Source: an uncultured Paracraurococcus sp. (GTDB taxonomy: Bacteria; Pseudomonadota; Alphaproteobacteria; Acetobacterales; Acetobacteraceae). From it: DNA of 45,174 nt. Positions 1 through 45,174 of this stretch are shown piece after piece; the stretch's first letter is position 1; each line of letters opens with the position of its first letter. Below the pieces are notes generated by a model. That model saw nothing but the letters and a program-made list of their open reading frames with translations, was not told the DNA's origin and made no database searches. The DNA is taken from positions 1-45,174 of the forward strand of contig CAITYE010000337.1 in assembly GCA_903896535.1 (NCBI GenBank). Direction: 5' to 3'. A program made the position numbers and the translations under genes.

Positions 1-1
1 C

Positions 2-289
2 GGTCTGGGCATCGCCAACGACCCCTTCCTCTGGTTCGGCCAGGGGTTGGCGGTGGTGGCGGCGACCAGCACCCGCTCAGGCATGGTGGTGGTCGATACG
101 CGCGAAAGCCTGCTCGATGCGCTGGATGGGGTGCAGAAGACGTCGATCGACCCCTACGCCGTCATCCGCAGCGCCTATCAGCAGCGCCGCCTGGTAGAGA
201 TCGCCAATCAGCCGACCGGCGCGGCGACGGCGCGCGCGATGAGCACCGGCTTCGGCGTCGGCGGCGGCGCGCCGGGCACCAATCCATGA
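2..289 (+). CDS. mlaA: MlaA/VacJ family lipoprotein, C-terminal part (5' end outside window)
   Basis: The reading frame is open from the first bases to a TGA at 287-289, giving the last 95 residues. MlaA is an outer-membrane lipoprotein that removes misplaced phospholipids from the outer leaflet and passes them to periplasmic MlaC. The visible part has the family's C-terminal signature: the segment VDTRESLLDALD followed by a DPYAVIRSAYQQRR helix, then a low-complexity Gly/Ala tail. The next gene in the same direction is an MlaC homologue 71 nt downstream, which supports the call. The start, lipobox and N-terminal half are not in the window. Confidence 0.85.
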   Translation, partial: GLGIANDPFLWFGQGLAVVAATSTRSGMVVVDTRESLLDALDGVQKTSIDPYAVIRSAYQQRRLVEIANQPTGAATARAMSTGFGVGGGAPGTNP

Positions 290-360
290 CGGCGGAGGTT
301 GAATCCAGCGGCGCGGTGGGGGAAAAGGCTTCGCCGCCCCAGGCGGCCCGGAGAGATTGC

Positions 361-996
361 ATGATGTTGCTTGCCCGCCGCCCGCTGCTTGGTGCCCTTG
401 CCGCCGGACTGCTTGCCGCGCCCGCCCGCGCGGCGACCGACCCCGCCCGTGCCGCCGCCTTCATCGAAGCGACCGGCGGACAGCTGGTGGCGGCCATCAA
501 CGACACGCGCAGCGATGTCGCCACCCGGCGCAATCGGGTGGCGGCGGTGCTGCGGCAGGCGGTGGATACGGAAGGCGTCGGCCGCTTCATCCTCGGGCGT
601 TGGTGGCGGCAGGCGACGCCAGCCGAACAGGCCGAATACCTGCGGCTGTTCGATGAGACGCTGACGCGCAACCTCTCAGCACGCTTCGGGGACTATCAGG
701 GGGTGCGTTTTTCGGTTGGGCGGCTGCAGCAGCGGACCGAGGACGACGTGCTGGTGAACACGGTGATCGAGCGGCCGAACTCGGCCCCCTATTCGCTGGA
801 TTGGCGGGTGGCTGATGTGGGCGGCCAGCCGAAGATCGTCGATCTGATCGCTGAGGGCACCTCGCTCCGGCTGACGCAGCGGAGCGAGTATTCGGCGGTG
901 ATCCAACGCAGCGGCAACTCCATCGGCGCGCTGCTGACCGCGATGCAGGGCCAGATCGCGGCGCTGTCGGTCCGCGAGACGTCTGGGGCGCGTTAA
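361..996 (+). CDS. mlaC: MlaC/Ttg2D family periplasmic phospholipid-binding protein
   Basis: This is a 211-residue protein of the ABC-transporter auxiliary family (MlaC, Ttg2D; HpnM is a relative). It would shuttle phospholipids between the outer-membrane MlaA and the inner-membrane MlaFEDB complex. The ATG at 361 is preferred over the in-frame ATG at 286 because it has CGGAGAG just upstream and is followed at once by a signal peptide (RR at residues 6-7, hydrophobic core, APARA cleavage site near residue 24). The mature part has the family pattern, including LRQAVDTEGVGRFILGRWWR and a late YSLDWRV strand. mlaD, mlaE and mlaF are not in the window. Its TAA stop at 994-996 lies in the left edge of repeat copy 1. 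Confidence 0.85.
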   Translation: MMLLARRPLLGALAAGLLAAPARAATDPARAAAFIEATGGQLVAAINDTRSDVATRRNRVAAVLRQAVDTEGVGRFILGRWWRQATPAEQAEYLRLFDETLTRNLSARFGDYQGVRFSVGRLQQRTEDDVLVNTVIERPNSAPYSLDWRVADVGGQPKIVDLIAEGTSLRLTQRSEYSAVIQRSGNSIGALLTAMQGQIAALSVRETSGAR

Positions 997-1050
997 AGCA
1001 TGCTGCGTTCACCTGCGTTCGCGCACCCTGCTCTAACCTTTGTTCGGTCG
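993..1050 (+). repeat. 106-bp repeat family, copy 1 (left part only)
   Basis: TTAAAGCATGCTGCGTTC at the left end matches the left end of the complete copies. The match stays recognisable to about 1050 (through TTTGTTCGGTCG) and then is lost, so this copy is truncated or decayed on its right. Its left tetranucleotide TTAA holds the TAA stop of mlaC. Confidence 0.75.
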
Positions 1051-1080
1051 GGGCCTGGGCCAGGCTGATCCGAGGAGCGC

Positions 1081-2697
1081 TCAGGGCGCGAGGCAGGCCT
1101 CGGCGCCTGGGCGGAGCCAGGGCTCAGGCGCACCGGGCGCGGCGGGCCGAGGGGCATAGCCGGCGGCCAGCAGACCGGTGCGCAGCCCGGCACCGCGGGC
1201 ATCGTCGGCGGCGAAGCCCCAGAGCAGGACGACATCGACCGGGACGCCGCTGGCGCGGCGATAGCCTTCGAGGTCAAGCCGGTCGATGCGGGTGTCGCGC
1301 TGGCCCTCCGCCCAGCCATAGAGCAGGCGCTGGGGATCGGCGGTCGGGCGGAAGCGGACCGGGTAGACCTGCAGCCGGGCGAGGTAGCTGAACAGCACCG
1401 GCCGGTCCTCGCGGAGTTGCAACCGGGCGGCGACGTGGAACATCGGGTGGTGGAACAGCCGGGCGGTATTCCCGGCATCGAGCTTGTAGTGACCAAACGC
1501 CGGTGCGACGGTGCAATGCGGGGCAAGCCGGCGATCGAGAACGGCAATGGATTGCACGGCCGGCGGCACCGCGACCGCTTCGACCCAGGCGGCGGTGGCG
1601 ATGGCGAGCAGCCCGGTGAGCGCGGCAAACCCGGTCACCGCGCGGCGCAGCGCCGGCGCGATAGGCAGCACGGCCACCGCCAGCAACAACGCAATCATGG
1701 GAAAGGGCTGGGCGCGGAGGCTGTGGGTCCAGGCGCCGCCGGCGCGGTCGGGGATCGCCAGCGCAAGCAGCAGGAAGGCGGGCGGCAGCAGGCACAGCCC
1801 CCGTGCAAGGGTCGGGTCGAGCGGCCGGTCACCCTGGCGCCAGCGCCAGAGACCAAGCGCGTACAGCACCGCGAGCATCGCTTGGCAGACGCCGCCGAGC
1901 AGCGCCATCGGCCGGCCGATGGGTGCGAGGAAATCCGCTCGCAGCAAGGCAAGCAGCCGCTGGGCGAACGGGTCGCCATAATCGATCAGCCGATCCGGGC
2001 CGGGGTTCATCGCAAAGCTGAGAAAAAGCAGCAGTCCCGGCAGGGCAGCGATTGCGGTGGCGCCACGCAGGCGCCAGCCGCAGCGCGGATCGGCCAGGAG
2101 CAGGATGCCGATCGCCAGCCCCGCCGCCAGCCAGCCAAAGGCCTGGCAGGCAAGCGTGAGGAGCAGCGCCGCCGCCAGCGCCGCGACCCGCTGGACTGAG
2201 AGCTTCTCACGTAGGCGCAGGAAGGCTGCGAGGCAGAGCAGTGCGCCGGCGGCCGATAGGCAGTAGTTGTACAGGCCCGCGAAGAACAGCCGCTGCAAGG
2301 CAACTGGGATAAGAAACAGGGCGAGCCAGCCCGCCGCCGGGGCCAAACGTTGCAGTAACGTCAGGCCGGCAAGTGGCAGGCTCATCAGGCAGAGTATCTG
2401 CACCACCGCCTCCGCCGCCGCGGGCGACATGACCCGCAGCAAGCCAGCCAGCAGGTGATGCGCCAGGGCATTGGGCGAGATGCCGGGGTTCAGCTCATAG
2501 ACCCGATTGAGCATCGGCCAAGCCGGGTCGCCGGCACGCAACAGCACCTGCGCCATGGCGACATGCGTGGGCCCGTCACTGGTCAGCACCGGGCCGGTCG
2601 CCAGGACCAACAGCACGAGCAGACCGAGCAGCAACCAGAAGCCAAGCCGGACCGCACCGGTAGCCGCCGGCGCATCGAAATGGCGTGACCCGAGCAT
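1081..2697 (-). CDS. Polytopic membrane protein, possibly GT-C-type glycosyltransferase
   Basis: A 538-residue protein with a short cytoplasmic N-terminus, about ten hydrophobic segments spread over residues 20-390, and a C-terminal soluble region of about 150 residues. This layout, with an acidic/His pair (SDGPTHVAM) in the first extracytoplasmic loop, resembles GT-C glycosyltransferases that use lipid-linked sugar donors. No family signature is clear enough to name one, so the activity is an inference from topology. The ATG at 2697 is the first in frame. The gene faces mlaC tail to tail, and the space between them carries a truncated repeat. Nothing nearby makes polysaccharide, so the context does not help. 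Confidence 0.6.
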   Translation of the reverse strand: MLGSRHFDAPAATGAVRLGFWLLLGLLVLLVLATGPVLTSDGPTHVAMAQVLLRAGDPAWPMLNRVYELNPGISPNALAHHLLAGLLRVMSPAAAEAVVQILCLMSLPLAGLTLLQRLAPAAGWLALFLIPVALQRLFFAGLYNYCLSAAGALLCLAAFLRLREKLSVQRVAALAAALLLTLACQAFGWLAAGLAIGILLLADPRCGWRLRGATAIAALPGLLLFLSFAMNPGPDRLIDYGDPFAQRLLALLRADFLAPIGRPMALLGGVCQAMLAVLYALGLWRWRQGDRPLDPTLARGLCLLPPAFLLLALAIPDRAGGAWTHSLRAQPFPMIALLLAVAVLPIAPALRRAVTGFAALTGLLAIATAAWVEAVAVPPAVQSIAVLDRRLAPHCTVAPAFGHYKLDAGNTARLFHHPMFHVAARLQLREDRPVLFSYLARLQVYPVRFRPTADPQRLLYGWAEGQRDTRIDRLDLEGYRRASGVPVDVVLLWGFAADDARGAGLRTGLLAAGYAPRPAAPGAPEPWLRPGAEACLAP

Positions 2698-2752
2698 GCG
2701 TCCCCCAAAGGCCCGACCGCGACGACGGCTGTCTCCGGTTGGGGACGCCGCC

Positions 2753-2881
2753 CTAGGGCAATATCCGTTCAGACGAAATCGTCTGAACGGATTTCTTGCT
2801 CTAGAGAATATCGATTCCAGAGCACCTTATCTCCGGCCTGATGGAACACGGTGTGATCCATCAGGCCGGAGGCTGGTCTAG
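2753..2881. repeat. Palindromic intergenic element with two perfect hairpins and CTAG edges
   Basis: The element contains two perfect inverted repeats: 2763-2776 with 2779-2792 (14-bp arms, 2-nt gap) and 2831-2845 with 2857-2871 (15-bp arms, 11-nt loop). CTAG occurs at 2753-2756 and again at 2878-2881, where repeat copy 2 begins. A third CTAG-containing piece (GCTCTAGAG) lies between the hairpins. It lies upstream of the start of the 538-residue membrane protein gene, so the hairpins are not a terminator for that gene. The hairpins differ in sequence from the 106-bp family. Confidence 0.6.
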
Positions 2882-2983
2882 AGCATGCTGCGTTCGCATT
2901 CGTTCACGCACCCTGCTCTGACGTTTGTTTGGTCGCGGGATCCAGCGTTTCCGGCGATTCCGCCTCAATGCATCCCGCTCTAG
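2878..2983 (+). repeat. 106-bp repeat family, copy 2 (full length)
   Basis: This copy starts CTAGAGCATGCTGCGTTC and ends GCATCCCGCTCTAG, 106 bp including both CTAG edges. Internally it diverges modestly from copies 3-5 and is closer to copy 7 (TTTGTTTGGTCGCGGGAT in both). Its right CTAG contains the TAG stop of the minus-strand 49-residue gene. Confidence 0.9.
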
Positions 2984-3129
2984 CCGAATAGTTTCCGCGC
3001 CGCCCAACCGAGCCCGGCAATCAAAGCGAAGGCGCCGAAACCCGCGATCCAATCGCCCTCCGTATAGAAGGTCGCGGCGATGAAGGCGACGGCAGCCGCG
3101 ATGGCGACATATTTGTTTTCGATCAACAT
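2980..3129 (-). CDS. Small membrane peptide, 49 residues
   Basis: A short frame from ATG (3129-3127) to TAG (2982-2980). The peptide begins MLIENKYVAIAAAVAFIAA, then has a short polar turn (YTEGDW) and a second hydrophobic stretch (IAGFGAFALIAGLGW), ending in the basic tail ARKLFG. This is a two-helix hairpin with positive-inside polarity, which random antisense frames rarely show. The ribosome site is weak. I do not recognise the family. The stop codon lies in the edge of repeat copy 2, as for the other repeat neighbours, which supports it being a real gene that existed before the insertion. The DNA upstream to about 3225 has no other gene and would hold its promoter. Confidence 0.5.
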   Translation of the reverse strand: MLIENKYVAIAAAVAFIAATFYTEGDWIAGFGAFALIAGLGWAARKLFG

Positions 3130-3225
3130 GGGAGGACCATTCCCGATCCGGCGGCCGAGGGAAAGCCTTTCGTTGCAGCGGCTTCCCGAAGCGCCGCGCC
3201 TTCGGCCAACCTAGCTTATGAGAGC

Positions 3226-3969
3226 GTGGGCCAACCGCGCGCGAGGATGGGAACCTGCCGCCATGAAGATATGGATGGCTGCTGGGCGGAGCTGGCGCGG
3301 CTCGGCAAGGACCGGAATCCCTATCGGGCGGGCTTCGTGCAATTCGTGGGTGTCGCCGAGACGCGCGAGCAAGCGATGGAGCTCTACCGCGAGCCGGCCG
3401 TGTATTTTTACGGCCGCTGCCTGCACGTCGATGCCAAATGGGCGACACCGCCGGGCTACGTCACCGAAGCAACCCAGGTTGCGGGGATGAAAAGCCAGGT
3501 TGCAGCCGCGGCGGACGGCTAGAGCATGCTGCGTTCACCTGCGTTCACGCAGCCCGCTCTAGCATGTGTTGGATCGCGCGATTCAGCGCCTTCGGCGATT
3601 CCGCCTCAACGCATCGCGCTCTAGAGCACCTTGGGCAAGGGCACCCAGGAACGCTTCGCCGGCACCGCCAAGGACACGGAAGGCATTGTCGAGCGCGGCT
3701 ACGTCCTCATCGGCAGCCCGGACGAGGTCGCGGAACAACTGCGCGAAGTGGCGACGACGCTCAACGTCGGCCACCTGATGCTGCTGCTGCAGTTCGGCAA
3801 CATCTCGAAGCAACTGACGCAGTACAACACCCGACTTTCTACCGAAAAGTTGATGCCGCAGCTCCGCAACCTCTTCTCCGAGTCGGAGGATCACTGGTGG
3901 CCGAAGCCGATGGACGCCAACGAATGCGCCGAGCTGCCTGCCTTCACCCCAAAGCTGGTCGTCGAGTAG
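3226..3969 (+). pseudogene. Luciferase-like (LLM-class) flavin monooxygenase, 5'-truncated and split by a repeat
   Basis: Two pieces of one protein lie in the same frame. Piece A (about 3271-3522) has WAELARLGKDRNPYRAGF and EPAVYFYGRCLHVD, typical of the middle of bacterial luciferase-family monooxygenases. Piece B (about 3625-3969) has GYVLIGSPDEVAEQL, GHLMLLLQFGNI and a DHWWPKP tail, typical of their C-terminus. Between them is repeat copy 3 with a TAG at each edge. The N-terminal half, with the TIM-barrel start and flavin site, is missing upstream, where no matching frame exists. Family members are roughly 350-400 residues; only about 200 remain. Removing the repeat would still leave one in-frame TAG, so the gene may have been dead before the insertion. 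Confidence 0.75.
3519..3624 (+). repeat. 106-bp repeat family, copy 3 (full length, inside a pseudogene)
   Basis: It starts CTAGAGCATGCTGCGTTC and ends GCATCGCGCTCTAG. It is the reference copy for the best-preserved group (copies 3-6). The left half folds as CTAGAGC-AT-GCTGCGT against ACGCAGC-CC-GCTCTAG, and the internal ATCGCGCGAT is a perfect palindrome. It lies in frame inside the luciferase-like pseudogene. The net insertion is 102 bp if CTAG is the duplicated target, which is a multiple of three. Confidence 0.95.
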
Positions 3970-3975
3970 GCGGCT

Positions 3976-4977
3976 TCAGCCCAGCGGCCGAACGCCAAGC
4001 CGGACAAGCCGGCTGGCCTGGGCGGCATTGACGGCGTGCTCAGGCATTCGTCCCGCGGCGAGAGCACGGATCTGCCCGACGGTGTCCATCGCCTGATGCT
4101 CGATCGCCGCGGGCGTCAGGCCCCCGATATGCGGCGTGGCGATCACCTTCGGATGGCCGGCAAGGGCAGGGCTAGGCATCTGGTCCGGCGCCCGGCCGAC
4201 ATCCATCGCCGCCCCGGCGAGATGCCCGCTCTCCAACGCCGCGAGCAAGGCGGCCTCATCGACCAGGTTGCCGCGCGAGGGGTTGAGGAACAGCGCGCCC
4301 CGCTGCATGCGCGCAAAAGCGGCGGCGTTGAGAAGGTTCTCGGTCGACGGCGCGGCAACCGCGAGGCAGACGACAAAGTCGCTTTCAGCCAGCAGCGTCT
4401 CGAAGGGCGCATGTTCCAGGCCCGGCTGCTCCGGCCGGGCCTGCGGATCGGCGATCAGCACCCGCATCCTCAACGCCCGACCGAGCGGGGCCAGATAGCG
4501 TCCGATAGCCCCATAGCCGATGATGCCGAGCGTCGCACCGGCCAGTTGGCGTCCCATGCGCGCTGGCGGCACCTCGCCACGATGGTAGCTGGCGGCCGCG
4601 GTGCCGATGCCGCGTGCCAGATCGATCATCTGCCCCAGCACCAACTCGGCAACCGCCGGCACGAAGCCCGGCGTCGCCTGAGTCACTAAAACGCCCTCGG
4701 CGCTTGCCGCTGCGACATCGATATTACGGATATCGACCGCGCAGCGGAGGAAGGCGATGAGGGCGGGGGCCTCGCGGAAGGTCGCCGCCTCTCCTGGCGA
4801 TTGGCGATAGCAGATGATGGCCTCGCACCCGACCGCCGCCTGGGCCAGTTCCCGCCCGGCGAGGTGGCGGTCGGTCGGGTTCAGCCGCACTTCGGCGATC
4901 GCCCGCAGGGCCGCAAGGGCTCGGTCCCCGTAGTAGTTCGCCAGTGCCTCCGGCGTATGTGTCAGATAGACCCGCAT
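3976..4977 (-). CDS. D-isomer-specific 2-hydroxyacid dehydrogenase family protein
   Basis: A 333-residue NAD(P)-dependent dehydrogenase that would interconvert a 2-hydroxy acid and its 2-keto acid. The Rossmann motif is GIIGYGAIGRYL near residue 153. Catalytic-region motifs are visible: the Arg in NPSRGNLVDE and the His in TPHIGG. The usual acidic residue after the LDVF-type segment is not obvious here (AMDVGRAPDQMPSP). The ATG at 4977 was chosen over a longer in-frame extension because AGGGGGGAAG lies just upstream and the fold starts at MRVYLTHTP. It is divergent from the M20 peptidase gene, 39 bp away, so the two probably share a promoter region. The natural substrate cannot be told from sequence. 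Confidence 0.88.
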   Translation of the reverse strand: MRVYLTHTPEALANYYGDRALAALRAIAEVRLNPTDRHLAGRELAQAAVGCEAIICYRQSPGEAATFREAPALIAFLRCAVDIRNIDVAAASAEGVLVTQATPGFVPAVAELVLGQMIDLARGIGTAAASYHRGEVPPARMGRQLAGATLGIIGYGAIGRYLAPLGRALRMRVLIADPQARPEQPGLEHAPFETLLAESDFVVCLAVAAPSTENLLNAAAFARMQRGALFLNPSRGNLVDEAALLAALESGHLAGAAMDVGRAPDQMPSPALAGHPKVIATPHIGGLTPAAIEHQAMDTVGQIRALAAGRMPEHAVNAAQASRLVRLGVRPLG

Positions 4978-5016
4978 CGGCTTCCCCCCTGGTCCTCCGC
5001 ATGGAAGTATCGCGCC

Positions 5017-6405
5017 ATGACCGATCTCGCCAGAATCCTCGCCGCCCTCGATACGGATGTCCCGGCCTCCCGCGAACGATTGATGGATTGGCTGCGCATT
5101 CCCAGCATCAGCGCGCAGCCCGCCCATGCCAAAGACTGCCTCGCCGCCGCCACCTGGGCGCGCGATACCTTGACCAGTCTCGGCTTTCAGGCCGGCATTC
5201 GCCCCACCGCCGGGCAGCCCGTCGTGATCGGGCATCACCCCGGCCCGGGCGGCGCCGTGCCGCATCTGCTGTTCTACGGGCATTACGATGTGCAGCCGGC
5301 GGATCCCTTGGAGCTGTGGACCTCGCCACCCTTTGCGCCAGTGCTGGCGGAAGGACCGCACGGGCCGCGCGTGGTGGCCCGTGGTGCGGTGGACGACAAG
5401 GGACAATGCAGTATGTGGCTTGACGCCTTTCGTGCCTGGCAGGCGGCGGCGGGCGGGCCTCCCTGCCGCATCACAGTGCTGATCGAGGGCGAGGAGGAGG
5501 TCGGCTCACCGAGCCTCGATGCTTTCCTGGCCGCGAACCGGGCCGAACTTGCCGCCGATGTCGCGGTGATCAGTGATACCGGCATGTGGGACATCGCGAC
5601 GCCGGCGATCACCACCCAGCTGCGCGGCATGGTCTATTGCCAGATCGATTTGCGCGCCGCCGGGCGGGACCTGCATTCCGGCCTCTATGGTGGCTCGGCC
5701 CGCAACGTCATCAACCTGCTCACACAGATCCTCGGTGCGTTGCACGACGAGAACGGCCGCGTCCAGATCCCCGGCTTCTATGACGGCGTGAAGGAGCTTA
5801 GCAACGCGCAGCGCATGGAATGGGACAGCCTTGGCTTCGACGAGGCAGCCTTCCTTGGCGAAATCGGCCTCGTCCAGCCGATCGGTGAGCGCGGACGCGG
5901 CGCGCTGGAGCGTCTCTGGGCGCGGCCGACCGCCGACCTCAACGGTATCTGGGGCGGCTATACCGGCGCCGGCAGCAAGACAGTCATCGCCGCAGAAGCC
6001 CATGCCAAGCTGTCCTGCCGGCTGGTCCCCGGGCAGGACCCGGCGAAGGTGGTTGAGGGGATCCGCCGCTTCGTCGCCGATCGCCTGCCGGCGGATTGCC
6101 AGCTGGAGATGCAGCTTTTCAGCACCACCCCAGGCATCGAGGTCCCGGCCGATAGCCGCTGGGTGCAGGCCGCGCGACGGGCGCTGACCGCAGAATACGG
6201 AAAGCCCGCGGTGCTGATGGGCTGCGGTGGCTCCATCCCTGTGGTCGAGAGCCTGAAGCGTATCCTCGGCCTCGACAGTCTGCTTGTCGGCTTCGGGCTG
6301 AATGACGACCAGGTGCATAGCCCGAACGAGAAATTCGAGCTGACCTGCCTGCATAAGGGCGCCCGCAGCCACGCCCGGCTGCTGGCGGAAATCGCCGCCA
6401 GCTAG
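5017..6405 (+). CDS. M20 family metallopeptidase (dipeptidase, CNDP-like)
   Basis: A 462-residue zinc hydrolase that would cleave dipeptides or N-acyl amino acids. The two-zinc ligand set can be followed: His in FYGHYDVQ (about residue 89), Asp in GAVDDKGQ (about 126-127), Glu pair in EGEEEVGS (about 160), Asp in ISDTGMW (187) and a late His in DDQVHSPNE. The dimerisation (lid) domain sits between residues about 200 and 320. The ATG at 5017 starts a normal N-terminus; a longer in-frame extension would run antisense through the dehydrogenase gene and is rejected. The TAG stop at 6403-6405 lies in the CTAG that opens repeat copy 4. Confidence 0.92.
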   Translation: MTDLARILAALDTDVPASRERLMDWLRIPSISAQPAHAKDCLAAATWARDTLTSLGFQAGIRPTAGQPVVIGHHPGPGGAVPHLLFYGHYDVQPADPLELWTSPPFAPVLAEGPHGPRVVARGAVDDKGQCSMWLDAFRAWQAAAGGPPCRITVLIEGEEEVGSPSLDAFLAANRAELAADVAVISDTGMWDIATPAITTQLRGMVYCQIDLRAAGRDLHSGLYGGSARNVINLLTQILGALHDENGRVQIPGFYDGVKELSNAQRMEWDSLGFDEAAFLGEIGLVQPIGERGRGALERLWARPTADLNGIWGGYTGAGSKTVIAAEAHAKLSCRLVPGQDPAKVVEGIRRFVADRLPADCQLEMQLFSTTPGIEVPADSRWVQAARRALTAEYGKPAVLMGCGGSIPVVESLKRILGLDSLLVGFGLNDDQVHSPNEKFELTCLHKGARSHARLLAEIAAS

Positions 6406-6507
6406 AGCATGCTGCGTTCACATGCGTTCAGGCAGCCCGCTCTAGCATGTGTTGGATCGCGCGATTCAGCGTTATCGGCGATTCCGCCTCAACGCATCGC
6501 GCTCTAG
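6402..6507 (+). repeat. 106-bp repeat family, copy 4 (tandem with copy 5)
   Basis: CTAGAGCATGCTGCGTTC to GCATCGCGCTCTAG, 106 bp. Very close to copies 3 and 5 (it shares the variant AGCGTTATCGGCG with copy 5). Its right CTAG (6504-6507) is also the left CTAG of copy 5. Its left CTAG carries the stop codon of the M20 peptidase. Confidence 0.95.
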
Positions 6508-6609
6508 AGCATGCTGCGTTCACATACGTTCACGCAGCCCGCTCTAGCATTTGTTGGATCGCGCGATTCAGCGTTATCGGCGATTCCGCCTCAACGCATC
6601 GCGCTCTAA
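6504..6609 (+). repeat. 106-bp repeat family, copy 5 (tandem with copy 4)
   Basis: CTAGAGCATGCTGCGTTC to GCATCGCGCTCTAA, 106 bp, in direct head-to-tail contact with copy 4. The right edge CTAA (6606-6609) contains the stop codon of the minus-strand Host_attach gene, read as TAG on that strand. The pair therefore fills the whole space between two convergent genes. Confidence 0.95.
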
Positions 6610-7055
6610 CTGCCGGCCAGCGCTTCGAGATGGGCGACGATATCCGCCCGGCTATGCTGGACCAGGTCTTTGTCGAGGCTACCAGCCAGGCGCTCCTGGC
6701 TTAGGCGCCCGAGCGCATCCCGCAGATCACCCAGAAAATGCGGCGGGGCGATCAACACCAGCCGCGCAAAACGCCCGGCGGTTGCCTCCCGCTCCAGCCT
6801 CTCGGCGAGATGGTGGGCAAACGCGCGTTTGGCGGCGCGATGCGGATCGTTTCGTGGCTCGATCGCGTGCCGTGCCCCACCGACACTTTCCTGAACCCGG
6901 CCCGGCCGATCGCTACCCTGGTCGTGCGAGCGCGGATTGGGCGGCGCGTCCTCGCCATCCGACTGCTCCGCCCAGGTGCCGCGTGGCCCCTCTCGCTCCA
7001 GGATCCGGGCCCTGCTGGCATCAGCGATGATGGCCCATTCGGTAATTGGCGGCAT
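6606..7055 (-). CDS. Host_attach (AtsE-like) family protein
   Basis: A 149-residue cytoplasmic protein of the family named Host_attach (PF10116, after an Agrobacterium attachment-related protein). Features seen: the opening WAIIADASRARILE strand-turn, a polar Asp/Pro/Arg-rich linker, the basic segment RAAKRAFAHHLAERLE and the LVLIAPPHFLGDLRDAL strand-helix. This matches the release-factor-like/Host_attach fold. The ATG at 7055 follows GAGGGA at good spacing; a longer frame to 7133 has no family support. The biochemical role is unknown; the family name overstates what has been shown. It is convergent with the M20 gene across the tandem repeat. Confidence 0.8.
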   Translation of the reverse strand: MPPITEWAIIADASRARILEREGPRGTWAEQSDGEDAPPNPRSHDQGSDRPGRVQESVGGARHAIEPRNDPHRAAKRAFAHHLAERLEREATAGRFARLVLIAPPHFLGDLRDALGRLSQERLAGSLDKDLVQHSRADIVAHLEALAGS

Positions 7056-7158
7056 GGCATGTCCCTCATCGGATGATGAGCGGATGACGTACCGCAGGCC
7101 GAGCGCCGGCGGCCATGCGCCGACGCAATGCACGGCAAGTTGATCCCCAGGCTGGCGC

Positions 7159-8568
7159 TCAGGGCAGGACCTTGCCTGGGTTCATGATGCCGTTCGGATC
7201 GAGCATCTGCTTCAGGCCGCGCATCAGATCGAGCGCCACCGGATTCTTATGCGTTGCCATGGCGTGGCGCTTCGACTGGCCGATGCCGTGCTCGGCGGAG
7301 AAGCTGCCGCCGAGCGAGACGGCGATGGCATTGACCAGGGGCTCCATCTCGGCGGCATGCGCGAGCCAGGCTGGTCGATCGGTCCAGCCCTCCGGGGCGT
7401 GCAGGGAAAGATGGATATTGCCGTCGCCGGCATGGCCGATCGCTGCCATCCGTCCCTCTGGCCAGCGGGCACGCAGCTCGGCCTCGGCGGTGTTCACGAA
7501 GGTCGGCACGGCGGAGACGGGCACCGCAGTATCGGTTCCAACCGCCGGTCCCTCACGGCGGGCACAATCGGGATAATCCTCACGAATCTTCCAGATCATC
7601 GCGCGCTGCGCCTCGCTTTCAGCAATCACCGCGTCGCTGGCCTCCTCGCTCTCCATCGCGGCGGCGAGCGCCTCCTCCAGCATGTCGCGCAGCGGCACGC
7701 TCTCATGCGCCGCGGCGATCTCCACCATCACGTACCAGGGTGCATTGAGCGGCAGCGGCATGCGCAGCCCAGTGCCGTGCCGGGCGGCCATTTCCATACA
7801 GAAGCGGGCGCAAAGCTCGAAGCCGATCACCTCGGCGCCGCTGGCCATGACCCTGGCGAAGAGCGAAAGCGCGGCATCCGGGCTCGGCACCGCGACGAAG
7901 GCACTCTCGACCCGCCTCAACGCGGGCACGAGCCGCAGGGCGGCGGCGGTGATGATACCGAGCGTCCCCTCCCCACCGATAAAAAGATGGCGCAGCGCAT
8001 AGCCGCTATTGTCCTTGCGGACCCGCCGGAGATCATCGAGCACCCGCCCATCGGGCAGCACGACTTCCAGCCCCAGCACAAGTTCGCGGGCATTGCCCCA
8101 GCGCAGCGTGCGGATGCCGCCGGCATTGGTCGAGAGCATGCCGCCGATCTGCGCCGTGCCTTGGGCGCCCCATTGGATCGGGAAGAGGCGTCCGGCCTCG
8201 GCTGCCGCCTGCTGCACGGTCTGCACGACGCAACCGGCCTCGGCCACCAGCGAGAAGTCGCGGGCATCCAAGTCCCGGATCCGGTTGAGGCGTTCCAGCG
8301 AGAGGACGATCGAAGGCGGCCCGTTGGCGGTCGGGACCGCGGCGCCGGCCAACCCGGTGCGCCCGCCGGCCGGGACGATGGCGAGGCCCGCGGCGCCGGC
8401 AGCGCGGACCACCCCGGCCACCTCCTCGACACTGGCGGGCTTGACGACCGCTTCCGGCCGGCCGCGCCAGCTGCCACGCCAATCGACCGCATAGGGGCCG
8501 AGGTCAGCTTCCTCGGTGATGCAGTTTCTTGGGCCGACGATGCCGGCCAGAGTGTTGAGGGCGTTCAT
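7159..8568 (-). CDS. FAD-linked oxidase / D-2-hydroxyacid dehydrogenase (GlcD-like)
   Basis: A 469-residue flavoprotein with an N-terminal PCMH-type FAD-binding domain (residues about 35-215; VPAGGRTGLAGAA and GGMLSTNAGGIRTLRWG are the FAD-loop signatures) and a C-terminal FAD-oxidase domain (GHAGDGNIHLSLHAP, SFSAEHGIGQSKR, LMRGLKQMLDPNGIMNPGK). It belongs with D-lactate, glycolate (GlcD) and D-2-hydroxyglutarate dehydrogenases, which pass electrons to quinone or ETF. GlcE and GlcF partners are absent, so a single-subunit enzyme such as D-2-hydroxyglutarate dehydrogenase is more likely than glycolate oxidase. The ATG at 8568 has no strong ribosome site. Its 5' end faces that of the GMC oxidoreductase, 92 bp away. 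Confidence 0.9.
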   Translation of the reverse strand: MNALNTLAGIVGPRNCITEEADLGPYAVDWRGSWRGRPEAVVKPASVEEVAGVVRAAGAAGLAIVPAGGRTGLAGAAVPTANGPPSIVLSLERLNRIRDLDARDFSLVAEAGCVVQTVQQAAAEAGRLFPIQWGAQGTAQIGGMLSTNAGGIRTLRWGNARELVLGLEVVLPDGRVLDDLRRVRKDNSGYALRHLFIGGEGTLGIITAAALRLVPALRRVESAFVAVPSPDAALSLFARVMASGAEVIGFELCARFCMEMAARHGTGLRMPLPLNAPWYVMVEIAAAHESVPLRDMLEEALAAAMESEEASDAVIAESEAQRAMIWKIREDYPDCARREGPAVGTDTAVPVSAVPTFVNTAEAELRARWPEGRMAAIGHAGDGNIHLSLHAPEGWTDRPAWLAHAAEMEPLVNAIAVSLGGSFSAEHGIGQSKRHAMATHKNPVALDLMRGLKQMLDPNGIMNPGKVLP

Positions 8569-8660
8569 GGCACCAGTGAACGCCGCTCTGGCCAGGGCTT
8601 CAAGCCCTGGCGAGGCCGCGCGGACTGCGCTTCACTCGGCACCGCGAGGGAGAGATCGGC

Positions 8661-10289
8661 ATGGCAGATCAGATACCGCAGGAGGCGGATTACATCGTCG
8701 TCGGGGCGGGCTCGGCCGGCTGCGCGGTGGCGGCGCGGCTGTCCGAGGAGAGCGGCGCGCGCGTGGTGCTGCTGGAAGCCGGCAGCCGCGATACCAACCC
8801 GTGGCTGCATGTGCCGATCGGCTATGCGCGGACCATGTACCACCCGACGCTGTCGTGGAATTTGGTCACGGAGCCGGAGCCAGAATTGCATAATCGCCGC
8901 ATCCCCTGGCCGCGCGGCCGCACGCTTGGCGGCTCCTCGGCGATCAACGGGCTGCTCTATCTGCGCGGGCAGATGGCGGATTACGACCATTGGCGTCAGC
9001 TGGGCTGCACGGGCTGGGCCTTCGATGACGTGCTGCCCTTCTTCCGCCAGGCCGAGGACCAGGAACGCGGCGAGAGCCGGCTGCATGGCAAGGGCGGGCC
9101 GCTTGCGGTCAGCGATCTGCGCGACCGCAACCCGCTGGCCATGGCCTTCATCGAGGCGGCTGCCGAGCTCGGCTTCCCGCGCAACGATGATTTCAATGGC
9201 GAGACTCAGGAAGGCGCCGGGCTGTTTCAGGTGACAGCGCGTGATGGCTGGCGCTGCTCCTCGGCAACGGCCTATCTGAAGCCGGCGCGGGGGCGGGACA
9301 ACCTGAGTACCGTGACGGATGCGCATGCCGAAGCTGTCGTGCTGGAAGGCCGGCGGGCGGCCGGCGTGCGCTTTCGCCGGCACGGCGCTGTGCTGACCAT
9401 CCGGGCAAAGCGAGAGGTCATCCTCTGCGGCGGGGCCATCGCCTCACCGCACCTGCTGTTGCTCTCGGGCATCGGCCCAGCCGAGCACCTCCACGCGGTC
9501 GGCCTCCCCGTGCAGCACGACCTGGCGCAAGTCGGGCGCAATCTGCAGGACCATTTCCAGGCCCGCGCCGCCTATCGCGTCAAAGGGCCGGGCAGTCTGA
9601 ATAAGCGCGTGACCTCGCTGCTCGGCAAGCTGGCGATGGGGGCGGAGTTCGCGCTGCGCCGCCGGGGGCCGCTGACCGTCAGTGCGGGCACAGCAGGGCT
9701 CTTCGCCCGCGTCCTGCCGGGCAGCGAGACGCCCGATGTGCAGTACCACTTCCTGCCCTTCAGCTCATCGAAGACGATGATGGAACTGCACGACTTCCCG
9801 GGCATGACGATCAGCGCGTGCCAATTGCGGCCAGAGAGCCGCGGCACGATCACCCTGGCCAGCCCCGACCCGCTGGCCAAGGCGCTGATCCATGCGAACT
9901 ACCTGGCGACCGAGACAGACCGGCGCTGCATGGTCGGGGGCATCAAGTTGGCACGCCGACTAGCCGCAACGGAGGCCTTCGCCGGCATAATCGAGAGCGA
10001 GGTATTGCCGGGACAGGCCCTGTCCGGGGATGCCGAGATCCTCGACTGGATCCGGGCGACCGGCGGCACGATCTATCACCCGAGCGGCACCTGCCGCATG
10101 GGCGGCGACCCGGCCAGCGTCGTCGACCCCGAATTGCGGGTACGCGGCATTGGCGGCTTGCGGGTGGCGGATGCCTCGATCATGCCGACCGTCGTCTCCG
10201 GTAATACCAACGCGCCCTGCATCATGATCGGCGAGAAATGCGCCGCGATGGTGCTGCAGGCGGCGCGGGAGGAGCGGCTGGCGGCCTAA
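8661..10289 (+). CDS. GMC family oxidoreductase (choline/alcohol dehydrogenase type)
   Basis: A 542-residue FAD-dependent alcohol oxidoreductase. The ADP-binding motif is VVGAGSAGCAVAARL (residues 13-27). GMC signature 1 is seen at PRGRTLGGSSAINGLLYLRG and signature 2 at GGAIASPHLLLLSGIGP. The C-terminal catalytic His is in YHPSGTCRMG, with the downstream GNTNAPCIMIGEKCA motif. Length and motifs fit choline-dehydrogenase-like enzymes, but many family members oxidise other alcohols and no betaine-aldehyde dehydrogenase is nearby. The start ATG has GAGGGAGAG upstream. The TAA stop at 10287-10289 lies in the edge of repeat copy 6. Two flavin dehydrogenases with a shared divergent promoter suggest joint use in oxidising hydroxy compounds. 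Confidence 0.92.
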   Translation: MADQIPQEADYIVVGAGSAGCAVAARLSEESGARVVLLEAGSRDTNPWLHVPIGYARTMYHPTLSWNLVTEPEPELHNRRIPWPRGRTLGGSSAINGLLYLRGQMADYDHWRQLGCTGWAFDDVLPFFRQAEDQERGESRLHGKGGPLAVSDLRDRNPLAMAFIEAAAELGFPRNDDFNGETQEGAGLFQVTARDGWRCSSATAYLKPARGRDNLSTVTDAHAEAVVLEGRRAAGVRFRRHGAVLTIRAKREVILCGGAIASPHLLLLSGIGPAEHLHAVGLPVQHDLAQVGRNLQDHFQARAAYRVKGPGSLNKRVTSLLGKLAMGAEFALRRRGPLTVSAGTAGLFARVLPGSETPDVQYHFLPFSSSKTMMELHDFPGMTISACQLRPESRGTITLASPDPLAKALIHANYLATETDRRCMVGGIKLARRLAATEAFAGIIESEVLPGQALSGDAEILDWIRATGGTIYHPSGTCRMGGDPASVVDPELRVRGIGGLRVADASIMPTVVSGNTNAPCIMIGEKCAAMVLQAAREERLAA

Positions 10290-10391
10290 AGCGCGATGCG
10301 TTGAGGCGGAATCGCCGAAGGCGCTGAATCGCGCGATCCAACAAAGGCTAGAGCGGGCTGCGTGAACGCATGTGAACGCAGCAGGCCCTAA
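10286..10391 (-). repeat. 106-bp repeat family, copy 6 (full length, inverted)
   Basis: Reverse complement of the family: begins CTAAAGCGCGATGCGTTGAG and ends GCAGGCCCTAA, 106 bp. The edges are CTAA at both ends. The left CTAA holds the TAA stop of the GMC oxidoreductase. It is the only copy in this orientation in the window. Confidence 0.93.
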
Positions 10392-10417
10392 AGCGGGCGG
10401 CGTGCGCTGCGCATGCC

Positions 10418-10529
10418 CTAGTGGTCCGATCCCGACGCTTGGTACCCAAGCGTCGGGTGAATCGGCCTACCAAATCAATGGCTAGTGGTGCGTACCAGAC
10501 GGTACCATCCGTCTGGCACGCACCACTAG
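10418..10529. repeat. Composite palindromic element with CTAGTGGT / ACCACTAG ends
   Basis: Starts CTAGTGGT (10418-10425) and ends ACCACTAG (10522-10529); a second CTAGTGGT lies at 10482-10489. It contains a perfect hairpin CCCGACGCTTGG-TAC-CCAAGCGTCGGG (10431-10457), and a long hairpin with 21-bp arms and one mismatch (10482-10502 with 10509-10529). The perfect terminal inverted repeats and CTAG edges look like a second, unrelated non-autonomous element. It lies between the GMC oxidoreductase and DUF6817 genes, which converge. Confidence 0.75.
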
Positions 10530-10536
10530 GTTGACG

Positions 10537-10570
10537 TTTCAGAGCATCCGCACGTGTTCTGACGCTCTAA
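10537..10570. repeat. Short AGAGC...GCTCTAA remnant at the DUF6817 stop codon
   Basis: AGAGC at 10541-10545 and GCTCTAA at 10564-10570 bracket about 20 bp. The ends resemble the edges of the 106-bp family but the interior does not match. The TAG stop of the minus-strand DUF6817 gene (10569-10567) lies in the right edge, so this may be a deleted copy or a third element type. Confidence 0.35.
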
Positions 10571-11637
10571 GCCCCGACCAGACCGAGGCTATTCAGCCCG
10601 CCGAGGGTATCGGGCCAGCGCCTGGCCTCGGCGGATTGGACCAGGATGCGCGCCCAGGCGACCCAGCCGGACCAGGCGATGCGCTTGTCCCAGGCGACAC
10701 CCCAATCCTGCAGCAAGGCAAGCCCGGCCCCAGCATGATCGGCCGCCATGGTCCAATCCCCGGCGATCAGGCCGAGTTGCGCCAGCATTAGCCGTGGCTC
10801 CGCGACGAAGGGGTTGTGGCGGATGCAAGCATCCAGCGCCGCATGCGTTGGTCCAAGCCCGGCGCTCGGCAGGCCGCGCGTCACGGCCTGCCAATAGAGC
10901 GCCGCGGCTGCCACCTCGTCGGCCTGATCGAGGGTCGCGGTACAGCGCGCGAAAACCGGCGGTACCGGCAAGCCAAATTCCTCGGGCATGTCGCCGAGTG
11001 GCGCCGCGAGGCGTGAGAGCACCGAGAGCATGCAAGACGTCGGCTTCAACGGCCCGGGCCAGAGCGCGGCGGGCCAGTTCTCTCGGATCGGGCGGACCTT
11101 CATGAAAGGGAAGCCCGCGAAGATCTCGTCCTGCCAGGAATGCCATTGCTCGGCGATATCGGCGATGGTGGCGATGGCAAACAGCGCGACCTCACGCGGG
11201 GCGAGGTGGAGGGCGGGCCTGCCGTCCGGGGCCAACAGCAGCCCCTCCTCCGGGAGCGTCTCCAGGGTCAGGAGGCGCTGGGTAAAGAGGGTTCGCGGCA
11301 TGCTGCAGAAAAGATGGATCAACCGCTCGGTCTCGGCGCCCAACACCTCGGCCAGGGCGCCGCGATTCCCGCCGGCGTCGAACAATTTCAGGTCGACATA
11401 CTCATTCGAATAGACGCTATGGAACAGGCCAAGCAGCTTGACCTCACGTGGCTGATCCCACAGAGCCAGGGTGCGATAGACGCCCTGCAAATGATCCTTG
11501 AAGGTCCCGGCCTTGTGCCAGTCCTCCCCGGCCGAGCGGTCGAGGATGAGAGCGAGTTGGCCGGGTAGGTCCGGGTCAACCGCCGCCCAATCCTCGGCAA
11601 GCAGGGGTTTCAGATGGGGATGCAGGCGCTCTGGCAT
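10567..11637 (-). CDS. DUF6817 domain-containing protein (HD-like)
   Basis: A 356-residue soluble protein. The N-terminal region (residues about 25-150) carries HKAGTFKDHLQGVYRTLALW and GLFHSVYSNEYVDLKLFD, the His/Asp-rich helices of the DUF6817 family, which resemble a divergent HD domain. The C-terminal half has helical pairs (EVAAAALYWQAVTRGLPSAG, NPFVAEPRLMLAQLGLIAGD) like TPR units. The ATG at 11637 (MPERLHPHLKP) was chosen; the longer frame adds a low-complexity Gly/Pro/Ser stretch that reads across tandem repeats. Function is unknown; HD-like metal-dependent hydrolase activity is only a possibility. Its stop sits in a CTAA-type edge next to the palindromic elements. Confidence 0.65.
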   Translation of the reverse strand: MPERLHPHLKPLLAEDWAAVDPDLPGQLALILDRSAGEDWHKAGTFKDHLQGVYRTLALWDQPREVKLLGLFHSVYSNEYVDLKLFDAGGNRGALAEVLGAETERLIHLFCSMPRTLFTQRLLTLETLPEEGLLLAPDGRPALHLAPREVALFAIATIADIAEQWHSWQDEIFAGFPFMKVRPIRENWPAALWPGPLKPTSCMLSVLSRLAAPLGDMPEEFGLPVPPVFARCTATLDQADEVAAAALYWQAVTRGLPSAGLGPTHAALDACIRHNPFVAEPRLMLAQLGLIAGDWTMAADHAGAGLALLQDWGVAWDKRIAWSGWVAWARILVQSAEARRWPDTLGGLNSLGLVGA

Positions 11638-11648
11638 GGGTGAGGATT

Positions 11649-11720
11649 GGCAGGCCAGGTCGCGGCCGGCAAGGGAAGGCGGGCCTGGCCTGCCAGAGCC
11701 TGGGCTGCCAGAGCCTGGGC
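11649..11720. repeat. Inverted and tandem short repeats upstream of the DUF6817 gene
   Basis: GGCAGGCCAGG (11649-11659) is perfectly inverted as CCTGGCCTGCC (11684-11694). Overlapping its right arm is a perfect tandem duplication of the 15-mer TGCCAGAGCCTGGGC (11691-11705 and 11706-11720). It sits in the upstream region of the DUF6817 gene and runs up to repeat copy 7. Confidence 0.7.
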
Positions 11721-11724
11721 GGCT

Positions 11725-11830
11725 CTTGAGCGGGATGCGTTCGCTTCCGCCCACGTCTCCCGCTCAGACCTTTGTTTGGTCGCGGGATTCAGCATTCTTG
11801 CCGATTCCGCCTCAACGCATCCCGCCCTAA
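11725..11830 (+). repeat. 106-bp repeat family, copy 7 (full length, diverged)
   Basis: Begins CTTGAGCGGGATGCGTTCGC and ends GCATCCCGCCCTAA; 106 bp. The left half is the most diverged of the full copies, while the right half keeps GATTCCGCCTCAACGCATC. The right edge CTAA (11827-11830) holds the stop codon of the minus-strand lipoprotein gene. This is the last copy in the window; none is seen from here to 45174. Confidence 0.85.
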
Positions 11831-12294
11831 CGGCGGGTCGCGGTAAAGGTGTAGTAGCACAGCAGGCCGAAAGCCTCGCCGCGCAGCGTATTGCCCTCCG
11901 CCCTGCCCTTCAGCGTCGCACCGCTACGCTCGGCAAGCCCGGTGAGCGAGCCATCGGCTCGCACCGTCACGCCATAGGTAGTATCGACTGCCGCGAGGAT
12001 CGACTGCGCAAAGCCGCCCTTCAGTGGCGGTATCACTAGGTTGAACTGACCATCGCGCACCGTGAAGCTGATCTGCGGGCTGGTCTCGCACAGCCTAGGA
12101 TCCATGCTGGTCGAAGCGCCACTGACGCGGATGCTTCCACCATAGCGCCCGTCATACTCGGCCGTTGGTGGCGGCGGCCCGGGTCGCGGCGGCGGCGGCG
12201 CGCCGAGATCAGTGCACGCGCCAAGCAGGCCCAGCAGGCCCACCAGCAACAGACGGCGAAGAGGGCCGGGACAGGCGACCGAAGCATAGGACAT
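11827..12294 (-). CDS. Small secreted lipoprotein
   Basis: A 155-residue protein with a type II signal: RRLLLVGLLGLLGAC puts the lipid-modified Cys near residue 27. A Pro-rich spacer follows, then a domain of about 95 residues with an early and a late Cys (RLCETSP, FGLLCYYTFTATRR) and a repeated pattern of short beta strands (GGSIRVSG, ISFTVRDGQFNLVI, GVTVRADGSLTG, TLKGRAEGNTLRG), likely a small beta-barrel/sandwich. I do not recognise a named family with certainty. The ATG at 12294 is preceded by AGGAAAG. It follows another small lipoprotein gene by 25 bp and is probably the last gene of the corA-pyrC-amidase run. Confidence 0.7.
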   Translation of the reverse strand: MSYASVACPGPLRRLLLVGLLGLLGACTDLGAPPPPRPGPPPPTAEYDGRYGGSIRVSGASTSMDPRLCETSPQISFTVRDGQFNLVIPPLKGGFAQSILAAVDTTYGVTVRADGSLTGLAERSGATLKGRAEGNTLRGEAFGLLCYYTFTATRR

Positions 12295-12319
12295 CGCGGG
12301 TCTTTCCTGAGCAGCAAGG

Positions 12320-12688
12320 TCAGCTCGCGTTGAGACTGCCATTGGTTATCACGATGTTGCTCGCTGTGCAGAGATTGACGGCGCGCAATTCGGCAGCCTG
12401 GCCATTGGTCCAGACCACACGGAAATCATAGGCCCCGGGATTGGCTGCGGCGAAGCCCAAGGTGCGGCCGGGCGGCAGCATCCGATCGCCCAGTTGGTCC
12501 GCTCCCCAGGCATTGAGGTTCGCTGGGCTGAAGAACAGCCGCTCGACCGGCAAGCCGGAGGCATTCACCACACGGAAGCGGGGATCGCACCCGCCGGATG
12601 CGGCCGCGCCATCGCCGGGCGGTTGCGCTGGGGCGCAAGTGGCCAGGCCGAGGAAAAGCGTGCAGGGCAGCAAACGGCGTCGCGGCAT
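12320..12688 (-). CDS. Small periplasmic lipoprotein-like protein
   Basis: A 122-residue protein starting with a signal sequence (RRRLLPCTLFLGLATCAP; the Cys may be a lipidation site). The mature part has FRVVNASGLPVERLFFSPAN, WGADQLGDRMLPPGRTLGF, YDFRVVWTNGQ and VNLCTASNIVI. I have seen this pattern (a 'VFVS...WG..LG...LPPG' core with a closing VNLC) in small secreted proteins of Acetobacteraceae and relatives, without a known function. It is 15 bp from the amidase stop and 25 bp from the next lipoprotein gene, so all are probably co-transcribed. Confidence 0.7.
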   Translation of the reverse strand: MPRRRLLPCTLFLGLATCAPAQPPGDGAAASGGCDPRFRVVNASGLPVERLFFSPANLNAWGADQLGDRMLPPGRTLGFAAANPGAYDFRVVWTNGQAAELRAVNLCTASNIVITNGSLNAS

Positions 12689-12703
12689 CCTGATGTCTCT
12701 CGC

Positions 12704-14098
12704 TTAAGCCGGATCAATCGGGCTCGGCGGGACCCCGCCGGCTTCGATGGCGCCGCCGGCGGCCAGGAGGATGTCTTCGCGGTAGCGACTGCCGATGAGT
12801 TGCACGCCCACAGGGATCTGGCCGACCATGCCCGTGGCGACCACCAGCCCTGGCAGGCTGAGTAGCGGTAGCCCGACCTGCGGCAGGTTGGCCGCCATGA
12901 TCTGCTCGAAGCGCCCGAAACTCGTCACGTCGTCATGGTCCGGGAAGGGCAGTTCGCCAGAGACCGGCAGCAGCAGAACCGGATAGCTTTCGAGAAATAC
13001 CAACCATTCCCGCAGCAGCCCAAGCCGACGTTGCAGAGCATCGGCCAGCGCATGCGTATCGGTCGGCGGGCAAAGCCTTTCCATAAAACCGAAGATCGTG
13101 AGGGCGTCCGCATCGCCCTCGCGCTGCATCACCTCGGTCCCTGTCCGCCGGGTCTCGGCGAGCCAGAGGATCGCCTGCAACTCAGCAGTTTCCTTAAGCG
13201 GTGGCGGCGCCACTTCCTCGACCGTCCAACCCGCGGCCCGCAGGCGCTGCGCCGCATCCTGCAGGGCGGCGGCAACCTCGGGCACCACGGGCATGCCTTC
13301 CGGCGCGATCGCCAAGGCGGCACGGCGCGGAAAATCAGGACCGGTCAGCGGTGCCGGCGTCCACCACGGGTCACGCAAATCGGGTGCGCTCATCGCGGCA
13401 AGCCCAAGGCGGAGATCGGCGATGCTCCGCCCAAGCGGGCCGGAGACAGCCATCAACTGTGCGCCGATCAGCCGATCCGGGCCGGACGCATTCCAAGCCG
13501 GAATCCGGCCCAGCGTCGGGCGCAACCCGTGGATGCCGCAGGCATAGGCCGGGTAGCGGATAGAGCCGCCGATATCGGTCCCATGCGCCAAGGCGCCAAT
13601 GCCAGCGGCGACCGCCGCCGCCGCACCGCCGGAGGAACCACCCGGGGTAATCGCCGGATTGCGCGGGTTGCGCGTGGCGCCATGGAGGCCATTGCGGGTG
13701 AACCAGCGTAGCGAAAAGGCCGGGGTATTGGTCCGGCCCAGGATCACCGCCCCGGCCCGCTTCAGATTGGCAACAACCGGGCTGTCCTGCTGGGCGATGT
13801 TATCCTTCTGCAGCCGCAGGCCATTGGTCGTGGCCCAACCCGCTTGATCGACATTCGCTTTCACGGTGACCGGCACACCGGCCAACGGCCCGGGGTCCTC
13901 ACCGCGCGCGAGCGCCGCGTCCACCGCCTCGGCCGCCGCCAACGCGGCATCGGGGTCATGAGCAATGACCGCGTTGATCCGCGGGTTGACCGCATCGAGC
14001 CGGGCGAGCGCGGCCTGCGTCGCCTCCCGCGCCGAAGCCTTGCGCGCCCGGATCAGCGCGGCGAGTTCGGTGGCGGTCAGGCGCCAGAGTTCGGTCAT
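12704..14098 (-). CDS. Amidase (amidase-signature family)
   Basis: A 464-residue amide hydrolase. The Ser-cisSer-Lys triad can be placed: Lys80 in VPVTVKANVDQ, cis-Ser155 in ITPGGSSGG and nucleophile Ser179 in GTDIGGSIRYPA. The C-terminal part is standard for the family (LLSLPGLVVATGMVGQIPVG). The ATG at 14098 (MTELWRLTATEL) starts the typical N-terminal helix; a longer frame to 14191 adds an Arg/Pro-rich stretch without family support. It could also be read as a GatA relative, but gatB and gatC are absent and the sequence is closer to stand-alone amidases. The gene lies 52 bp downstream of the dihydroorotase gene on the same strand. Confidence 0.9.
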   Translation of the reverse strand: MTELWRLTATELAALIRARKASAREATQAALARLDAVNPRINAVIAHDPDAALAAAEAVDAALARGEDPGPLAGVPVTVKANVDQAGWATTNGLRLQKDNIAQQDSPVVANLKRAGAVILGRTNTPAFSLRWFTRNGLHGATRNPRNPAITPGGSSGGAAAAVAAGIGALAHGTDIGGSIRYPAYACGIHGLRPTLGRIPAWNASGPDRLIGAQLMAVSGPLGRSIADLRLGLAAMSAPDLRDPWWTPAPLTGPDFPRRAALAIAPEGMPVVPEVAAALQDAAQRLRAAGWTVEEVAPPPLKETAELQAILWLAETRRTGTEVMQREGDADALTIFGFMERLCPPTDTHALADALQRRLGLLREWLVFLESYPVLLLPVSGELPFPDHDDVTSFGRFEQIMAANLPQVGLPLLSLPGLVVATGMVGQIPVGVQLIGSRYREDILLAAGGAIEAGGVPPSPIDPA

Positions 14099-14150
14099 TG
14101 AGCAGCTCCGCAGCACGGTAGGCGCATGGTCCCGTGCCCATCGCGGGCGG

Positions 14151-15488
14151 TCAATCGGCCGCGCCGCGCGCCTCGGCGAAATCGACGGCACGGCCGCCTG
14201 GGGCGCCGATCACCGTATCGTCCTGCATGGCGTGCCGGCCACGGATCACGACACCAACCGGCCAGCCGGTGCAGCGATGCCCAGCAAATGGCGTCCAGCC
14301 GCAAGGAGAGACGATCCAGCTCTCCTCGATCACCCGCTGCTTCTTCATGTCCACCAGAGTGAAATCAGCATCATAGCCCGCGGCGAGCCGGCCCTTGCCG
14401 GTGACGCCATAGACCCGCGCCGGGCCGGCACACATCAGATCGACCAGCCGACAGAGCGAGAGGCGGCCAGCTGCGACGTGGTCGAGCATGAGCGGTACGA
14501 TGGTCTGCACGCCGGTCAGGCCGGCCGCGCAGTCCGGCCAGGGCCGCTCCTTCGCAGCGCGCGAATGCGGCGCGTGGTCGGAGCCGACAACGTCGACCGT
14601 GCCGTCAGCGACCGCCGCCCAGGCGGCATCCAGATGCCGTTGGTCGCGGATCGGCGGATTCATGACCGCATACCCGCCAAGCCGGTCATAGGCTTCATCC
14701 GTCTGGGTCAGGTGATTGAGGAGGACTTCGACAGTCGCGATATCGCGGCAGTCGCGCAGATACTCCAGCTCCTCGGCAGTTGAGACGTGCAGGATATGGG
14801 CCGGGCGGCGGGTCTTGCGGGACAGCCCGACCAGGCGGCGGGTTCCGAGGAGTGCGCATTCGACATCGCGCCAGACCATATGGTTCCGATGCGGCATGCC
14901 GCTTGTGAACAGCGGCTTGCGGGCCTGCAGCCGATACTCGTCTTCCGAGTGATAGGCGATGCGGCGGCGCCCGCTCCGCATCACCGCCTCCAGTGAGGCA
15001 TCGTCCTCAATCAGCAGGTCGCCGGTCGAGCTGCCGGCGAAGACCTTCACGGCACAGACGTTGGGCTGGAGTTCGAGCCCGGCAAGTTCAGCCATGTTTT
15101 TCTTGGAGGCGCCGACATAAAGGCCGACATCCACCCAGGCGCGGCCATGCAGGTGGTCTCGCTTCCAGTCCAGCCGCTCGCGGTCGGTGATCGCGGGCGC
15201 CGTGTTCGGCATATCAAAGACCGCCGCCAACCCGCCGAGCAGGGCGGCGCGGGTGCCATGTTCCAGATCCTCGACCTGCGGATCGCCTGGCTCGCGCAGA
15301 TGCACATGCGCATCGATCAGCCCCGGCAGCACATGCAGGCCGCGGCACTCGATGGTCTCGGCCGCAGTGGCGGACCGCAGATCGCCGATGGCGGCGATCC
15401 GCCCGTCCCTGACGCCGATATCGGCGTCAGCCTCGCCCCATGGCAATACCAGTCGCCCGCCGCGCAGCAGCAGATCGAAGCCCACCAT
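14151..15488 (-). CDS. pyrC: Dihydroorotase (class I, PyrC-type)
   Basis: A 445-residue amidohydrolase that closes carbamoyl-aspartate to dihydroorotate in pyrimidine synthesis. Metal ligands are all present: His61 and His63 (DAHVHLREPG), the carboxylated Lys148 (CAVKVFAGS), His180 (IAYHSEDE), His234 (HILHVST) and Asp304 (GSDHAPHS). The length fits class I enzymes. The ATG (15488-15486) overlaps the TGA of corA in a TGATG, so translation is probably coupled; a longer frame through corA is rejected. No aspartate carbamoyltransferase is near. Allantoinase or hydantoinase are close relatives, but the HVHLREPG and GSDHAPHS motifs favour dihydroorotase. Confidence 0.85.
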   Translation of the reverse strand: MVGFDLLLRGGRLVLPWGEADADIGVRDGRIAAIGDLRSATAAETIECRGLHVLPGLIDAHVHLREPGDPQVEDLEHGTRAALLGGLAAVFDMPNTAPAITDRERLDWKRDHLHGRAWVDVGLYVGASKKNMAELAGLELQPNVCAVKVFAGSSTGDLLIEDDASLEAVMRSGRRRIAYHSEDEYRLQARKPLFTSGMPHRNHMVWRDVECALLGTRRLVGLSRKTRRPAHILHVSTAEELEYLRDCRDIATVEVLLNHLTQTDEAYDRLGGYAVMNPPIRDQRHLDAAWAAVADGTVDVVGSDHAPHSRAAKERPWPDCAAGLTGVQTIVPLMLDHVAAGRLSLCRLVDLMCAGPARVYGVTGKGRLAAGYDADFTLVDMKKQRVIEESWIVSPCGWTPFAGHRCTGWPVGVVIRGRHAMQDDTVIGAPGGRAVDFAEARGAAD

Positions 15489-16474
15489 CACAACCACCCC
15501 TTGCGCTTGAAGTACCAGATCGGCAGCACCGCGGAGATCACCATCAGCCCCAGCGACAGCGGGTAGCCAGCAACCCATTTCAGCTCGGGCATAAACTCGA
15601 AATTCATCCCGTAGATGCTGGCGATCAGCGTCGGCGGCATCAACGCGACGGAGACCACCGAGAAGGTCTTTATGATGCCGGTCTGCTCGACATTGATGAT
15701 GCCGAGCACTGCATCAAGCAGGAACTGCGCCTTACTGTTGAGAAAATGCGCGTGTTCGTTAAGCGAGCGGACGTCGCGGACCAGCGATTTGACCAGGGTT
15801 TGATTTTCTTTTCGAATGCCAATGCCCTTCTCGGCATTCAGGTAGGTCAGGATGCGAGAGAGGCCCAGAAGCGTCTCATTCGCCCGGGTCGTGACATCCC
15901 CGACCTCGCCCAGGGTCAGCAGCGCCTCCTTCAGATCGGCGTCCTTGCGAGAGACCTTCACATCGGCTCGGGCAGTGCGGAAGGCGGCACGGCTGGCGCG
16001 GTCCATATCGGCGGCGATCCGCTCCAGGATATCGGCCAGCCGATCGACGATCTGCTCCATCAGATGCAGCATCGCGGCATCAGAGGTACCCTGCAAAGGC
16101 TGCGGATTGCGCAGGCAACGCGCGCTGAATACCGAAAACGCCTTTGGCGTGGCGTAGCGCACGGTGATCAGGTTCGCTTCACCCAGTACGAAGGTGATGG
16201 GCGTCGAGCCCATCTCGCCGCCATCAACCCCGAAAAGAAAGGGCGCCGTCAGGAACAGCACATCGCCTTCCCGATACAGGCGGGAGGAGCTTTCGATCTC
16301 CTGCATCTCTTCGCGGGTGGGGACTTCGAGGCAGAGGGCGTCCTGGACGTCCCGCTCCTCGTTCTGGGTCGGGGAGAGCAGGTCAATCCATATGGCGCAG
16401 CGAAGCGCCGCCGCAGGCTGGGGGCCTTCGCGCACCAGGACTTGGCCGTTCTCGACGGTGTAGGTGGTGAGCAT
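15488..16474 (-). CDS. corA: CorA-like magnesium/divalent metal transporter
   Basis: A 328-residue CorA-family channel for Mg2+ (or Co2+/Ni2+). It has the large N-terminal cytoplasmic funnel, the long helix over residues about 190-280, and two C-terminal membrane helices with the signature loop GMNFEFMPEL. The protein ends in a short basic tail (YFKRKGWL), as usual. The ATG at 16474 has GGGAG about 8 nt upstream. It is the first gene of a minus-strand run corA-pyrC-amidase-lipoprotein-lipoprotein. The upstream 300 bp contain the likely promoter. Confidence 0.92.
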   Translation of the reverse strand: MLTTYTVENGQVLVREGPQPAAALRCAIWIDLLSPTQNEERDVQDALCLEVPTREEMQEIESSSRLYREGDVLFLTAPFLFGVDGGEMGSTPITFVLGEANLITVRYATPKAFSVFSARCLRNPQPLQGTSDAAMLHLMEQIVDRLADILERIAADMDRASRAAFRTARADVKVSRKDADLKEALLTLGEVGDVTTRANETLLGLSRILTYLNAEKGIGIRKENQTLVKSLVRDVRSLNEHAHFLNSKAQFLLDAVLGIINVEQTGIIKTFSVVSVALMPPTLIASIYGMNFEFMPELKWVAGYPLSLGLMVISAVLPIWYFKRKGWL

Positions 16475-16777
16475 GGCGGCACTCCCGGCCGGTCGGGCTG
16501 GGCGCTTCTAGCCTTGGCATTCCTGTCTGTCACCCGGCCGTCCCAGGTTCATCCGAGTGACGCGGTGGTATTTAGTAATCAGGCGCAGGGGCAAACGGGA
16601 ACAAATCGTCACATCCGCGTGCCGGGCATCAAACGCCGGGCGGACGCGGTGCCTCGAGGACACGCGTTAAGTGGGCTTGGGCCTTCCGGGTCGGAAGCCC
16701 GCCGCATCACGGCGAGGGTTGCCGGCCCTCAGGCCGAAGACCCAGAGCGCCTTCCGACCGCCGGCAGAAAGGACCGT
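16475..16777. other. Intergenic region between corA and tatA (303 bp)
   Basis: I see no gene here on either strand. The middle (about 16555-16610) is less GC-rich than its surroundings (GGTATTTAGTAATC, AACAAATCG) and is a good place for the corA promoter, though no clear -35/-10 pair can be named. A short hairpin, GGGC and TTCC paired with GGAAGCCC, lies at 16679-16700 downstream of tatA and may end its transcript; it has no T-tract. Confidence 0.5.
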
Positions 16778-17011
16778 TCAGCTCGACTGGCCGGTCTTCT
16801 GCTGGCTGGAAGGACCAGTGATGTTGCCGGCCGAACCGGCGGCAGGCGGGGCGCTTTCGGCGAGCGAGGCGTCCTCCTCCTTCATATTTTTCTTGAAGGA
16901 TTTAATACCGGTGGCGAGGTCTCCCATCAGGGTGCTGATCTTGCCGCTGCCGAAAAGCAGCAACACCACCAACAGGACGATGAGCCAGTGCCAAATGCTG
17001 AAGGAACCCAT
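16778..17011 (-). CDS. tatA: Twin-arginine translocase subunit TatA
   Basis: A 77-residue protein that would form the export pore of the Tat pathway for folded proteins. It has the short N-terminal membrane helix ([20 protein letters not shown]), then the amphipathic helix ([18 protein letters not shown]) and a disordered polar tail. The FGSGKI hinge and IKSFKKNM follow the TatA/E pattern rather than TatB. The ATG at 17011 (MGSFSIWHW) is chosen; an upstream extension has Cys-rich sequence not found in TatA. tatB and tatC are not next to it, which is unusual. The window has several proteins with RR signal peptides that could use the pathway. Confidence 0.88.
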
Positions 17012-17129
17012 GTGACGCCCCGATGACCCAGATGCGATGCCAGCGCAAAGCCGACAACCAACATTAGTGCCGCCCACCGGGCAGCGCAAACCTCAGATGG
17101 GGAAGCGGGGCATGTCCGGCAAGGCCGCC

Positions 17130-18095
17130 TTAAGCTTCCGGCTTGATGCCGAGGCGGGCGATCAAGGCCCCCCAGCGTGCCGCCTCGGCGGCTATCAGGG
17201 CGGCGAAGGCGGCCGGTGTGCCTGGCGCCACCTCGAAGCCGGCCGCCTCAAGCCCCCGTCGGGTGGCAGGATCGTTGAGCGCGACCGCCGTCTCGCGGGC
17301 CAGGAGATCGATCCGCGCGGACGGCATACTGATGGGCGCGACGAGACCGTTCCAGGCATAGCTCGCGGCATTGGCTATCCCTGCCTCGGCAAGGGTGGGG
17401 ACGTCCGGCAGGGTCGGCAAACGCTGCTCGGCCGTGACGGCCAGGGCCCGGGCGCTACCGTCGCGGAGCTGCGGCAGGATGCCGGCGACGATGATGACCA
17501 TGGCGTCGATCCGCCCGGCCAGCAGATCAACGGTCGCTTGAGGAAAGCCACGATAGGGGACGTGCAGCATCTCGGTCCCAGTGCGAGCCATCAGGTCCAC
17601 CATTGCAAGATGCCCGCCAGAGCCCGAGCCGATCGAGCCAAACGACAGCTTCCCTGGATTCGCCTTCAGATACGTGACGAAGCCCCCAAGGTCGGTGGGC
17701 GGCAGGCGCGGATTGACCACCAGGACCTGCGCGGTCCGGGTTAGCAGCGAGATCGGCACCAGATCCTTGCGCGGATCATACGGCAAGTTCGGGAACAACG
17801 CTGGGGCGGTCGCCAGGGGACCGTTGATCGACACACCGATCGTGTGTTCATCGGTCGCCTTGGCGATCGCATCAGTGCCGATATTGCCGCCGGCGCCAGG
17901 CTTATTCTCGATCACACAAGGCTGGCCCAGCGCCTTGGCGAAATGCGTCGCCACCGCTCGGCCTGCCAGATCGGGCGTTGCGCCGGCCGGGAAGGGGATG
18001 ATCATGCGCAAGGGTCGCCCTGGCCAATCCTGGGCCAGGGCGGGGCGGAGGAGCAGCGCGGGGGCGCCAAGCAGCAGGTGGCGACGGATCGTCAT
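17130..18095 (-). CDS. Bug/TctC-type periplasmic solute-binding protein
   Basis: A 321-residue tripartite-tricarboxylate-transporter receptor of the Bug family, which binds carboxylates in the periplasm. After a signal peptide (RRHLLLGAPALLLRPALAQ) come the family motifs: RPLRMIIPFPAGATPDLAGR, VIENKPGAGGNIGTDAIAK, the SGSGGHLA loop, HVPYRGFPQA and LPDVPTLAEAG. The membrane partners TctA and TctB are absent; orphan Bug receptors are common in these bacteria. It lies 48 bp downstream of an ABC permease gene on the same strand and may be read from that operon. The substrate cannot be predicted. Confidence 0.92.
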   Translation of the reverse strand: MTIRRHLLLGAPALLLRPALAQDWPGRPLRMIIPFPAGATPDLAGRAVATHFAKALGQPCVIENKPGAGGNIGTDAIAKATDEHTIGVSINGPLATAPALFPNLPYDPRKDLVPISLLTRTAQVLVVNPRLPPTDLGGFVTYLKANPGKLSFGSIGSGSGGHLAMVDLMARTGTEMLHVPYRGFPQATVDLLAGRIDAMVIIVAGILPQLRDGSARALAVTAEQRLPTLPDVPTLAEAGIANAASYAWNGLVAPISMPSARIDLLARETAVALNDPATRRGLEAAGFEVAPGTPAAFAALIAAEAARWGALIARLGIKPEA

Positions 18096-18143
18096 GGCGC
18101 AGGGGTAGCCGAGGCGCAGGGGGGGCGGGAAGACCCGTACCCC

Positions 18144-19037
18144 TCAGCGCGTGGGCGCCTCTCGGCCGGCAAGGCGTCGATCCCGACGCCGCCAGAGTTG
18201 GATGGCCCCGAATGCGAGACCAATAACGAGGACTGAGACGCCGGTGGTCAGGGTCCCGAGCGCATAGATGTCGGGCGTGGTGACCGTTGTCGTCAGCCCC
18301 TGCAGCTCGAGCGGCAAGGTATTGAGATCACCCAGGGCTTGCGAGGAGCGCGCCACCTCATCCCAGGAGAGCGTGAAGCCAAAGAGCGCCACGCCGATCA
18401 GGCTCGGTGCGATCACCGGCAAGACGACATGCTGGAACACCTGCCGGGGAGACGCGCCCAAATCCCTTGCCGCCTCCTCCAGATTTCCGGGAAACCGATT
18501 GAACACGGCAAACATGATCAGCAGACCGAAAGGCAGCGTCCATGTCAGGTGCGCGCCAAGACCAGAGGTAAAGAGGCCCATGGCGGTCGCATAGTCTTCG
18601 GTGATCCAGGCGATACCGTAAGCTTCGCCGAGCGCCTTCACGCCATCATCGATGAGCCGGAACTCGAGAGCGATGCCGAGCGAGACGACGATCGAGGGAA
18701 CAATCAGGCTGGCAATGGTCAGCTGGAACAAAGCACCCTGGCCCCGGAAACGGCGGCGGAAGGCATATCCGGCTGAGAGAGCGAAAAGGGTGGTCAGGAC
18801 CATGACCACGAGCCCCAGCCGGACAGAGCGGCGGAAGGCGGCCCAGATATCGACCACCCCAAGCCCTTCCCAGAGTTTGCCGTACCAATGTGTCGAGAAG
18901 CCGCGCATCGGAAAGGTCAGGCCGCCTTCGGGCCCTTGGAAGGAGAGGATCAGGATCGTCAATGTCGGGCCGTACAAGAACAGCACGAACAGCCCGAACA
19001 GCAGAGCGAGCGGCCAAAAGCCGGGCGGCCGATCCAT
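18144..19037 (-). CDS. ABC transporter permease (PotC-like)
   Basis: A 297-residue inner-membrane permease with six hydrophobic segments and the EAA-type loop EEAARDLGASPRQVFQHVVL that docks on the ATPase. It belongs with PotC/PotI permeases of the spermidine/putrescine importer type. The N-terminus (PPGFWPLALLFGLFVLFLYGP) is the first membrane helix. Its ATG follows the TAG of the partner permease with no gap, so the two are translated together. It forms a complete importer with the permease, binding protein and ATPase genes upstream. Confidence 0.9.
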   Translation of the reverse strand: MDRPPGFWPLALLFGLFVLFLYGPTLTILILSFQGPEGGLTFPMRGFSTHWYGKLWEGLGVVDIWAAFRRSVRLGLVVMVLTTLFALSAGYAFRRRFRGQGALFQLTIASLIVPSIVVSLGIALEFRLIDDGVKALGEAYGIAWITEDYATAMGLFTSGLGAHLTWTLPFGLLIMFAVFNRFPGNLEEAARDLGASPRQVFQHVVLPVIAPSLIGVALFGFTLSWDEVARSSQALGDLNTLPLELQGLTTTVTTPDIYALGTLTTGVSVLVIGLAFGAIQLWRRRDRRLAGREAPTR

Positions 19038-19958
19038 CTACAACTCCCGCCGGATATCGACGATCCGTGTCAGAGCGATGATAAGCAGCAACACAAGGCC
19101 GAGCAGGACCATCGCCTGCGCCGCCGCAGCAGGGAATTGCAGGTAGGACATCTGCACCTGGATGATCTTGCCAACCGAAGCGATCTGCTGTCCGCCCATG
19201 ACCCCGACGGTGACGAAATCGCCCATCACCAGGACGATGACGAAGATGGAGCCGATCACCATGCCAGGCTTGGCAAGGGGCAGCACCACATGCCAGAGCG
19301 TCCGCCAAAATCCGGCGCCAGCATCGCGTGCCGCCTCCAACAACCGCGGGTCGATACGGAGCATGCTGTTGAACACAGGTACGGTGACGAACAGCGTGTA
19401 GAGATGCACGAAGGCGAGGACGACCGCGAATTCCGAGAACAACAGCCACTCCAGCGGCTCCGCGACCAGACCGATCTGCATCAGGCCGCGATTGATCGCT
19501 CCCTCTCGCCCCAGCAGGGGCACCCAGGAGACCATCCGGATGATATTGGAGGTCAGGAACGGGGCGGTGCAGAGCAGAAATAGCGTCATGCGGAGCATGT
19601 CGGAACGGACGCAAAAGGCCAGGAAGTAGGCCACCGCCACGCCGAGCACGAGAGTAATCGCCCAGACCATGACGCACAGCCGGAAGGTCGAAAGATAGGT
19701 CCTGAGCGTTGTACAACCGCCAGCGGAGAAATCCGCGCAGCCCTGGAACATCTCGTGATAATTCCGGAATGTGAAATCCGGGATCAGCGCATACTCAGTG
19801 TAGTCCCAAAAGCTCACGACCGCGGTCGCCAGCAATGGGAAGACGAAAAAACCCAGAAGCACCAGGGTAAGAGGCGCAGCTTGCCAGAGCGGCGCCTGCG
19901 CGACGGCTGCCGACGTCACCGCCGGCAGCGCGCCGGCCTCAGGCGGCGATGAACTCAT
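19038..19958 (-). CDS. ABC transporter permease (PotB-like)
   Basis: A 306-residue permease with about six membrane segments and the ATPase-docking loop LEAARDAGAGFWRTLWHVVL. It is the PotB/PotH-type partner of the following permease. The ATG (19958) lies inside the end of the binding-protein gene, giving a 20-nt overlap. One periplasmic loop (about residues 55-75) has two Cys (CADFSAGGCTT) that could form a disulphide, which is not usual for PotB. Polyamine-type transport is the family default; other small cationic or carboxylate substrates are possible. Confidence 0.9.
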   Translation of the reverse strand: MSSSPPEAGALPAVTSAAVAQAPLWQAAPLTLVLLGFFVFPLLATAVVSFWDYTEYALIPDFTFRNYHEMFQGCADFSAGGCTTLRTYLSTFRLCVMVWAITLVLGVAVAYFLAFCVRSDMLRMTLFLLCTAPFLTSNIIRMVSWVPLLGREGAINRGLMQIGLVAEPLEWLLFSEFAVVLAFVHLYTLFVTVPVFNSMLRIDPRLLEAARDAGAGFWRTLWHVVLPLAKPGMVIGSIFVIVLVMGDFVTVGVMGGQQIASVGKIIQVQMSYLQFPAAAAQAMVLLGLVLLLIIALTRIVDIRREL

Positions 19959-21186
19959 TCCATTTCCTGACCATGTAGTCGTTCTCGTCCATCACGGCGT
20001 TCCAGCACGCAACGGAACCCATACGCTGCTCAAAGCTGCCGCCATCGCGCACAGCGCCCTTTTTCTCGAGCAGCGAGCCATCGGGCGCCTTGATATCCTG
20101 CTCCGCCGGCTTGCCTTCCATCCAATACGCCCATTCATAGGGCGCCATATTGGCCTTCGCTGTGGACAGCACGGCCGAATAGTAGCCCTGGCGATTCAGG
20201 AAGGCGCCGGCCCAGCCGGAGAGGAACCAGTTGACGAAATCATAGGCCGCGTCGAGCTTCTTGCCGGAGAGCGTCTTCGGCAGGCCAAAGCCGGCGGCCC
20301 AGGCGCGATACCCTTCCTTGAGCGGCTGGTAGACACAGGGGACGCCTCGGCTACGAACGGCAGTCACAGCGGGCGACCACATCGACTGGATCACCGTCTC
20401 ACCGGCGGCCATCAGGTTTACGCTCTCGTTGAAGTCTTTCCAGAAGGCGCGGAACTGCCCGGCGCGCTTCGCCTCCGTCAGGACCTTGATGGTCAGGTCG
20501 ATCTCGGGCTTCGTCATGTTGCCTTTGTCGGCGTATTTGTACTGACCGAGCGCTTCGACGGCCATCGCCGCATCCATGATGCCGATCGAAGGGATATTGA
20601 GGATGCTGGCCTTGCCCTTGAACTCAGGGTTCAGCAGTTCGGCCCAGCTGTTGATCGGCCGGCCGATCTTGTCGGGACGAATGCCCAGCGTGTCCGCATT
20701 GTAGACGGTGGGGATCAGCGTCAGCCATTGGGTCGGAGAGGCCGCGAAGCGCTTACCGTCCTTGGCCGGCAGATACATCACCTCCTTCGGTGCCGTGCCG
20801 TGGTCGCCGATCTGCTTGCCGTTCACCGTCCCCTTGGTGAAAACAGTGGTGAGATCATCGACCAGCTTGATGCGCTTGGCATCCATACCGACGAGATTGC
20901 CCGAGGGGACGATCTTCTTCAGCATCCAGTACTCGGAATCGAGGATGTCGAAGCTGTTCGGCTGGGTGACCGCCCTGCGGACCACGTCATCGGATGTGAC
21001 AGGGATGTATTCCAGCGTGATCCCGAGATCCTGCTTAACCTTCTCCTTGATGCCCTGATGCTGATTCACTGCGGTACCAAGATAGCGCAGCACCATCGTC
21101 TCCTGCGCCAGAGCGGCAGGGGCCGCCAGGGCCATAGCAGCGCCCGCCTTGACTGCGGCGCGCCGCCCGAAAGCCTTCCGTTCCAT
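19939..21186 (-). CDS. ABC transporter periplasmic substrate-binding protein (PotD/PotF-like)
   Basis: A 415-residue extracellular binding protein of the family that includes PotD. The N-terminus has a Tat-like signal (ERKAFGRRAAVKAGAAMALA, then AAPAALAQ). The mature protein has the two-lobe pattern with YLGTAVNQHQGIKEKVKQ, SILNIPSIGIMDAAMA, YQPLKEGYRAWAAGFGLPK and a C-terminal VNWFLSGWAG. It is longer than PotD (about 350). The ATG at 21186 follows AAGGGAGAG and is preferred to one 10 codons upstream. The gene order ATPase, binding protein, permease, permease with overlaps marks one operon. PotD's polyamine-binding acidic residues cannot be aligned with confidence, so the substrate is open. 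Confidence 0.88.
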   Translation of the reverse strand: MERKAFGRRAAVKAGAAMALAAPAALAQETMVLRYLGTAVNQHQGIKEKVKQDLGITLEYIPVTSDDVVRRAVTQPNSFDILDSEYWMLKKIVPSGNLVGMDAKRIKLVDDLTTVFTKGTVNGKQIGDHGTAPKEVMYLPAKDGKRFAASPTQWLTLIPTVYNADTLGIRPDKIGRPINSWAELLNPEFKGKASILNIPSIGIMDAAMAVEALGQYKYADKGNMTKPEIDLTIKVLTEAKRAGQFRAFWKDFNESVNLMAAGETVIQSMWSPAVTAVRSRGVPCVYQPLKEGYRAWAAGFGLPKTLSGKKLDAAYDFVNWFLSGWAGAFLNRQGYYSAVLSTAKANMAPYEWAYWMEGKPAEQDIKAPDGSLLEKKGAVRDGGSFEQRMGSVACWNAVMDENDYMVRKWNEFIAA

Positions 21187-21212
21187 CGCACTCTCCCTTG
21201 CTGGCTCCCGCC

Positions 21213-22247
21213 TCAAGCGGCGTCGAGCAATCTTTCATCGGCCCTATCCCAAACGAGATGCGCCGCCTGGCCAGGCGCGAGGCCTGTGATCTCTGGCTGA
21301 AGCACGCTGTATTCCTCGCCTTCCGCATCCTTCAGCGCGATCGAGAAGCCCGTCCCGGTGTATTCGATACCCACGATGTTGGCCGCCAATCCTGCGTAGC
21401 CAAGGCGCGTCCGATCGGCGCGCACGGCAATGGCCCGCCCGGCGCGGCGCACGATGTTGTGCCCGCCCATGAAGCGGGCAACGAAAGCGGTCCGCGGTCG
21501 GTCGAACAGCGCTTCCGGTTCCCCCTGCTGCTCGATCCGCCCGGCCCGCATCAGAACGATCAGGTCAGCGAGCGCCAAGGCCTCGTCCTGGCTATGGGTC
21601 ACGTGCACGAAGCTGATGCCGAGTTCTCGATGCAGCCGCTTCAACTCGCTGCGGACCTTGCCCCGCAGGAAGGGGTCGAGCGCCGACAGCGGCTCATCGA
21701 GCAGCAAAGCCGAGGGGTCTGTCACCAATGCTCGGGCCAACGCAACCCGCTGCTGCTGCCCGCCAGACAATTGGATGGGCAGGCGCGTGAGGTACGCCTC
21801 CATTTCGACCAGGGAGAGCATGTCCCGGGCTCGGGAATGCCGCTCTGCCTTGCCGATACCGCGCATGCGCAGACTGAACGCGACGTTATCGAGGACGTTC
21901 AAATGCGGGAACAACGCATAAGACTGGAACATCATGGCCGTCCCTCGGCGCGCCGGCGGCAGCCCGATGATCGATTGGTCGTCGAGCAGGATATCGCCCG
22001 CCGTCGGGGTCTCATGCCCCGCAAGCAATCTCAATGTCGTGGTCTTGCCACATCCCGAGGGACCGAGGAGGCAGCAATAAGTCCCGGCCGCAATGCGCAG
22101 ATCAAGCCGATCCACGGCAGCAGAATCCCCAAAGCGTTTGGTAACGCCGGACAGTTCAATGATGCCGCGGCGTTGCGGCTCTTTGGCCTGGGGGGACAGC
22201 AGAGTGTTTCCTAAGACAACGGCGGAAGACGTCGTGGAGGTAAGCAT
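21213..22247 (-). CDS. ABC transporter ATP-binding protein (PotA-like)
   Basis: A 344-residue ATPase that would power the importer encoded by the three genes that follow. It has Walker A (LLGPSGCGKTTTLRLL), Q-loop (MFQSYALFPHLNV), signature LSGGQQQRVALARAL, Walker B (ALLLDEPLSALD) and H-switch (VHVTHSQDEAL). A C-terminal TOBE-like beta domain (residues about 260-344) is the usual regulatory part of PotA/MalK-type subunits. The start is uncertain: ATG at 22247 is used here, and a TTG at 22259 is also in frame. Both have weak ribosome sites. The gene opens the transport operon and begins 27 bp before the binding-protein gene. Confidence 0.92.
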   Translation of the reverse strand: MLTSTTSSAVVLGNTLLSPQAKEPQRRGIIELSGVTKRFGDSAAVDRLDLRIAAGTYCCLLGPSGCGKTTTLRLLAGHETPTAGDILLDDQSIIGLPPARRGTAMMFQSYALFPHLNVLDNVAFSLRMRGIGKAERHSRARDMLSLVEMEAYLTRLPIQLSGGQQQRVALARALVTDPSALLLDEPLSALDPFLRGKVRSELKRLHRELGISFVHVTHSQDEALALADLIVLMRAGRIEQQGEPEALFDRPRTAFVARFMGGHNIVRRAGRAIAVRADRTRLGYAGLAANIVGIEYTGTGFSIALKDAEGEEYSVLQPEITGLAPGQAAHLVWDRADERLLDAA

Positions 22248-22332
22248 TAGCCATGCCAAAGCGACATCCGGCGGGACCCGTTCGTGGCCAAAGACTAACG
22301 CGGATCGCCGGCCCTGATTGCTGCTATTTTGA

Positions 22333-24204
22333 TCATTTGCCGCCTGAGGCAGCCTGCCAGATTGCCTTGCCGGCCTTATAGGTCGCCTGGACCCGGATAT
22401 CCTTGATGGCGATCGGATCCACAGTCAGCGGGTTGCGGTCCAGGATGACGAGGTCGGCCAACTTACCGACCGTGATCGAACCCTTGCGGTCTTCCTCGAA
22501 ATACTGCCGCGCGGCGTTGATGGTCACCGCCGCGAGCGCCGCCTGCACGGGGATGCGTTGCGCGGGCCCCACCACAACACCGCTGCGGCTGATCCGGTTC
22601 ACCGCAGTCCAGACCGCCATCAGGTGGTCAGGCGGTACCACATTGGCATCGGTGTGGTTGGTGAAAGGCACACCCAGCCGGAGCGCGCTCGCCGCCGGGC
22701 TCATGCCTGCAGCACGGTCGGGTCCGACTGTCTCCGCAATGTGCCAATCGCCCCAATAGAAGGTATGGGCGGTGAAGAAGCTCGGCACGATGCCGAGTTC
22801 GGCGATCTGTTGAACCTGATCCTCGCGGATCATCTGGGCATGGATCATCACTGGCCGCTGTTCACGCTTGCCATGGGTATTGATCGCACGCCGCACGCTG
22901 GCCAGCATCACGTCGGCCGCGGCATCGCCATTGCAATGCATGATGATCTGCAGGCCATAGCGCCAGGCGATGTCGAACCAGAGATCTGCTTCGTCCTGCG
23001 TGACCGTCGGATAGCCACGATAATTGGCCGGCATCCCAGGTGGGGGCTTGACGTAGGGCCGTGTCAGATAAGCCGTCTTGCCCTGCGGAGAGCCATCACC
23101 AGTGATCTTGATGCCCCCGAATTTAAGCCCGCGGTTGTAGACGCCAATCTGGGCGCGCGTTGCCGCGCCGATCTGCGGCGGCTGCGTGGGCAGGTAGCGG
23201 GTCAAACCCGTAGCACCCGCCACGGCTGGTGGGACAATCTCGACATCCAGCGACTGGCGGCCGGCGATGACCTCGTTGAACATGTCCCAGCGCGGATAGG
23301 AAACAACATCGAGGACGAGCTGGCCGCGCCGCGCAGCTTCCCGCAGCAACGCAACGTCCCCTTGCATCGAGATACCATCTTGCGCGGTCGTGACGCCGAG
23401 GCTCGCGTAATAGGCCTGGACCTCGGCGAAGCGGCGCAGTTGTTCGTCCATCGGCAGCGGCTTGATCAGCCCGAGCATCGGCATCGCTGCCAATTCCTCG
23501 AGTACCCCGTCAGGCTCGCCGTCGGCACTGCGACGAATGACGCCGCCCTCCGGCGCCTTCGTCTCGCGCGTGATGCCGGCGGCCGCCAGCGCCGCACTAT
23601 TGGTCGCGACCAGATGGCCAGAGGCGTGGATGATGATCACCGGATGCGCGGTGGACACCTGATCGAGATCCGCCCGGTTCGGATGCCGCGCTTCCGCAAG
23701 CAGGCTGTCGTCGTAACCCATGGCGAAGACCGTCTCGCCGGCCGGGATTTTCCGCCGGGCAATATCGTCCCGCAGCAGCTTGATGATGTCCGGGATCGAC
23801 CGCACCGTGCCGACCGGCGGTGGGCTGAGCACCGGCGTACCCCAAGTGAGGGCATATTGCGCGATGTGCGAGTGCGGGTCGATGAAGCCCGGCAACAGCG
23901 TTCGACCGGCGAGATCCAGCCGTTCGGTTGCGGGGCCGGCGAAGCGAGCCTCGATCTCTGCCCGGCCACCCACCCCGATGATCTGACCGCCGGCGATCGC
24001 CACCGCCTCGGCATCCGGCCGAACCGGGTCCATGGTGATGATCGGACCACCGACTATGATGAGGTCGGCCGTATCAGGCGCCAAAGCCGGCTGCGCCGAG
24101 GCGGCCGGCGCAACGGCTGCGGCAACCAGCGCCCCGCCCGCCCGCAAAGCGCCGCGCCGGCTGGCCAGGAAGGCCGCCATCAGGGGGGTACACCAGGTGC
24201 ACAT
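22333..24204 (-). CDS. Exported amidohydrolase family 3 protein (YtcJ-like)
   Basis: A 623-residue metal-dependent hydrolase. A signal peptide with a Tat-like RR (ASRRGALRAGGALVAAAVA, cleaved after AASAQ) suggests periplasmic location. The amidohydrolase-3 fold is shown by GRTLLPGFIDPHSHIAQ (His-x-His), GIKITGDGSPQGKTAYLTRP (the Lys in the metal site), IIMHCNGDAA, IHAQMIREDQ and FTNHTDANV (catalytic Asp), with a closing beta domain (GKLADLVILDRNPL). Substrate is unknown; relatives act on N-acyl or cyclic amides. The ATG at 24204 has GGAGAGG 11 nt upstream; a second start at 24180 is possible. It is divergent from guaB, 173 bp away. Confidence 0.88.
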   Translation of the reverse strand: MCTWCTPLMAAFLASRRGALRAGGALVAAAVAPAASAQPALAPDTADLIIVGGPIITMDPVRPDAEAVAIAGGQIIGVGGRAEIEARFAGPATERLDLAGRTLLPGFIDPHSHIAQYALTWGTPVLSPPPVGTVRSIPDIIKLLRDDIARRKIPAGETVFAMGYDDSLLAEARHPNRADLDQVSTAHPVIIIHASGHLVATNSAALAAAGITRETKAPEGGVIRRSADGEPDGVLEELAAMPMLGLIKPLPMDEQLRRFAEVQAYYASLGVTTAQDGISMQGDVALLREAARRGQLVLDVVSYPRWDMFNEVIAGRQSLDVEIVPPAVAGATGLTRYLPTQPPQIGAATRAQIGVYNRGLKFGGIKITGDGSPQGKTAYLTRPYVKPPPGMPANYRGYPTVTQDEADLWFDIAWRYGLQIIMHCNGDAAADVMLASVRRAINTHGKREQRPVMIHAQMIREDQVQQIAELGIVPSFFTAHTFYWGDWHIAETVGPDRAAGMSPAASALRLGVPFTNHTDANVVPPDHLMAVWTAVNRISRSGVVVGPAQRIPVQAALAAVTINAARQYFEEDRKGSITVGKLADLVILDRNPLTVDPIAIKDIRVQATYKAGKAIWQAASGGK

Positions 24205-24329
24205 GCGTGGCCAAGCCTCTCCTGTTCCTGTTATCCCGAAGCCTGCCCTGGTTTGCAAGACGGAGCCCTTGTGAGGCTTGCCCCGGCGCGGGCAATCCGG
24301 GTAGAGCGTCTCGTCAAGGTCGCGGATAG

Positions 24330-25882
<1,553 letters not shown>

Positions 25883-25883
<1 letters not shown>

Positions 25884-26458
25884 TGCTCGTCTGGCAGTCC
25901 CTGGCAGATCCGAACACGCGCTTTCGGATCTTCAGATGCGCTGTCTATGGCCTGCTGGTCTTCAACCTCTACCTGCTCGTTCGCATCGATTTCAATGCCG
26001 AGGTGCTCGACCAGATCGGCTGGCTCATCCTGCTTGGCGTCTTCGAGTGGGAGAGCACCACCCTGCACCGGGACTACCGGCCACGCGAGAAACTGGTGCT
26101 CGGGGCCGCCCAGGCGGTCGGTTACGTCACCGTTATTGTCGGCTGGGCCGGGTATTGGTTGACCTCGCTCTGGCCAGAATTCGTCAACGCGACGCTTTGG
26201 CTCTGGGTCGTCGTGCTGTTATTCGCTGATGTCCATTGGCCGGCGCATTTCCAAAGCCCGGCTTGGCGCGTACGCAATCTCCTCAAACTCGCGACCTATG
26301 CCGGGCTGGTCGGCTGCGCCTTGTACTGGGCCATGCACGGCGAATTACTCGATTTTTACGATGCGGTGCTCTGGATCGTCTGCTTCGCCGTGGTCGAGCT
26401 TAATATCTTCAGCTTCGAGCAGAAGGTGGAGAAGGGCTTGCGCCCTTCCCCAACCTGA
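25883..26458 (+). CDS. Integral membrane protein of unknown function, coupled to guaB
   Basis: A 191-residue protein with about five hydrophobic segments: residues 18-37 (CAVYGLLVFNLYLLVRI), 44-56 (IGWLILLGVFEWE), 74-93 (AAQAVGYVTVIVGWAGYW), 102-118 (NATLWLWVVVLLFADVHW) and 134-178. Charged and aromatic residues between them (FEWESTTLHRDYRPREK, ADVHWPAHFQ) suggest a conserved core, but I cannot name the family. The start overlaps the guaB stop. Its own stop touches the stop of the next, minus-strand gene as TGATCA, so there is no DNA between them for a terminator. Confidence 0.75.
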
Positions 26459-27244
26459 TCACGGCTGCATGTGGCTGCCGCCAGAGACCGTCATGTTCTC
26501 GCCGGTGATGTAGGAAGCACCGTTCGACAGCAGGAAGCAGATCAGCGGCGCCACTTCCGAAGGCTGGGCGTAGCGGGCCATCGGAATGCGAGACATGGTC
26601 TGTTCGGCGAACTTGTCGCTGCGGATCACTTCGGTCATGGGCGTGACCACCGTGCCGAAGCCGACCGAGTTGCAGCGGATGCCGTAGCGCGCCCATTCCC
26701 GCGCCCCGGTCATCGTCATGCCAAACAACCCGGCTTTGGCCGCCGAGTAGTTCACCTGACCGATCGAGCCGCGCTTGCCGGCGGTCGAGCTGATATTGAC
26801 GATCGCCCCGGTGGTGCCGGATGGCTGTGGCAGTTTTTCCTTGGCCCGGTCGATCATGGCCCGCCCGACCGCCTGCATCATCAGATAGCAACCGGTCAGG
26901 TTGACATCGATCACCGCCTGCCATTGGGGGAGGGTCATCTTCGCGAACATCGCCGGACGGGTGATGCCGGCATTGTTGACTAGACCATGCACCGCACCAA
27001 ACCGACGCACAGCATCGGCAACCGCCTGTTCGGCAAAGGCTTCGTCCGCAACATTGCCTTCGAGTGCCAGGACACGGTCGGCCGGCAAAGTAGCCGCGGT
27101 CGCTCGCAAGGTCTCCGGATTGCGCTCAACCATGACGGCATTGCCGCCCAGGTCGAGAACGAGTTCACTGATCGCCTTGCCAATGCCCTGGCCAGCGCCG
27201 GTGATGACGATGGTGCGCCCGGTGAGCGCCATTGGGTTTTTCAT
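26459..27244 (-). CDS. Short-chain dehydrogenase/reductase (FabG-like)
   Basis: A 261-residue NAD(P)(H)-dependent oxidoreductase. The classical SDR motifs are intact: cofactor loop GAGQGIG (16-22), NNAG (90-93), the catalytic Asn in VIDVNLTG, Ser153 in NISSTAGKRG, and Tyr166/Lys170 in NYSAAKAG. The C-terminal segment (ASYITGENMTVSGG) is of the FabG/acetoacetyl-CoA-reductase type. The ATG at 27244 is preceded by a strong GGAGGAAG. It lies 58 bp downstream of the BtuB-like gene's promoter-distal neighbour order on the same strand: this SDR is read first in the plus-coordinate sense but is transcribed after the receptor gene. The physiological substrate is not evident. Confidence 0.9.
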   Translation of the reverse strand: MKNPMALTGRTIVITGAGQGIGKAISELVLDLGGNAVMVERNPETLRATAATLPADRVLALEGNVADEAFAEQAVADAVRRFGAVHGLVNNAGITRPAMFAKMTLPQWQAVIDVNLTGCYLMMQAVGRAMIDRAKEKLPQPSGTTGAIVNISSTAGKRGSIGQVNYSAAKAGLFGMTMTGAREWARYGIRCNSVGFGTVVTPMTEVIRSDKFAEQTMSRIPMARYAQPSEVAPLICFLLSNGASYITGENMTVSGGSHMQP

Positions 27245-27302
27245 GGATGCTTCCTCCGCATGCTGAACCGCCGGGCAGCATCCCGCCGAAGCTGCCTCGC
27301 GT

Positions 27303-29285
27303 CTACAGGGCGAACCGCGTTCCGATCACCACGCTCGGCCCCGGAATGACGAAGCCGTTCACCGGCTCCCACTTGCTGTTCAGGAGATTCCGCGCGTCCA
27401 GGAACAGCGAGGCCTGCGGCATGGCCTGCCAGGTGATGCCGACATTGACCACCGCACCGGCCAAATTGTAACGCGGATAGGGATAGGCGGTGCCGTCATT
27501 CGCATAGCTGGCATAGGCCGCCTCGGGAGAGCGCCCGGTGAACAGCACGGTCGGCGCCACAACCACCTTTTCCAGGGCCTGCCAACGCCCGGTCAGACTG
27601 ATCATGGTCTCCGGCCGCCGCGGCAGGCGAAGGCCCGTCGCGCTGTCGAACGCTTCGGTGATGGTCCAGGCGATCGTGGTCTGCAGCCGCGCCGAGGGCC
27701 GCAATGTCAGGCCCAACTCGGCACCATGGATATTGGCCCGGTCGACATTGACCAGGCTGCTTATCCCGGCGGTTGGGCTGTAGGCATAGCTGATCAGGTC
27801 GCGCACCCAGCTCTGGAAGAAGGTGAAGCTCGGCGTCAGGAAGGCGGCACGGCCAAATAGCCGCAGGTCGGTCTCAGCGCCGATCTCCCAACTCGTCGCG
27901 GTCTCCGGCTTCAGTCCAGGATTGCCCACGAAGAAGCCGGGAATGACGCCATAGCGCTGGAACAACGCCGGCGCGGCGAAGCTGGTACCGACCGCGGCAC
28001 GCAGGCGAGAGGCGATTTCTGGCAGCGCGAGGACCCCGCCGCTCCGCCAGGTCGTCGCACCCTCAGCGCCGGTCACCGAATCGTGACGCAGCCCGGCCGT
28101 CAGATCGAGCCGTTCGAAGGCTTGGTATTGCAGGGCACTCCAGCCCGCAGTCGTGTGTTGGTTGGCGTTGACCATCGCCTGGAAGCCTGGCGTGCCGGCC
28201 ACACTGTAGGCCGTCTCGTAGGCATGAGAGACGCCGAAGGCCACCGTGCCTTCGCGGAGCGCGCTGAAATCCGGCAGCCGCACGGTATTGCCCCAATCGG
28301 CCGTCGTCCGTTGCCCGCGATAGCTGGAGTTACTGCCGGTATCGAAATTGTACTGCGACGCCAGATCGGTGTAGCTCCGCTTGTCCTGCACAGCGCCCAG
28401 CCGCAGCCCCGTGGTCCAGGCGCCGTCGAGGAGCGCCGTCTCGCCGCGGATCTGGCCGAAATAGCGGATGTCCTGGCCGCTGTAGAAGGGATCGTCGGTC
28501 GGGACGTTGTCGAGGCCGAAGCGGTTATCACGCCAGCGGAACAGGCCCTCGACGCGGGTCGTCTCGTTCGGTTGCCAGCCCAGCCGCCCCGTGCTCTGCG
28601 CGGCGTTAACGCCATCGCGCTCGGGGATGTTCATGTTGAAGCGCGGCGCCATCTGGTTGAAGCCGGCGGTCGAGAGCGAATAGCCGGAAAAGAGATAATC
28701 CACCTGACCGACCTTGCCGGTCGCACCGAGGCCGCCACGCAGGGTGTTTTGGGTGCCGCCCGCGAACTCACCATAAGTGGTGAAGGGTTTCTCCTCGGTC
28801 GCGCGCCGGGTCACGATATTGATCACGCCCCCGACCGCCGCCGAGCCATAGAGCGAGGAGGCGGGGCCGCGCAGGACCTCGATCCGCTCCACGTCGAACA
28901 GCAGATCCTGGCCAAAATTATAGGCGCCATTCGGCTCCGATGGGTCGTTCACCGGAACTCCATCCATCAGGACGAGGACACTGCGCGAGGAAGTGCCGCG
29001 GACAAAAGCCGAGACTTGCGAGCCGAAGCCGCCGGTCGGGGCTAGGCGCATGCCCGGCACTTCGTTCAGTGCTTCGGCGAGCGAGATATAGCCGCGCTCC
29101 TCAATCTCCTGGCGGGTGATGACGGTGGTGGCCGCAGGGACCCTTTCCTGCGGGGTCGGGACACGGGTACCGGTGACGATGGTATCGGGGATCGCCGCCT
29201 GGGTGGCGAGCGGCCCGGTCTGGGCATGACTTTGGAAACTGTGAGCGGCAAGGCCGCCCAACAGGACAAACAGGGATCGACGCAT
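27303..29285 (-). CDS. btuB: TonB-dependent outer-membrane receptor, BtuB-like (cobalamin)
   Basis: A 660-residue outer-membrane receptor for energy-dependent uptake, most likely of vitamin B12. After a signal peptide (about 22 residues, SFQSHAQ) comes a TonB-box-like segment (PDTIVTGTRV). The plug domain (about 45-165) has EALNEVPGMRL, RGTSSRSVLVLMDGVPVND and IEVLRGPASSLYGSAAVGG. A 22-strand barrel follows, ending in the outer-membrane C-terminus VVIGTRFAL. The ATG at 29285 has GGAGG at 29291-29295. The B12 assignment rests on the cobalamin riboswitch in its leader as well as on BtuB-like length. No btuF/C/D or cobalamin biosynthesis genes are in the window. Confidence 0.92.
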   Translation of the reverse strand: MRRSLFVLLGGLAAHSFQSHAQTGPLATQAAIPDTIVTGTRVPTPQERVPAATTVITRQEIEERGYISLAEALNEVPGMRLAPTGGFGSQVSAFVRGTSSRSVLVLMDGVPVNDPSEPNGAYNFGQDLLFDVERIEVLRGPASSLYGSAAVGGVINIVTRRATEEKPFTTYGEFAGGTQNTLRGGLGATGKVGQVDYLFSGYSLSTAGFNQMAPRFNMNIPERDGVNAAQSTGRLGWQPNETTRVEGLFRWRDNRFGLDNVPTDDPFYSGQDIRYFGQIRGETALLDGAWTTGLRLGAVQDKRSYTDLASQYNFDTGSNSSYRGQRTTADWGNTVRLPDFSALREGTVAFGVSHAYETAYSVAGTPGFQAMVNANQHTTAGWSALQYQAFERLDLTAGLRHDSVTGAEGATTWRSGGVLALPEIASRLRAAVGTSFAAPALFQRYGVIPGFFVGNPGLKPETATSWEIGAETDLRLFGRAAFLTPSFTFFQSWVRDLISYAYSPTAGISSLVNVDRANIHGAELGLTLRPSARLQTTIAWTITEAFDSATGLRLPRRPETMISLTGRWQALEKVVVAPTVLFTGRSPEAAYASYANDGTAYPYPRYNLAGAVVNVGITWQAMPQASLFLDARNLLNSKWEPVNGFVIPGPSVVIGTRFAL

Positions 29286-29367
29286 CGGTGCCTCCGTTGC
29301 GCAATGACGAACGACCCCAGCACCATTGCTGGCGCTGGGATGACGGGCGTCGTTCCCGCAGACGGCG

Positions 29368-29384
29368 AGTCCTTAAGGGACTCC
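29368..29384 (-). other. Short hairpin in the btuB leader
   Basis: GAGTCC (29367-29372) and GGACTC (29378-29383) form a 6-bp stem around TTAAG, between the riboswitch and the btuB ribosome site. It may be part of the expression platform. It has no T-run, so it is not a clear terminator and control may act at translation. Confidence 0.3.
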
Positions 29385-29433
29385 TACTGCCGATGCGTCG
29401 GTGCACCTCGCCCGACACGCACGAGACAACTCT

Positions 29434-29621
29434 GCGCCGGCCGGTCTCCTGGCTCACGGTGTGGAACCCGCATCGGGTTCCGGGGTTCGCCGCCTTCTCA
29501 CCCTCGCGGGGCAATGGCATCAGGCGAACCGCACCGCCTACAGTTGCGAGGGCAGCCGCGGACTGGGAGGAAAAGACCCCTTCGCGCGTTCCCGTTTCAG
29601 CCCTTGCGGGCCACCGGCGCA
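29434..29621 (-). promoter_or_regulatory. Cobalamin (B12) riboswitch upstream of btuB
   Basis: On the minus strand this leader has the class-defining elements in order: the P1 5' arm CGCCGG with GGTG just inside (near 29619-29611), the core GCTGCCCTCGCAACTGTAGG (near 29550), the ATGCCATTG box, the GGGTGAGAAGGC segment, and the B12 box GAGCCAGGAGACCGGCC (near 29455-29439) that closes P1 with CCGGCG. It lies about 150 nt upstream of the btuB start. By analogy with other such leaders, bound adenosylcobalamin should lower btuB expression. It begins about 40 bp after the exoD stop on the same strand, so a promoter must lie in that short stretch or in exoD. Confidence 0.93.
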
Positions 29622-29661
29622 TGGATGAAGTACAGCAAGCGCGTTAGCAGCCGTCAAGGGC

Positions 29662-30315
29662 TCAGAACACCCAGCCGAGAGCCTTCACACCAAACCAGCC
29701 GAGAGTCCCAAGGACAGCTGTGGCGAACAGGCAGCCAGCGAGGGTCAACCAGAAGCCCCATGCAGTGGTGCGGCTGTCATGTTCGATCAGGCCAAGAGCC
29801 ATGACGATGTTGCCGAAAGCCGGCGGCCCGTTGGTGCCGGGGCCAGGTAGGATCAGCATCAGCGCGACGTAAGCGGTCAGCCAGCCGAAGAGCCGATCAC
29901 CGAGCGGCGAGACGAAGAAGCCCGGCCGCGGCTTCACATAGCGCTCGATCCGCTTGAGCCAGGTCGAGGAGTTGCCTGCGAGGCGCAGCAGGTCCTCTCG
30001 TCGAATGCTCTGCCGGGCAATAAAGCCGGGCAGCCGCGGCTCTCGACGACCGAGCCCCATCTGAACGCCGAGCAACAAAACGGGTAGGCCGAAGACGCTC
30101 GCCATGCCCGGCAATAGCGAGGGCAACAGCAGCAGCAGGATCAACAACCCGAAGGCGCGATCACCAAAACCGTCTGCCATTTCCCCCAAAGAAATTCGGT
30201 CGCCCGGACACATGGCGGCAACCTCGGCGACGATGCGAGAAATCGGGGCTGCATCGTGCGCCGGATCGACGCCTTCTGCCGCCCCTTCATTCGGCGGGGT
30301 CACATTGCGATCCAT
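29662..30315 (-). CDS. ExoD family membrane protein
   Basis: A 217-residue protein of the ExoD family (PF06055), first linked to exopolysaccharide production and alkali tolerance in Sinorhizobium. The conserved opening is seen as DRISLGEMADGFGDRAFGLL, followed by the membrane segments LLILLLLLPSLLPG and ASVFGLPVLLLGVQM. The turn LGRREPRLPGFIARQSI comes next, and two more membrane pairs to the C-terminus (YVALMLILPGPGTNGPPAFG and FWLTLAGCLFATAVLG). The start ATG at 30315 follows GGGAT. No exopolysaccharide genes are next to it and its molecular role is unproven. Confidence 0.85.
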   Translation of the reverse strand: MDRNVTPPNEGAAEGVDPAHDAAPISRIVAEVAAMCPGDRISLGEMADGFGDRAFGLLILLLLLPSLLPGMASVFGLPVLLLGVQMGLGRREPRLPGFIARQSIRREDLLRLAGNSSTWLKRIERYVKPRPGFFVSPLGDRLFGWLTAYVALMLILPGPGTNGPPAFGNIVMALGLIEHDSRTTAWGFWLTLAGCLFATAVLGTLGWFGVKALGWVF

Positions 30316-30469
30316 ATCCCGGTCCCGGCACCCCTGTTGATGAGTCGCGCGTGCTGCCCCTGGACCAAGGCCCAGAGCTCGGCGACCAATCCCATGAATT
30401 GCTCTTAACGAGTCATCCTAGGGGCAAGTGGCGCGGGGCGCACCGGGAATCTCTGCCGCCCTCGCCCCG

Positions 30470-31240
30470 TCAGACCGCGCGCAGCCAGCCGCCATCGACA
30501 TCGAGGATCGCGCCCTGGATGTAGTTCGCGTCCGGCCCAGCCAGGAAGGCGACCAGCCCGGCGATCTCGGCGACCTCGCCGAAGCGGGCCACGCCCGTCT
30601 CGCGTGCCAATGCCACGGCCGCCGCCTCTGATCCCAAGCCACGCTCCCGCGCCAGGGTGGCGATGCGACCCACGAGGCGATCCGTCCGGATGCTGCCTGG
30701 GTTAATGCAATTCACGCGCACACCGTCGGCCACGCCACGATCGGCAAGGGCCTTGGTCAGATTCATCAGCGCCGCATTCACGCTGCCGCCGATGGCGAAA
30801 TCCGCGCTCGCCTGCTTGCCGCCGACGCCGGCGATCATCACCACGCTGCCACCCTGCGCCCGCAAATGCGGCCAGGCGGCGCGGGTCAACCGAACCGCCC
30901 CATGCAGCTTCAGCGCATAGCCATCCTCCCAGGCCGCATCGTCGAGGGCGAGAAAATCGCCACGCTGGGTCGCTCCGGCACTATTGACCACCAGATCGAG
31001 CCGCCCGAACCGGGCGATCGCTTCTCCGACGATACGTTCGGCAGCCTCTGGCCGTCGCAGATCGGCGGGACAGGCGATCGCCCCGGGCAGGCTGGCCGCC
31101 GCTGCTTCAAGGGCTGCCGCCGAACGTGCGCAAAGCAGAACCCGCATGCCACTCGCCGCCAATCGCTCGGCGATACCCAGGCCGATCCCGCGCGAGGCGC
31201 CACTGACAATCGCCGCGCGCCCGGCGAACGGACCAGCCAC
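30470..31240 (-). CDS. SDR-family protein with degenerate catalytic site
   Basis: A 256-residue protein with the SDR cofactor loop GASRGIG (14-20), the NSAG segment and the Asp in PADLRRP that closes the cofactor site. All four catalytic positions differ from the classical tetrad: Asn is Lys111 (ALKLHG), Ser is in IAGVGG (Ala137/Gly138), Tyr is about Gly151 and Lys is Asn155 (GGSVNAALMNLTKAL). The fold looks sound and the C-terminal IQGAILDVDGGW is typical. It may bind NAD(P) without classical catalysis or use a different mechanism. The gene starts 2 bp beyond the stop of the ankyrin-like gene, so it may be the last gene of the moxR operon. Confidence 0.82.
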   Translation of the reverse strand: MAGPFAGRAAIVSGASRGIGLGIAERLAASGMRVLLCARSAAALEAAAASLPGAIACPADLRRPEAAERIVGEAIARFGRLDLVVNSAGATQRGDFLALDDAAWEDGYALKLHGAVRLTRAAWPHLRAQGGSVVMIAGVGGKQASADFAIGGSVNAALMNLTKALADRGVADGVRVNCINPGSIRTDRLVGRIATLARERGLGSEAAAVALARETGVARFGEVAEIAGLVAFLAGPDANYIQGAILDVDGGWLRAV

Positions 31241-31242
31241 GG

Positions 31243-31968
31243 CTAGCCCCCGTCGCGACGCGATCTGGCCGGCGGGCTCCCCGAACCACGGCCCGCGTCA
31301 AAGCCGAGAAAGCCGACATCGGGCTGCGCCGATCCGCCGTCATTGGCCCAGAGGCGCGGGTTGCGCGCCGACGCCGTACTGGGCAGCGGGGCGCCCCGTT
31401 CGGCGGTCACCGAAGCCGGCGGCGCCTGGCCCCGACGTCCGCGCGGCACCGGGGCATCTTCACTCTCCTCCCCTGCGCGGGCGGTCCGGCTGTTCCGGGG
31501 ATTGCGCCCGTTACTGCGGTCAGCGGTCCGGGTCTGCGCAGCCTCGGGCGGTCCACTATTCCGATAGAGGCCGCGGACCGAGAGCAGGTAGAACAGGATA
31601 TCGTTTCGATTTTGGTCGACTGCGGCTTCCTCGGGTCGCAAGCCGAGGACATTGGTCGCGTCGAGGTCGGCGCCGCGCGTCACAGAATCCTTGGCGGTGA
31701 CAAGATCGCCCCGGTTGATGGCGTCGAACAAGGCTTCGGTGGGCGATAACTGCGCATTCGGATCGGCGGGAATGACCTCAGGCGCGCGCCGGTATTGCAG
31801 CCCGGGCAAACCCGGGGGTGGAGGCTTTGCGGCTTCCTCGGTCGGCCGTGGGGCTCGGCTCGCAGTCGGGCGACCAAACTGCGCTGCCGCCTCCGGCACC
31901 GGCAGCACCAGAAAAAGCAGGACAGCGGCGCCTAAGGCGCGCGGGAGTAGCTGAGCGCGGCACATCAT
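31243..31968 (-). CDS. Secreted ankyrin-repeat-like protein
   Basis: A 241-residue protein with a cleavable signal peptide (ALGAAVLLFLVLPVPEAAAQ), a Pro/Ala-rich linker and one compact helical region at about residues 75-135: SPTEALFDAINRGDLVTAK, SVTRGADLDATNVLGLRPEE and NDILFYLLSVRGLY. The spacing and the RGADLDATN turn fit two ankyrin units. The remaining 105 residues are low-complexity, rich in Arg, Ser, Pro and Gly. Two adjacent ATG codons (31968, 31965) are possible starts. A longer frame upstream would overlap the next gene and add no signal peptide logic. It is 49 bp downstream of the 694-residue membrane protein gene. Confidence 0.7.
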   Translation of the reverse strand: MMCRAQLLPRALGAAVLLFLVLPVPEAAAQFGRPTASRAPRPTEEAAKPPPPGLPGLQYRRAPEVIPADPNAQLSPTEALFDAINRGDLVTAKDSVTRGADLDATNVLGLRPEEAAVDQNRNDILFYLLSVRGLYRNSGPPEAAQTRTADRSNGRNPRNSRTARAGEESEDAPVPRGRRGQAPPASVTAERGAPLPSTASARNPRLWANDGGSAQPDVGFLGFDAGRGSGSPPARSRRDGG

Positions 31969-32017
31969 GCTGACGTGCTTACCGATTTGTCGACGCCAGG
32001 GCCAGCCGAATACGTGA

Positions 32018-34102
32018 TCACCGGCCTTCCCTCCGCCAAGCCAGCAGCACAACCCCGAGCAGAAAGGGCAGGGCCAGCCAGGGCGGTAGCAACGGCAGGG
32101 CGGCGATGCCGGTCACGGTGTGATCGCCGTTCCGCCTAAGGCCGAGCCAGCCCGCACCCGCCGCGTCCCGCCCGGGCAGCACGCGGCGCAGTTCGGGCAA
32201 AGCACCGCCGCCCAGCCATTGGGCTCCGCCGCTGGTCGCCACGATGATCGGCCGCAGCCGCTCCGGGTCAGCCCGCAGATCGGCGAATTCCGGGGGGTTG
32301 GCAATGGCGGCTGCGGCAAAGGCGGTGCGGCGCCCATCGCCCGCCTGCCAGACGCCGGGCTGTTCGACCGCGAGACTCGCGCTCGCATGACCCCCAGGAC
32401 CCGGCGCCAATGGTACTTGTCGCTGGCTGCCATCGGGCGCGGTGACGGTCAGTGGCGGCAGTGGACCGGGCTCCAGGCTGCGGCGATCGATTCGCAAGCG
32501 GCCGGCTTCGATCCGCGCCGTCAGATCCTCCTCCTCCAGCTCTGGCTCGCGCATCAGCCAATGCGCGGCGCGGCGCAGCAGCTCGGCCTGCGGCCCGCCA
32601 CCGTCATGGCCGCGCGCCCAGAGCCAGATATGGTCGGATAGCAGGAGTGCGACCCGGCCCTCGCCGACGCGGTCGAGCAGCAGCAGCGGCTGGCCCCCGC
32701 CCGCTTCCATCACCAGCGCACCAGCGCGCGGCTCCGCCCGCAAACTGCGATACCAACGTCCCCAGCGTGGCTCCTGGCCTTCCGCGGTATTGGCACCGGG
32801 CAGGCCCTCGGTGACCGGGTGTCGGGCACCGAGGGCGGTGACACGCGGCCGATAGGCGCCGTCGGCAACCGCGGATTGCCCGCTCGTCGCGCTCGGGCGG
32901 GCCGGCAGCACGGCACCGAGCGGGGTCGCCGCGAGGCTAGCCGGCCCACCGAATTCCGGCCCTACGGAGAGTAGCAGTGCCCCGCCATTGCGCACGTAAT
33001 CGGCGATGTTGCGCAGATAGATCGGCGGCAGGATGCCGCGATTCGCGAAGCGGTCGAAGACAATCAGATCGAATTCCCGCAGCTTCGTCTGGAACAACTC
33101 GCGCACCGGAAAGGCGATCAGTGCCAGCTCGTTCAGCGGTGTCAGATCGTCCTTCTCGGGCGGGCGCAGAATCGTGAAATGCACGAGGTCCACGCCGGGA
33201 TCGGCCTTCAGCAGCCGTCGCCAGGTACGCTCCCCAGCATGCGGCTCGCCGGAGACCAGCAGCACCCGCAGCCGGTCGCGCACGCCCATCACGGTGATGA
33301 CAGCGCGGTTGTTCGCCTCGCTCACCTCGCCCGGCCTGGGCTCGGCGGCGAGTTCGATCACCGACGACCCGCCACGCTCGATGGGGACGGCGATCCGGTG
33401 TTCTCGCCCCAGCGGCACATTTTCGCTGCGTGGCGGCGCGCCGTCGCGGCGGATGGTCAGCCGTGCCACGCCCCCAGGATTGGTCACGCCGAGATCATCA
33501 ATCGCAACCCGCAGTTCCACCTCCTTGCCGACGATGCCGAAGCCTGGTGCTTCGATCACCCGCAGCCGGCGGTCGGTCTCGCCCGGGCGCCCTGGCAGCA
33601 AAACATGAAAGGGGGCGGCGATGGGCGAGGTCGCCGGCACGTCGTGGACCTGCCCGTCAGAGAGCGCGATCACGCCGGCGAGGCGTGCCCTGGGGATGTC
33701 AGCCAGCGCGCGATCCGCGGCGGCAAAAAGACGGGTGCCCTGATTGCCGCCCTCAGGCACCTCGACCACGCGCAACTCCAGCTCGGGCAGCTTGGCCGCG
33801 CGGGCCTCCAGCGCCGCGCGCGCCGCCTCGATCTGCTCGGCACGATTGGCGACGCGCGCGCTGTCCGAGCGATCCACCACAAGCAACGCAATGTCCGGCC
33901 GGGTCTCCCGCGTTTCCTGCACCAGGCGGGGATTGGCCAGGGCCAGCAGCAATAGTCCGAAACCAAGCGCCCGCCAGGTGACGCCGCGCGCCCGCCGCCA
34001 CAGTGCCGGTCCTAAGGCAAGCGCGGCAACCACCGCGAGCAGGCCCAGCAGCCAGAACGGCAGGATCGGCGCGAAATCGAAGCCGGCGACCGTGCGAATC
34101 AA
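32018..34102 (-). CDS. Large membrane-anchored protein with glutamine-amidotransferase-like core
   Basis: A 694-residue protein with two N-terminal membrane helices (ILPFWLLGLLAVVAALALG, RALGFGLLLLALANPRLV) and one near the C-terminus (LALPFLLGVVLLAW). Residues about 65-165 look like a von Willebrand A relative (ALLVVDRSDSARVANRAEQ, GVIALSDGQVHD). A stretch at about 300-450 (RVLLVSGEPHAGERTWRRLL, FDLIVFDRFANRGILPP, YVRNGGALLLSVGPEFGG) resembles class-I glutamine-amidotransferase-like folds without the catalytic Cys. This arrangement is known beside MoxR-DUF58-DUF4159 genes. Start overlaps the preceding stop as ATGA. Function is unknown; a periplasmic or envelope role is likely. Confidence 0.75.
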   Translation of the reverse strand: MIRTVAGFDFAPILPFWLLGLLAVVAALALGPALWRRARGVTWRALGFGLLLLALANPRLVQETRETRPDIALLVVDRSDSARVANRAEQIEAARAALEARAAKLPELELRVVEVPEGGNQGTRLFAAADRALADIPRARLAGVIALSDGQVHDVPATSPIAAPFHVLLPGRPGETDRRLRVIEAPGFGIVGKEVELRVAIDDLGVTNPGGVARLTIRRDGAPPRSENVPLGREHRIAVPIERGGSSVIELAAEPRPGEVSEANNRAVITVMGVRDRLRVLLVSGEPHAGERTWRRLLKADPGVDLVHFTILRPPEKDDLTPLNELALIAFPVRELFQTKLREFDLIVFDRFANRGILPPIYLRNIADYVRNGGALLLSVGPEFGGPASLAATPLGAVLPARPSATSGQSAVADGAYRPRVTALGARHPVTEGLPGANTAEGQEPRWGRWYRSLRAEPRAGALVMEAGGGQPLLLLDRVGEGRVALLLSDHIWLWARGHDGGGPQAELLRRAAHWLMREPELEEEDLTARIEAGRLRIDRRSLEPGPLPPLTVTAPDGSQRQVPLAPGPGGHASASLAVEQPGVWQAGDGRRTAFAAAAIANPPEFADLRADPERLRPIIVATSGGAQWLGGGALPELRRVLPGRDAAGAGWLGLRRNGDHTVTGIAALPLLPPWLALPFLLGVVLLAWRREGR

Positions 34103-36828
34103 TTCCCCAGCCTTTCGAGAATGGCCGGTACGTGCACCTGATCGCCCTTATAATTGCCGGTCAACGCGTACATCACGAGATTGACCCCAAAGCGATAGGC
34201 CAACATGCGTTGGCGTGCCCCACCGGGGATTACCGCGAAGGGCGTATTGCCCTTGCCATCCATCGCCCAGGCCGCCCCCCAGTCATGCCCGCCGATAATG
34301 ACCGGCGAGACGCTGTCATTCGCCCGGTCCTGCTCCCGCGCCGCCCAGACCTGCCCCCCGGCGAAGCGGCCCGGCAGGTCCGGCAGCAGGTAGAAAGCGC
34401 GGCGCAGCACATGATCCTCGGCGATCGGCGCGAGCGGTGGAATGGCCAGATCGCGCGTCAGCCGCTTGAGCGCCGACCGCGCCCCTGGGGAAAACCCGTC
34501 GCCCGAGCCCTCATCCCGGGTATCGAAAAGGATGATCCCGCCATTGCGCATGAAGCTGTTCAACGCCGCCACGGCGACCGCATCGGGCGCCGGCGCATCG
34601 GGCAGCACCACCCAGTACAGCAGGGGGAAGAAGGAGAGGTCGTCCTGCCCCGGGACCACCGCCGCAGGCTCGGCCAGCGCAGCAGCTGTCCGGCGATTGA
34701 CGAAATCGGACAGGCCCACCAGCCCCATTCGCGCCGTGTCATCGGCCGCCGCATCGCCGGTCGTCACATAGGCCAGCCGCGTCGCCAGCGCTGGATCGCC
34801 CCCGGGTGCGGGCATCCTCTGGCCCCAGGCGCTGCTGCCCGCCAAGACCAGCCCGAGCAGCGCCGCGGCCCGTCCCGGCCGCCCAAGCAGGCCGCGCTGC
34901 TGAAGGCCGATCAACAGGTCGAGCGCGAGGAGCAGCAGTGCCGCCGCCAGCAGCCACGGGCCGAGATCGCGCTCCGCCGGAATGCCCGATATCGCCGCGA
35001 GGCGCGCGCCAGCGGGCGGCGCGGGCGCGGCGACGGGCGCCGGTAGCGCACCGCCGAGATTGAGCGCCCGGCGCCAAGCGATCGCCGCCGGGTCCTGCCC
35101 CGCCGTGCCGTACCAGCCGGGCGGATGGCGCGGGGATGGAAGGGCGGTCTCAAAACCCGCTGCCGCCAGCGCGGCGGCGGCGGGCGGCGGCGTCCCCAGC
35201 CGGCCGAACCCATCCAACGTCTCAAGCGGCGCCAGCGGCGCCTCGCCCTCGGCGCCCTGGATACCGGCTGAGAGCGCGACAATCCGGCGCAGCATCTGCA
35301 CGAAAAGGCCGGAGAGCGGCAGGTTCGACCATTCGGCATTGGCGGTCACGTGGAAGAGCACGATCCGGCCCCGGCCCAGCGGCACAGCGGTGACAAGCGG
35401 TGTACCATCGGCCAATCGGGCCCAGGTGCGCTCACTCAGCCTTGGCGAGGGTTCGGCAAGCACCTGCCGCTGTACCGTGATCTCCGGGTTCGGGACGAGA
35501 CCGGCGAAGGGCGAGCCGGCGGAGAAATCCGCCAGGTGCTGCGGCTGCTCCCAGGACAACGCGCCACCTAATTGCCGCTCTGCCCGGAACGTCACGGGGA
35601 GCAGCGGATCGGGGCTTTCGGCCAATCGGGGGCCGGCAAATCGCAGGAGAGTACCACCCGCTTCGACCCATTTCGCCAGCGCCGCCTGCTCCGCACCCGG
35701 CGCCACCGGCCGGTCGGCCAGGACCACCACAGCGAGCGGCCGCGCGAGCAAGCTCTCCAGCGACCCGCGCCGTAGCTCGGCATAGGGACCCAGGGCCCGA
35801 TCGAGATAGAATAAATCGCCGATCAGCGGCGCATCAGCGGCCTCCTCGACCGCCGGCAGTAGACCGATCGGCCGACGGCGGAACCGCTCGTCGAGCAAGG
35901 CCACTGCGCCCGCGCTCGCCACGCCGTCGAGGTCCAATCGGGTGAGCTGATTGCGCAGCTCAGGCGGCAATTCGAGCATTGCCTCGCCGCCACTCGCATA
36001 GGCGGGAATCGCCACAGTCGCGCGAGCGAGGGTTCGGCCATCGCCGGTGCGCGCCAGCGCAACCACTTGCCGATCGCTGCCCGACGGCAGGGCTTGGACG
36101 CTGAGGCGGAGGCGATCGGCCTCGGCGATCGGGGGCGGGAGCAGAAAGATCGGGCTCGCCTCGGCCCGTGCCACCGTCAACTCGGCAGCCGCCGCCAGTG
36201 CCGCATCCAAGCCGTCCGGAGCGCCACCATGGGCAAGACCATCGGTGATGAAGAGGCTGCCGAGCGGCCCGGGCTCGGCAGCCCGCCAGGCAGCGAAGGC
36301 AGACGCGGCGGCGGCGCGGTCCGGCGGCCAGGGCTTCGGGCGCAGCGCCGCGAGCCGGGCGCGCATATCAGCCGCTGGCATCGGCCCCAGCACGCGCAAT
36401 GGCTCGCCCGTCTCGGCCGGGGCGGTGCGCAGCAGAGCGAGTTGACGGCCCACCCGCCCGGCCGCTTCGAGCGCTGCGTTCGCCGTGGCGAGCCGCTGCG
36501 GCCAATCGCCGCCGGACGACCAGCCATCGTCGATCACCAGCAGCAGAGTGCCCGCCCCGGTCGCTGCAGCGCCTGGGCCCAGTACCGGCCGGGCCAGCCC
36601 CAAGATGATCAGCGCCGCAGCAAGCAGCCGCAGCAAAAGCAACCACCAGGGCGTGCGGGCCGGCGTCTGTTCGGTCAGCGGCAAGTCCCGCAGCAGGCCG
36701 ATGGACGGCAAAGTGACGCGGCGCGGCGCCGGCGGAGTGACGCGGAGCAGCCACCACAGCACCGGCAGGGCTGGCAGGGCCAGCAGCAGCCATGGCGCAG
36801 CGAATGCGATCGGCCCGAGGCTCAACAT
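34099..36828 (-). CDS. BatA-domain and DUF4159 fusion membrane protein
   Basis: A 909-residue protein. The N-terminus is a BatA (aerotolerance-regulator) unit with two helices (FAAPWLLLALPALPVLWWLL, WWLLLLRLLAAALIILGLAR) and the RRVTLPSIGLLRDLPLTEQT segment. A vWA-like region follows (LLLVIDDGWSSGGDWPQRL). A membrane helix near residue 645 (WLLAAALLLLALDLLIGL) precedes the C-terminal DUF4159 domain (about 690-909). That domain has LSFFPLLYWVVLPDAP, MRNGGIILFDTRDEGSG, HVLRRAFYLLPDLPGRF and YRFGVNLVMYALTGNYKGDQ. It lies 4 bp after DUF58 and overlaps the next gene by 4 bp. Proteins of this type are predicted to act with MoxR and DUF58, but no activity is established. Confidence 0.85.
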   Translation of the reverse strand: MLSLGPIAFAAPWLLLALPALPVLWWLLRVTPPAPRRVTLPSIGLLRDLPLTEQTPARTPWWLLLLRLLAAALIILGLARPVLGPGAAATGAGTLLLVIDDGWSSGGDWPQRLATANAALEAAGRVGRQLALLRTAPAETGEPLRVLGPMPAADMRARLAALRPKPWPPDRAAAASAFAAWRAAEPGPLGSLFITDGLAHGGAPDGLDAALAAAAELTVARAEASPIFLLPPPIAEADRLRLSVQALPSGSDRQVVALARTGDGRTLARATVAIPAYASGGEAMLELPPELRNQLTRLDLDGVASAGAVALLDERFRRRPIGLLPAVEEAADAPLIGDLFYLDRALGPYAELRRGSLESLLARPLAVVVLADRPVAPGAEQAALAKWVEAGGTLLRFAGPRLAESPDPLLPVTFRAERQLGGALSWEQPQHLADFSAGSPFAGLVPNPEITVQRQVLAEPSPRLSERTWARLADGTPLVTAVPLGRGRIVLFHVTANAEWSNLPLSGLFVQMLRRIVALSAGIQGAEGEAPLAPLETLDGFGRLGTPPPAAAALAAAGFETALPSPRHPPGWYGTAGQDPAAIAWRRALNLGGALPAPVAAPAPPAGARLAAISGIPAERDLGPWLLAAALLLLALDLLIGLQQRGLLGRPGRAAALLGLVLAGSSAWGQRMPAPGGDPALATRLAYVTTGDAAADDTARMGLVGLSDFVNRRTAAALAEPAAVVPGQDDLSFFPLLYWVVLPDAPAPDAVAVAALNSFMRNGGIILFDTRDEGSGDGFSPGARSALKRLTRDLAIPPLAPIAEDHVLRRAFYLLPDLPGRFAGGQVWAAREQDRANDSVSPVIIGGHDWGAAWAMDGKGNTPFAVIPGGARQRMLAYRFGVNLVMYALTGNYKGDQVHVPAILERLGN

Positions 36829-36832
36829 TCGG

Positions 36833-37717
36833 TCATTCCGGGCCGAGCGCCTGCCACAAGGCCAGGAGCGCGGCCTCCGGCGGCTGGTCGGTACGGTGGG
36901 TCAGGAAGCGCCAGCCCGCCGCGCCAGCAATGGCGGCGAGGCCTTCGCGTTGGCGCGCCAGGCGTTGCAGATAGACCGGGCGGGCATCCTCGACCCGCGG
37001 GACCAGGACCTGCCCGCCGCCCCATTCGAACAGCACCCGCCCGGCATAGGCCCGATTGCCCTCACCGAGCGTTGCCTCGTCGGGGTCGAGCACCTGCACC
37101 AGATGCCCGCGCACCGGCCAAGCGGCGAGCGCCTGCACGGCGGCCTGAATTTCAGCGAGCGGGGAGAGGAAATCGCCGAACAGCACCACCCGGGCGTGTC
37201 GCGGCAAATCCGGATCGGGCGCCGGTAGGGCCGCGGATTTCACGACCTGTGCCAGGGCCTCCACCACCGCCGTCAGACCCGCCCGGCCGCTATGACTTCG
37301 CGCGGGGCCGCCGAGCAGACGTACCCTTTCGCCACCCCGCAGCGCCAGGGCAGCCAGCGCCGCGACAAGCAGTTCCGCCCGCGCGCGCTTGCTCGGGCGC
37401 CCTCGGTCGAAGACCCATTCCATCGAACGCGAAGCATCGGCCCAAAGGCAAAGTGTCTGCGCCGCTTCCCATTCGGTCTCGCGGATAAAGAGACGATCCG
37501 ACTTGGCGCTCTGCCGCCAGTCGATGCGGCTGGTCGTATCGCCGGGCAGAAAGGGCCGAAATTGCCAGAACGCATCGCCCTGGCCGGCCCGGCGGCGGCC
37601 ATGCACGCCCTGCAACACGGTGCTCGCCACCCGGTCGGCGGCGACGACGAGCGGCGGCAGGGCAGCGCCGAGCGCTTCCGCCCTGAGTGCCGCGGCGGCA
37701 GGCGAGGGCTCAGCCAA
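36833..37717 (-). CDS. DUF58 domain-containing protein
   Basis: A 294-residue protein of the DUF58 family, which adopts a vWA-related fold and accompanies MoxR ATPases. The diagnostic stretch is FRPFLPGDTTSRIDWRQSAK followed by RLFIRETEWE (residues about 54-85). A vWA-like beta strand with Asp/Ser (LCLWADASRSMEW) lies at about 88-101 and may bind a metal. It starts within the last 8 nt of the moxR gene, so translation is coupled. No membrane helix is present, unlike some DUF58 proteins. Confidence 0.9.
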   Translation of the reverse strand: MAEPSPAAAALRAEALGAALPPLVVAADRVASTVLQGVHGRRRAGQGDAFWQFRPFLPGDTTSRIDWRQSAKSDRLFIRETEWEAAQTLCLWADASRSMEWVFDRGRPSKRARAELLVAALAALALRGGERVRLLGGPARSHSGRAGLTAVVEALAQVVKSAALPAPDPDLPRHARVVLFGDFLSPLAEIQAAVQALAAWPVRGHLVQVLDPDEATLGEGNRAYAGRVLFEWGGGQVLVPRVEDARPVYLQRLARQREGLAAIAGAAGWRFLTHRTDQPPEAALLALWQALGPE

Positions 37718-38738
37718 GCTGGGCCTTCAGCGCGGCGATGACATCAGCCAGCCGCACCCCTTCCGCGCGCGCGGCGAAGTTCAGCGCCATCCGGTGCCGC
37801 AGCACCGGCTCGGCGAGTTCCAGAACATCCTCGACCGAGGGTGCGAGGCGGCCATCGAGCACGGCGCGGGCGCGCGTTGCCAGCATCAGGGCCTGGGCGG
37901 CGCGCGGCCCGGGTCCCCAGGCGAGATGCTTGCTGACCGTCGGCAGGACGGACTCCGCCGGCCGTGCGCCGCGGACCAGCTTTAGGATTGCGTCCAGCAC
38001 CCCCTCACCAACCGGCATCCGCCGGATCAACTGCTGTGCGGCGATCAACTCGGCCGCGCTCATCGCCGCGGCCGGCTTCGCCTCCCGCGCGCCAGTCGTG
38101 GCCAGCAGCATCGCCCGTTCCGCGGCAGCGTCCGGGTAGGTGATCTCGATCTCCAGAAGGAACCGGTCGAGCTGTGCCTCGGGCAGTGGGTAAGTCCCCT
38201 CCTGCTCGATCGGGTTCTGCGTGGCGAGGACGTGAAACGGGGCCGGCAATGGGTGGGAGACACCGGCGACCGCAACCTGGTGTTCCTGCATGGCCTGCAA
38301 TAGGGCCGATTGCGTGCGCGGGCTGGCGCGGTTGATTTCATCGGCCATCAGCAGTTGGCAGAAGACCGGGCCAGGCAGGAATCGGAAGGCGCGCCGCCCG
38401 CCCTCGCTCTCCTCCAGCACCTCCGAGCCGATGATATCTGCCGGCATCAGGTCGGGCGTGAACTGGACGCGGCGGGCATCCAGGCCAAGCACGGTGCCAA
38501 GCGTCTCGACCAAGCGCGTCTTGCCGAGCCCGGGGACGCCGACCAGCAGCCCATGGCCACCCGAGAGCAGGGTGATCAGGGTCTGCTCGACCACCTCCTC
38601 CTGGCCGAAGATAACCCGCGCGATCGCCTCCCTCACCCCGGCGAGGCGGGCGCCGAGCGCCTCGGCCTCGGCGATCAGGGCATTTGGGTCAGGAAGCGAG
38701 TTCCCCCCGGATTGCGGCATGCCGGCCACTTCAACCAT
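37710..38738 (-). CDS. MoxR family AAA+ ATPase
   Basis: A 342-residue AAA+ protein. Walker A is GVPGLGKT (67-74), Walker B LLMADEINRASPRTQSALLQ, sensor 1 ATQNPIEQEGTYPLPEAQLD, and the Arg-finger/sensor-2 region is in TRARAVLDGRLAPSVEDVL. MoxR proteins act as chaperone-like ATPases for vWA partners, here DUF58 and the BatA/DUF4159 protein. The ATG at 38738 (MVEVAGMPQSGG) is used; a longer frame starts at 38801 within the divergent gene's region. It opens the operon. Confidence 0.92.
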   Translation of the reverse strand: MVEVAGMPQSGGNSLPDPNALIAEAEALGARLAGVREAIARVIFGQEEVVEQTLITLLSGGHGLLVGVPGLGKTRLVETLGTVLGLDARRVQFTPDLMPADIIGSEVLEESEGGRRAFRFLPGPVFCQLLMADEINRASPRTQSALLQAMQEHQVAVAGVSHPLPAPFHVLATQNPIEQEGTYPLPEAQLDRFLLEIEITYPDAAAERAMLLATTGAREAKPAAAMSAAELIAAQQLIRRMPVGEGVLDAILKLVRGARPAESVLPTVSKHLAWGPGPRAAQALMLATRARAVLDGRLAPSVEDVLELAEPVLRHRMALNFAARAEGVRLADVIAALKAQLG

Positions 38739-38835
38739 GCTCTTACCAACCCCAATATGACATCCTGGGCGGATACTCCGCCGACAAGAGATGTGGATCA
38801 CTCAGACTATGGCCAGGGGCTGCGGCAACAAAGCG

Positions 38836-39426
38836 ATGATTGATCCGACCCCTCGGGGAATAGCGGCGGGGGGCGGGGGCGGGGGCATGCCGGCTGGCGG
38901 GCGGCGGCCGGTCGAGCAGGGGGATTTTGGCATCCGCATCGATCGCCAGGGCAACTGGCACTATCGCGGCAGCCCAATCCATCGGAAGGAGTTGGTCTGT
39001 CTCTTCGCCTCCGTGCTGCAGCGGGCGCCGGATGGCGGCTTCTGGTTGGAGACGCCAGCCGAGCGCGGTTGGATCACGGTCGAAGACGCCCCGTTCATGG
39101 CCGTGGAGATGTGGTGGCGAGATTGCGATTGTGGCGACGGCAAGCCGCGGCAATGCCTTGCCTTCCGTACCAACCTCGATCAGATCATCACCGCCGGGCC
39201 TGAGCATCCGATCCACGTGCATCTCGACCCCCAGACCCGCGAGCCACGTCCCTACATCACCGTCCGTCCGGGCCTTGAGGCCAAGATCAACCGGGCGGTG
39301 TTCTACGAACTGGTCGCCCTGGGGGAGACCGAGACGATCGATGGTCGCGCTGTCCATGGCGTCTGGTCGGAGGGCGTTTTCTTCCCGATCGATGACGTCC
39401 CACAACTCGACGCCGCCGCGGAGTGA
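38836..39426 (+). CDS. DUF1285 domain-containing protein
   Basis: A 196-residue cytoplasmic protein of the DUF1285 family. Conserved segments are FGIRIDRQGNWHYRGSPIHR, LVCLFASVLQRAPDGGFWLE, WITVEDAPFMAVEMWW, AFRTNLDQIITAGPEHPIH and PRPYITVRPGLEAKINRAVF. The protein is all-beta and of unknown function. The start is uncertain: ATG at 38836 is used; in-frame ATGs at 38791 and 38809 are possible, and none has a good ribosome site. A Gly-rich run follows the start. It is divergent from moxR and is followed by the Nudix gene 58 bp later. Confidence 0.85.
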   Translation: MIDPTPRGIAAGGGGGGMPAGGRRPVEQGDFGIRIDRQGNWHYRGSPIHRKELVCLFASVLQRAPDGGFWLETPAERGWITVEDAPFMAVEMWWRDCDCGDGKPRQCLAFRTNLDQIITAGPEHPIHVHLDPQTREPRPYITVRPGLEAKINRAVFYELVALGETETIDGRAVHGVWSEGVFFPIDDVPQLDAAAE

Positions 39427-39484
39427 TTGCCGTCAGGGCAAAAAGGCGCGATCAGGGTCGGGTGCACGCACCGCGATACCCCGA

Positions 39485-40069
39485 ATGACCCCGGCCGATA
39501 TCATCGCCCGACTGTCCGACCCCGCCGCTCGGCGGCTGATCGGCACCGAGCGGACCGCCGGGCCGCCGGAGGCCACCGCCCCCGTCGCCGCCGCCGTCCT
39601 GGTGCCCATCCTACTGCGCCCGGCACCCAGCATCCTGCTGACGCTTCGTGCCGCGCGCCTGAAGGCACATGCCGGCCAAGTCAGCTTCCCCGGTGGCCGG
39701 ATCGAGGCGGGCGAGACCCCGGAGCAGGCCGCCGTTCGGGAAGCGACAGAGGAGGTCGGTCTTGCCGCCCACCTGCCTGATCTGCATGGCCGGCTGCCGA
39801 CCCATGTCACCGGCACCGGCTACCATATCACCCCGGTCGTCGCGCTCGTGCCAGCGCCGCTGAACCTGACCGCCGATCCCGGCGAGGTCGAAGAGATTTT
39901 CGAACTCCCCCTCGCGCTCGTGCTCGACCCCACAAAGCCGGAGCGGCGTAGCCGCGAATTCCAGGGCCGGCAGCGGGAGTTCTGGGTCTGGCCACATGAC
40001 CGGCACTATATCTGGGGGGCGACTGCGGCGATCCTGGTCAATCTCGGCCGGGTCCTGCGGGGGGGTTGA
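39485..40069 (+). CDS. CoA pyrophosphatase-like Nudix hydrolase
   Basis: A 194-residue Nudix enzyme that would cleave coenzyme A or its thioesters to 3',5'-ADP and phosphopantetheine. The Nudix box is a perfect fit: G-x5-E-x7-REATEEVGL at residues 71-93. The CoA-pyrophosphatase signature (LRAARLKAHAGQVSFPGG) lies just before it. The C-terminal YIWGATAAILVNL helix is also typical. The ATG at 39485 starts MTPADIIARLSDP; an antisense-looking longer frame upstream is rejected. It is followed within 6 bp by a small membrane-protein gene and the CCA-transferase gene. Confidence 0.9.
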   Translation: MTPADIIARLSDPAARRLIGTERTAGPPEATAPVAAAVLVPILLRPAPSILLTLRAARLKAHAGQVSFPGGRIEAGETPEQAAVREATEEVGLAAHLPDLHGRLPTHVTGTGYHITPVVALVPAPLNLTADPGEVEEIFELPLALVLDPTKPERRSREFQGRQREFWVWPHDRHYIWGATAAILVNLGRVLRGG

Positions 40070-40075
40070 GGCGGC

Positions 40076-40327
40076 GTGGCCTATCTCCTTGAGTTTCTGC
40101 TTTTCCTCTCACCCTTCGCTGTCTTCTGGCTATGGCGGCGATACCGGCCAGATCATGCGCCCGACGGACCCCTGATGATTGCTGCATTGCTCGGCGTCGG
40201 GCTGATGCTCGCGGCGGGGGTTTGGTATGGGCTCTCCGTTTCCATGCCGCGCCACCCCAATTATGTGCCGGCGCAAATGGATGCCGAAGGGCATGTCGTG
40301 CCGGGCGGCGCGAGGCCAGCCCGGTGA
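40076..40327 (+). CDS. Small membrane protein (DUF6111-like)
   Basis: An 83-residue protein starting at GTG (40076). It has two membrane helices, LLEFLLFLSPFAVFWLWRRY and LMIAALLGVGLMLAAGVWYG, then a polar tail (PNYVPAQMDAEGHVVPGG). A short two-helix protein between the Nudix and CCA-transferase genes is common in alphaproteobacteria and is listed as DUF6111 there; I am fairly but not fully sure of that family name. Its TGA overlaps the GTG start of the next gene (GTGA), so the two are co-translated. Role unknown. Confidence 0.75.
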   Translation: MAYLLEFLLFLSPFAVFWLWRRYRPDHAPDGPLMIAALLGVGLMLAAGVWYGLSVSMPRHPNYVPAQMDAEGHVVPGGARPAR

Positions 40328-41562
40328 ACCCCGATGCCCCCGTCGCCCATATCGCGCTGCCGCCAGCCCTGGCGACGGGCGCCGCGGCGGCGGTCCTGGC
40401 GGCCCTGCCCGGCGCCCGCGCGGTCGGCGGCGCGGTGCGCGACGTGCTGGCCGGGCGCACCCTGCACGATGTCGATGTGGCCGCACCGTGGCCACCGGCG
40501 GCGATCGCCGAGCGTCTGCAGGCAGCCGGCATGAAGATCTTCGAGACCGGCCTCGCGCACGGCACCATCACAGCCGTTCTGGATCACCAGCCCGTCGAGG
40601 TGACGAGCCTGCGGCGCGACATTGTGACCGACGGCCGGCATGCCGAGGTGGCCTGGACCACGGATTGGCGAGAAGACGCGGCGAGGCGCGACTTCACCAT
40701 CAACGCCATGTCCCTGGCGCCGAACGGGGGCCTCTTTGACTATTTCGACGGCCGCGCGGATCTAGCGGCCAAGCGGGTGCGGTTCGTAGGTGACCCCGCC
40801 GTGCGATTGGCCGAGGACTACCTGCGCGCCCTTCGCTATTTCCGCTTCCAGGCGCGCTATGGGCAGGCGCCACCCGACCCGGCGGCGATAGCCGCCATTG
40901 CGGCCGCGGTGCCCGGCCTGGCGCAACTCTCGCCAGAGCGTGTCTGGAGCGAACTCAAGCGACTGCTCGCCGCGCCGGCGCCGGCCGCAGCCATCCAGCT
41001 GATGGCAGCAACTGGCGTGCTAGGCGCCGTCCTGCCGGAAGCGATCCCACCCGAAACCGATGCCCTCGCCCGCGTCACCGGGGCCGGTCTGCCGGCCGAT
41101 GACATCCTCCGCCTCGCGGTGCTGCTGCCGCCGGGCCGCGCTGGTCAGGCGCAGGCGATCGCCATGCGGCTACGGCTTTCGGGCGAGGAGCGCCGCGGCC
41201 TAGTCTGGCTGCACGACCGTTTGGCTGGGCGGCCGCAATTGCCGGGCACCGATCCGGCCGCGCGACAACGCTGGCTCTTTACCCGTGGCGACGCCGCGAC
41301 GGCGCTGCGCGAGGCTTGGCTGGCGGAGGCGCACGACGGGGTCAGCCAAAGCCCACTGCGCGCCTGGGTTGCCGCAACGCCATGGCCAGTGCTGCCGGTC
41401 TTCGGGCGGGATGCCTTGACGTTGGGCGTACCGCCGGGGCCGCGCGTGGGGGCGCTGTTGGATAGCCTAAGGAGCTGGTGGCTGGCCCAGGGCTGCGCCC
41501 CGAACCGCGACGCCTGTCTTGCCCAGCTTCAGGAACTTGCCGCGGCGCCCGACCAGGCGTAG
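40324..41562 (+). CDS. cca: CCA tRNA nucleotidyltransferase
   Basis: A 412-residue class II nucleotidyltransferase (poly-A polymerase-like head) that adds CCA to tRNA 3' ends. The head has VGGAVRDVLAGRTLHDVDVA (the catalytic DxD) and RRDFTINAMSLAPNG; the neck and body follow with VRLAEDYLRALRYFRFQARY, which holds conserved Arg residues. The C-terminal half is helical and poorly conserved. The start is GTG at 40324, inside the previous gene's stop; a longer frame upstream shows no homology. It could also be annotated as a poly(A)-polymerase family protein, but context and length favour CCA addition. Confidence 0.9.
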   Translation: MNPDAPVAHIALPPALATGAAAAVLAALPGARAVGGAVRDVLAGRTLHDVDVAAPWPPAAIAERLQAAGMKIFETGLAHGTITAVLDHQPVEVTSLRRDIVTDGRHAEVAWTTDWREDAARRDFTINAMSLAPNGGLFDYFDGRADLAAKRVRFVGDPAVRLAEDYLRALRYFRFQARYGQAPPDPAAIAAIAAAVPGLAQLSPERVWSELKRLLAAPAPAAAIQLMAATGVLGAVLPEAIPPETDALARVTGAGLPADDILRLAVLLPPGRAGQAQAIAMRLRLSGEERRGLVWLHDRLAGRPQLPGTDPAARQRWLFTRGDAATALREAWLAEAHDGVSQSPLRAWVAATPWPVLPVFGRDALTLGVPPGPRVGALLDSLRSWWLAQGCAPNRDACLAQLQELAAAPDQA

Positions 41563-41582
41563 CCGACCGAATCGCGCGAGCT

Positions 41583-41598
41583 GCGCCCGTTCGGGCGC
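41583..41598. terminator. Hairpin between cca and ygfZ, possible bidirectional terminator
   Basis: GCGCCCG-TT-CGGGCGC is a perfect 7-bp stem located 21 bp after the cca stop, between two convergent genes. There is no T-tract on either side, so intrinsic termination is only possible, not shown. Confidence 0.35.
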
Positions 41599-41679
41599 CC
41601 GGCACGAGTCAAAGCCTCGCACCGCTGGTATCAGACGGCATCACCCGAACCGATATTGCCCTGTGTATTGAGTCCGCTC

Positions 41680-42504
41680 TCACGCCGGATCGGTCGCCAC
41701 CGGCAGGGCCATCCAATCCGGGACCGCAGGCCGCAGCGTCGCCTCGGCGCAAAGCAGTGGCCCGCCGGCCAGCGCCTCCAGCCGCAATTGCGCGATGCCT
41801 CTGGCTGCTCGGGCGGAGCGCATTTCGCCCAATTCGACACCGTCGCGGGTGATCAGTGTCCCCGGCGGCGGCGGCGGCCCCTCAATCGCGACTGGCACGA
41901 GCCGGCGCTTGATCAGGCCGCGGTACTTGGTGCGTGCGGTCAACTCCTGCCCCATGTAGCAGCCCTTGGTCCACGAAATGCCATGCAACTCGTCATAGCC
42001 GGCTTCCAGCAGCACGGTCTGTTCGGCGATCAGGTCGCGCGATCCATCGGGCAGGCCAAGCGAGAGCCGATGTCGGTCCCAAGCGGCGATATCGACATCG
42101 GCAGCCAGTGGCACCTCCCGCAGCGCCCGCCAGCCGGCAGCAGGCAGGCGGGGGTCGCTGGCTGCGATGCCGTCTGGCAGCAGAACCCCGCCCCAGCCCA
42201 CCTGCACCGTCAACGCGTCCGAGACATCGCGCAGCGTCACCCGCGCCCGCAGGCGGAAGCGACCAAGCCGCTGCGCCAACCCCGGAACGGCGGCACGCTC
42301 GGTCTCCAGCAGCAGCCGTTCGCCATCGGCGAACAGGAAAAGGTCCAGCAGCCATTTCCCCTGCGGCGTCAGCAGGGCGGCGAAAACGGCGCGACCGGGC
42401 GCTACGACCGTCACATCATTGGAGACAAGACCTTGGAGGAAGCTCACGCGGTCCTCCCCGGTGAGTTCGAGGACCCCGTGATCGGTCAGGCTGGCGATCG
42501 GCAT
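41680..42504 (-). CDS. ygfZ: YgfZ/GcvT-domain folate-binding protein
   Basis: A 274-residue tetrahydrofolate-binding protein that helps maintain iron-sulfur enzymes. The diagnostic KGCYMGQELT motif (residues 180-189) contains the conserved Cys. The N-terminal GcvT-like part has VSFLQGLVSNDVT and FAALLTPQGKWLLDLFLF; the central and C-terminal parts follow the family (RLSLGLPDGSRDL, ARTKYRGLIKRRLVPV). Size is slightly below E. coli YgfZ (326). It is convergent with cca and divergent from the glycosyltransferase gene (63 bp apart). Confidence 0.93.
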   Translation of the reverse strand: MPIASLTDHGVLELTGEDRVSFLQGLVSNDVTVVAPGRAVFAALLTPQGKWLLDLFLFADGERLLLETERAAVPGLAQRLGRFRLRARVTLRDVSDALTVQVGWGGVLLPDGIAASDPRLPAAGWRALREVPLAADVDIAAWDRHRLSLGLPDGSRDLIAEQTVLLEAGYDELHGISWTKGCYMGQELTARTKYRGLIKRRLVPVAIEGPPPPPGTLITRDGVELGEMRSARAARGIAQLRLEALAGGPLLCAEATLRPAVPDWMALPVATDPA

Positions 42505-42567
42505 ACCTGGGAATTGGCCTCTCCTGGCCCCCTCTGCAACCGGTCCGGCGCTGTGCTAGCTGCCGCC

Positions 42568-43584
42568 ATGCGTATCGTCATGGCAACCGAGGGACCACGG
42601 ATCGGCGCGGCCGGGCTGGCCGGGCGGCCGCTCGGTGGCGTCGAGGCCGCCTTTGCGCTGCTCGCCTCGGCCTTCGCGCGGCGCGGCCACGCGTTGGAAC
42701 TCCGCGCCGGCGAGGCCGCCGAGGAGATACGCGACGGCCTGCAATGGGGCTCGCTCAAGCCCGGGGGGGCGCCTGCCGATCTGGTGATCGCCAATCGGGT
42801 GCCACGGCTGTTCGGCACCCTGCCACGCGGGCGATCGGTGCTTTGGCTGCACAATCCGGGAGGCTATCTCCGCAAGCCGCAGCACCTATTGCCCTTGCTG
42901 CGCGCTTGGCCGCGGATCGTGACCCTCGGCCCCTATCATTCGGGAACGCTCCCCTGGATCGTGCCGATCCCGCCGGTGGAAATCCCCCTCGCAGTCGCCC
43001 CACCTTTCGATGCGAGGCTCACCGAACGGCCACCGCCACCGCCGGTAGCCATTTTCACCTCGAACCCGCTGCGGGGCCTCGACTGGCTGCTCGATCTCTG
43101 GGTGCAGCGTATTCGCCCGAGCCTGCCCACCGCCGAGTTGCATCTCTACACGGGTGCTGCGACCTATGGCGGCGATGCCCACCTGGCGGCGCGGTCGGCC
43201 CCGGTGCTGGCACGCGCGGCGGCCATGGCCGGGGACGGGGTCCGCCTGCTGCCTCCCCTGCCGCGCCCGGCGCTCGCCGTGCAGCTGCGCGCGGCGCGAC
43301 TGATGCTCTATCGGGGCGATAGCGGTGAGACCTTCTGCCTCGCCCTGGCCGAAGCGCAGGCGAGTGGCCTGCCGGCGGTGGTGACCCGGCTCGGCAGCGT
43401 CGCCGAGCGGATCGAGGATGGGACGACCGGGGTCGTCGCCGCGACCGACGCTGAGGCGGCCGCGGCGGCGATCACACTGCTGGGCGACGATGAGCGCTGG
43501 CGCGCCATGCACCGCGCGGCACTGGCGCGTGGTCCGGGCCCCAACTGGGATGCCATCGCCGCCCGATTCGAGGCGCTGGTGTGA
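42568..43584 (+). CDS. Glycosyltransferase family 4-like protein
   Basis: A 338-residue GT-B glycosyltransferase, probably using a nucleotide-sugar donor. The N-terminal domain has RPLGGVEAAFALLASAFARRGH. The C-terminal domain has VAIFTSNPLRGLDWLLDLW, the LPPLPRPALAVQLRAARLML region and the donor-site motif ETFCLALAEAQASGLPAVVT, with the E-x7-E-type pair typical of GT4. The ATG at 42568 (MRIVMATEGP) follows no strong ribosome site, but the longer frame upstream runs antisense to ygfZ. It is followed 88 bp later by an asparagine synthetase gene; such pairs are frequent in surface polysaccharide clusters. Confidence 0.87.
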   Translation: MRIVMATEGPRIGAAGLAGRPLGGVEAAFALLASAFARRGHALELRAGEAAEEIRDGLQWGSLKPGGAPADLVIANRVPRLFGTLPRGRSVLWLHNPGGYLRKPQHLLPLLRAWPRIVTLGPYHSGTLPWIVPIPPVEIPLAVAPPFDARLTERPPPPPVAIFTSNPLRGLDWLLDLWVQRIRPSLPTAELHLYTGAATYGGDAHLAARSAPVLARAAAMAGDGVRLLPPLPRPALAVQLRAARLMLYRGDSGETFCLALAEAQASGLPAVVTRLGSVAERIEDGTTGVVAATDAEAAAAAITLLGDDERWRAMHRAALARGPGPNWDAIAARFEALV

Positions 43585-43672
43585 ACTGTCGTCCGCCCCA
43601 GGCCGCGTGCTACAGCCCTGCTGTGTCACTCGCGGCGATCCTTCCTGGCCAATCCCTTCCGGAGCCGCGCTG

Positions 43673-45174
43673 ATGTGCGGCATCGCAGGGATCGTGCTGC
43701 GTCAGGGCATGTCGCCCGCCCCGGAGGTGCTGGCAGCGTTGACCCGGGCGCTCGCGCATCGCGGCCCGGATGGGGCTGGGCATGATGCGGCGGGAAATAT
43801 CGCCCTCGCCCATACGCGCCTAGCGATCATCGATCTCGTCACCGGTGACCAGCCGATCCATGCCGGCCCAGCTGCCATCGTCGTGAATGGCGAGATCTAC
43901 AATTACCGCGAGCTGCGCGACGCTAACCAATTGCGCTGCGCCACGCTATCGGACAGCGAGCCGCCGCTGCATCTATGGCGCCGCGACGGGATCGCCTTCG
44001 CCGAGACACTGCGCGGCATGTATGCGATCGCGGTCAAGGACCGCGCCACGCGCCAAGTGGTCCTCGCGCGCGATCCCTTCGGCATCAAGCCGCTTTATGT
44101 GGCCGAGATCCCCAATGGCATCGCCTTCGCGTCCGAGCCGCAGGCCCTTATCACCGCTGGCCTGGTCGCCCCGAAGGTGCGGGTGGAAGCCCGCGCGGAA
44201 CTGCTGCAGTTGCAGTTCACCACGGGCCGGGCGACGATCTTCGAGGGCATCGACCGGGTGCTGCCGGGGGAGACCTTGGTCATCGCCGACGGCGCGATCA
44301 CCGCCCGGCAACGCCGCGCCGCCCTGCCGGGAGGTGGTCCTGAGGACATCGACGGGACCACCGCCCTCGCCCGGCTTGATGCCGCCCTGGCGGAAAGCGT
44401 CGCCCTGCACCTGCGTAGCGATGTCCCCTATGGGATGTTCCTCTCGGGCGGCATCGATAGCGCCAGCATCCTGGCGATGATGGCGCGCCAGCAGGCCGGC
44501 GCCGGACCCCATGGCCAGACGCCGGTACTGGCCTTCACCGCCGGCTTCGACGTACCGCAAGCCGTCGATGAGCGCGCCGCCGCGGCCCGCATCGCTGCAA
44601 GCGTCGGCGCCCGGCACGTGCAGCTCGAAGTGAGCGAGGCGATGGTCTGGCAGCATTTGCCGGAAATCGTCGCGGCCGTGGATGATCCGGCGGCGGATTA
44701 CGCGATCATCCCAACCTGGTTCCTCGCCCGTCGGGCCCGTGAGGACGTCAAGGTCGTGCTCTCTGGTGAGGGAGGGGACGAAATTTTCGGCGGCTATGGT
44801 CGCTACCGGGCGGCCATGCGCCCCTGGTGGCTGGGCGGCAAGGCGCCGCGCGCCCGCGGCTGTTTCGATCGCCTCGATGTGCTGCGCGAGGCACCGACCG
44901 GGTGGCGCGACGGTATTGGCGCGGCGGAGGCGGCGGCCAGCCTGCCGGGGCGCAGCCGACTGCAGGCGGCGCAAGCGCTCGACGTCGCAGATTGGCTGCC
45001 GAACGACCTGCTGATCAAGCTGGATCGCTGCCTGATGGCCCATGGGGTGGAAGGTCGCACCCCGTTGCTCGACCCCGGCATCGCCGCGGCCGCTTTCCGC
45101 CTGCCCGATACCCTCAAGGTCCGCGATGGCATGGGCAAGTGGCTGCTCCGCCAATGGCTTGCCCAGCATCTGCC
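43673..45174 (+). CDS. asnB: Asparagine synthetase (glutamine-hydrolysing), 3' end outside window
   Basis: The frame is open from ATG 43673 to the window end, 500 codons. The N-terminal glutaminase domain begins with the processed nucleophile Cys2 (MCGIAGIV), then HRGPDGAG, LAHTRLAIIDL, VVNGEIYNYRELR and DPFGIKPLY. The synthetase domain has the PP-loop MFLSGGIDSASIL, LSGEGGDEIFGGYGRYR and the late KLDRCLMAHGVEGRTPLLD. The segment between EIYNYRELR and SDSE is several residues shorter than usual. The ribosome site is GGAG 8 nt before the start. It could supply asparagine or, next to a glycosyltransferase, amidate a sugar or amino acid in a surface polymer. Confidence 0.93.
   Translation, partial: MCGIAGIVLRQGMSPAPEVLAALTRALAHRGPDGAGHDAAGNIALAHTRLAIIDLVTGDQPIHAGPAAIVVNGEIYNYRELRDANQLRCATLSDSEPPLHLWRRDGIAFAETLRGMYAIAVKDRATRQVVLARDPFGIKPLYVAEIPNGIAFASEPQALITAGLVAPKVRVEARAELLQLQFTTGRATIFEGIDRVLPGETLVIADGAITARQRRAALPGGGPEDIDGTTALARLDAALAESVALHLRSDVPYGMFLSGGIDSASILAMMARQQAGAGPHGQTPVLAFTAGFDVPQAVDERAAAARIAASVGARHVQLEVSEAMVWQHLPEIVAAVDDPAADYAIIPTWFLARRAREDVKVVLSGEGGDEIFGGYGRYRAAMRPWWLGGKAPRARGCFDRLDVLREAPTGWRDGIGAAEAAASLPGRSRLQAAQALDVADWLPNDLLIKLDRCLMAHGVEGRTPLLDPGIAAAAFRLPDTLKVRDGMGKWLLRQWLAQHL

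Follow-up and report, generated by a model that had tools for sequence, protein, structure and literature searches.

Probable IS630-type mini-elements clustered at CTAG sites between two convergent genes, and a GANTC signature in alphaproteobacterial IS630 ends

CTAR-edged modules between two convergent genes

The window, the whole 45,174-nucleotide stretch analysed here, is contig C337 of an uncultured Paracraurococcus genome of 4.5 Mb in 561 contigs. A GMC oxidoreductase gene and a DUF6817 gene converge within it on a 277-bp gap, measured from the GMC oxidoreductase stop to the DUF6817 gene end (10567), and the gap is almost entirely occupied by modules edged with CTAR words. Features of the gap and related repeats are as follows.

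8661..10289, plus strand: GMC oxidoreductase gene (PF00732/PF05199; domain matches)
10286..10390, plus strand: AGAGC-family mini-element, CTAA-hairpin-linker-CTAG(10348)-hairpin-CTAA(10388) (repeat comparison)
10388..10421, plus strand: short module from CTAA to CTAG, similar to the second AGAGC-family hairpin (sequence and CTAR positions; relation judged by eye)
10418..10529, plus strand: E1, very probably a complete IS630-type mini-element (MITE), CTAG-H1-linker-CTAG-H2-CTAG (repeats, fold, end comparison)
10422..10472, plus strand: H1 hairpin of E1, its stem covarying across genera (fold and alignment)
10482..10529, plus strand: H2 palindrome of E1, from CTAG to CTAG, varying in sequence between genera with the palindrome mostly kept
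10540..10570, no strand assigned: CAGAGC...GCTCTAA remnant (sequence)
10567..11754, minus strand: DUF6817 gene (PF20680; domain match)
2879..2983, minus strand: AGAGC-family copy, GANTC at +24 (repeat comparison)
3520..3624, minus strand: AGAGC-family copy, GANTC at +24 (repeat comparison)
6403..6507, minus strand: AGAGC-family copy, GANTC at +24 (repeat comparison)
6505..6609, minus strand: AGAGC-family copy in tandem with 6403..6507, with a common edge; GANTC at +24 (repeat comparison)
11726..11830, minus strand: diverged AGAGC-family copy, GANTC at +24 (repeat comparison)

CTAR words stand in or at the gap at 10286, 10348, 10388, 10418, 10482, 10526 and 10567, and these positions delimit an extra module, 10388-10421, absent from an earlier note on this DNA, which had otherwise correctly described the gap as almost entirely mobile-like. 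That note had also placed both stop codons in element edges, as is the case: the TAA of the GMC oxidoreductase gene (10287-10289) lies within the CTAA edge of the AGAGC-family mini-element at 10286, and the TAG of the DUF6817 gene, read from CTA at 10567, overlaps the CTAA edge there. The inverted repeat copy it reported is 10286-10390, inverted relative to 3520-3624 (94% identity), 6403-6507 (91%) and 2879-2983 (82%), and its AGAGC...GCTCTAA remnant is the piece at 10540-10570, which is too short for family assignment and matches IS630 ends weakly (12/26). Relative to composition, CTAG is the rarest palindromic 4-mer of the window, with 32 occurrences against 136 expected from base composition and 43 under a Markov expectation. 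Elsewhere in the window, a cobalamin riboswitch (RF00174, 93 bits) lies at 29422-29633 on the minus strand.

Structure, copies and insertion target of E1

E1 is 112 bp long, carries no transposase gene and exists in many copies. The perfect ends and two hairpins assigned to it from the letters alone are upheld: its termini are exactly CTAGTGGT/ACCACTAG, and its DNA fold of -46 kcal/mol lies far below that of shuffled sequences (-16.5, sd 2.6; 0/200 as low). BLAST of E1 against its own genome gave 88 alignments, counting both strands of palindromes, which correspond to 11 near-full-length places and many cut ones; 30 E1 loci of this genome were retrieved. Diverged matches occur in 20/299 genomes of the order, the present one included, and in 11/65 genera (E <= 1e-5), while an 18-mer of the inner arm recurs in at least 98 stretches of named contigs, mostly from Roseomonas, Rhodopila and other Acetobacteraceae MAGs, a few of which (L097, L120, L139) show no surrounding element and are put down to chance. 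An exact 21-mer of E1 had no match in genome contigs, and a DNA search of plasmids with E1 and the AGAGC copy likewise returned none.

Copies follow the plan CTAG-H1-linker-CTAG-H2-CTAG and mostly measure 102-128 bp. Their H1 hairpins are imperfect and covarying, with a conserved bulge: in an alignment of 34 diverse sequences (A1, drawn from 45 representatives of 120 distinct H1, some a few bases off at their ends), pairing holds in 92.5% of cells and 11/21 pairs change on both sides, against at most 43% pairing in slid controls. The invariance of the inner arm in A1 is by construction, because most sequences were found by the inner-arm 18-mer, which left the upper stem free; the covariation itself could arise without selection, through template-switch correction of palindromes. 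Tandem arrays of E1 modules were seen at L092:7701-8000, L115:5262-5398 and L089:6660-6741. At five loci of the own genome (L019, L020, L023, L028, L030), E1 passes within H2 into sequence of the AGAGC family, the junction being the common word GCGT, which points to recurrent recombination between palindromes or deletion.

Very stable folds, stem covariation and a position between convergent genes are what a conserved regulatory RNA, or a bidirectional terminator serving both genes, would display, and one terminator-like match was indeed found on the minus strand (10529-10482; 0.2 expected). The earlier note held that a regulatory RNA would be unique and conserved in place across genera; E1, however, is multicopy, none of 28 GMC loci from other genera and paralogues carries it, and Rfam contains no family for the hairpins beyond one chance-like match. 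A structural RNA conserved in place is rejected on the evidence of the GMC loci without E1 and the missing Rfam family, and the RNA or terminator reading as a whole is improbable, although some E1 copies may possibly have been used later as terminators.

Insertion can be followed at one site in genus g20, represented by four filled genomes and one well-aligned empty one. The empty site in G064 reads ..GCGCCTC-TA-TTTCGGCAGC.. (C-TA-TTTCGG), and the filled sites in G049, G278, G125 and G078 read ..GCGCCCC-TA-[GTGGTCC...CCAC]-TA-GTTTGGCAGC.. (C-TA-[GTGG...CCAC]-TA-GTTTGG), so that TA is duplicated and the TAG stop of the neighbouring gene is kept. As the empty site of G064 is CTAT, not CTAG, a substitution is needed besides the insertion; three further genomes are without the element at this site and keep CTATTTCGG. 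Insertion into other elements is evident at L005: an AGAGC copy, found elsewhere in uninterrupted form, is split there at its internal CTAG by E1. Among 28 outer edges of full copies in the own genome, nine have their CTAG in common with sequence starting AGC, where 1/64 is expected (p ~ 3e-10), and the elements therefore nest in each other's edges.

In relatives, 37/160 element edges supply the stop codon of a reading frame that has been open for at least 100 codons, and 3/23 do so in the own genome, compared with 46/259 for CTAGs outside elements and 211/18,806 for random positions. The difference between element edges in relatives and other CTAGs is not significant (Fisher p = 0.21), and the association with stops thus comes from the target; a special preference for stop codons is rejected on these counts. 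Of the 'YTAR-at-stop niche' that had been proposed, the edges as insertion target are retained and the preference for stops is unneeded. Since each insertion creates new CTAGs, elements cluster, and this logic explains simply why they gather where genes end.

IS630 transposases as candidate movers

IS630 transposases (DDE_3) are present in 17/19 other E1 genomes and in the own genome. One of them, P0001 of G224 (NF033545), has relatives in 55/299 genomes and CTAGTG ends, and in seven IS630 elements (L188, L194, L195, L196, L203, L205, L206) the transposase stop is the TAG of the end. An IS630-type element with ends like those of E1, as the earlier note had envisaged, was found: E1-family left ends match the IS630 5' end of L209 in 27/30 positions and the 3' end of L194 in 25/30, and the right end of L161 matches the 3' ends of L207, L201 and L199 in 26/30. 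Over the 24 bp after CTAGTG at left ends, the best IS ends score 18-21 and other CTAG sites mostly 8-11 (maximum 18); at right ends some other CTAG sites score 22-24, being probably the ends of further E1 copies left in the set. No transposase matching E1 was found in the own genome, the P0001 clade being undetected there at E <= 1e-30; this clade occurs in 2/20 E1 genomes against 3.7 expected and therefore shows no co-occurrence with E1. The own genome does hold an intact IS630 of another CTAG-flanked subfamily (L059:95-1591), with ends CTAGTGTYCTGTCGCAGTGAT and no GANTC in the visible ends.

AGAGC-family copies match an IS630 subfamily with CTAGAGC ends in 18-19/26 positions, and by this sequence resemblance probably belong to that second subfamily, of which the own genome carries a fragment of an element at a contig end. 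The earlier suggestion that several unrelated elements use one niche is not sustained: E1 and the AGAGC copy are alike in plan and in target, and for each there is an IS630 subfamily that it resembles.

Two other transposase families have been weighed. An IS5-type (IS427/IS711-like) enzyme duplicating TA at YTAR is suggested by IS711, for which the available part of PMC3163539 describes duplication of TA at YTAR sites, including within a Bru-RS1 repeat. The searches, which covered IS630 and Y1 transposases, turned up IS630 elements that use the CTAG target and match E1 closely at their ends, and an IS5-type mover is very unlikely. Least probable of all is that E1 belongs with REP/REPIN-like hairpins and is mobilised by a Y1 (RAYT) transposase recognising CTAG beside a hairpin. 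The tandem arrays, and a tetranucleotide next to hairpins that are imperfect, covary and keep a bulge, would conform to this reading, but it is nearly refuted by the absence of Y1 transposases (Y1_Tnp) from 19/20 E1 genomes, the sole match, in the own genome, being interpreted by us as IS605-like with TnpB-like traces, and is opposed by the TA duplication at the g20 site, as such duplication is not expected of Y1 transposition.

E1, repeated, hairpin-structured, similar to IS630 at its ends, nested with other elements and flanked at one site by a TA duplication that keeps the stop, is thus very probably a non-autonomous IS630-type (Tc1/mariner-like) mini-element, or MITE, inserted at CTAR, and we infer that IS630 transposases move both E1 and the AGAGC elements. 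A transposase acting in trans would excise E1 by its GTGG...CCAC ends and place it in CTAR words at TA, which would be duplicated, such that a CTAG target would leave CTAG at both edges. The rare CTAG would be tolerated mostly between genes or at TAG stops, and the new CTAGs provided by each insertion would let elements pile up in and beside each other, with gene stops ending up in their edges.

This scheme resembles that of CTAG-targeting, IS870-like IS630 elements in the CTAG target, the TA duplication and a transposase stop taken from the target's TAG (the seven elements above). IS870, compared here by title only, reportedly has its transposase stop codon supplied by the target; E1 differs in being geneless with two hairpins, and the accessible descriptions of these IS630 elements make no mention of GANTC. 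RUP of Streptococcus pneumoniae, an IS630-Spn1 MITE, is similar in length (about 107 bp), IS630-type ends, TA sites and insertion into other mobile elements, whereas a CTAG target and GANTC are absent from its description in the available part of PMC2229807, the comparison being with that description only.

GANTC sites in IS630 ends and mini-elements

GANTC is the recognition site of the methylase CcrM, and the own genome encodes a CcrM-like methylase (PF01555 and RAMA) scoring 594 bits with NF050803, below the cut-off of 830 for that model. In the P0001 clade within the order, non-redundant ends have GANTC at 3' +11 in 14/17 cases and at 5' +24 in 12/17; shuffled ends with any GANTC in 40 bp number about 2.1-2.2 on average and never more than 8. 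With other classes added, the 3' +11 site is present in 35/39 alphaproteobacterial against 2/17 other IS630 elements, and the 5' site in 20/32 against 1/17; the two 3' positives from outside the class are L254, which falls inside an alphaproteobacterial clade, and a Streptomyces element. In this wider comparison an end pair was obtained for 38/47 loci, of which five were dropped from the counts (L280 as a duplicate; L275, L273, L259 and L276 for doubtful ends). On the transposase tree, the five 3' GANTC columns change 0, 1, 10, 3 and 0 times in Alphaproteobacteria, G, A, T and C being held and the middle base as free as the flanks (4-9 and 6-8 changes), compared with 1, 5, 7, 5 and 3 times elsewhere. 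The contrast between the two groups amounts to 2-4 independent pairs (two on starred branches, four on all), short of significance by that test.

In the CTAGAGC-type elements, GANTC stands exactly at +24 of the transposase-5' end in 13/14, ten of them from other alphaproteobacterial families (end pairs were obtained for 16/48 loci, and 14 of these pairs are of the CTAGAGC type, including the near-copies L317 and L333 of a single genome). The same holds for 5/5 named plasmid copies with clear ends, from Chelativorans, Rhizobium, Dinoroseobacter, Sphingobium and Paracoccus; these are five of nine alphaproteobacterial records, the pairs of L341 and L345 having been judged spurious and L342 and L344 having given none. 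Overall, 18/19 members of the subfamily have the 5' +24 site, with N of all four kinds, and the site is absent from a Deinococcus element and from one of Azotobacter that has 61% identity to the query, whereas alphaproteobacterial elements at 54-67% identity have it. A second GANTC, often GGGATTCC, occurs at about +35 to +39 in the 5' ends of L312, L319, L321, L324, L331, L284 and L286. Beside a Sulfitobacter IS630, a 201-bp ORF (L289:64-264) bears the PLSDB label OXA-948 beta-lactamase, which is doubtful given its short length.

Many mini-elements retain such sites. All six first-hairpin ends among the eight AGAGC pattern matches in the window have GANTC at +24, as do 22 of the 39 distinct matches in the window and own loci combined, many of the others being second hairpins; the 10286-10390 copy has GANTC at 10309-10313 (+24 from the edge) and 10326-10330. 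E1-type elements have GANTC at right +11 in 4/14 BLAST-found copies and in 35/67 of the 18-mer-found copies among the matches listed, and in the inner arm in 13/14 BLAST-found copies; E1 itself has none at +11 or +24 and only the inner one, GAATC at 10459-10463 in H1.

Fixed GANTC could instead reflect transposase contacts with a free middle base, unrelated to CcrM, a reading that competes only with the methylation step. It draws on the location of the sites inside terminal repeats and on the few independent branches behind the alphaproteobacterial contrast; it is at odds with a +24 site common to two IS630 subfamilies that are otherwise unlike in their terminal bases, and with the absence of that site from the Azotobacter element at 61% identity when elements at 54-67% within the class keep it. 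We regard such contacts as a serious but less probable explanation. That the conserved GANTC places transposition under the influence of CcrM methylation, and through it of the passing fork, is in our estimation about as likely as not. By position, the sites lie on the transposase-leader side and in the terminal repeat, the +24 GANTC of L188 being some 30 bp before the transposase start.

Layouts of this kind recall the CcrM-associated intergenic repeats (CIR) of Caulobacter and Brucella, described in the available part of PMC2229807 as about 110 bp long, with two long arms, a linker and a conserved GANTC, and with a mobility mechanism given there as not known; part of a 2024 MITE review calls them strictly intergenic (PMC10969869). 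E1 resembles CIR, by description and not by sequence, in its length of about 110 bp, two arms with a linker, GANTC and alphaproteobacterial host, and differs in that its GAATC begins within the TGA bulge and a loop is not involved there, and in its indicated IS630 parentage; in the fold of the AGAGC copy, GANTC falls at a GGCG-GAAU-CGCC loop. By analogy with Dam-regulated IS10, listed as a case of methylation-regulated transposition in the available part of PMC10073500, a methylation site would be tied to a transposase and replication would gate transposition, with GANTC, CcrM and an IS630 transposase here in place of GATC and Dam, the likeness being one of site position alone. No report of CcrM control of any IS was found in the accessible portions of the open-licence literature (PMC5172544, PMC3667746 and PMC10073500 included).

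The cluster is ordinary in kind, consisting of IS630 mini-elements at CTAG, with one mechanism replacing 'unrelated elements', and the GANTC signature is worth following. Conserved in IS630 ends and kept in many mini-elements, GANTC may tie transposition to CcrM methylation and thus to passage of the fork. In its wider form, to which we give slightly less than an even chance, the proposal is that CcrM controls the IS630 elements of Alphaproteobacteria together with E1, AGAGC and probably CIR as their mini-elements, a leader GANTC, joined in the CTAGTG subfamily by a GANTC in the 3' terminal repeat, making expression and end activity depend on hemimethylation after the fork. To our knowledge, CIR-type repeats have for two decades appeared in lists as carriers of GANTC with neither a mover nor a reason for the site; here a CIR-like layout is tied to IS630 elements with GANTC at fixed positions. 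If true, CcrM control would correspond in Alphaproteobacteria to the control of IS10 by Dam, and the presence of GANTC in CIRs would be accounted for. If CcrM gates transposition, a second lineage, using another methylase, would independently have come to subject its mobile DNA to the cell cycle through adenine methylation.
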